64,000 bases of DNA, taken from NCBI RefSeq assembly GCF_001659605.2, contig NC_035170.2:27012020-27076019 (forward strand), written 5' to 3'. Shown piece by piece: positions 1 through 64,000 of the stretch. A program made the position numbers and the translations under genes. The notes below the pieces were generated by a model, which was given only the letters and a program-made list of their open reading frames with translations, was not told the DNA's origin and searched no databases. How positions within the stretch are numbered: position 1 is the first letter of the stretch; each line of letters begins with the position of its first letter. The DNA is from Manihot esculenta (Eukaryota > Streptophyta > Magnoliopsida > Malpighiales > Euphorbiaceae).

Positions 1-675
1 GAATGTCAAATTTACATTCTTGAATGGTTTGCTGAATGAGATTTATGTACAACAACCTGAAGGGTTTGAAGTAGAGGGCTAAGAAGACAAAGTGTATAAG
101 CTTAAGAAGGCTCTTTATGGCCTGAAACAAGCTCCAAGAGCTTGGTATATAAAGATTCACTCACATCTAATCCAAAATAGATTCAGGAGGAGTGAAGTAG
201 AGGGCCAAGAAGACAAAGTGTACAAGCTTAAGAAGGCTCTTTATGGCCTGAAATAAGCTCCAAGAGCTTGGTATATAAAGATTGGCTCACATCTAATCCA
301 AAATAGATTCAAAAGGAGTGAAATAAGCCAACTTTGTATGTGAACAATATTGAAGATGAATCTCAACTGATTACATCACTTTATGTTGATGATATGTTAG
401 TGAATGGTGGAAATTCTCAATTATTGGATGATTTTAAGCTAAGAATACAATATGAATTTGAAATGTCAGATTTGGGAATTATAAACTATTTTCTTAGGCC
501 TGAAATTGAGCAAGATGTTGATGGTATCTTTGTGTCTCAAAAGAAATATGCTCTTGAAATATGCTCTTGAAATACTGAAAAAGCTTAATTTGGATAAATG
601 CAAGTCTATAGTTGTTCCTCTTTTTAAAACTTAGCAAGAATGATGGAGTTGATGTTACTAATCGAACAATCACAC
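1..675 (+). pseudogene. Ty1/copia reverse transcriptase fragment
   Basis: The plus strand encodes pieces of a copia reverse transcriptase: the NGLLNEIYVQQPEGF stretch near position 30, the [15 protein letters not shown] block at about 105-150, the LYVDDMLVNG active-site block at about 380-410, then the region up to the KLSKNDGV-like end near 640. Stops interrupt it at 80-82 (tag-type break in GFEVEG) and 254-256 (the CAA of the LKQAP block is TAA), and there are frame changes near 325 and 570-620. No LTR is visible and the fragment runs off the left edge. It is an old, non-functional relic belonging to a different insertion from the element at 1763. Confidence 0.85.
68..319 (+). repeat. 126-bp direct tandem duplication inside copia fragment
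   Basis: The segment beginning gaagtagaggg at 68 recurs at 194 with only a few changes. This gives two copies of 126 bp (42 codons), each containing the [15 protein letters not shown] coding block. The duplication is in frame and lies within a dead reverse-transcriptase relic. Confidence 0.9.
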
Positions 676-896
676 AATCTAAAAAATATAAGTACGAAAA
701 GAATTTAATATCCAGATTTAACGTGGTTCACCAATTTGGTTACGTCCATTGTGGTTAGGGTTTTCTTATTTCTCTATAGTTAATTTTTTTAAAAAATGAC
801 CTTGAGATCGGACCCAAGATATTTTAGAATTGAAAGGTTCATGCTGCCACAATGCCACAAGCTTCAAAACGCAAAGATTAATCTGCAATTATACTT

Positions 897-1079
897 AGTC
901 GGTCGGTTTGGTTAAATTGAATTTTCAATTTTCAAAAACCAAATTGAACTGATTAAATCGATTTTTTAAAAAAGTAAAATTGAACCGAATTGAATTTTTT
1001 AATAAATCGAACTAAAATTTTAATTCGGCTCGATTCGATCGGTTATTTCGATTTGAACTGAATTTTGCTCACCCCTACT
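897..1079. repeat. MITE-like sequence with GGTGAGCA end
   Basis: This is a stretch rich in short inverted motifs (ggttt, aaccaaattgaac, aattcggctcgattcgatcgg). It ends in ttttgctcacccctac, the reverse complement of a GTAGGGGTGAGCA terminus. The same style of ends and interior occurs at 61009-61461 and in an intron at about 41545-41937. No coding capacity. The left boundary is approximate and I found no target duplication. Confidence 0.5.
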
Positions 1080-1757
1080 CATGGGAACGATATCTTACTA
1101 ATCATTGTATTACTTATTGCGATTCCGTGCACTTGCGGATTTTGCACATCAAATATTCTTTGAAAAAAAGCCACTATTTTGTCAAAATTAACTCGTTGTC
1201 CAGAGCATTCACAAAAATCTTGAAGGACACCACTAATAACATCCATTTGGTTATTGTTTGCATAGGCAAATAAAATAAGATCATCTGCAAAAAATAGACG
1301 AGATAGTAAAGGGTCACCTCTACTGATTTGTACAGGCTTCCATAGACCTTGTTGCACTACCAATGGAATATTATGTGTCAAACGTTCCATATAAAACACA
1401 AATAGGTAAGGTGAGAGAGGATCGCCCTACCGTAGTCCACGTGTGGGTTGAAAGGATTTAGTCTGATAACCATTCTAAAATATTCATAATAGAGGAGCAG
1501 ATAGAGTATATTATGAGATGGATAAAAGGGCTCAGTAACCCAATATCCACTAAAGTATCATAGAGAAATTGCCAATTTATGCGGCCATATGCTTTCTCTA
1601 GATCTATTTTAATGGCTACTAGCCCTTTCCTACCCTAATTATTTCGCATGGAATGAATGATTTTCCATGCGACAATAATATTATAAAAAATATTTCTCCC
1701 AAGAATGAAACTTGTCTATGCAGGCCCGATAATTTGGGAAGAAGCTGCTTCGACCTA
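1080..1757 (-). pseudogene. LINE reverse transcriptase, distal part
   Basis: The minus strand reads the middle of a plant L1-type reverse transcriptase. It contains a degraded GLRxGDPLSPYLF block near 1395-1440 (with a stop where a glutamine is expected) and the FADDLILFA catalytic block at about 1263-1292. Upstream near 1690-1757 is the NRSKQLLPKL stretch. The reading frame continues without loss into 7157 onward once the copia element 1763-7151 and one copy of its TTAAC duplication are removed, so both pieces are one LINE. Many stops and frame changes; inactive. Confidence 0.85.
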
Positions 1758-1762
1758 TTAAC

Positions 1763-1986
1763 TGATAAACCAATATCCTAACAGATTTGGTTTAAATATC
1801 ATATTTGTATATTTTAAACTTATCTTGATAAACCAATATCCTAACAGATTTGGTTTAAATATCATATTTGTATATTTGTAAACTTATCTCTTGTAACTGT
1901 ATTTATCTTTGTACAGAGTCTATTTAAAGACAATTGCAATACAATACAAAACACGATTTCTTCCATCTATTTCTCCTTTCCTTTTA
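1763..1986 (+). repeat. 5' LTR of copia element 1 with internal duplication
   Basis: This LTR is 224 bp, against 161 bp for its 3' partner. The whole difference is a 63-bp direct repeat of the LTR start: tgataaaccaatatcc begins at 1763 and again at 1826. The LTR begins TG and ends directly at the primer-binding site. The size difference shows that the duplication arose in this LTR after insertion. Confidence 0.92.
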
Positions 1987-1998
1987 TGGTATCAGAGC
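1987..1998 (+). other. Primer-binding site (initiator Met tRNA)
   Basis: tggtatcagagc directly follows the 5' LTR. This is the usual minus-strand priming site of plant copia elements and fixes the LTR end at 1986. Confidence 0.9.
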
Positions 1999-2083
1999 TA
2001 TAAAAATCATACTTGCTTTTTTTTTTCCGATCCTAAATCACCTCCATTTCTTTAATTTGTTTCTGATTTTTCTATTGTTCACT

Positions 2084-5000
2084 ATGTTGTCATCAAGTCC
2101 TATAAGTCTGCCTCAATCTAATGGCAGAAATTTGATTTCTTTCAATTCTAATCAGTTTCCATTGAAACTGTCTACACAAAATTATCCTACATGGCGAGCA
2201 CAAGTTCTTCATGTTCTTCGTGGTCATAATCTTATGGGTTATGTGGATAAGTCTTTGCCACCTCCACCTGCTTTTACTCAAGTTGGTGAGGAAAACACAA
2301 CAAAAGAAATAGCAAATCCCGATTATGAGTTTTGGGTTTGTCAAGATCAGCTGATTCTAGCAGCGATCATAGCTTCAACAAATTTTTCAGCTATGCATGT
2401 TCTCTCTTCAGCAACAACTTTAGCTCATGCGTGGAAAAAACTTTAAGTTGCCTTCGCCAATAAGTCAACAACAAGAGTTTTATCTCTTCGTGAAAAGTTA
2501 TCAACTGCTAAACGTGATAACAAATCGGTTTCTGATTACCTGCAACAAATAAAAAATATTGCAGAAGACTTGGCTCTTTCAGATAATCCAGTTTCTAGTG
2601 TGGATTTGATTGTCTATGTTTTGAATGATATCGGGTTAGAATTTCGTGACATAGCCGCAGCAATCTGAGCTCGTGATACTGTGATAAGTTTTGAAGAACT
2701 TGAGGATAAACTTTTGGCTCATGAAATATATCTTAAGAGTATAGATTCCTCTTATGATCCTGTTTCATTAACTGCTCATAGTGTTCGAAAGGGTTCCTAT
2801 CCCAAACAGAATTTTCGATCTAATGGTCAAGGTAGCTCGGCTGCTTATGGGACCAGAACTGGTAATCTCTCAAATTCTTCTACTCGAAATTATTCTAACA
2901 AGATTCAGTGTCAGATTTGTGAAAAGTCAGGACACAGTACTTGTCAATGCTTCCGGGCTAAGGATTTTTTCAAAAATAATTTTCCTAGACCTCAAGCTCA
3001 TTCTGTTAATACTGGTAGTTCAAGTGAGACCAGTTGGGTTCTTGATATAGGTGCTTCACATCAGAATCTGTCCTTGCACAAACCATATAATGGCTCAGAT
3101 GAGTTGCACCTCACTGACGGATCAGGTTTGCACATAACATATGTTGGATCAAAAATTTTGTCTTTTCCATATAAATCCTGCTCATTAGAAAATGTCTTAT
3201 GTGTTCCACAAGCTAACGAGAATCTTATTTCCATTTCTCAATTTTGTCTTATAAATAATATTTCAATTGAATTTTTCTTTGATTCTTTTATTGTTAAAGA
3301 TCTGTTCACAGGGGAGATTCTTCAAAGGGCAAAATTGAGGAGTCATTATATCGCTTGTCATCCTCCAGATTTTCCTTTCATCCTTCTGCTCGTTACAGTG
3401 TTCGTGCTTCTAGTTCTTCTTGGCATCAACGACTAGGTCATCCAGCTACAAAAATTTTCAATTATGTCGTGTCTCATTTTTCTTTACCAGTTTCTAAAGT
3501 TAATTAAATAAATTGTGATTCTTGTCATTGTAATAAGAGTCATCGACTCTCTTTTGATGTTTCGTCATTATCGAGTTCTCGTCCTTTAGAATTATTGTAT
3601 TCTGATCTATAGGGTCCTTCTCCAGTTTAATCTAGAGATAGTTATAAATATTATTTAATCTTTGTTGATCATTATACTAAATATATCTGGTTTTATCCTC
3701 TTTGAGCTAAATCTGATGTTGCTCTTATTTTTTCAGTTTTTCAAAAATTGGTTGAAAATACCTTTCAAACAAAAATTGTGTCTATATATACAGATGGGGA
3801 AGGGGAGTTTATTGCTTTAAAATCTCTCTTTCAAGCTCATGACATTAATCATCTTCAAACGCCCCCTCATACTCCACAGCATAATGGAGTTGCTGAACGT
3901 AGACATCGTCATATGGTTGAAACTGGGTTAACTCTTCTTCACAATGCTTCTTTACCTTCTGAATTTTGGGTTTATGCATTTTGTGCGGCTGTATATTTGA
4001 TCAACAGGTTACCAACACCTACTCTAGATTATTCTTCTTCATTTCTTAAATTGTTTGGTAAAGTTCCCAGTTATTCTGGTTTATGAATTTTTGGTTGTCT
4101 TTGTTATCCATGCATTCGCCCTTATGCAAAACATAAATTCTCTCTTAAATCACTTCCATGCTTGTTTCTTGGTTATTCCTTGAATCAAAGTGTCTATCTT
4201 TGCTTCGATTATAAAAATAACAAGATGTTTGTTTCTCGACATGTCATCTTTGTTGAGGATCAATTTCATGGGCGTTCACTTGATTTGTCTGCGTTCAATA
4301 ATTTCGGTTGGTATGATTTTATTTCTGACCAGTCCATGTCGTCAAAATCTAGTACTGCCGTCTCGTTTCAATTGTAGGAAAATTCTAGTGCAGCTATTGT
4401 CATACCTTTTTCTGCTGTAGCAAAACCTCCTTCAACGTCTTCAGCTTGTTCAGGTTCCACTTCTAGCTTGTCCAGTCCATCTTCATCGAGTTCCTCATCC
4501 TCCAGTCAGTCCCCATTGCTGTTAGACATTCCTGGTCAGTCTTATTTGCCTATGAATACTGTAAGTTCTCCTTCACATACTGGTCAGTCTACTTCGTCCA
4601 ATGATGATGCTTCGGACACTAATGTCAATATTGTTACTCCTGTCCAGCACCTTGTTCGAACCCATCCGATGGTTACTAGGTCCCAAAATAACATATTTAA
4701 GCCGAAAAATCTTAATCTCGTAACTAAGCATCCAATCCCAAAAATTTTTGAACCAACATGTGTTTCGCAGGCTCTTCTTGATCCTCAATGGCGTGCTGCC
4801 ACGTCTGACGAGTTTAATGCTTTGGTAAGAAATGGAACATGGGTATTGATACCACCTGATCTGAAACATAACTTGGTTGGTTGTAAATGGCTTTTTCGAG
4901 TTAAAAAGAATGTTGATGGTAGTATTGACAGATACAAAGCCCGTCTTATTGTGAAAGGATACAGTCAACGCCGAAATAGATTTTGGGGATACTTTCAGTC

Positions 5001-6985
5001 CTGTTTTAAAACCAGTAACTATTCAGATAGTTTTAACTATGGCAGTGACTTACAAATGGCCTATATTTCAGTTGGATGTTAATAATGCTTTTTTGCATGG
5101 TCCATTACAGGAACAAGTATTCATGAAGCAGCCTCCTGTGTTTGTTGACAACACTAAACCGGGATATGTTTGTAAGTTGGTCAAAGCATTGTATGGACTT
5201 CGGCAAGCACCGAGAGCTTGGTATCAAGAATTGAGAAGTTGTGTTCTTGGTCTTGGTTTTGTGCAATCTACTAGTGATCACTCTTTGTTTGTCTACAACA
5301 ACGATAATATATTATGTTATTTTCTTGTATATGTTGATGACCTTCTTATTACAGGAAGTTGCAAGGCCTTCATGCAAACATTCATTGACAAGCTTGCTAT
5401 CCGTTTTTCATTAAAGAATTCGCAGACTTTGAATTTGTTTCTTGGTATTGATATGCAACAAACTTTGAAGGGAGTGTTCTTATCTCAACACCATTATGTG
5501 CGGAAATTACTTGCTACTCATAGCATGGAAGGAGCTAAGCCGATTACCACACCCTTTGCGGCTTTTGTGATACTCTTGAAGAGAACAGAAATGGAAGAAA
5601 TTGTCAAAGCAACTGAATATAGAAAGGCAGTAGGTGCACTCCAGTATTTGACTTGGACAAGACCTGATATTTGTTTCTCAGTAAACAAGCTTTCTCAATT
5701 TATGCAAAGCCTCACAAAGTTGCATTGGGAATGTAACATCCTCTGGGCCCACAACAGTAGATATTGTCCGCTTTGGGAGAGCCCGTGGCCCATCTTACCC
5801 CTCACGGTTTTGTTTCTAAGGGAGAGCCGAAGCCCGTCTTACCCCTTAAAACGCGTCTACTGTGGTCTCTTGGGGCTTGCCCTTATAAGGCGTCCCCCCT
5901 CCTTACCTCTTTCCGATGTGGGATACTTTCAATCCACCTCATAGGGCTTCTACCCCCCATAAGGCCTGAGCGTCCTCGCTCAGCACACCGTACTCGTGAG
6001 GCCCAGGCTCTGATACCAATTGTTCCAATGGAACAATTGGTACTCACTCTCACCAGACTATTCCCTTAAAGTGGGAGGTCAAGGGTTCGAGTAGTGGGGT
6101 TACCGGCAACATCCAACAGACTAGACTCCATATGGGTGATTGTGAACCAACTCAACACAGGATGTATATTGCCCATTGAGGCTTTGATGAAATCCCACAG
6201 AGGGATTAATGTTTATGTATATGATGAATATAGTGTATGCACAGGTTGAGTTTGGTGAATGAAGAAAAAGAAAAGTTTTTAATTCTTATGTATGTTTGTT
6301 GATCATGTATGGGATTAAACAGGTAAACAGGATGTATGTAGGCTTGCTACGGGTTCCGGCGGCCTTAAGCCGACCTGAATCCTAGCGCCGGTAGCGGTCC
6401 GGATTTCCGGGGCGTTACAGAGACTCCTTGAAACGACTCCTTCGTTATCTGAAGTCCACTCTTTATTATGGCATTCTTATTAAACCGCAATCTTCTCTTA
6501 AGTTTCATGCTTTTTCAGATGCGGATTGGGCTGGGGATCCTATGGATAGAACATCGACTACGGGGTATATCTTGTATCTTGGCAATAGTCCAGTTTCTTG
6601 GTCTTCCAGAAAGCAAAAATCCATTGCTCGGTCATCTACGGAGGCTGAATATCGTGCGGTAGCAACAATAGTTTCTGAGGTAATGTGGGTCAAGTTTCTA
6701 TTATTTGAACTTGGAGTTCAGTTGCAAGACAATTCACTGCCCATTTACTGTGACAACATTTCTACTACTTACACTTGTTAAACCCCAGTATTTCATACGA
6801 AAATAAAGCATATCGAAATTGATGTTCATTTTGTACGAGACTTGGTTTACAAAGAAGAAATACGAGTTGTTCATGTGTCCTTTAAGGATCAATTGGCTGA
6901 TTTGTTAACAAAGCCATTGATCAAAACCATTTTTACTCATCAGAGATCCAAGATTCGTGTCCTTGATGGTACCTCAATCTTGCGG
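2084..6985 (+). pseudogene. Copia element 1 gag-pol remnant
   Basis: The start codon at 2084 opens a gag frame (MLSSSPISLPQ) that stops at 2444-2446, and further stops occur at about 2666 and 3505. Recognisable domains in order are the zinc knuckle CQICEKSGHSTCQC (about 2910-2950), an altered protease site near 3040 (DIGA where DSGA or DTGA is usual), integrase with the HNGVAERRHRH block (3880-3915), reverse transcriptase with YVDDLLITG (about 5330-5355), and RNase H with DADWAGDP (6520) and RSSTEAEYRAV (6630). There is a frameshift near 4970, and the W of the SDLWGPSP-like motif near 3610 is a stop. Many stops look like C-to-T changes, as expected for methylated repeats. It cannot make a working polyprotein. 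Confidence 0.9.
5732..6419 (-). mobile_element. 688-bp TRIM-like insertion in copia element 1
   Basis: GC-richer DNA interrupts the RNase H region between the KLHWE block and KRLLRYLK. It begins TGTAACATCC and ends GGGGCGTTACA, so the ends are short inverted repeats with TG/CA borders. At 6006-6018 it carries ggctctgatacca, the reverse complement of a methionine-tRNA primer-binding site, beside a 12-bp inverted repeat (about 6017-6041). About 60 bp from 6039 (tactcactctcaccagact through gggttcgagtagtggg) is shared with the palindromic element at 44009-44573. No coding capacity. Best read as a non-autonomous LTR-type (TRIM-like) element or a chimera of two such elements. No clean target duplication was found. 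Confidence 0.7.
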
Positions 6986-6990
6986 GGGAG

Positions 6991-7151
6991 TGATAAACCA
7001 ATATCCTAACATATTTGGTTTAAATCTCATATTTGTATATTTGTAAACTTATCTCTTGTAACTGTATTTATCTTTGTACAGAGTCTATTTAAAGACAATT
7101 GCAATACAATACAAAACACGATTCCTTCCATCTATTTCTCCTTTCCTTTTA
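6991..7151 (+). repeat. 3' LTR of copia element 1
   Basis: 161 bp, starting tgataaacca after the purine tract and ending ccttttatt at the TTAAC duplication. It matches the 5' LTR apart from the 63-bp repeat and a few substitutions. Confidence 0.93.
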
Positions 7152-7156
7152 TTAAC

Positions 7157-8250
7157 AATTGTTTTTGTAATAAGTTTATAGCTAACGTTATATAGAGCTA
7201 TAGACCGAAACTGAGAAATTAGCTTTGGATTTTCAATCTTAGGCTCAAGAGAGAGTAGAGTATTATTCATTTTAGGACATAGAGTTCCCCCTGAGAAAAC
7301 TCATTTGACTTCCTAACAAACGATCGGACCAACAACTTGCCACTTAGTTTGACAAAAGCCTACGTATAGGCCATCCACTCCATGAGCTTTCCATGGCTGC
7401 ATATTATGCAAAGCTACCCAGATTTCATCATTAGTTACATCTAATAAAAGGTTGGAAAAATCCAGTGAATCTAGTTTAGGAAAACGCCTGCAGATAAGAT
7501 ACACAGGTCGAATAGCAACTTCCTCCATGTATAACTTTTGAAAGAACTTTACTGTCATAGCATGTAGTTGTGCCTGATCTTCTATCCAGCAACTTGAGCT
7601 ATCTTACAGGTATTCAATAAGGTTTTTTTTCGAAGTTTCATAACTTGTAGATGGAAAAAAGCAATATTATGGTTGCTCCATTGGAGCCAGTTGCATCGAG
7701 TCTTTTGTGCCCACAAAATCTCTTCTTGCTGAAGGACAATTTCTAGCTGTCCCCTTCAAGCTGGGCAAGGCGGTTAGATAAACAAACTTCAAGCTTTCGT
7801 TGAACACTATCAATCCTAGATAACAAAATCCTTTTCTTGATAAACATATTTCCAAATGTATTTTTATTCCAACATTATAGGGAATTTTTGAAGGAGGCAA
7901 TACTACTTGTAAAAGAATGGCTTGCTTTACAATTCTGAGCCACAAAATGCTTAAAATCCCCATGAGTCAGCCAAGTAGCCTGAAAACGAAATGGGCGATT
8001 AAGTCTCGCAAGAAGAAAACTACATGTATGAAGTAGAAGTGGTTGATGATCTGAAGCAACTATAGGTAAATGGCGTACCATTGCTTCTGTAAATTTAAGA
8101 CACCATGCAGAATTGCACAATCCTCTATCCAGTCATTTGTAAAGATTATCCTATTTCCAAGTAAAATTAACTCCCTAAAATCCCATATCCACCAGTCCCA
8201 AAGCCTGGAACCAGTTGGCAAAATTAGGACAAGCTCTGACAGACTGTACG
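7157..8250 (-). pseudogene. LINE endonuclease C-terminus and RT N-terminus
   Basis: On the minus strand from 8250 downward are the end of an APE-type endonuclease (NWFQALGLVDMGF near 8200, LDRGLCNSAWCL near 8110, VASDHQPLLLH near 8040), the linker, then the start of a reverse transcriptase (FFQKLYMEE at about 7545, GVDGLYVGF near 7370, LISQFRSIALYNVSYKLITK near 7200). Stops and frame changes are frequent. Sequence continues into 1757-1080 across the copia insertion. On the other side it is cut at 8251 by a gypsy LTR. Confidence 0.85.
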
Positions 8251-8251
8251 T

Positions 8252-9840
8252 TGTGCGATATCTACAAGAATATAGAATCGTTTCAAGTAATAAAGAGGGA
8301 GTAGAATATTGTATCTACAGAGACTAAAAATTAAGTACCAAAATATTTGTAAATCTAACTATTATTTACACTACTAATTGTGAAGGATGATTGTAAATTT
8401 GAAATAAATAAAAAAATAAAACTAAACACTCAACAAGGCAGAATTCGTAAAATAATTAATATTAAGTATTAAGATATCTTCGATTTCACTTGGACCTGAT
8501 TTAATTGATTCATTTAGTTAATAATCCAATTTTAATTATCAAATCTAGAGCAAATAATCCTAAAGTAATTGATCATCTCTCTCGAGTAAGATCAAATTAA
8601 GTAACTAAAAATTATCATTTATCTCTCAAAAATCTGATAATTTTCTAATTAATTTTGCAAACTCTATGATTATTTTGTCTAAAAATCCATAAATCTAATC
8701 TTCGTTCCCAATCCAATTAGTATTCCTATGATATTCAATCTCCAATTCAGTCCTAAAACGTTCTCTCCAGTATTAATCTCAAGATAAATTTATTCAAGCA
8801 TCTCGTAGATACTCAAAAGTATTAATTTGAAGGATTGAATAATAGATTAGCAAAGAAAATCAACTCAAATAAATTAAAGAGAATTAATAACATCAAATCC
8901 CCTAGCAAAGGAATTTGGTTGCTCATATTTAAAAATTCAATAATAAACTTTATTGAGTAATTATCCAAAATTATCCTAAAATAATTGTGAACAATAAATC
9001 AAAATAATAAGAGAAGAAAGAAAAACTCTATGTGAATTTCTCCTTCTAAATCTTCCAAATCTTTCTTATTGAAATTTTCATGATTTTTGTCATATCTCTG
9101 TATTTAAAAGTGGATAAAAAGTTCTTTAATATCTCAATTATGATATATTTATATTCTCTAAAGACTTCTAATCCGTGGCTTTTATATTCTCTAAAGACTT
9201 CTAATCCGTGGCTAGAATTTGGATTTCTGGCAAAAATATAAATAGCAAAACACATAGACCATGAAAATATAAATCTACCCCGTATTTTATACTAGATGAT
9301 TTAACCTTAAAAACTATTGTCTAGAGAGAAACACGGGGTAGAATGCAAAAACATGGGGCAAAGACAAAAACACAGGGTTGCCCCATGTTTTTGTCTTTTT
9401 CTTCAGAATCCCTCCAAATTGTCTCTAATTTCTCTTCAAGATATCTCTTTCATTCCTTTACTTGTTTTGACATGTAAAAAACACTATACATGAAGTAAAA
9501 ACATCAATTAATAGAATAAAACTAAAAATCCTAAAATGAAACATAAAAATCTAATAAATCTAATAAAAATAAGTTAAATTAAGTGGAAGTAGTTTCAAAA
9601 CTATATGAGTAAATGTGTAAAATTTCACCATATCAAATACTTCCAAACCTAGAGTTTTGCTTGTTCTCAAACAAAAGAAGTAGAAAAGAACAAATAAAGC
9701 GTATGAATTTCTTAGCAGTATGATAAACATAGTACAATCAAATTTTTCTTAATAATTGTATCAAATTAACATAATTTGAAATAACAGTTCATTAAAACTT
9801 ATTCATATATTAATGTTTAGCAAAATTCAAATATTTACTT
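8252..9840 (-). mobile_element. Ty3/gypsy LTR (8252-9635) with 3' internal scrap
   Basis: Read on the minus strand, 9840-9636 resembles the noncoding 3' end of a gypsy element (an AACAAGCAAAACTC-like run before a purine-rich stretch). An LTR follows that starts TGATATGGTG at 9635 and ends at 8252 (plus-strand tgtgcgatatc), about 1.38 kb. The LTR end, with a GTAGATA...CTACTC tract followed by TATCGCACA, resembles plant Tat/Athila-type LTR ends as I recall them. No second LTR or polyprotein is present. Inside are a 31-bp direct repeat (about 9149-9212) and a hairpin at 9343-9403. It sits between LINE ORF1 and LINE endonuclease sequence, so it is a partly deleted insertion in that LINE. Confidence 0.6.
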
Positions 9841-9861
9841 GGAATGGGAGACCAAGTAGCT

Positions 9862-10378
9862 TGACCCAAACAACCATCCGACTAACTTCAATGTTATTAA
9901 CGTCAAAGGATGGACTCTAAAGTTGCACGAGTAGGTAGCTCCCTATTATTGTCCAAGGACCATCAAGCAAATCCTTTTGGTAATCCTCTTCACGCGAAAA
10001 GTTTACGAGAAAGCAACCATTGCCCAAAGCAATGAATTTCACATCAGCAGTATTCCACAAGGCTTGGAGCAGGCACACAAAGCCTTGTAACCAATCTTGC
10101 GTCCAAGGAGCCTGACAATCACTGCCTTATTCCAAAATTCACCAACTAGTCTTTTAAAGTAGGGGAGAGACTAATTATCAAAACAGAACCCGATCCATCA
10201 ATAACCACATTGCTCTCTACAATCTCCACATCAGCATCATTCATCACCTCCTCCATCTCAGATTCTTGAGCAGTGTTATTCACCATACAATCCTTGAAAG
10301 ATACACTGGCATCAACCAGAGTGTTATCCTGCCGGTGTCGGATCTTTTTGGTTACTCAATTCTCATCCTCAAAAGCTG
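9862..10378 (-). pseudogene. LINE ORF1 fragment (DUF4283-type)
   Basis: The minus strand translates to a plant LINE ORF1 start: TKKIRHRQDNTLVD near 10360, VSFKDCMV near 10290, then a DUF4283-like stretch with GNGCFLVNFSREEDY near 10020 and GPWTIIGSYLLVQL near 9950, ending at VVWVKLLGLPF near 9862. One stop replaces the tryptophan expected after VQL and there are others near 10150. Its order and strand match the LINE pieces at 7157-8250 and 1080-1757, so it is probably the 5' part of the same insertion. No function is expected. Confidence 0.75.
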
Positions 10379-10497
10379 AGCGGTGGGTGAACCATGTATT
10401 AAAGTAAATATGAGATATCTCATATTTTATTTTCCCAATTTCATTCCTCTTATACATAATTTGCATTTAATCCAAGAGTAGTTTTTAAAAAGGATGA

Positions 10498-10920
10498 ACT
10501 TAAATATCTTGGACTTAGTAATAATATAAATAATTATAAAAAAAAATAGAAATCTAAAATTTAATTGCAAGTAGTAATAATATAAGAATTAGTAGTGTTA
10601 GGTTTTGGAGGAACTTCTGAAATGGAGAAACAACGTGGAGAAATTTGAGGATGTCAAAAGGCATATTTTTATATGAGGCTTATAAATATTTACTTAAATA
10701 TTTTTTTGAATTAATAATGAATTTTTTTTTTTTGAAATTCTATACATTTATCCTACAAATTTATAGAAATTCAGTCCAACTAAAAATTAATCCTTGTAAT
10801 ATAGGTTGTGCCTTGCTGAGTAAGTCACAAAAGTAATGTTATAAAAGCTAGCCCAATTTTTTTGTTGGATTAATTAACCCAACTTTGATTATATTATTAC
10901 TAAGTCCAAGATATTTAAGT
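10498..10920. repeat. 423-bp segment bounded by 32-bp perfect inverted repeats
   Basis: acttaaatatcttggactta at 10498 and its exact reverse complement ending at 10920 form 32-bp perfect arms around about 360 bp of noncoding AT-rich DNA. It looks like a MITE, but no target duplication is evident. Confidence 0.55.
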
Positions 10921-11002
10921 AATGTTATAAAAGTAATATAGGTTGTGCCTTGCTGAGTTAGTAATGTTATAAAAGTAATATAGGTTGTGCCTTGCTGAGC
11001 TA
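10919..11002. repeat. 42-bp tandem repeat, two copies
   Basis: gtaatgttataaaagtaata with the following ggttgtgccttgctgag is repeated at 10919 and 10961. A related partial copy lies near 10799-10850. Confidence 0.85.
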
Positions 11003-11951
11003 CCTAATCTATATTTTTTTTGACTTAGTCAAAAAAATCAATCAGCATTAACTTTATTCATATTGACTTGGTTGCTAACTTATTATAGCTTTTAAAAAAA
11101 TTAAGAAAGAAAAATAATTATATAAATCTATTAAAAATTATTAGCTGTTATTACGCATTACAAAAAAAATGATATTTTTTAAATTATTCTGCAATTGAAT
11201 ATTAATATATTGGAAGTAAAATAAGTTTTAGAAAAAGTAAAATAACAATAGAAAAGTTATAAATCTAAAATTTCTGTTACATTTATCCTAAACAAACCTT
11301 TTTTTAAGTTATAATTTCTACTCTAAATAAACTATAGTAATTTTTAGTAGAAATAATAAAAGATGAAAGCTATTTTGTCAATTATTTTTACTAAATAATA
11401 AATATTACTTTTTTTGTTTTATAATTTTTTTTAATTATTTTAAAATTATTTTTTTAAAATTATAATAACATATAAATTAATTATTATAACTTTATTTTAT
11501 TTTATTTTATTTTTTAAAATATTTTTAAAATATTATTTAATATTTAATAAAATTTAATATATTTAAAATAAATATAATAAAAAGTTAATAAAAATATTAT
11601 ATTTTTTAATATATATAAAAAATAAAATAAATAAAAATTATAAGACGAAATAATTTATATTTATTCACTTCTCTCTTCTCTAGCATTTTTCATCGTCCAG
11701 CATAGTGGAAGAGCTGGCGAAGTAGAGCTGTAATGAAAAGACAAAGTTGTTGTCATTTTTGTAATAGAAATCTTTTTAAAATTGTTAATTGGGAAAATAA
11801 TATTTTATGAATAGAATAAATAAAAATGTATTACCTAACCCTTTTTTTTTTTTAATTGGATGCTTGTCTCAGCTTATTCATATGAATATACGTTACCTAA
11901 TCTACATATTTATTGTCTCAGCTTATTCATATGAATATACGTTACCTAATC

Positions 11952-12331
11952 CGATAGAAAAAAAAACCTTAATAGAGAACAAACTGTTTTTAATATTTTT
12001 TTACTACACCAATCAATACAAATACAATGCTCTTTAAATAGAGATTGTTTTACAAATACAATCTACTGAATCCCTATAATAATGCAATTATTCAAAAAAT
12101 AGTAACAGAAGCCAGATTATTTGGCTAAGAATATGAACTAATACCAAGTCAAGAACCTGCTGCACAAAGATATCAAATAACCAAATATATTCTTGTTGTG
12201 AAAAATAGAAAAATATTAGTCAACCTTATAACCCCTTTGACAACCTTATACCTACCATATTTTCCATGAACAGGTTGTACTTAATTTGCAGAATCACACT
12301 TATCACCTTATATCAGCTGTGATTGCTAACA
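11952..12331 (-). repeat. 3' LTR of copia element 2
   Basis: 380 bp. On the minus strand it starts TGTTAGCAATCACAGC at 12331, after the purine tract, and ends CTATCG at 11952. The polyprotein stop codon (12313-12315) lies just inside it. Confidence 0.95.
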
Positions 12332-15300
12332 TCCCCCCTCAAACTTGGCCGAGGTTGGAGGCGAAGTTTGGTCCGAAATGGAACAAGGGCAGATTTATGG
12401 AGTGGTTTAGTGAAGATGTCAGCGACCTGTTGAGTGCTGGGAATGTACTTAGTTACAAGAAGTCCTTGTGCAACACGTTCTCGTACAAAGTGATAGTCCA
12501 ACTCTATGTGTTTACTTCGTGCATGGAAAACGGGATTGATAGTGAGATAGAGAGCACTGAGATTATCACAAAACAAAAGCGGAGTAACCGTAAGAGGGAC
12601 CAAGAATTCTTGGAGCAAATATGTGAGCCAAGTAAGCTCTGCTGCCGCATGCGCCATAGCTCTATACTCTGCCTCCGTACTTGAGCGTGAGACCGTGTGC
12701 TGTTTTTTTGCACACCAGGAAATCAAATTGGAGCCGAGGAAAGTGCAGTAGCCTGTGGTGGATCGTCTTGTGACCGGACATCCGGCCCAATCAGCATCAG
12801 CAAATCCTTGAAGCGTTAAGGTGGAGTTGGAAGTAAAATGTAAACCATGGTCAAGAGTGCCTTTCACATAGCGGAGAATGCGATGTACAAACTTCATATG
12901 AAGTACCGTCGGATCGTGCATAAACTGTGAAACAAAGTTAACACTGAAAGCAATGTCAGGTCGTGTTAGAGTTAGATATTGTAAGGCGCCGACCATGCTG
13001 CGATATATAGTGGCATCAACTGAAGCAGCAGCCTTGGTAACCGGCGGTCGAAGCTCCAAGGGTGTCGACATGGGCTTACTATCAAGCATTCCAAACCTGT
13101 CAAGTAATGTGAATGCATAGTGGAACTGATTCAAGAACAATCCTTCAGACGTATGGGTAACTTCTATGCCTAAAAAATGATGCAATTGTCCTAGATCTTT
13201 CATGGCAAATTCCTTACATAATAACTGAACAAACTCATCAAGTAAAACAGCAGAAGAACCTGTTAACAACATATCATCGACATAAATTAACAAAGCGAGC
13301 ATGCCTTTGGAGGACTGAAAGAGGAACAGAGATGGATCAGCTAAGCTGCAAACAAACCCATACGAAATCAAAAACCTACTCAACCGATCAAACCAAGCTC
13401 GCGGAGCTTGTTTCAAACCATACAACGCTCGTTTCAGTTTACAGACATAATTTGGAAATTGAGAATCGGTCATACCTGACGGTTGAGCCATGTACAAATC
13501 CTCTGTAATGTGTCCATGCAGGAACGCATTTTTCACATCTAATTGCCTAATCTGCCATTTTCGAACCAATGCAATAGACAAAACAAGTCGGATTGTACCT
13601 GGTTTGATTACTGGAGAGAACGTTTCCGTAAAATCTTTACCATCAATCTGATGAAAACCTTTCGCTACCAGCCGTGCTTTCAACCGATCTAAGGTACCAT
13701 CGGATTTAAGCTTGGCTTTGAAGACCCATTTGGACCCGATGACATTCATATTTGGAAGCCTGGGAACCAAAGTCCAGGTTTCATTTTTGTGAAGAGCAAC
13801 TATCTCCTCCTCCATAGCACGCTTCCAACCAGGATGGGCCAGAGCTTGTCGGACTGTTCGAGGTTCTTTTGGAATGGATGAATCAACAGTTGTTAGAAGA
13901 GCATACCTGGGGTTAGGTTTCACAATGCCAGATTTTGACCTCGTCATCATCGAATGTTGAGGAACAGGAGGATCAATGTGTAAGTGTTCTGCCACTATTA
14001 TTGCTTGTCGATTTTCATCTTGGTGGATGGACGGAACAGATCCACCTGAGGTGGGTGACTGGGATTCAATTGACGGTCTAGGAATTGCAGGTGAATTGGG
14101 TGGTGTAGTTTCTGAAAACACCGACATATGGTGAGAGGAAATTGAATCCGCTTGGGATACTCTAGATTCCGATTGGGTTTGAGGTGTGAAATTGACATCA
14201 ATTGGTGAACTGAGGAGCGGGGGTGGTGAATTGGATGGCAACGTTGGAGCAGAATTCAAAGGTGTTATTTGTGGTGGGACGATTGCAGGTGTTAAAAGAC
14301 CAGGTGCAGGTAGGGGAATTGTTGAGATTGGGTGCTCTGGGTGCGACTCAGTAGTTTTTAAAGTAGTGGTCCAGTTGTCAATAATTTGACCAGCTTGGTT
14401 AATGACATCTGTACCCATTTTAGATTTGTAAGGAAAACACACTTCATCAAAAGCAACATTCCTGGATATTATATATCGTCTATTATGAATATCAAAGCAC
14501 CTGTATCCCTTATATTTTTCACTATAACCTGCAAAAACACAGAGAATAGATTTAGGATCAAACTTATTTTTTTTAGAGTCCCAAATATACGGAAAGCATT
14601 TACACCCAAAGACTCGCAGAATGGAATAATCAGGATGTTTTTTATGTAAAGCAAAGTATGGTGACTCAAAGGACAGAGATGACGAAGGTAACCGATTGAT
14701 AAGAAAAACAGCTGTTGCAAAAGCATCCATCCATAATGACAAAGGAACACGACTATGAAACAACATTGACATTCCTAATTCACGAATTATGCGATGACGG
14801 CGTTCTACTGCACCAGTTTGTTCAGGTGTATAAGGACAGGAGATTTGATGTTTTATTCCGGTTTCAAGAAAGTGTGAAGTTAAGGCATTATTAACAAATT
14901 CACCTCCACCATCAGAGTGAAAAATTTTAATAACAGCATCATATTGACGCTGAATAAATTTTTCGAAAGCAATAAAAGCAGAATAAAAATCTGATTTCAT
15001 ACGCAATGGAATTAGCCAAATATATTTAGTGCAGTCATCAACCAAACAAGCATAGTATCTAAATTTTTCAAGTGATAAAACCGGAGCTGGTCCCCATAAA
15101 TCACAATGAATTTTTTCAAACGGAACAGAAGTAGAGTTAGAACTATTTGAGAATGGAAATCGACTAAGTTTTCCAAGTTGACAACTATCACACAAATTTT
15201 TTATTTTTAATGGTCCATTGACAGAAATGAGGCCTTTATTATGTAAATTATTTAAAGCTGAAACTTGTGGATGTCTAAGTCGTTGGTGCCAGACATCTGC

Positions 15301-16695
15301 ACTGCACGACTTAAAGCGAAATGAAAAATGTGCTTCTGGATTGCTTGAAATAGTGTATAAATCACCCTTCTTTAGTCCCTGCATTATCATTGCACCTGTT
15401 TTCCGTTCCTTCACAATAAAAGACTTGTCAGTAAATTCACAATTGACTGGAAATTGAGAGGTTAATTGACTTACCGATAACAAATTTTTCTTTAAGCTTG
15501 GAACATATAATACGTTAGACAAAGGCAACACTTTGTTATTTTTCTTAATTTGAGAATTACCAATACCAACAATAGGAATTGAAGATCCATCACCAATAAT
15601 AACCTCATCACTACCTTTGTAATTTTGTAAATTTGTTACCATACCTCCATTTCCAGCCATATGATTTGTGGCACCGGTATCTGAGGTCCAATCATGATCA
15701 GCTACACTGTTATCCAATGTCAATGTTGCTAAGGCTTGTGGAAGATCATTTGACGGAGAGGTTGGTTGATACCACCAGCATATTTTGGCAATATGCCCTT
15801 TCCTGGAACAGATTTGGCATATCTCATTTTGGTACAGTTCCCGCTCTGCTGCAGTCATTCGTCGTTTACCAGGAGGTGCAGGACGACGTTGTTGTCCGCC
15901 ATAGTTGTTTTGACTCTGCGCTTGGAAGCCGCGTCCTGCTGAAGAGAAAGATGAGCGTGGGGTTTTGTTTTCAAACACCATTTGAGATCCACTAGATTGA
16001 GGAGTTTTTTTCTGCTGCGTGTAAAATGCCAAATGTGGTGTGTGCACAGTAAATGAGGAATTTCCAGAATTGGCAAACCAATTTCGTCTTTGATCATGGT
16101 TTTGAAGGTGCGAGATCAACTCTGAGTATGTGGGTCTGGGAGGTTTTAGCATTGTGGTTGTGAAGGTCTCATATTGGGGACCTAAACTTGTTAATAAACT
16201 GTAAACTTTTTCTTTTTCTAAAACTGGGCGTCCAATGGCAGCCAAACTGTCACATATATTTTTGAATTTGCGGATATGAGTATTAATATCCATGTTGTCT
16301 TCTTTGCGCAGATACGTCAATTGTTGACGGAGGGTAAATTCACGTTCCTGCGAGTTTTGAGCATAAGATTCTTTTAGTGCTTCCCAAACAGCATATGCTG
16401 TTTCGTTGCCAATAACGAGTCCAAGGGACTCTTCAGATAATGTGCCAATAATCCATCCGCGAAGCAAGCGATCTGCTTTCTGCCAGACTATAAAATTTTG
16501 TGTAGCCTGATCTGTAGCTGAGTCGGAGTTGGCTGGATTGGTTTGTGGTGGATTTGTTAAGTGGTTTAAGAGTTCTTGACTTTCAGCTAGCCCAAGAACT
16601 TGCTCACGCCATAGGAGGTAGTTGTTTGGAGTTAATTTAAGGGTAACGAAGTTACCTACATTCAGTGATAGGGATGAAGAGGCTGTTAAGGCCAT
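12313..16695 (-). CDS. Copia gag-pol polyprotein (intact frame)
   Basis: A single uninterrupted frame of 1460 codons, taking the ATG at 16695 (MALTASSSLSLNVGN). The frame is open about 20 codons further upstream, but that part overlaps the primer-binding site and LTR. Domains in order are gag; zinc knuckle CQICSRKGHIAKIC; protease DTGATNHM; pre-integrase HHCC region; integrase with CDLWGPAP, a DGGGEF block and QTGAVERRHR (D-D-E core residues present); reverse transcriptase with LLIYVDDMLLTGS; and RNase H with ADADWAG, RSSTEAEYRAMA and the closing CDNLSALYL and HIELDYHFVRE blocks. Length and order match autonomous plant copia elements. The stop lies 16 bases inside the 3' LTR. It replicates through an RNA intermediate in virus-like particles; present activity cannot be judged from sequence. 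Confidence 0.95.
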   Translation of the reverse strand: MALTASSSLSLNVGNFVTLKLTPNNYLLWREQVLGLAESQELLNHLTNPPQTNPANSDSATDQATQNFIVWQKADRLLRGWIIGTLSEESLGLVIGNETAYAVWEALKESYAQNSQEREFTLRQQLTYLRKEDNMDINTHIRKFKNICDSLAAIGRPVLEKEKVYSLLTSLGPQYETFTTTMLKPPRPTYSELISHLQNHDQRRNWFANSGNSSFTVHTPHLAFYTQQKKTPQSSGSQMVFENKTPRSSFSSAGRGFQAQSQNNYGGQQRRPAPPGKRRMTAAERELYQNEICQICSRKGHIAKICWWYQPTSPSNDLPQALATLTLDNSVADHDWTSDTGATNHMAGNGGMVTNLQNYKGSDEVIIGDGSSIPIVGIGNSQIKKNNKVLPLSNVLYVPSLKKNLLSVSQLTSQFPVNCEFTDKSFIVKERKTGAMIMQGLKKGDLYTISSNPEAHFSFRFKSCSADVWHQRLRHPQVSALNNLHNKGLISVNGPLKIKNLCDSCQLGKLSRFPFSNSSNSTSVPFEKIHCDLWGPAPVLSLEKFRYYACLVDDCTKYIWLIPLRMKSDFYSAFIAFEKFIQRQYDAVIKIFHSDGGGEFVNNALTSHFLETGIKHQISCPYTPEQTGAVERRHRIIRELGMSMLFHSRVPLSLWMDAFATAVFLINRLPSSSLSFESPYFALHKKHPDYSILRVFGCKCFPYIWDSKKNKFDPKSILCVFAGYSEKYKGYRCFDIHNRRYIISRNVAFDEVCFPYKSKMGTDVINQAGQIIDNWTTTLKTTESHPEHPISTIPLPAPGLLTPAIVPPQITPLNSAPTLPSNSPPPLLSSPIDVNFTPQTQSESRVSQADSISSHHMSVFSETTPPNSPAIPRPSIESQSPTSGGSVPSIHQDENRQAIIVAEHLHIDPPVPQHSMMTRSKSGIVKPNPRYALLTTVDSSIPKEPRTVRQALAHPGWKRAMEEEIVALHKNETWTLVPRLPNMNVIGSKWVFKAKLKSDGTLDRLKARLVAKGFHQIDGKDFTETFSPVIKPGTIRLVLSIALVRKWQIRQLDVKNAFLHGHITEDLYMAQPSGMTDSQFPNYVCKLKRALYGLKQAPRAWFDRLSRFLISYGFVCSLADPSLFLFQSSKGMLALLIYVDDMLLTGSSAVLLDEFVQLLCKEFAMKDLGQLHHFLGIEVTHTSEGLFLNQFHYAFTLLDRFGMLDSKPMSTPLELRPPVTKAAASVDATIYRSMVGALQYLTLTRPDIAFSVNFVSQFMHDPTVLHMKFVHRILRYVKGTLDHGLHFTSNSTLTLQGFADADWAGCPVTRRSTTGYCTFLGSNLISWCAKKQHTVSRSSTEAEYRAMAHAAAELTWLTYLLQEFLVPLTVTPLLFCDNLSALYLTINPVFHARSKHIELDYHFVRERVAQGLLVTKYIPSTQQVADIFTKPLHKSALVPFRTKLRLQPRPSLRGDVSNHS

Positions 16696-16712
16696 GAAGT
16701 TCCTGGATGTGA

Positions 16713-16725
16713 GGCTCTGATACCA
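16713..16725 (-). other. Primer-binding site of copia element 2
   Basis: On the minus strand TGGTATCAGAGCC follows the 5' LTR directly. It is complementary to initiator methionine tRNA. Confidence 0.9.
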
Positions 16726-17104
16726 CGATAGAAAAAAAACCTTAATAGAGAACAAACTGTTTTTAATATTTTTTTACTACACCAATCAATACAAATACAA
16801 TGCTCTTTAAATAGAGATTGTTTTACAAATACAATCTACTGAATCCCTATAATAATGCAATTATTCAAAAAATAGTAACAGAAGCCAGATTATTTGGCTA
16901 AGAATATGAACTAATACCAAGTCAAGAACCTGCTGCACAAAGATATCAAATAACCAAATATATTCTTGTTGTGAAAAATAGGAAAATATTAGTCAACCTT
17001 ATAACCCCTTTGACAACCTTATACCTACCATATTTTCCATGAACAGGTTGTACTTAATTTGCAGAATCACACTTATCACCTTATATCAGCTGTGATTGCT
17101 AACA
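16726..17104 (-). repeat. 5' LTR of copia element 2
   Basis: 379 bp, nearly identical to 11952-12331. It contains the element's promoter. On the minus strand TATTTAAAGAGCATT (plus 16800-16815) is a plausible TATA region. Confidence 0.95.
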
Positions 17105-17144
17105 TAATCTACATATTTATTGACTTAGCTTCTTATCTTCTTAT

Positions 17145-17149
<5 letters not shown>

Positions 17150-17236
<87 letters not shown>
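17150..17236. repeat. (AT)n microsatellite
   Basis: An uninterrupted run of about 43 AT dinucleotides, directly followed by very AT-rich DNA. Confidence 0.98.
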
Positions 17237-17239
<3 letters not shown>

Positions 17240-19290
17240 TTTATTTATTTTTATTTTTTATTTTTAATGTAATAAATAAAATATAATTATTAATTAAAAA
17301 TAAAAAATATAAAAAATATAAAAAATTTTATGATTTTATTATTTTTTATAATTTAATTTATGTTATAGTATGAATTTTCATATTAATATTTTTGAAATTA
17401 ATTTTATTTTAAAATTTATAATTTAATTTATATAAAATTAATATATCGTAATATAATTTTTATATCAATATTTTTTACGGTATTTAAAAATATATAATAT
17501 TTTTTTTTTACTTTCTTCTATTTTTAATGTTTAATATATTTTAAAAATTAGTTAATTAAAAATATTTTTTATTTAAAAAATTAAATTATTTTTTTAAAAA
17601 AATGACTTTTTAATATGGAATCATTTTCTAAAGTTTGATATGTTATATATAAATTCATTAAATTTTTTTAAGTCTATCGGATAAAAAAATTAAAAATTTA
17701 TTATTTTTTATATTTATATTTTTATCTTAAAATTTTAAATAATAAAGTCAAATTTTTTTACATTTATTTCAATAAAATCTATCAAATAAACATTTAAATA
17801 TTTATTTTCATTTATATTTGTATTTAAAATTTTAAATTTTAATATTAAAATAATTTTTTTAATTTGTCACCTTTATAATAAATTTTTTTTAATTTTTCAC
17901 CTTTATAATAAAATTAATTTTTTTTTAATTTGTCACCTTTCTAATCCATATTTACTGACAGCTTCTCACTGTTTTACATACTGTTTTTTTATTTTTGTGT
18001 GTGTTTTTTAATGTTTAAAATATTTATAAAAATTAGTTGATTAAAAATATTTTTTTAATAAAAAATTAAATTATTTTTAAAAAATAAATTTTCTTTTTAA
18101 AATATGAGATCGAGATATTAGAAAAAAGTTTAAGATTTATTAATTTTCATATTTATATTCTAAACTTAAAATTTTAAAAAAATAAAGTTAATTTTTTATA
18201 TTATTTTAGTTTTAGTCATTATTTTCAATTAATTTTTATTATAAAATTTTTAATCCAAATATTATAACACATAAGATTATTTCTTGAAATGTCTTCCAAT
18301 AAAAAGTTCAGCTTATATTAATATATATTTATATTTAAAATTTAAAATTTAAAATAATAGATGAAATTTTTTTAATTTATAATTTTATAACAAAAAATTA
18401 AATTGAGTTCAAAAAAATTCATGACAAATTATAATATTTTTTAAAATTTTTTATATTAATAAATATATAATATTTTAATTTAAATTTTATATTAAAAATA
18501 AAATTATTTTATATTATTTAACATATGTAATATTAATTATATTATATTAAATAAATATTTATTATAAATAAATTCTTATTATATAAAATATCACATATAA
18601 ATATCATTTATTAAAATATTTTATTAAATACATTTTTAATATATGAAAAACTATATTTTGTATTATTTTAATATGTAAAATTATCTTTTTTATAATTTTT
18701 ATAAAAACTTATATTTTTTAACTACTTATAAGATTTCTTATAAGTTGTTTGAAATATTTAATATTTTATTTTGCTCACTTATATAATAAATAAATTTATG
18801 ATATATATTAATTTATTGAATATCAATAATATAAAATATAATATTATATATTTTAATATATAATATTTTTTATATTTTAAATTTTTATTAATTTACCATA
18901 TATATATAAATGAGAATAAAAAATAAGTGATGCAATTAAAAAAAGATATTGTTGAAATAAAAAATATATTTAAATGATTATTTTATTAATAAATAAAATT
19001 TTAAAGACTATATTATAATTTGTCGTAAATTTTTCAAATTAAATTTAGTATAATTCTAATAAATTAAAAAATTTAATTCTATTATTCAAAATTTAAAATT
19101 TAAAATATAAATATAAATTAATGTAAATATTAAAAAAATTTATTCAATAAATTTTTCAAAAAATAATTTTACGCGTAAATAATTTTTAGTTAAAATTAAT
19201 TCAAGCTAAAGATTAAAATTAAAGTAAAAATAAAATAATTAACTTATTATCCAAAATTTTAAGTTTAGGATCTAAATATAAAAAAATTAT
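17237..19290. other. Extremely AT-rich noncoding DNA
   Basis: Homopolymer-like A and T runs, with no frame longer than background. Three imperfect copies of a 35-40 bp unit (aatttgtcacctttataata) occur at about 17860-17945. No gene or recognisable element body is seen. Confidence 0.8.
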
Positions 19291-19450
19291 ATATCTCTTC
19301 ACACGCTTCGACAGTCAAAAGAGTTTCTAGATTATTAATTATTCATTATTCTTTTATATTACTTGTGGGTGCGCCAGTCCGGCTTGACGAGTTAGTACTG
19401 CAGGTGCATATAATACTTTTTCCATTTCTGCTCATGTGCGCAGACCTGCA
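19291..19450 (+). promoter_or_regulatory. Original upstream flank of the UPL5-kinase gene
   Basis: Base composition becomes more balanced here (gtgggtgcgccagtccggcttgacgag). This stretch was directly upstream of 24205 before copia element 3 inserted, as shown by the CTGCA duplication at both junctions. Read in the frame of the downstream gene it is open from 19388 to the junction, so it may be former 5'UTR, promoter or part of an upstream exon. A tactgcag at 19396-19403 could serve as a splice acceptor. The role is inferred. Confidence 0.4.
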
Positions 19451-19697
19451 TGATAAGGATTATGATTGAGACTATATTGATAAGTGATAAGGATTAGGAT
19501 TGAGACTATACTGATAAGTGATAAGGATTAGGATTGAGACTATACTGATAAGGATTAGGATTCTATTTTCCTAATTTGTATAGATTTCGGTTTCCTAGTT
19601 TGTATAGATTTCAAATACTTGTTAATCAAGTCACACTTGTATGTATAAATACCTACTCTATAATCAATAAAGATATCTCTGATTGCCCAGTATATTA
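19451..19697 (+). repeat. 5' LTR of copia element 3 with 34-bp triplication
   Basis: The first 102 bp are three tandem 34-bp units starting at 19451, 19485 and 19519 (tgataaggattaggattgag type). Because the 3' LTR has the same three units, the triplication predates insertion. A TATA-like tataaata lies near 19645. Confidence 0.93.
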
Positions 19698-19772
19698 TGG
19701 TATCAGAGCCCAATAGGGTTTAAACACCATTATTATTATTATTATTTTTTTCAGATCTCAGAATCTCTAATC

Positions 19773-22700
19773 ATGGCGTCAAGCTCTAGTTCTAGTTCTG
19801 CGAGTTCACCCCAGCTTAATCATCAAATCTCAATTAAGCTTACCTCAGATAATTACTTGTTATAGAAGACGCAATTTCTTCCCATGGTTAGCGGTTGCGG
19901 CTTGAAGCATCATCTTGATCTCAGTACTCCACCTCCAGCAAAAATAAATTCGGATGGAACAGCAAACCCGAATTACAGCCAATGGGAGACCACTGATCAG
20001 CTCGTGTTTAGTTGGATAGCGTCATCACTATCCGAACGAGTTCTTTCTAAGATTGTTGGACTTACAACTGCCAATGAAGCCTGGACAAAACTTCAAACGG
20101 TTTATGCGTCTGGAAACCGTGCTCAGATTCGTGAGTTAAGAGGACAGCTTCATAATCTTCAACGAGATTCTCTGTCTATCGATGAGTATATGTCGAATAT
20201 TAAACTATTGTCCGATCGATTGACTGCTTTAGGACAGTCAGTTTCTGACGAAGACTTGGTTGAATTTGCTTGTCATGGGCTTGGCCCAACTTATAGCAGT
20301 TTTGTTCGTTTGCTTGATCAAAGTGATGCTACAATCGACTTTGACGAATTACATGCTCGTTTGTTGACTGAAGAACGCAGATTAAAGAAAGACGAGAAAG
20401 TTACTGTTGTGGCTCCATCAGCCCAGTTTTCACAAAGTCAGTACAATGCCCGAGGGAGAGGGCGAGGCCGAGGACGTGGTCGTGGTAGGAACTCCTCCGG
20501 CAGAGGTTATTATTCTGAAAATTCTGGCAGAGGGTATTCTTCGAATAATTATCCATTCTCTTACAATAATTATTCGAACCAATACTCTTTTGGTAATAGT
20601 CGTGGACAACAATCTTATGGAGGTTTGAATTCACTTCCTCAAGACAATTCCAATCTTCAATGTTATAATTGTAATGGTTTTGGCCATGTGGCTCGCATAT
20701 GTCCTTCTCCCAAAACTGATAATGGCAGTACCAAGAATCAAGTTCGGCCAGCAGCCAATATGGCGTCTAACCGAGTGCACCCTTCAGCTCCGTGGTTAAT
20801 GGACAGTGGTACTACACATCATCTGACCAATGATTTGGATAACCTAGCAATTCACTCTGAATATACTGGTCCCGAGGAAGTCGCTTTAGGTAATGGTTCC
20901 AAACTCCCAATTTCTCATGTTGGTCATTCCTCCATTAATGTTTCTCATCGCAAGTTTAATCTACGTGATATTCTTTGTGTTCCTAATGCCATTCAAAATC
21001 TTTTGTCAGTTTATTCCTTTTGTGTTTCTAACCGTGTATCTGTCGAATTTTTCCCTGACTTTTTTGATATAAAGGATTTGGTAACTAGGGAAATTCTGCA
21101 CAAAGGACCGAGTAAAGGGGGGCTTTATCCATTATCCGCCACAACACTCAACAATATTCAAGCCCATGCTGCGTCTCTTACTACATGGCATGCTCGTTTA
21201 GGACATGCCAATTTTCCTACCATTCGGAAGGCAGTCGAGTCAAGTTTAATTTCATCATCTATGTTACCTAAATCTTTATGTTCTGCTTGTTCAGTGTCTA
21301 AGAGTCATAAGCTTCCTTTTTGTTAATTCTGAATTTAAGGCAAAAGCACCTTTGGAGTTAATTTGTTCTGACTTATGGGGCCCAGCTCCGGTTTCTTCCG
21401 CTGACAATTTCAGATATTATGTTATTTTTTATGATCATTATTCCAAATATACTTGGATTTATTTTTTGCAACATAAATCTGAAGTTCTATCAATATTCCA
21501 GCAATTTCGCATAATAGTGGAAAAATACTTTGATCGTTCTATTAAGATGTTTCAGGCAGACTGGGGTGGCGAATTTCAAGCGTTGACAAGTTATCTTCGT
21601 GATAATGGTATATCTCAGAGAATCTCTTGTCCATACACACCGGAGCAAAATGGATGCGCTGAGAGAAAGCATCGGCATATTGTTGAAACAGGAAGAGCTC
21701 TCCTCGCTCATTCCGGCGTACCACACAAATATTGGACAAATGCTTTTGCTACTGCTGTTTATACCATAAACCGATTGCCTACACCACATCTTAATCACAA
21801 ATCACCCTTTGAGATACTTTTCATGTTCGGCCAAACTTCAAAAGTCATAGAGTTTTTGGTTGTTTGTGTTACCCTTGGTTACGTCCATATACCAAAAATA
21901 AATTAGAACCCCGTTCTAAACCTTGTGTTTTTCTTGGCTATAGTAGACAACATAAAGGTTACATTTGTCTTGATATGTCTTCTTCCAAATTATTTATCTC
22001 ACGTCACGTTGTCTTTGATGAACAGGTTTTCCCATTCATTGGTCAATCAGCAACTTGTACCACTGTCCCTTCACCATCAGCTTCTGCACCGGTTTTTTCC
22101 TTACCTACGGCTGCTATCCAAGAGCGGGTTCAATACCCAATTCAGGAGGTACTTCCCAATGGTACGGATTTACATTTGGCTGCCCATTCACAACCGCCTA
22201 CACCGTCTCAAGAAACTGCCGAGACTTCCCTAGCAGCTGAATCTAGTCCTCCACCTCTACAATTGGTTGAGTCACTACCTGTTGGTCTTGTCGAAGCTGC
22301 CTCTCCTGAACCAGTTACTACCCGACGCCATCATATGGTCACCAGAAATCAAACTGGGAACCTTAAACCGAGACAACCTTTCTCCTTGGCTGTTTCGGTT
22401 GATTCTACCTCAACACCAACTACTTTCACTCAAGCAAGCAAGGACTCTAGATGGCGATTGGCAATGCAAGAGGAGTATAATGCACTCATTTCGAATGGTA
22501 CTTGGCAACTTGTTCCACCAACTCCAACTCAAAATGTCATTGGGTGCAAGTGGGTTTATCGCACCAAGTTAAAAACCGATGGTTCTGTTGATCGGTACAA
22601 AGCACGCTTAGTAGCAAAGGGTTACCATCAGAGGCCTGGAATTGATTTTGATGACACCTACAGCCCGGTTGTCAAGCCATCTACCATTCGATTGATGTTA

Positions 22701-23963
22701 GCTTTGGCTCTACAACATGACTGGTTTGTTGACCAAATGGATATTTCTAACGCCTTTCTTCATGGCAATCTCGACGAAGATGTCTTTATGATCCAACCAC
22801 AAGGCTTCATTGATCCTCATAAGCCGAATCATGTTTGTCATCTAAAGCGTTCTTTATATGGTTTAAAACAATCTCCACGTATGTGGAATCAACGATTGAC
22901 TGATGCTTTACTTCACTTCGAGTTCAAGGGCTCCAAAACCGATACCTCTCTTTTCTTCTATACGGCTGGATCCTCAAAATTATTTTGCCTTGTCTACGTG
23001 GATGACATTTTAATCATTGGTAATAATCACTCCTTGGCCGAATCCTTACTATCCAATCTTAAGCAGCAGTTTGCAATCAAGCCAATGGGACGCCTCTCCT
23101 ATTTTTTGGGCATACAAGCAACATGGAATAAGAATGGTTTGTACTTGAATCAAAAGAAGTATATTTCAGATTTACTCCATCGAACGCAAATGGCAGAATG
23201 TAGCCCGGTCAATACTCCATCAAATGCTAAAGCAAAGCTCTCCTTAACAAGTGGTGCTCCATTCCATGATCAAACCTTATATCGAAGTGTTGTAGGAGCA
23301 CTTCAATATCTTACTTTCACACGTCCAGACCTCGCTTACTCGGTGAACAAGGTAGCCCAATTTATGCATTCTCCTACCACTAAACATTGGATGGCAGTAA
23401 AGCGGATTCTGCGCTATGTGAAAACTACATCAGAGTTTGGCCTCTTCTTTTCGAAAAGTACTCAACCAATTCTTCAAGGATATTGTGATGCAGATTGGGG
23501 TGGTTCTATTGATGACAGAAAATCCACCACAGGTTTCGCCATCTACTTCGGCAAGTCATTGATTTCATGGGTTTCCCGAAAACAAAAGTCTGTATCTCGG
23601 TCCTCCACCGAAGCCGAGTATCGAGCCATTGCTTCAGTAGCTTCTGAAATGGTATGGTTAAAGTCATTACTGAATGAAGTTGGAATTTCATTATCCACTG
23701 CACCAATCATCTGGAGTGATAACTTAAGTGCCACCTATATGACTGCTAATCCGATTTTCCATTCAAGAACAAAGCATATGGAGATAGATTTTCATTTTGT
23801 TAGAGATTTGGTCAAAAACAAGCACCTCTTTGTTCGTTACATTGGGACTGATCATCAAATTGCTGATGTACTGACTAAACCACTACCAAAATCTCGTTTT
23901 CAATTCTTTCGAGACAAGCTGTACTTTGCTGCCCCTCCGGTACAGCTTGCGGGGGCGTTATAA
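19773..23963 (+). pseudogene. Copia element 3 gag-pol, three lesions
   Basis: The start codon at 19773 gives MASSSSSSSASSPQLNHQIS. A TAG at 19863-19865 replaces the tryptophan expected in the LLWKTQ motif. The gag frame (19866-21326) has an RGRGRGRGR-rich segment and zinc knuckle CYNCNGFGHVARIC. A one-base gain in a T run near 21320 and a one-base loss near 21818-21825 move the integrase core (CSDLWGPAP, EQNGCAERKHRH) into another frame and back. Reverse transcriptase (VYVDDILIIGN), RNase H (DADWGGS, RSSTEAEYRAIA) and the end (LTKPLPKSRF) lie in one long frame from 21864 to 23963. The protease site reads DSGTTHH. Non-autonomous as it stands. Confidence 0.93.
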
Positions 23964-24204
23964 GGATTATGATTGAGACTATACTGATAAGTGATAAGGA
24001 TTAGGATTGAGACTATACTGATAAGTGATAAGGATTAGGATTGAGACTATACTGATAAGGATTAGGATTCTATTTTACTAATTTGTATAGATTTCGGTTT
24101 CCTAGTTTGTATAGATTTCAAATACTTGTTAACCAAGTCTCACTTGTATGTATAAATACCTACTCTATAATCAATAAAGATATCTCTGATTGCCCAGTAT
24201 ATTA
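23958..24204 (+). repeat. 3' LTR of copia element 3, possible gene promoter
   Basis: 247 bp, carrying the three 34-bp units at 23958, 23992 and 24026. Its first bases are TT rather than TG. A TATA box tataaata at 24151-24158 sits in the same orientation as the next gene, 121 bp before that gene's start codon. Transcription from this LTR would run directly into the UPL5-kinase gene. An aataaa lies at 24173-24178. Confidence 0.92.
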
Positions 24205-24278
24205 CTGCAAACTTTGATTGTTACCGTTTTGTTTATCCTGCTGAAAAGCCATTGAAAACCTCTCATCGAGAGAAAATT

Positions 24279-27200
24279 ATGGAACCTAAACCTGTCAAAT
24301 TATTCGTGAAGATGATGAATTCGGAAGATCCAACGATAGAAATCCATGCAGATTCTAATGATTCAATAAAGTCTATCCATGAGAAAATTCTAGTGGCAGC
24401 TAGAATCCCAGTTACAGAGCAGAAATTATTCCACAATGGGAAGCAACTCGATCAGTGTCTTCACACACTCGAAGACTGCTCAATTGAAAACGAAGCTTCG
24501 CTGGAGTTGAAGGTAGAACTCAGGTGGAACGACTCGGACGAATCATCAGCACTTCTCCAAAAGATTCACAAAATGAGTTCAAACTTTTGCCGCATGTGCC
24601 AAGGGGAATCTGTCTCCGAAGATCAAGATGTCTCGGATCATGATTACAAGACCTATCTCGAGGCGTTTATGCTCTCAAAAGAAGAGGATTTGGAGATTCT
24701 TAGTTTGTATTCTGTCCCTGCGACTATGATTATGCTTTACAACTCACCAACCGAAGGTAACAAATACTATGCTGATTTTCTGATAAGGTTTTCCATGGAC
24801 CTCATACTGATGAGTGCAGATGATTTTCTTGGTGATGAAAAAGCATCTTTAGTGTTAGAATTTTGTAATCTGCTCAGGGAAGTTTCTGCTGAAGATCCTG
24901 TGTATCAGTCATGCCGGACTACTCTAAGAAAATTGTTGGAAATAGGTAATTATGAGATACATTTCAATTATGGTCTACGCACAATGCTCGAAATTGTAGA
25001 ATTTTTTAACGAGTCGTTCGTAGCCTTATTAAATGGATTGAGCCAGACATTCTACCCGGGCGCACACGTTCAGTTATTGAAAATTCAATTTCGTGACTTC
25101 CAGACATTTTCACGGGTATTATGTAAAGCAATTGTCGATCTGGCAGAAGCCGATGAAGATGATGATGTTGATATTGAGGATGATGAGACAGATGAAGATG
25201 ATGAGGATGATGAGCATAAGGTTGATAATTATGAGAATGATGAGACCGATGAAGATGATGATGATGTTGATAATGAGGATGATGAGCATAAGGTTGATAA
25301 TGAGGATTATAAGCATACGAAAATTTTTATAGTTCTGGTCTCGACTGCAGCAATTAAAGTTGGATTCAAAGACCTGCTGAAGAAGATGGAGGATCATATT
25401 AGTCGTCTGCCAGTTGTATTACAAGTATTGAAATATACTGATGCATTGAAATTTAATGATGCTATGCGTTCAATTTCATTTTTGTATCTCGCCATTCTGA
25501 ATGAATTGAACAGCATGTCTCAGCTGGAGGAGGTCACCAAAGATGTAGTTCGGCAGGTATTAGAGGATATCAATGATATAAAATAAAATATTATATATTT
25601 AGTATATAATATTTTTACATTTTAAATTTTTATTAATTTGAAAAACATTTCTCAGCTGGTGAAGGGTGGCAAAGATAAATTTCGGCAGGTATTAGAGGAT
25701 CATAAGAATTCACTGCAACTGATGATTAAAAACATTACAAGGAAAGATGATTATGATTGGCTTTTTGAGCACAGTGATGTGCTTGATTCTGAATCCATGA
25801 TACATTTACTCATGATGAAGATGATCCCTGACGAAAAATTACACGACGAAGAGCTCTATAATCCTCTTATTCGCTGGTCTAAAAATCTAGACGTAAAGCT
25901 GTATAAGAAATTCAAAAAGAAGGATCTTACAGATCCTCAAGTATTGCAGGATTGGTTATGCAAGTTGTGCCAAATTCTACTCAAACCACAAAATCTTCTT
26001 TTCCTGGCGTGCCCAAATGATCCTACAAAATTATATCCTAATCCTGGTAAGATCGCACCTTTTTTTATATTTTCCTGAATTACCATCCATAATTATTGCT
26101 GTACTTGTTTTGTTTTTTTAAATTCAGAATGACTGATTTATAATGTTTTGCTACAAATTCATATTTTCTTTCCAGGATAGGCTTTCATTTTCTCGAATCA
26201 TAAGATCTCATAAAACCACCTTGCTGTGCTCCCTCAATTATAGAACTTTTCTTTAGTATCAATTTTAATTCAAATTAAATCTTAATAGGTGTGTTATATG
26301 TAAGAACTATAGATTTTCTTTCCTTTAATACAATGCAGAATTGGAGCCACACCCATTACACTGGGATTGTTTTGAAAATTGTGGTAAGGCGATTGCATTG
26401 GCATTGGTGCATGAAGTACACGTAGGTGTTGCTCTTCATCGTGTCTTTCTTTTGCAACTGGCTGGAAAGTATATTTCTGTAGAAGACGTAAGGGATGCAG
26501 ATCCATCTTTTTACAATAACAAGGCCAATAAGGAACCATTTCCCGATGATGATCAAATTCAGAATGAATTTATCAAGTCAATATCAGAACAGATACGCTT
26601 TTTCAAAAATGGCTTTGATAGTGTTTTTGGAAAATCAATCTTCCAACAGCTTTCTGATAATGGAATAGAGCCTGATGACCTTAACCTAGTTCTAAAAGGA
26701 AGCATAGAACTTGAATTTAATTCTGATGAGAATCTTGACGACAAGCAAAATGATCCTTTGATGCCCCAAGATGATGAAAGTGATCCCCTGACGTACAGGT
26801 ACTTTGTGTTACTCTAGTATAACTACTGTTTCCCTTTACTTTTCCATTCTCATCAAATCTCCAAATCTTGATCTATTAAACTGTAACTATGTTAAATACT
26901 GGCAGGTCAATTTACAAAATCTTAATATTCCGGAGTGGAAAAAGGGTAAGCGTCTCGGAGAGGGAAAATTTGGAAAAGTGTTTGAAGGATATGCTCCTGG
27001 TGGTTTCTTTTTTGCCATAAAAGAAATAAAGATTGAACCTGAGGCAAACATTGAGCAAATTTATGATGAAATTCGCTTATTATGTCAGTTAAGACATCCA
27101 AATATAGTCAAATACTATAGCATGGAGAAGCGTGAACGGAATCTCTATATTTTTCTGGAGCTTGTAACTACAGGTTCCCTCCAACGTGTGCATGAAAATT

Positions 27201-27673
27201 TTAAATTAGAAGATTCCCAGGTTTCACACTACACCAAGCAGATACTGCAAGGTCTAAAGTATCTCCATGAGCGAAATGTTGCTCATAGAGACATCAAATG
27301 TGCAAATATATTAGTGAATGAAAAAGGTCGCATAAAAATTGCAGATTTTGGATTGGCAAAAGTGATGGAATTAAACACTCTTATGAAGTCTTCTTACTGT
27401 GGCACACGAGGTTGGATGGCTCCTGAGGTTGCTAAATCGGGCAATCAATATGGATTTAAAGCTGATATTTGGAGCCTTGGTTGCACAGTCTTGGAGATGT
27501 TAACAAGGAAACCTCCACACGTGATGGAAAGTGGGAAATTGCTAGATCTCCCTGATCTTCCATCAGAGCATTCACGAGATTTTATCATGAAGTGCTTGAA
27601 AGTTAATCCAGATGATCGTCCATCTGCTGCTGAGCTTTTGCAACATCCTTTTGTGAAAGGTTTTGGCTTATAA
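24279..27673 (+). CDS. UPL5-like HECT-N-lobe / MEKK1-type kinase fusion
   Basis: Inferred exons: 24279-25556, 25656-26046, 26339-26805 (or 26798) and 26906-27673. With the 26805 donor the protein is 967 aa. The start is the ATG at 24279 (A at -3, G at +4). Residues about 6-80 are ubiquitin-like (FVKMMNSEDPTIEI). Residues about 285-350 are an acidic Asp/Glu repeat. Exon 2 resembles the UPL5 linker (LFEHSDVLDSES, FLACPNDPTKLYPNP). Exon 3 is a HECT N-lobe (CGKAIALALVHEVHVGV, LLQLAGKYISVEDVRDADP). The HECT C-lobe with its catalytic cysteine is absent. Exon 4 is a whole MEKK1-like kinase: glycine loop LGEGKFGKV, Lys in FFFAIK, HRDIKCANIL, DFGLAK, WMAPEV. It likely phosphorylates and lacks ligase activity. 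UPL5 and MEKK1 assignments are from remembered family sequence. The exon 3-4 splice is uncertain, and a pseudogene is possible. Confidence 0.75.
25143..25320 (+). repeat. GAT-rich acidic-repeat coding tract
   Basis: Imperfect repeats of gatgaagatgatgaggatga in exon 1 encode Asp/Glu runs broken by two HKVDN units and one degenerate one. This is a length-variable low-complexity insertion within the UPL5-like region. The same tract produces long spurious frames on the minus strand. Confidence 0.85.
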
Positions 27674-29944
27674 TATTTCTTCAGCTTGAACTATGTGATA
27701 GATGTGTGTTTATGAGCATTCAATATTAAGAACCCCATAAATATTTATGGAATTTTGTAATTTTGTTTAGTAATTTTTGGATTAGTGAAGTATTTGGGTT
27801 GATATATTTTGATGGTGATAGCGTTTTTAGTTTGTGTTGTGCACTTGAAGGCAGCATAAAGTTGTTAAACATAATAAAATTGTTTTGTTGAACGGTTCGA
27901 TAACCGCTGATAATTTATAAAAAATAAAGTTTTTTAAGATTGTGACATATGTATATATAATTGGAAGAAATGCATGAAACTCTCCATTTAATTCAATGAG
28001 GCTATATAAAGCTCGACCTATGAAGTATAAAGGTTAGACCTTTAGCACCCCGACTTTCCCTTACAATGAGCAGACCGATCATTTCTGTGCTTGTATTACA
28101 CACAAGAACTCAACGCAGAAATTACCAACCTTTATAAAGGTCGTGTAAACTAAGTATTTTCCGATAGAATCAGGACGAGATATCGATCTCTTACAACATA
28201 AACGACCATTTTAGTCTCCTCTGACGCATTAAATAAGCAGGCTGATAGTTTGATTTACGTGATGTACACGGAAAACAAGATATGGGCTAAACATGTTAGA
28301 CAAGAAGGCTCACGTGACTTGACGTTAGAGGTCATGAGAATGACTAACTATTATATATATCCCTAATCCAACTCAAAAGTGGTTGGCTCTCTCTCCCCGC
28401 TCTCTCTTTCTCGCTCTAAAGAATTGAAAACCCTAAAATGATAAGCCTTCTTTCTCGCTCTAAAGAATTGAGAACCCTAAAATGATAAGCCTTCTTAATG
28501 TTACTTTTGAATGTCTTATTGATTATTTTATTTTTATGTTAATGAATCTCACATAATCTTTTATATGACTTGAGCATTGGAAGGTTTTCACGGAGGTATC
28601 TTGGTAAACCTCTAATCGTCTTTTTCTATCTTATAGGTTGTGGAGAGACTTAAGGAAACTAATTATGAGTCTACAATCAACTCAATAAAACAAACCTCCT
28701 GTGCACGAGTATCTATCTTCTTTCTAGTCCAATCTCAAACTTATCGATGACTATAAGAAAACTGTAACGAAATTTAAGCATCATCATAGAAGTTATTTAT
28801 TTGCTTCCTTTGGGTTACTTTTTTTTTTGTTGTTGACATTATTGTTTGGTATGTTATATAGGTAATTCAAGTCAACCTGTCTTCTTCCTCTCAACTGAAT
28901 CAAGAAACGGTCCAAGTCATGTTATTGTAGGTTAAATACTGAACTTTTTTATAATTTTAATATTATTTAATATCCTGGTATGCATGTACATTCATGTGTA
29001 TGTGTGCCAACGGTTGCCTTTGTTCGGCAATTAAGTTTATAGACTAAGTGGTTAATTTTTTTTTGTTATAATTATGTAATCATACTAAAATTAATAAATT
29101 TTAACTTATCAAAAAATTAATATTTTTTGTAATTTAAACTGAAATCGAATAATTCGTTATCATTATAATTATATAATCGTACTAAATTAAAATCGTATTA
29201 AAAATTATAAAATATATAATAATATATAAAATTAATTTTTTATCATTATAATTATATAATCCTACCAAAGTTAATAAATTGAAATCTACTAAAAAATTAA
29301 GATTACATGAACATAAAAATATAAGTATAAAGGTTAAATAAATTGATTGAGAATGATTAAAGTGTTGAATTTTATAAAATACAAAAAATTTTAATTGAAA
29401 TTTAAATAAATAAGAACTACTTAATAAATTTTAATAACACATAAGAACCTAATAATAATTTATTTCTTTTTGAAAGCAAACCTAATAATAATTTATATCA
29501 AAATTATTGAGAAATTCTTCAGCTACCAAATGACAATAATGAGACAATTTGTTGATCGAAAACGCCAACTTTATTGTCGTTTTTTCATGAGTATTAATTA
29601 TTTTTTTTTTTTTAGAACAATAAACAATGAGACATTACTATTGAAAACGTCAACCCCAGTTAAATTAGCTTTTCCGGTGTTCATAAAAATACCAATCTAA
29701 TTAACATTTTTTATAGTAAATATTAATTTTATAAATTGTTTTGATTTTACTACTTTAATAAATAGTTTTTTAAAACACATTAATTTTAATAATTATCCCA
29801 CAATACGATGCTTCACAATTTGTAATGTTAAAAAATTATGGATGATAATATTTTTTAAAAAAATAAAACTACCGATTGCATTAATAAAATTTCATTAAAT
29901 AAATAGAGATATCATCCTAAACAGGCAGTCAATCATACTTAATA
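27674..29944. other. Intergenic DNA, 44-bp tandem repeat
   Basis: The first part holds the fusion gene's 3' region, with a candidate aataaa at about 27873-27878. A 44-bp unit with ctcgctctaaagaattga occurs twice at 28405-28492. The surrounding 27960-28900 is less AT-rich and looks like an LTR-derived relic, but I could not identify it. The rest is AT-rich and no gene is supported. Confidence 0.6.
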
Positions 29945-29950
29945 AATTCT

Positions 29951-30310
29951 CTAACAAAAGTATGAGCAGTTTAGCATGACGACGGACACATCTAATAGAA
30001 ATATCAGTTTAGGTTCTAACAAAAATTTACAATCATTCAAAATCAAATCTAGTTCAGAAATATCTAAATGTGGAGACCGAAGATATTGAAACACTTGCAA
30101 GCAGTCTATAAGAATGCAGTCATTAAAAGACAAAAATTTCGTCGCAAAAAGCAAACAGTAACGGAGAGCTAAAACTTTTATTTCTATTAAAAATAAAATG
30201 TGCGGCTTGTAAATAGTAATCAAATTCTTCAATGCATTAACTGTCCGAGAATTGCTGAGTCCTCATTAGTTCCAACACAAGATAATCATTGCTTTCGACT
30301 ATTTCGACCT
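29951..30310 (-). pseudogene. LINE endonuclease 5' fragment
   Basis: The minus strand reads an APE endonuclease start: a degraded WNCRGLGN-type motif near 30270 (WN, two stops, GLSNSRTVNALKNL), then ITIYKPHILFLIEIKVLA at about 30225-30165, then a decayed continuation to 29951. This is the beginning of a plant L1-type LINE ORF2. No reverse-transcriptase part follows, so it is a truncated relic unrelated in position to the LINE at 1080-10378. Confidence 0.65.
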
Positions 30311-33300
30311 TTAATGGAATGAATCGCTTTACTGTTACCTGTCAAATTAACATTCGTAGGGGTGTAATTAGAGGCATCCTGTTGAGAGAAAGGAAAACCT
30401 ATAACATCATCATCCCCCTCTAAAGGATGTCATAAATTTGTCAAAAATGTCTGTATATTCTGAAAATTGATTGGATTATATATGAGAAACATTCTAACCA
30501 TACAAAAATCATAAGTGACGATTGGAATATCTCTGCAGCTCTTAATAGGGACAATAATATTTTTTTTCATCGATAATCAATTGATGCAAATCGTTTTTTA
30601 TGGAAAAGGAAAATAATGAGTTAAATTTAAGAAAGAGAAAAAAGCGAGAGTATCGAGTTACAGAAGGACCACAGAGAAAACTTGCATTGGATGATAATGT
30701 TTATCATTATTGGTAAAAATTGAGAAAAATATATAACAGAAATCAAAATTTAGAAATTAATTAATGTATTTTTCATTACTAATTTTTTAGTAGACAAGAT
30801 AGAAATTAAATAATACTTTCTTTTTTTTTTAAAGCTATTCAATAAAATATTTGCCCCCTAATAACTATGTAATATAAACTCAATTATAAACACAGACAAG
30901 TTATGATTGAAAACAAAAAACTTAATTTTCCTGTTTTGATACATGTTTTCTAAAATAACCTTTTTTAATTATTAGTGAATGGTCAATTAAACTCTTAAAA
31001 AATTTCTAGATTCAATTAAATCTTTTAACTTTTAATTTCAGTTTAATTAATTCTACATGTTATAATTTAAACCAATTAAGCCAAAATCAATAATATGAAA
31101 AATAACTCTGTTAAATTTTTAATTTTTAAAATCTTTTATTTCAATTATGCTCTTTTTTTTTATACCACTCTTCATCTTCTTTCTTTATTTTGTAGCTTTT
31201 TTATCTCTCTAAATATATAAAATTGGAGAATCCAATTTCAAGATTCAAGACATTTTCTTGTTTTTTCTTCATTTCTCTTTGCTGTTATTTCTGTTTCTCT
31301 TCTTATCCTTATCTTTTCAAAGGACATTTAGGTCATGATAAATTCCTTTTATTGTATAGTTGTAATATTAATAATGGTGAAAGTAAATTCGATTTTTTGC
31401 TCATTAATGCTTGCAAATTTGTAACGCCCCTTTGATGGATATATTTCACGATTTTTATTTTTTCACTATCTTTGATTTTCATGGCAGGTTTTGAAAATTT
31501 AGTGGGTTTTGTTGTGAGATTATATTTAAAGAATTTTTTTCGTCTATAATTTATTTGATTTTTATTTTAATTATTTAAGATATAAAATTAATATTTTTAT
31601 TATTAAAAATTTATTTTATTAATTTATTTAATTTAAATTTGGAGTTATTAGATCCAAATTAAAAATTGAAAAATTTGACTAAATTAAAAAAATTTCAAGT
31701 ATTTAATTGACTATTGACTAACAGTTAAAAGTGTTAAAAGCAGGCCATTCCCTTAATTTTTTTATTAAAATTTATTGTAGGTGAGTTAAGAACTATAATA
31801 ATTTATTCCTCGTCGCATAAGTTTTCAATAATAACTTAGTCTATATAAGATAAAATTTTAATAATTATTTTAAAATATAATTAAATGGACTATCTTTAAA
31901 ATATAAGATAAAATTTTTTAATAATTATTTTGTATTACATTATGATAATTGGTGTCATACTAATGATATAGCATTTTTGTTAATAAATTAATGAAAATTT
32001 TAAGAGTTGAATATTTTTACAGCCAGATAAAATTTTTAAAATGTTAAAAATAAAAACTAAAATTGATTTTGTATAATATAAAATTACAAAAAATTGTAAA
32101 ATATAGAAATTTGTTAAATATGATATTTTTATATACCGCAATTTGTATAAAAATCCAGAACTTACTGCATATTCTTTTAAGCTTCCGTTTCATTATAAAG
32201 CATTCCTTTTCTGTTTATAGTTAAAACCCAAGGGGAAAATAATGTTAAGGTCAAAATAAAAAAATTGACTTTGTCATAGCTGAATACTACTAATCACTAA
32301 AAGCAACTTGCACCAGCAAAAGGCAAGAGAATAATTGAAGCAATTAAAAAGAGGATATTTAGACTCCATACGTTTCAAAAATAGGAGAAATTATAATTTT
32401 TAGAAGAGTTATTTTCAGAATTTTAAAAATATTGTTACCATCACTAAACCTTCTTTTCAAAAATCCCCTAAAATTCCTTATTTGTAACACTAAAAAATAA
32501 TTATTTTTCTTATTTTCTACAAATACTTGCACATTTACACTTCCACACTCACTTCAACAAAAAAAAAAAAACCTAAACTTTCCAAAAAAAAAAAAAACAT
32601 TCCTTTTATAAGGCCTACTTTTAAAGTGCAACTTTAAAAGTATGCATATTGGCCAATCCTTATCGAAGCAAAAATAAAAGATGAGCTCATGTCATCACTA
32701 TCAGTTTCCCTTTGATGATTGATCTATGGCAATCAGCTTCTACTTCACACCAAAACCAACAATCAATATTATTAGATAATCATGCATGACAATCTATATA
32801 CACCCTCTATTCCACGGTTAACATAATTATATATACTAAATAATATCTAATAATTAAAAAAATAAAAGAACTCAGTAAGTTGAAAGTAATTTAACCTAAC
32901 AAAAATAGGTAGATCCTTGCAGCTCAAAAGGACTAAAACAAACCCAAGTGTGAAAGGGGAAATACAGATAACTGATGCTCAAAAACGAAACACTTCCCAA
33001 TATTAATCAAAACAACCCACCAAAAGTATACAGCCATTTACCGGAAGCTAGACATGTTAAAGAACCAACTGCGCAAAGAGCATCACTAAGATTCCAATAC
33101 AAAACAATAGAAATTTAAAAACATCAAAGTTTACCATACTCAAAAGCCACAGAGAACAGATACATTGCCTTTCATCAAGGCAATGCGTAGAAGAGTACCA
33201 CATAGAAACAATATATTGCAAAACACACATATGAGCACATAAACCGTTTAATCAACTAGCTATGAAGATTAAAGTATCCTGACAACAAAATTAAGAACTT

Positions 33301-33431
33301 GGTTAATAAAGAGAAACCCCTTCACAACCAACATTAACAAAACCCATTAACATTCTAGTTCTAAAATCTCAAGATATAAAATCTCAAAACGTTCTTCAAA
33401 ATCACAGAAGCACATAACATAAAAATCCAAC
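30311..33431. other. AT-rich intergenic DNA, no gene seen
   Basis: Poly-A/T tracts (for example around 32555-32600) and short frames of low complexity. The last few hundred bases before 33431 should be the 3' untranslated region of the S16 gene. No RNA gene, LTR or coding frame could be supported. Confidence 0.6.
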
Positions 33432-33875
33432 TCAACGGTAACTCTTTTGGAACCTGGCACGAGCACCACGACCACCGAACTTCTTAGGCTCACAGCGCCT
33501 AGGATCAGCGACAAGCAGAGTCCTATCGTACCTGACCAAAATGTCTTTGATCTCCTTTTTGCTCTGCTCGTCTACGTACTTCTGATAGAAGGCAACCAGA
33601 GCTTTAGCGATGCTCTGGCGGATGGCATAAATCTGGGAGGTGTGCCCACCGCCCTTTACGCGAATGCGCATATCGACGCCAGCGAAACGGTGTCTTCCAA
33701 GAAGGAGGATGGGCTCGTAAGCTTTGAATCTGAGGATCTCGGGTTCAACCAGCTCAATAGGGCAGCCGTTTATCTTGATTAGGCCTCTCCCACGCTTGCA
33801 GTAGGTGACGGCCACGGCAGTCTTCTTGCGGCCGAAGCACTGGACGGACTCGATTGGTGCCGCTGGCGCTGCCAT
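33432..33875 (-). CDS. RPS16: 40S ribosomal protein S16 (uS9)
   Basis: A complete, intronless 147-aa frame starting [20 protein letters not shown] and ending [14 protein letters not shown]. This is the uS9 family of the small ribosomal subunit, whose C-terminal tail reaches the decoding region and contacts P-site tRNA. Family hallmarks are the [17 protein letters not shown] start, the [19 protein letters not shown] core and the basic RFQKSYR tail. Length equals the usual plant protein, and plant S16 genes are typically intronless as here. Nothing is truncated or altered. The upstream region has a TATA box and a telo-box, in keeping with growth-linked expression. Confidence 0.98.
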
Positions 33876-33967
33876 TGTTAGGGACTGCGAGAAGAGTAAA
33901 CTGAGCGATATGAGAGAGAATTTAGCACGAGTGATCTATGTTTATATAGCGGGATGTTAGGGTTTTT
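33876..33967 (-). promoter_or_regulatory. RPS16 promoter with TATA box and telo-box
   Basis: On the minus strand GCTATATAAAC (33950-33940) lies about 65 bp before the start codon. AAACCCTAA (33966-33958) lies just upstream of that. AAACCCTAA is the telo-box common in plant ribosomal-protein promoters. Transcription likely starts near 33912, leaving a short leader. Confidence 0.7.
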
Positions 33968-36162
33968 GGCTTGTGATGCGAAAACCATTAGATTTTCTTA
34001 TTGTTACAAAATTGCCACAAATAAAACGCTGCGTTTAATGTGTAATATATATATATATATTGAGAAAATCAAAAGATAGTCCCTACAGTACGGAAAACTA
34101 ATTAGTTAATTAATTCTTCAATTTTAAGAATATATTAAAATATTATTAATATTTTAAAAAGTTATATGTATTTCTTTCGTTAATTTTATAATTAAATATT
34201 TTATAATTTAGTTTTTATAATTTTAAAAAAATTATTAGTTGATTTTTTAAATTTTTAAAAAATTTATTAATTTATTTTTTTTATTAAAATTATTTTAAAT
34301 TTTTTATAAATTTTCACAGTTAAAATTAATAGATAAACTAATTAATAAATTTTTTAAAATATTAGAAATATTTTAATATATTTTTTAAAATTAAAAAATT
34401 AACTAATAAATTTTTTTATAAAGATTAAATAATTATTTTTTCATATATATTTCTTGCAACGCACACTTTATATTTTGCAAAAGTTTTTTTCAAAAAAATA
34501 TTAATATTTGCACTTTTCTTTGAAATATTTAAAAAGATATTGGTAAAAAATATTTTTATTAAAAAATTAAATAAATTTTAAGTAAAATATATGATTTGTA
34601 TTATCAATTTATTTAAAATAAAATAACAATTATTTTGTTACAGAAAATACTAACACTTTAAAAAATTAGTAAATAATAGAATAGAATATTATTTTTATGC
34701 AATAATAATATTATTATTTATTTAATATAATTTTATTATATTAATTTACTAATATATATATATATATATATTAAAAATTATTTTTATTAATTTAAAATAA
34801 TTTCTATAAAAATGGTTACAAAAATAAATATCTAAATTTATAATATAAAATATACAACTTTTGTGAAATTTAATTTATTTTTGTACTAAAATAAAATTAT
34901 TTAAACTAAATAACAATGAAAATTCTCAAAAAAAAAAAAAAAAAAAAACTTCCACGAATTTCTTTTTTGCATAATTATATACATAGGCTTGAAGTGAAAG
35001 AATACGCACAAAAACATTGCTAATAGCAATATTCAAATCTTTTACCTCATAAAAAGGGGAGGATTAAGTACAATCTGGATACGCTTGTTATGAGGAATTT
35101 GGGGAAGACAACATTTGGTGTTGTGGTTAAAAATTTTAAAGGTACTTTTTTAGGTGTTATAACGGGCTCTTTTGGCCATATATATGATTCTTCGATAGCA
35201 GAAATCCTCTCTTTGAGGGGAGTTTTGAATTGGTTAAATAGTAAGCAGTAACTCTAGTGAGAAAACTTCTGTGTGTTTGATAAAGTCATTAATAATTGCA
35301 TATATGTGGTTTTGCAAAGGCTACACTGAAGCCTGAATTAGATTCACGACAAGCTAATAGACCTGTACATAGTTTTGTTTAGATATTGCCACTTTACATG
35401 CTAGTTCCAACTATTATTCTGAGCCTCCAAGCTCTATTTCGATGTTTACTCTGAGCCTCTAAGCTCTATTTCGATGTTTTTCAATTTAATGTTGTTGCAT
35501 GTTTTTTCATTAATATTTCTTGTCTTAGAAATAGGTGTTTTAGGTGGTGGTCAGGATCTAATATGTTAAATTTTTTCAGATATGATAAATTATAAATTTA
35601 AATTTCAAAAAAAAGAGACAAATCCTAAGTTCTTTTTTCCAAAGCCTAATTTCGGGCCAGCTTAAAAGTATGAACTAATATAATGCGAAATTTGCGGCCC
35701 TTCAATTGTGCCCTGTAATATTAGAGATATTGATTCAAGAAAAACGATAATAAATCCTGGTATTTTCCCTCTCTAGTCTCTCAAAATTGTAGCAGCATTA
35801 ATATCTTCTTGTAGAATCTCACCCACAACGATGAAAGAGTTGGCCGGCCAGCATATGAATTGCCAAGAAAAGAGGGGAGAGAAAGAGAATATGAATTGAC
35901 ATCGTATCTTTGCATAGGTTATTAAGCTTGCCTAAGTAGCAACTGGCAACATGGTGGTTTCTCTTAGTTTGATTTATGCAAGTTATTTCACTTTGTTTCT
36001 ATCCATTTTAGGCAGAGCGGGCAAGGAAACTGTGTGATAAATAGCTTGAAGCTAGGATATTGTTCGTATTCTCGACTTTGCAAGAAGAAATTTTACCAAC
36101 TTAGCTATAGAAACTTTCAACCCTATGCTTCTACCAAAGAACTGGACAACTGGACAAAAAAG
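33968..36162. other. AT-rich intergenic DNA
   Basis: No gene is supported. Notable items are an A run at 34929-34948, short (AT)n tracts near 34047 and 34754, and a 30-bp direct repeat around ctctatttcgatgttt (about 35420-35480). Confidence 0.6.
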
Positions 36163-37529
36163 TAGGGGTGTAATCGAGCCGAGCCGAGCCGAGCTTTGTA
36201 AAGCTCAAGCTCGTTTATTAAAAAAGTTTGGAAGCTCGAGCTCGAGCTCGAGCTCGACTCGAGCTCTAATATTTGATTCGAGCTCGGCTCGAGAACTAAA
36301 TATTATAATCGAGCTCGACTCGTGAAAGGCTCGTTTGATTTAATAACGAGCCTAATTCGAGCTCGAGCTCGAAAAGCTCGATTAAGAAGCTCGTTAATAA
36401 AACTCGAGCTCGAATTCGGAAAGTTCGATTAAGAAACTCGTTAAAAAAGTTCGAGACCGAGCTCAAAATTAAAAAGTTTGGTTTGAGCTCAAGTTCAGAC
36501 TCGAGCTCGAATTAATAATTACACTTTAATCAGTTTTTAATCATCATTAATTTAAATAATATAAAAAAGGAGAGTATACAGAAAAAACATGACGTAACAC
36601 AATTTATAATTAAAATAACACAAATAAATATAAATTCAATAACATAATAAAATTAGATTACACACAAAGTTTAATATCAAACGAATAAAGTTTATTCCAA
36701 CTTCCAACAGTTGAAACAAGCTAATATAATTTAATTATCTTCATAATCATCTTCATGCTTGTTCAATTAGTTAACTTGAATTTCAACTTCAACATCCATA
36801 TAACCTTAATTAATTATTATTAATATACTTTGATAATTATTATCATCTTTTATACTGTATGTTTAATTATATATAAAAAAATTTTTATAATTATATTTTA
36901 ATTTTAAAATGTATATAATTTTTACAACTCAATTTATTATGTAGTACTATAATTTTAAAGAATACTTATTATAATAATTAATATTGATTATTTGTGATTA
37001 TACATTAATTTTATGGAATCTTATTATAATAATTATATACAAAAGATTTTTATAATTTAATTTTAAAGAATATTAATTATAATAATTAATCTTAATTATT
37101 TGTAATTTTCAAGTATTTATAATAGTTTAAATTTTATAACTTTATAGTTATTTTTATTTTTTTAATAATATATGAACTTGTTCATAAATTTATTTAACGA
37201 ATTGGTTCACAAATTTATTTAAACAATATTACTCACGAGCCTATTTAACGAGCCTGCTCGTGAGCCTTCTCAACGAGCTTGCTCGCGAGCTTCTCAACGA
37301 GCTTGCTCGCGAGCCTTCTCAACGAGCCAGCTCGCGAGCCTAAAAATGAGCCAGTTCGCGAGCCTTAACGAGCCGAATACTATGGAGCTCAAGCTCAGCT
37401 CGTTTAAGTGACGAGTCTCAAAATTGAGCTCGAGCTTGGCTCGTTTAAAAAACGAGCCGAACTCGGTCGAGCTTTTATCGAGCCGAGTCTCGAGTAGCTC
37501 ACGAATAGCTTGGCTCATTTACAGCCCTA
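36163..37529. mobile_element. Non-autonomous hAT element
   Basis: It is bounded by an exact 8-bp target duplication CAAAAAAG (36155-36162 and 37530-37537), the hAT hallmark length. The ends are TAGGGGTGTAATCGAGCC at left and, as reverse complement, TAGGGCTGTAAATGAGCC at right. Both ends are followed by about 350 bp dense in GAGCTC, GAGCCGAGC and CTCGAGCT motifs, which fits the subterminal transposase-binding repeats of hAT elements. The central 650 bp is AT-rich and has no transposase. Mobilisation would need a transposase from elsewhere. Confidence 0.9.
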
Positions 37530-37978
37530 CAAAAAAGTAACTCAATTACAGGATTTTAGATTATTATTATTATTATCAGTGGTACGACAATTATAAATGC
37601 ATTAAAAAAATTGATACTCATGGTTTACTATGACCAAGTTTGAAAGAAATAGGCGTGGTCAAAAATTACTTTTTCTAATAAGATTCAGCACAACGAATAC
37701 AACTGTTGCACCAAATTGAGAAAAATGAATAGAGCCATGGAGTTGTCTGAAGCCCGACAACAAAACGGAAAATGGGGAAAAATTTTAATGAACATTGATA
37801 TATTACCAAAAATCAACCACATGTAACTGCAACTATATACATCTACAAACCTATAACACTTCTACAAAAAGCTACTATGACATGGATGAGAGCTTGAGAA
37901 ATGCTCCACCTGGAGTGGGATGAAAAGCTAATATGACAAGAATGCATGAATGATCAATTGGGTTTCAAACCTTTTTAT

Positions 37979-50546
<12,568 letters not shown>

Positions 50547-52240
50547 ATTCAATATCTCAATCTATCTACAATCTATAGGTCCAAGGATTTGCAGACCAAC
50601 CAAAGAAGCACAAATTTTACGTACGGAAATAGAGATCGAATTGAAGGAAACCCTAAGATTGGATCTGAAGAACAAAGATTGAAATCAAAAAATTGAGAAA
50701 TGAAAACTGTAAATAATCATGACGCACCCAAATGCATTTGAAAAGATGCTTTCTGTTGGCTTCTTTAGTTTGGTCTGGTGATGGAATAGAACCTCGTTTT
50801 TTTATAAAAATAAATAATAAAAAAAAAACCTTTTTTTAACCAAAATAATCCAATTACAGGGTCTCTTTTTATTCGAAATAAATAAATAAATATCCAATTA
50901 CGGACTACTTCTAAGATATTAATTTTTGGTAAAATAAAATTAAAAAATTTAAATGTCATAAATTTTTATATTTTGTTTCGCAAACTTTATATAAAACAAT
51001 GATATAATATTAATATAATAAAAATTATATTCAGTTAATAATAATAAATTGAATTATTTATTTTAATAATAAAATAGTGTGATTATTATTTTATGATAAT
51101 ATAATTATTTTATTATTTTACTTATATATTTGTATTTTTTTGTACATTTTTATTTTTAGTGTTGTACTTCTTAAAATAATTTCTTCCTAATTATAAAATT
51201 AAGTTTTTGAAATAAAATAAGCTACTTTTTTTCAAATAAATGATTACAAAAAATATAAAATTATAGAATTTTTTATAAATTAGGCCATATTTATTTTAAA
51301 AAAATATTTGTCATATTTTTTTCAAAGAAACAGAGATTTAGTATTATTTAATTTTTATTTGATTGGTATAAATTATTTTAGTTGAAAAATATTTTTCAAG
51401 TTTTTCTTACCATTTACTAATTATTTATTGGCATTGATAATGAAGTCACTCTACCAAAAATTTTACTTCTTTTTCTAAAAAATATATATAAGTTCCAAAT
51501 TTTAACATATATAAATTCTTACTTACTGTTATTTTTAAAATTATTGTTAAGAAAATAATCTCATTAAATATATTAATTATAAAATATTAAAAAAATAATT
51601 CAAGATAATATTTAACATAATTTTAGTTTAAGAATATTAAAATAGTAAAAAAAAAATTACTATTAATTGTTAGTTTAGTAGTTTCATTTTGACTATATTA
51701 AAAAAATGATATTAAAGTTTTATTTATAAAAATTTATTTTATAAAAAAAATAATAATAAATTCTTATAAGCTTATACATGATTTTAAGTTTTTTTAATAT
51801 TTTTTTTTAAATTAAGATGAATTGAATTTGTTGACTGCAAATAGAGAATTGCCATTAGAAGAAATTAATTGAAATAAGTTATAAGGAAGGATAAAAAAAA
51901 TTATTTAAAAATAATAAAATTTGTGAGATGTGGCCAGTGGACCGAGTCTGCAGTGATGGCAGATCATGAAGAGGAGGCAACTTGTTTCCATAAATTTAAA
52001 GCCAATTCTGATTTCCGACAAAGTTTTAAGAAACATGTCAGCATCTCACATGAGATCTCCCACAGTATTGGCTTATACATAAATGACAATATAGATCTCT
52101 GTACATCTGGATTATTCACTAATGAACTCTAACTCAATTCCATTGAATTCTTCTTCAAGACTGTAAAGGTCTTGAATTTTAATCTCCATCAAATTCAAAC
52201 CAATAAACAATTCAAATCAATAAACAATCAAAACAAAAGT
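50547..52240. other. Intergenic DNA between DRP2 and LINE relic
   Basis: The first 170 bases upstream of the DRP2 start should hold its leader and promoter, and include aaaccctaaga at 50649-50659, a telo-box-like motif. Beyond 50800 the DNA is AT-rich. A short frame at 51923-52132 has no family resemblance. Confidence 0.5.
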
Positions 52241-52312
52241 AATGGTAGATTTTTACCTCTTTAATCTCACAACGAATGGTAGATTTTTACCTCTTTAAAC
52301 TCGCAACGAAAT
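52241..52312. repeat. 36-bp tandem duplication
   Basis: The unit aatggtagatttttacctct with its following bases occurs twice in a row, just before the LINE tail at 52320. Confidence 0.75.
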
Positions 52313-52319
52313 TAAAAAA

Positions 52320-52673
52320 ATTCACTAGATTTTAGCTGTATAGTCCGAGATGCTAATGGTAGATTTATGGCGGATAAAGCAGGCTGTTTTTGCAGTCAGA
52401 TAGAGGTTAAATGTGCTGAGACAATGATTTTTCGAGAGACGTTGAGCTAGATTAAAGAGAGTGCGGATGAAAATACAATTGCTTCTATTCAGTTATGAAA
52501 AAGTAAGATATAGTTTTATTCACAAGTGTGCGAATGATATCGCTCATGTTCTAACATCGGCTCATTCTGAATTAAATCAAGGAGTTTGAATTCGTGTCCC
52601 TCCTCACATAGTTTCTTTGATCGCTTTGAATTAATAATATTTCTCCCCTTTTCAAAAAAAAAAAAAAACAAAA
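52320..52673 (+). pseudogene. LINE 3' end: RNase H relic with poly(A)
   Basis: The plus strand reads an RNase H-like tail: VRDANGRFMADKAGCF near 52345, EVKCAETMIFRETLS near 52405, then HKCANDIAHVLTSAHSELNQG near 52520-52590 and PPHIVSLIALN before the stop. An A tract at 52657-52671 follows. This is the 3' end of a plant L1-type LINE, heavily 5'-truncated as usual for target-primed reverse transcription. A flank resembling aacaaaagtaat before and aacaaaaggaat after may be the target duplication. Confidence 0.75.
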
Positions 52674-52900
52674 GGAATCAATATTGATGATCAAGGCTAA
52701 ACTTGGATTTAACCATACTGCACAGTTTTTGCAAAGGAGGCATATAGAATTTTCACTGTTAATCCACAAAATACATTATGGTACATACAAAAGAACTCCA
52801 GAAATTCAAAAGGGCAACAACAAAGCAACAGCATTTTGACAATGGCACAATAAAAATGAATGGGGAAGGCAGCAATTGATCTCATTGCTCTGTGTTTGCT

Positions 52901-55900
52901 TTACTTGTGGGTTTTGCAATGCGGATAAAGCCCTGATATGTGCTCCGGCATGAAATCATGCCTCGTAAGAATTCCGACGATTGGAGGCCTCTGCAACACA
53001 GACAAAAAATACAAGGAAAGCATTCAAGGTTTAAACAGATAAACCAGACTAAAACGATCTAAAACAGATTGAATTGGCTACTGATTCCATAAAACTTTTG
53101 AAGCATTAGCAAACAAGATAACACAATTCGAAACGAATTTGGAATTAGAAATGTCTAATTATAAAAATACTTCTAACTTGGTCACTAAATCAGTCCAATT
53201 ATTTTTATTGTGGCAATTTAGGCAAATTGCTTAAATTAGTTGCAATATCCAAGAGGTGAAATCAAATGAGTAAGTTTTCCCTACAGCCAGGTGTATACAC
53301 TGAGCCAATCTATATATGCTATATAAGATAACACCATGACATATCATGCCTATAAATGCAAATGATAGCTTTCTATTAACTAGTGTATGAACACTTGGGT
53401 GCGGATAAGAATTTTCCTAAATTGATTTGGGGGTGTATCGGTGCTGATATTGGCAGCCCATATAGCAGAATTCAATACAAAATGGTGGACCCCATATGAC
53501 ATTTTTCTTAGTACTATTAGTTTCAACTGAGATTTAAACTCCAGACTTCTCAACCATGGAAAAGATTCCAATACCAATGAACTTGGGACAATTTTTTTTT
53601 CTTTAAAAAGAAAAAAGTCAACTAAGGTTGGCTTCTTTTTATTCATTTGAGTTACTTTAACCTGGTTAATCTTGATTGACCAAAGCTGAAGCAACTAGTC
53701 TGTAACAGCCGATATTTAAAACCCTGAAATTATGAGCAACAGAAATGAATAATAAGCAGAGTGAGTGAGTCTTACCCCTGGTGTCTTTGGTACAACGCAC
53801 AGGTGTCTGAGGCCAAGCTCACGGAAGAGCACAGCAGCTTTAGCTAGAGACATGGTTTCAATCACAGTGTATGGAGATGTATTCGAAATGGGATGGAGAT
53901 CCACATACATCTCCATCTCCTCCTCTGAAATGTTGAGATCCTCAAGCTTGACCCCCTTGCCTGAACCTGCCTTGGCAAAATCATGTGCTTTAAACATGCT
54001 CAAAATGCCTGATCTCCTCATCATCCTCCCCTTGGTAAACGTCTTTTCTTTAAGCAACACAAGCAGATGAGACCTTAGAACAAGTCCACACAGCTCTGCA
54101 GCATCTGTGTAAGGCGGCTCATCAATCACAGGGAATCCGTTATGGCCTGTCATTTTCAAAGTATGTAATATATTCCCTACTTTTTCTACCCCAGAAAATG
54201 CAATTAACGGGCCAGATACTACATCACTTGCAACTAAATTTCTCATGTATGGTTCGGCATGAGCTTCCATGTAAGGTAATCCTTTCAGCTTCACTATTTG
54301 ATCATAAACTCCCTTGTTGAAACTGTCTGCTACAGTTTTTGAAACGAGGAGAACAAGCATCATCAAAGGAAGCATTAATAGATCATTAGTGAGTTCAAGA
54401 AGTATGACACAGAGAGAAACCGTCATCCTCATGGTCCCCCCGAGGAAAGAGGCAGCTCCAAGGAGGGCAAACAGACTAACATCAAGACTAGAGAGGGGAA
54501 CAAGCAGGTTTCCAACAAGGCGACCATAGGAGGCCCCAGCAAGAATGACAGGGATGAAAAGTCCAGAAGGAATAGCAATGCCATAAGTAATTATGCCAAG
54601 GCCGTAAGTAGCAAAAAAGAAAACCAGAAGGGTGGGGAGCTTAAATCTCTTTTCAGTGCCAGGTGTTAACAAATTGCGTATAGCATCATCATTGGTGTTG
54701 AAAAAGAGGGAAGCAAGGTCATTGTAAGAGTTTGGTGGACACTGGAAATTTTTATAGTTTCCAGAACGACCTTCAGTGGGGCATAGCTCTGACAGGTCAG
54801 CAGGACAGGGAATGCATGGTGCGAGCCATGGGAGGCCATAGGAGCAACATGAGGTCAAAAGGGAAATGATGATCACGAGCAGAATCTTGAATGAAGGACC
54901 CCTCCTATAAGTCATTCAAAAATCAACATAAGCAAAAGTAGGGTGAATTTTGCATATTCAGACATCTATTCACAGAAGCACTTGACTTATTTCCTTTCTG
55001 AATCTTTAGTTTCATGGATGATTCAAACTGTACTGCAACATTTTTAAAATACTCAGTTTGCAAATTATTGACCTATGCATAATAAATAACTCCAAAAAGT
55101 GCTCCCAAAAAAATCTTAATGGTGCTCAACAATAACACAGTAACAAATATAAATGGCATCAGAAGTAGAAACTTCCAGGGACATACTCATTGATGATGCT
55201 ATAAGTGCGGACGACTTTGTCAATACAGTAATTGTAGAGGCTTCCAAAAATTCCTCCCACAACTCCGAGGAATATAACTGCCAGAAGATCAAGTGTGTCG
55301 TAAGTGGCTTTTGTTGAACTTACATCAAACATGATCAGACCTCCTTCCCCAAATAGCCCACATTTTCCAGTACGGCAAAACCCTATGAAGCCTCTCAACA
55401 CCACTGCTACAACAGCTGTTGTAAAGAAAGTTCTCCAAAGCAGAGCACTTCTCCACCTGAATTATATGAGAAAACAGCATGATCCCAATCAAGTTAGAAC
55501 ATAAAAGAAATACTAAAAGCTTTAAAAACATAAAAAGATTCTAATCAAGAAACAAGCAGACGATCCAGAACTGAAATCACTATTTATTTGCAACACAATT
55601 CCATATGTCCTAAGTGCTAAACACAATTAACAAATTGAATGTAGCTACCATCCCCTGCATTCTGAACAAGTCCAGACTCCAGACCCCATACTTCTTTAAG
55701 CATGTCATTCAAATCATAAATACAGATGCATCATTTTTAAAGTAGATTGTTATTTAATGCACTATGTACTTCTGAAACTTGAAAGTGAAATATAGTAGCA
55801 ACTATAACAGTTCGAGTAAGTAAACATAGAGGCTGCTACTCTGACGCAAGGAAGGAAAAATGAGCGAGGAGGAAGATAGAAAAAAAGAGATACCATGAAA

Positions 55901-58322
55901 CAGCTTCTTCAAGGGCAAATAGGACACCACCAACAGGAGCACGGAAAGCAGCTGCCACACCAGCAGCAGCACCACAAGTGACCAAGTCTCTTCGGTCCCG
56001 ATCATTTTTGAAATATCTCAGCCACTTCCATGTTAAATGGTACTTGCGAGAACCACCCTGTCCAAGTAAGGAGGCAATGCAAGCACCAGTGTGGACCATA
56101 GGTCCTTCCTTACCAACAACAAATCCAGCACTAACTCCAAAAATGGATCCAAAAATCTGAGAAGTTTAGAATTAATAATTAACTTTGTTTTCCAAGCCAC
56201 CTAAGCCCCAACTGTTAATAATAGAAAAATAATAAGCCATGGACTTCTAAGAACCACATAAAACAGAAGGGTTGATGTAATCCTATATCATTATCTCCTC
56301 AACTCAAACCAATAATTTTTTTAATTTATCAGGATCTTTAGATATAGTTAGAAGAAGAAGAAGAAAAGCAACGAGGAAAAGCATGACTGCACACTTGAGA
56401 AGAAGAAAACCACATCCAAAATGACAAACAAAACTAAAAGATTTCACTGGATGACAAGAATGTCAACCAAAAATAATCTGAGACCCCAAAGTTTCTCCAC
56501 ATAAGGGACAGCACCGAAATTGTTTTCATTTTATAATGCTTGCTTATGTTTATGATTGCAAAGGACAATAAGGTAACAAATAAAGAATGGACTGTTATAC
56601 CCTGTTTCACCTCACAGACTCCCACAAGGCAGCCTATTTAGTTCCAGTCTTCTGAACTTTGTTTTTGCAACAAGTTTTGGACTCACCTTAACAAAAAGAG
56701 TAGTAGGAGCAAGAATAGATGGGGCATCTACACCATTCAGATATGCTTTAACCTCTGGAATGCCTGACCCTGCTGCTGCAGGAGCAACATAAGCACAGAG
56801 GACAGCAGCAGCAATGGCCAGAATCATGTTACAACCAGCATATGCAGCAAATGCAAGATAATAACTGCACTGGAATAAGAACCATCCAAAGTTACTCCAC
56901 AGACAACAATTTTTTATTGCAAGAAAAATTCAAAAAAGCACAAAAGTTGTTTCATGGAGAAATAGAGCCAAGAGGGTAATGAAGTGAGCTGAAGTTTGAT
57001 TACATTAAGAAACTTGGATAATGGCGAAAAGTAATAGGCTTACTTTTTCTCAAGCATGAGACTGCTAGTCAACAGAAATTTGAAACCAGCTATGTTCTCA
57101 ACAGCAAGGTTATTGAATAAGCCAACAAGTCCTGTACCTAACCCAATAAGGAGGGCAAATGTCCACTTGAGAAAAACATATTGATATATCTGAACCTTCT
57201 TGCTAGTCCTCCAGTCCTGTTTAAAAAGTTCATTCTCCAAAATCCTGCAAAAATGCAAAGAAAAATGTTGAGCCAGATCTTATATATCTATCAATAACTA
57301 TGCCTGTCGACCTGGAATACTCAAGTTACAGCAATGAAATTGTAGGAAAGAGTTTTAAGTTTAATATGGCAACCGCAGTTTATGTCTTTAAACTTTAATA
57401 TGGCAACTGCAGTTTTTTGTTCCAATCCACCACTAATTGTTTAATGTAGCATAATCCATTATTGAGTATCCAAAGACTTGATCATACCAAGATCCCTTCA
57501 TTTTAGCAACATATTCAGTAGGATATTAGGAGTTAACACAAAATCAGGAAACAGATAACAATATAATCAACTGCCAATCTCAAATAGAAATAAACATACT
57601 TTTAATGAAGTTAAACCAGATAAAGAGATAGAAAACAAAAAGAAAAGCTTCAAAGTCATAATTCTCAGACACGCATCAATATCCATCCATTACAAAAGAC
57701 TTAAAGCACCCAGCAACATATTTAATAGATGAAATGCAAAAACAAAGAAAAAAAACAACTCTGTACTGTCAAATAAACATTTAGCCTCAAGAGAAAGTAA
57801 CATAATTACACAAATTCAGATATTAGCATAAGCTAACTTCAACTAGCTTTTTTTTTTTTCAAACGAAAAAAAAAACCATAACATTAATCTGAAGCTTCAT
57901 GCACCTGATTCGAAAATGGACAAATTTACTCCTGAACGATTAAAACTCAATAAACCCATTAATTTTCTAATCAATATAAAAATCAACCTATTCGTCCTGC
58001 GTTGACTTTGCACCAAGTTTGCTAATAAGTGTAAGCAATATCATGTTACCATAATCCCTGAGGATGATTCTGCTCAAAGTTTCCATTTAGTAATGCCATT
58101 AACTTTTGAAACCCATGCAAAATAAAACAATATATACAAAAAATGAAGTAAAGCATTTTTCTTCCCTCAAATACTAAACCGTCAATGCAAATCTCAAAAT
58201 AAAAAAGATTCATCTTAATCCCAGAAATCTATCAAAACAACAATAGAGGATTTTCAACTTTTTTCCAGAAAACATAAACAAGAGAAAACGTAAAGAGAAG
58301 AGAAATCAAGAAAAGGGCAGCT

Positions 58323-58357
<35 letters not shown>

Positions 58358-58577
58358 GTGAAGAAAATTACTCATAATCAAGACTCTCAATGGGGCAAGC
58401 ATTGGCACCAACTATTGCAATCTGGGAGGTAGTATTTTTCCTGTTCCTGAGAAGAAGTGGCTCTCTCATTGAATTGAATTCCTTAGCCTCTGTGCTTCCT
58501 CCAGATGACGCATGATCTATCTCTATATCACTTCCCTCTCTTGAATAATCCAGCTTCACCTCTCTCCCTCCCTCCAT
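52901..58577 (-). CDS. CLC-c: CLC-c type chloride channel/antiporter
   Basis: A vacuolar/endomembrane anion transporter of the CLC family. Seven inferred exons (minus): 58577-58372, 57244-57044, 56864-56687, 56156-55894, 55456-55187, 54904-53776, 52990-52901. Total 2337 nt, 778 aa; Arabidopsis CLC-c is 779 aa as I recall. The N-terminus contains RNRKNTTSQIAIVGANACPI, a CLC-c signature. The selectivity loop GSGIPE has Ser (about residue 169), where nitrate-selective CLC-a has Pro, so chloride preference is expected. GKEGPMVHTG carries the gating glutamate (about 212), and FALEE the proton-path glutamate. Two CBS domains follow the membrane part, ending ILTRHDFMPEH. The exon 3 acceptor was set at 56864, because the CAG four bases earlier would break the frame. 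It appears functional. Confidence 0.96.
58325..58356. repeat. (AAT)n microsatellite in CLC intron 1
   Basis: About ten AAT units, 15 bases downstream (in gene orientation) of the exon 1 donor. Confidence 0.95.
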
Positions 58578-60692
58578 TTTTCTCTCCCTCTTTCTCTCCT
58601 GTAAATAAAAATACCTATAAATAAAATCTTCCCAGAAATCTTTCTTCTCCAAAAGCCTTCTCCTTTCTCTTTCTATAATCTATCTATATATATCTGCAGC
58701 TATTCAGAGAAAGCGTTTACAGCTATTTGCTTAATATAACTCGATCCCTTCCTGAAATGGTGTCAACAACTCAAATGGGCTCAAATAAGAAAATAAATTG
58801 GAATCTTTCTTTGTATTTTCTTTTCTTTTCTCTTCTCTTCTTTTCTTTGCTTGCCCTTGGACGATCTCTCTCGACGAAACCGACTCTTGGTAATAATAAT
58901 AATACTCTATTTTGAATTCATTCGGAAGAAATATCCTATGCACGTGCATGAAATAATTTAATTTCCACAATTAGTGTAATATGCGTGTAATATTCATCTT
59001 GACAATTGTCGCATCATATAAATTAAATTATTTTATAATTTAAATTTATATAAATATTTATTTTTAATATCAAAAAAATTTAATAATTAATTATTCAATT
59101 TTATAAATGCATTAAAATATTTTTAAATTTTAAAAAATATAATAATTAATTATTTCATTAGTTTTCATTATTTAATTTTTATGATAAAAAAATTCATTAA
59201 TTATTATTTTAATTTTATAAAAAAATTTATTAATCAGAATATTTATTTGAAATTAATATTTTTATTTTAAATTTAAATTATTCTATTCAATAAAATATAA
59301 TTAATAAAAATATGAATTGGAATGACTTTATAAAAGTGGAAGCACAGAGAATAATCAAATTTCTAATAATAAATGTAATTAAATTTGATAATTGTAATTA
59401 GATTTTTAATTTAATTGACTAAAGTATTTTTTTATTGGAATATAAATTTTATTTTATAAAATAATATAATTTTAATTAATTAAATATATAATTTTATTGT
59501 TAAAAAAAATTCTTTTTTAATTAAAACTCTAAATAAAATATTTTTCTTTTAAAATTAAAAAATATATTTTTCATTAATTATCTCATCATATAAATTTAAA
59601 AAATATTAAAATTTCTATATAAAAGCTTTTGTTGATATTATTTTATAAATTATAATAGTTAATATTTATGAAATTAATGTATTTAATATTTATTTTCAAT
59701 TTGTATATGATTTATTATATTTATTTAGATTAGAATATATTTATAATATAAATAAAAGTGAAATAAATATTTATTATTATTATTTTAAAAAATTAATTAT
59801 AATAGTAAGTTATTGAATTTGAATGAATATTAACATTTAAGAATTTCAATTGGACTATAATTTATTAAAGTGATAAATCATAATATCACAAACTAATATT
59901 AACAATTTAAACTAAGAATTAATACAAGTGTAATTTAAGTGTAATAAAATTCATTTTCTATTTTTATAAAAATTCACTATATTAATTTTAAATTTTAATT
60001 TTATAATATTAAAAATAAAATAAAATAAAATAAAATTTATTAAAAATAATTAACATTATCATTTGATTTATTAAAAAATAATGAAAAATATTAAATAATT
60101 TAAATAATAAATTTATTTAATTTATAAAAATATATTAAATATCAAATTATTAGAATAATATTAAAATATTACATAATAAGTTTAAATTTTAAAATTTTTA
60201 TTATTGTTTATATTTAAATTATTATAATTAAATTTTTATTATAATTTAAATTTATAATATATATAAATAATTAAAATTTATAAATATTATTACGAGTTTA
60301 AAAATGTACAAGTTGGATAACACTAATTGCTAATAAATATATATATTTTACGTTTTATAAAAATATTATTTTTTAAATACATATTTTTAAAAAATAATTA
60401 AAAATTGGAGAGATGGGGGAGCCATGATCCCTTGTATCTCCACCACAGATTCTATTGGTGAATGACAATAGATAGAGATCGATATAAATGATACGTCTTC
60501 CATCTCTATCACCTTTATTTACTTATTTTATTTATTTTAAAATTATTATTGACTTTTTTTAATTATGATAATATATAAATTAAGTATTATAATTTTATTT
60601 TATTTTAAAAAAATTAAAATATTTTTCAATATTTAATAAAATTAAATATATTTAAAATAAATATAATTAAAAAGTGAATAAAAAATTATATT

Positions 60693-60748
<56 letters not shown>

Positions 60749-61008
60749 AAATATATAAAAATTATTGGACAGATAATTATTGATTGATTAAACGTGGGCT
60801 TTGATCATGCATTCAAAGCTGACAAAACTTGGATGTAACCTTAGTTGGATTATATATTCTGAGACTCAAATTGTCAACCATGTATAGCTTCTTTAAATTA
60901 CCTTTATGTCCCTTACTCAGTTTAAATTAATACATATATTTTTTTTATTTTTAAAATTCAACAGTTTAATAAAAATATTATAATTAAAGATCTCAAACCC
61001 ATTCCTTA
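58578..61008. other. AT-rich intergenic DNA upstream of the CLC gene
   Basis: 58578-58990 should carry the CLC gene's leader and promoter; pyrimidine-rich runs such as cttttctcttctcttctt lie near 58830. From 59000 it is very AT-rich with no gene. An (AT)n tract spans 60697-60745. A short, more balanced island at 60405-60500 has no recognisable identity. Confidence 0.6.
60697..60745. repeat. (AT)n microsatellite
   Basis: About 24 AT dinucleotides without interruption. Confidence 0.95.
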
Positions 61009-61461
61009 AGGTGAGCATTCGGTCGGTTCGGTTTAAAATCGAATCGAACTGAATAAACTAAAAATTAAAATTTTAGTGTTTATAAAAATCAAATCGAATC
61101 GATTTTGATTAGAAATCGAATCGAATCAAACCGGTCTGATTTGGTTCGATTTAATCGATTTTAATTTTTAATAATTTTTTATTTTTTACACTTTATTTTT
61201 AATATTTTAAAATTTAATTAAAATATTTTAATCTTAATATGATTTAATTTCTCTATAGTATTGAAAAAACATATTATTATTACTAATCGGTTCGGTTCGA
61301 TTATTTCGATTTTTTTTATTAAAATCGAACCAAATCAAAATAATCGAAATTTTTGAAATTAAAAACCGAATCGAATCAAAATGTATAAAAAAACTAAATT
61401 AAATTTTTAAATTAATTCGATTCGATCGATTTTTTCGGTTTAAACTGAATACTGCTCACCT
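61009..61461. repeat. MITE with AGGTGAGCA inverted ends
   Basis: The left end AGGTGAGCATTCGGTCGG and the right end, read as reverse complement AGGTGAGCAGTATTCAG, form short terminal inverted repeats. The interior is a dense array of aatcgaatcgaa and ggttcggtt motifs on both strands. About 453 bp, noncoding. It belongs to the same type as 897-1079. No clear target duplication. Confidence 0.65.
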
Positions 61462-64000
61462 GTCGGAACTTAAAACTTGAGAAAGGATATTTATTACTTA
61501 TAAATAAAAATATTATAAGCTTATAAACAGTTTATAGGTATAAAAAAAATTAATTGATCTCTTAATTTATTTTATTACTTATAAATTAATTTAATCAATT
61601 AAATTATTATATTATTTTTATTAAAAATTTATTTAAGAGATTCCACAAATTTAAAATTGAGTGAATAAATAAAATAAAATATAAATTTAATGTGGTAAAA
61701 ATGGCTCTCAGTAAAGAAGTGTCCGAATAAATTATATATGCCCGGATTATTAAAAAGTTGAGCCCGCGAATTAGTTTTTATCAAAAAATTTGTTTACTAA
61801 GACTCCATTCAGTTGTAAAAATAATTTATATTTAAAAATATTTTCTCTAAAAATATTTTTTATAAAAATATTTATAATTTATTTTTTATTATTTAATTTT
61901 AATTTAAAAAATAAATTTTATTAATAAATTTATATACAAATGTATTAATCAAACCTATAAATAGATTTTAAGAGATTACTTAAAAAATAATTAGTTAAAT
62001 ATATTAAACTTATTAAGAAAAACTCCATTCTATATATAGTTTTTATTGATTAAACCTATAAAAACTCCATTCTCTTACTATTTAACTTTTTTTCACATAT
62101 ATTAAAAAAATAATTTTTTATTAACTTTTTATTACATCTATAAATATATTAAATTTATTAAATAATAAGAGATATTTTAAGAAATTACTTAAAAATAAAA
62201 TAAAATTAAATAGAATTTTAATAATAAATTTAATATTGTCTTTGTCTAGCTTTGCTGAGATACAGCTAGATTTATAAATTATACTCGCTTGGTTGACTTG
62301 ACAGCCTTTTTATATTGAAGAAAATATTTTTAAATAAATAATATAGACATTATAAAAATTAATTAAACTATGAATTATTAGCACACTCATCCATTGATCA
62401 GCTCACGATCCATTGATTAATTAAACATAAATAATATATAAGCATGAGCCATGTTCTCCGGAATATTCTGCCAAGGTTCTCCTTTACGGCAATTCTTGTC
62501 TAGTGGTGAAAAAATTAAAATATAAAAATAAAGAAATTTAAAATAACTTGTGAAAAAATATTTTGAAAGAGAGATTGAAAATTAAAAGTGTAAAATTTAA
62601 AATTTTTTAAATTTATTTAAATGTATTTATCATTAAATTAAATTTATAAGTATTAAAATATAATAATTTATAATTAAAAATAAAAATTTATTTAATTAAA
62701 TCATTAAATAGTTGATAATTGTTGCTGATAGTTAATAGGTAATAGTAATATCTCATTGTAACTGATATTTAATAATTAATTATAACTAACATATATGTGA
62801 TGTTTTAATTATATTTATCTGATATTTAATAATTAATTATAATTATTATATTTTAAATATTTCAATAATATTTATCAATAACTGTTGGCGTGTAAAAAGA
62901 TAATAAAAATATTATTAATTTATTATATTAATGGAATAATATAAAAATATTAATTTATTATATAATAATTAAAAATAATTTTTTAAAAATAATATAATAA
63001 TAACTATTATAAATTTTAAAAAATAATATAAGGGATGAACAAGCAGCAGAACGTGACACGTCCGGATGAATCATGAAAGTACAGTGTAAGTGAGTCGTGG
63101 GGTGGCTGTCCACTGTCAACAAATAAATGCGGAAGCTGACAACGTGACGAGCGGACCAACTTCTTTCATAGATGCAGATATCTACGTCTTACCAACTCAG
63201 CTGTCCATTTGTAACAATTGGAGATTTGACAACGCAACACCTACCCAAACCGAGTCGAGTTTGTTTTGTTCTCCGATTTTTTTTTCTTTTCCCAACAAAT
63301 TGAGATTTTTCATTAAAAGCAAATACATAAAAGCGTCTAGAGATTAAAAATAACCAAACATATAGATCAAAATATAAAAAATTTAAAAATTTAATTCAAA
63401 TTTTAACATGATATAAGATCAAACAGAGGTAAAATAAAAATATTATTTTTTAGAGTCATCATTTTTAGCCGGAATGAATATTAAAAATTTCATCACTAAT
63501 AAATTGAAAAGTTTTAAAACACATATCAAACTAAAAAAAACCACAATAGATATTTTGAAAACCTTAAAAAATAGCATATTCAATAAAAATAAATAAATTT
63601 CAATTCCCACCAAATCAACGGTTGCTCACAAACATAAAGAATATTTAGAAGTGTTATATTAAAATATTGAGTCAAGAGCTATCCACGAACTGAAAAAAAA
63701 CTCTGATGAAAACGAATAAAGTGTGCTTTTTGAAAATTCAAATTACACTTTTTAAAACTTTGCTCAATACGCCACCATTCTTAACCAACGACAGACTTGA
63801 GATAGAATGGTCTATCTGAAATTCCAACCACCTATACATATCTGAAAAAAATAATCTCACAATTTAGCATCAAAAAGTAAGGACAAACATTAAAGAAACA
63901 CTCTTTTATAATTATATATCTGCTCAAGAAATCAAATAAAAGTAATAAGGAGAAAAAATAAATAACTAAAAGATCACAGCCTGAATGGAGAGGGAATGAT
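61462..64000. other. Intergenic DNA, no gene seen
   Basis: Mostly AT-rich. 63010-63260 is more balanced and contains gaacgtgacacgtccgg, which includes ACGTG-core motifs. It could be the promoter edge of a gene beyond the window, but no coding exon could be recognised. Confidence 0.5.

What the first reader, a model, noticed from the sequence alone, without database searches (positions are those of the whole stretch)
24279..27673. Fusion of a UPL5-like HECT ligase scaffold to a MEKK1-type kinase
Seen: one exon chain runs from a ubiquitin-like domain through UPL5-like linker and HECT N-lobe motifs (IALALVHEVHVGV, DVRDADP) straight into a complete kinase domain, with only about 100 bp between and no room for a separate promoter. 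The HECT C-lobe with the catalytic cysteine is replaced by the kinase. Known: in Arabidopsis the HECT ligase UPL5 targets WRKY53 for degradation, and MEKK1 binds and phosphorylates WRKY53. Inference: the protein may keep UPL5 substrate-binding surfaces and add a kinase, turning a degradation module into a phosphorylation module, or act as a dominant competitor of UPL5.
Basis: partly seen in the sequence, partly recalled or inferred. Interest (0 to 1): 0.9.

Follow-up and report, generated by a model that had tools for sequence, protein, structure and literature searches.

The report
Half ubiquitin-ligase, half kinase plant family
In cassava and other plants of the spurge family, the front half of a ubiquitin ligase (UPL5) has been joined to a signalling kinase of the MEKK1 type, and the joined gene has multiplied into a family whose members swap halves; the copy read here is one of them, possibly a failing one.

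Summary
Window 24279-27673 encodes a ubiquitin-like domain, UPL5-like linker, HECT N-lobe fragment and a complete MEKK1-type kinase. With an in-frame exon set it gives, letter for letter, the Manihot esculenta UniRef protein P0121 (912 aa). Of 230 proteins held, 48 carry HECT-N plus kinase: 47 listed as Manihot, Hevea, Jatropha, Ricinus or Euphorbia, one unnamed. None has room for the catalytic HECT C-lobe before the kinase; catalytic kinase residues are mostly kept. Fusion kinases form one clade: 98/96 with six rows dropped, 81/63 with them. The junction matches the end of a UPL5 exon; the kinase is one exon here, suggesting a retroposed kinase. Paralogues are mosaics with exchanged halves. 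Best reading: a dead ligase front now carries a MEKK1-type kinase. Corrections: the obvious exon 3-4 splice is out of frame; the in-frame donor (26806) is weak, the coding region holds a duplication with a stop, and a young Copia element ends 69 bp before the ATG, so this copy may be crippled. A WRKY53 role is untested. Ten literature searches (capped listings) showed no description of the fusion.

The parts
24279..25556 (+). exon 1: ATG, ubiquitin-like domain (24300-24521), UPL5-like linker, acidic DE-rich stretch
   Evidence: identical to P0121 in translation
25557..25688 (+). candidate intron 1 (132 bp) that removes an in-frame TAA at 25584; its GT and AG come from the two copies of a tandem duplication. 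P0121 uses the same donor but resumes at 25821
   Evidence: (family D7)
25689..26046 (+). exon 2: linker leading into the HECT region
   Evidence: like P0123/P0124
26047..26338 (+). intron 2
   Evidence: donor rank 1 of 149 GT sites by a recalled weight matrix
26339..26805 (+). exon 3: HECT N-lobe fragment (Pfam best stretch 26359-26520) and linker ending ESDPLTYRYF
26799..26800 (+). strong competing GT donor; using it with 26906 shifts the frame and loses the kinase
   Evidence: rank 2 of 149
26806..26905 (+). intron 3 (100 bp), in-frame version, weak donor TTT|GTGTTA
26906..27673 (+). exon 4: complete MEKK1-type kinase (26939-27655) in one exon
25494..25700 (+). tandem duplication (copies 25494-25568 and 25626-25700, 77% alike) inside the coding region
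19451..24204 (+). Copia LTR retrotransposon just upstream (LTRs 19451-19697 and 23958-24204, 241 of 245 aligned bases alike; CTGCA on both sides at 19446-19450 and 24205-24209), leaving 69 bp before the ATG

Best explanation
The locus is one member of a gene family confined, as far as seen, to Euphorbiaceae, born when the 5' exons of a UPL5-type HECT ligase gene were joined, through the intron that follows the exon ending ...WFWK, to the kinase domain of a MEKK1-type MAP3K, probably as an intronless retrocopy. The products are not ubiquitin ligases: the catalytic C-lobe is absent, and in the window's subclade a further stretch of the N-lobe is too. They are MEKK1-type kinases whose own N-terminal region was replaced by the UPL5 ubiquitin-like domain, linker and N-lobe fragment. 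Most likely working: the UPL5-derived front binds UPL5 partners and the kinase phosphorylates them, or feeds the MAPK cascade from that site, so a destroy module became a phosphorylate module. Shown: architecture, junction, distribution among the proteins seen, loss of the C-lobe, conserved kinase residues, mosaic paralogues. Inferred: retroposition, partner binding, kinase activity, targets. The window copy itself may be poorly spliced and abnormally transcribed.
Against: No transcript or protein evidence; all relatives are gene models, some with gaps (P0125 and P0131 lack part of the kinase). In this copy the in-frame donor scores -6.6 against 4.5 for the frame-breaking one (recalled weights); three other in-frame site pairs score better in sum but drop conserved parts of exon 3 or more. 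Altered kinase residues: P0005 Glu and P0100 Tyr for the VAIK Lys, P0159 Thr for the C-helix Glu, P0144 and P0155 Asn for the Lys after HRD, P0156 Asn for the DFG Asp. With the long rows kept, support is only 81/63 and 4 label changes are counted because three models in the clade lack the HECT part. Clades A and B end the UPL5 part about 11 residues apart. Canonical MEKK1 introns were inferred only from gene models of Vitis, Linum and Cephalotus. Partner binding was not tested.
Confidence: 0.6

Rival explanations
1. The window copy is a decaying member: the strong donor at 26799 is used, the frame breaks, and at most a UBL-HECT-N stub is made; the family is real but this locus contributes nothing as a kinase. 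(Compatible with the best explanation for the rest of the family.)
For: Donor scores; Lys codon at the donor missing here; coding-region duplication with a TAA; Copia insertion 69 bp before the ATG.
Against: The in-frame GT is still there and is the one P0121's annotation uses; kinase frame and catalytic residues are intact; in-frame GT-AG pairs remove the TAA.
Confidence: 0.4
2. Two neighbouring genes were merged by annotation; the kinase is transcribed on its own.
For: Only 100 bp between the parts; the evidence consists of gene models.
Against: First Met of the exon 4 frame is residue 73, after the catalytic Lys; linker and junction recur across species and clades; no C-lobe found between or after the parts.
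Confidence: 0.04
3. The protein works as a dominant competitor of UPL5: the front half binds UPL5 substrates or partners and shields them, kinase activity being incidental.
For: No room for a C-lobe before the kinase in any of the 48; six proteins of the 48 have an altered kinase residue, P0005 among them.
Against: Catalytic residues are kept in nearly all scorable rows, which an incidental domain would not need.
Confidence: 0.15
4. Clades A and B are two independent UPL5-MEKK1 fusions.
For: UPL5 parts end about 11 residues apart; A and B are deeply split in both trees.
Against: Same two parent families, same order, same acceptor position where it can be seen (window, P0001, P0165), one kinase clade at 98/96 (81/63).
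Confidence: 0.12

Closest known systems
UPL5 HECT-type E3 ligase (Arabidopsis UPL5; represented here by Tetracentron P0146, itself a truncated gene model)
   Same: ubiquitin-like domain, linker, HECT N-lobe start; tblastn of P0146 hits exons 1, 2 and 3
   Different: no C-lobe or catalytic Cys, N-lobe shortened, kinase in its place
MEKK1-type MAP3K (STE11 class, plant MAPKKK1)
   Same: complete kinase domain; named rows at the top are 46-58% identical; similar residues just before the kinase
   Different: MEKK1 N-terminal region replaced by UPL5 parts; kinase in a single exon in the window
Chimeric retrogenes of plants (rice; PMC6881317, search listing and start of abstract only)
   Same: a captured domain behind 5' exons of another gene (if the kinase is indeed a retrocopy)
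   Different: shared across a plant family, amplified, mosaic paralogues
Populus MAPKKK1b-like P0068/P0094/P0107
   Same: next relatives of the fusion kinases when kept in the tree (96/85); P0107 has a similar stretch before the kinase
   Different: different N-terminus, no HECT part found

Membership tests
HECT E3 ubiquitin ligase (UPL5) | ubiquitin-like domain at the N-terminus | tested here: met
   Pfam 2.3e-12, window residues 8-81
HECT E3 ubiquitin ligase (UPL5) | complete HECT N-lobe | tested here: not met
   Pfam best stretch 36-90 of 306 in the exon, 3-90 in P0121; for sister P0127 the PDB match ends at TOM1 residue 202 and only a sub-threshold piece resumes at 256
HECT E3 ubiquitin ligase (UPL5) | C-lobe with catalytic cysteine | tested here: not met
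HECT E3 ubiquitin ligase (UPL5) | ubiquitin transfer activity | not testable with these tools
   needs a biochemical assay
MEKK1-type MAP3K | full protein kinase domain | tested here: met
   Pkinase 2-263 of 263, 1.1e-69
MEKK1-type MAP3K | catalytic Lys, HRD Asp, DFG Asp | tested here: met
   present in the window sequence; 42/44, 42/42, 44/45 of scorable family rows
MEKK1-type MAP3K | groups with plant MEKK1/MAPKKK1 kinases | tested here: inconclusive
   nearest named hits are plant MAPKKK1 proteins, but the trees hold no other MAP3K class as a control
MEKK1-type MAP3K | phosphorylates MAP2Ks | not testable with these tools
   needs a kinase assay
Chimeric retrogene | captured part lacks the introns of its parent | tested here: inconclusive
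   kinase is one ORF in the window and reads through without a break in P0165 (taken to be genomic because it reads an intron); parental introns inferred from read-in residues in three genera only
Chimeric retrogene | poly-A tract or target-site repeat | not tested
   event thought too old to expect them

The most novel reading that the evidence does not exclude
A Euphorbiaceae-wide natural Rosetta-stone fusion: UPL5 and MEKK1, which in Arabidopsis both act on WRKY53, were wired into one protein that uses the UPL5 front to find its targets and the kinase to modify them, and the family is being diversified in arrays by exchange of front and back halves (with an NLR-type Rx_N front in one model), as immune receptor families are.
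Probability: 0.25. Interest if true: 0.87.

Novelty: new variant of a known kind. Interest (0 to 1): 0.68.

Why it matters
If the family works as proposed, a ubiquitin-ligase scaffold was turned into a kinase-targeting scaffold in one step, and a direct UPL5-MEKK1 functional link, so far argued from separate Arabidopsis work, becomes testable in crops (cassava, rubber). It also corrects database names: several of these proteins are called E3 ubiquitin-protein ligase UPL5, which is very probably wrong as to activity. The mosaic paralogues are a case of modular evolution among related gene copies.

Tried and rejected
A frameshift or assembly error as the cause: not needed, because an in-frame GT lies 7 bases further on and the annotated cassava protein uses it. 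Separate kinase gene: rejected, the first Met of the exon 4 frame comes after the catalytic Lys. The rows shown by the fold search with the P0154 model (50 of 2000) and by VIA-align with the P0127 model are kinases only, so the UPL5 part was barely tested by fold and nothing is concluded from that. Cassava MAPKKK family paper PMC5668296 (passages only): no occurrence of ubiquitin in the main text. PMC9202857 (passages only): its three 'hect' hits were two of hectares and one reference title. Ten literature searches showed no paper describing the fusion, judged by titles and abstract starts; listings were capped (for example 20 of 355, 10 of 237, 15 of 102) and most subscription papers are not held. 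Absence outside Euphorbiaceae rests on the best 120 rows and the 27 rows; candidate lengths were limited to 0.55-1.75 times 255 aa, one search was probably diluted by acidic-repeat words, and searches scored only the nearly 8000 candidates sharing most words.

In one search the in-frame donor was mistyped as 26811 in one print line and so got no rank; its score (-6.6) is from the junction table. The weight matrix is recalled and approximate. In one search the bar at ten residues before the Trp was set by my script, so it proves an exon start only for the rows with visible intron (window, P0001, P0165); four of 34 rows did not match the pattern (P0129, P0134, P0140, P0141). A regex meant for the same purpose printed nothing.

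Full report
What is in the window. The plus strand at 24279-27673 encodes, in order, a ubiquitin-like domain, a long linker, the beginning of a HECT domain and a complete protein kinase. In the exon 3 frame the best HECT stretch covers profile positions 36-90 of 306; in P0121 it is 3-90; the kinase covers 2-263 of 263. Exons 24279-25556, 25821-26046, 26339-26805 and 26906-27673 translate to the UniRef protein P0121 of Manihot esculenta, 912 of 912 letters. The window is therefore from cassava or something very close to it.

Gene structure. Exon 1 runs into TAA at 25584. GGCAG|GTATTAGAGGA occurs twice, 132 bp apart, inside a tandem duplication of 75 nt (77% alike), so the donor of the first copy and the acceptor of the second can remove the stop and keep the frame (956 aa, no stop); P0121 uses the same donor with an acceptor at 25821. 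Paralogues P0123 and P0124 read straight through here as coding sequence in their models, so the intron looks new in this copy; that tandem duplication of AGGT can create introns is recalled, not looked up. Exon 3 to exon 4 is the point that matters. The strongest nearby donor (26799, rank 2 of 149 GT sites) and the acceptor at 26906 (rank 4 of 209) give a frameshift. The in-frame donor consistent with P0121 is 26806, TTT|GTGTTA. Of 17 other clade B rows matched have a Lys at this point (12 directly before the tenth residue ahead of the Trp, 3 two residues earlier), P0159 has Glu and Ricinus P0005 none; the window copy has none, which fits loss of the codon that formed the donor consensus (an inference, since no paralogue DNA was available). 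A Copia element with CTGCA on both sides and LTRs alike at 241 of 245 aligned bases ends just upstream; with a recalled rate of 1.3e-8 per site and year that is under a million years. So the copy is intact as a coding sequence under one splicing model, and doubtful as an expressed gene.

The family. One search (residues 1-700 of the model) gave 27 proteins, 26 of Manihot or Hevea and one of Tetracentron; 18 of the 27 list PF00240, PF00632 and PF00069 together. (profile of seven rows) added Jatropha, Euphorbia lathyris and E. peplus; one search gave Ricinus P0005 and Hevea P0100. Profiles built here found HECT-N plus kinase in 48 of the 230 proteins held and HECT-N without kinase in 2 (P0137, P0146). 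By the listings the 48 are 12 Manihot, 30 Hevea (two assemblies and some fragments), 2 Jatropha, 2 Euphorbia, 1 Ricinus and 1 unnamed contig. Manihot is Crotonoideae, Ricinus Acalyphoideae, Euphorbia Euphorbioideae. Locus tags such as P3X46_013401 to 013435 and MANES_10G109546 to 112780 suggest tandem arrays; no array was read. No fusion from outside Euphorbiaceae was seen in the listed rows; the limits of those searches are under Tried and rejected.

What was kept and lost. The gap between the HECT-N match and the kinase is at most 71 residues in the 48 (the 71 is P0165, which reads an intron), so a C-lobe does not fit there. P0125 and P0167 have tails of 109 and 99 residues after the kinase; Pfam finds no HECT in these tails. 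Among 18 proteins scanned the best HECT stretch never passes position 221 of 306; P0169 has no Pfam HECT match at 0.001, though the profile made here matches it. Clade A proteins P0154, P0157 and P0158 reach 216-221; window-type proteins P0121, P0124, P0127, P0132 and P0133 stop at 90-93. Against solved HECT domains the P0154 stretch aligns to NEDD4L chain residues 49-271 of 383, while the P0127 stretch aligns to TOM1 98-202 of 412 and only a sub-threshold piece resumes at 256. From recalled E6AP biochemistry the missing stretch includes E2-binding residues; this was not tested. Kinase residues among scorable rows: glycine loop 44 of 44, VAIK Lys 42 of 44 (P0005 Glu, P0100 Tyr), C-helix Glu 41 of 42 (P0159 Thr), HRD Asp 42 of 42, Lys after HRD 40 of 42 (P0144, P0155 Asn), DFG Asp 44 of 45 (P0156 Asn); rows with gaps set aside.

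Origin. In 7 of 13 clade B rows measured the stretch from the LEDLxxxLxG motif to the junction is 31 residues, the same as in Tetracentron P0146 up to WFWK, after which that model appears to read into an intron; the other 6 have 30, 30, 35, 36, 38 and 38, and 3 clade A rows 19-20. Where intron sequence can be seen, in the window, in P0001 and in P0165, the kinase exon starts 10 residues before the conserved Trp. P0165 shows an intron-like insert between FKYY and SDRRRHV and no break within the kinase. In the window the kinase is one exon. Gene models of Vitis, Linum and Cephalotus begin with apparent read-in residues (CSD) just before GFFFA(V/I)KE, which suggests that canonical MEKK1 has an intron there. 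A retroposed kinase captured behind UPL5 exons is the simplest account; DNA-level joining followed by intron loss is not excluded.

Trees. Kinase tree, 68 rows: 24 fusions plus three HECT-less Euphorbiaceae models form one group at 81/63, with Jatropha P0007 next (85/54) and then Populus (96/85). Dropping 6 rows (3 Populus, P0007, Ceratopteris, Leersia) raises it to 98/96; the drop was mine, made because most of those rows lie on long branches. Front-half tree, 23 rows: A at 100/100 and B at 100/99, rooted on one UPL5-like row only. The two trees disagree inside clade B: P0123 groups with the window gene and P0124 in the front half (100/99) and with P0127 in the kinase (100/99); P0129/P0130 group with P0127 in front (100/100) and with Ricinus in the kinase (97/67). 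Sliding identity shows the switch (windows of 60): P0123 is 68-98% like P0121 and 26-63% like P0127 up to about residue 360, then 50-78% and 71-90%; P0129 is 75-95% like P0127 up to about residue 420 and 37-63% in the windows from 391-450 on. The window's duplication lies near the corresponding place. Exchange between family members at this point is the natural reading; uneven rates would hardly give so sharp a step.

Function. [quoted passage not shown] MEKK1 can phosphorylate WRKY53 and bind its promoter (PMC6963213, passages). A fusion of the two in another lineage is what the Rosetta-stone argument (recalled) predicts for partners in one pathway. That is an inference from architecture; nothing here shows binding or activity. 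A chance fusion followed by selection for an unrelated role remains open.

Novelty. Database names are E3 ubiquitin-protein ligase UPL5, MAPKKK or hypothetical protein. Ten searches of the held library showed no paper that describes the fusion in their capped listings. I file it as a new variant: the parts are known, the combination and its amplification are, to that extent, undescribed.

Noticed in passing
25494-25568 and 25626-25700: Tandem duplication of coding sequence that supplies both splice sites of a candidate new intron; it lies near the place where paralogues P0123 and P0129 switch parent.
   Followed up: partly
19451-24204: Young Copia element flanked by CTGCA on both sides, with broken reading frames, leaving 69 bp before the gene's ATG.
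   Followed up: partly
P0133 residues 9-95 (Manihot): Rx_N domain (typical of NLR immune receptors) in front of a UBL-HECT-kinase protein; could be a merged gene model.
   Followed up: no
P0143 and P0137 (Hevea): Two HECT N-lobe modules in tandem in P0143 and apparently in P0137 (by reading).
   Followed up: no
P0005 (Ricinus): Fusion kinase with Glu in place of the VAIK Lys, possibly a pseudokinase.
   Followed up: no
P0068, P0094, P0107 (Populus): Kinases next to the fusion clade with a different N-terminus; P0107 has a similar stretch just before the kinase.
   Followed up: no
12313-16773, minus strand: Second Copia element with one open reading frame of 1486 aa.
   Followed up: no
33432-33935 minus; 53716-54915 minus; 47194-47580 minus: Ordinary genes: ribosomal protein S9/S16 family and a CLC chloride channel (Pfam); the third reads like a dynamin-type GTPase (recalled; Pfam gave nothing).
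   Followed up: partly
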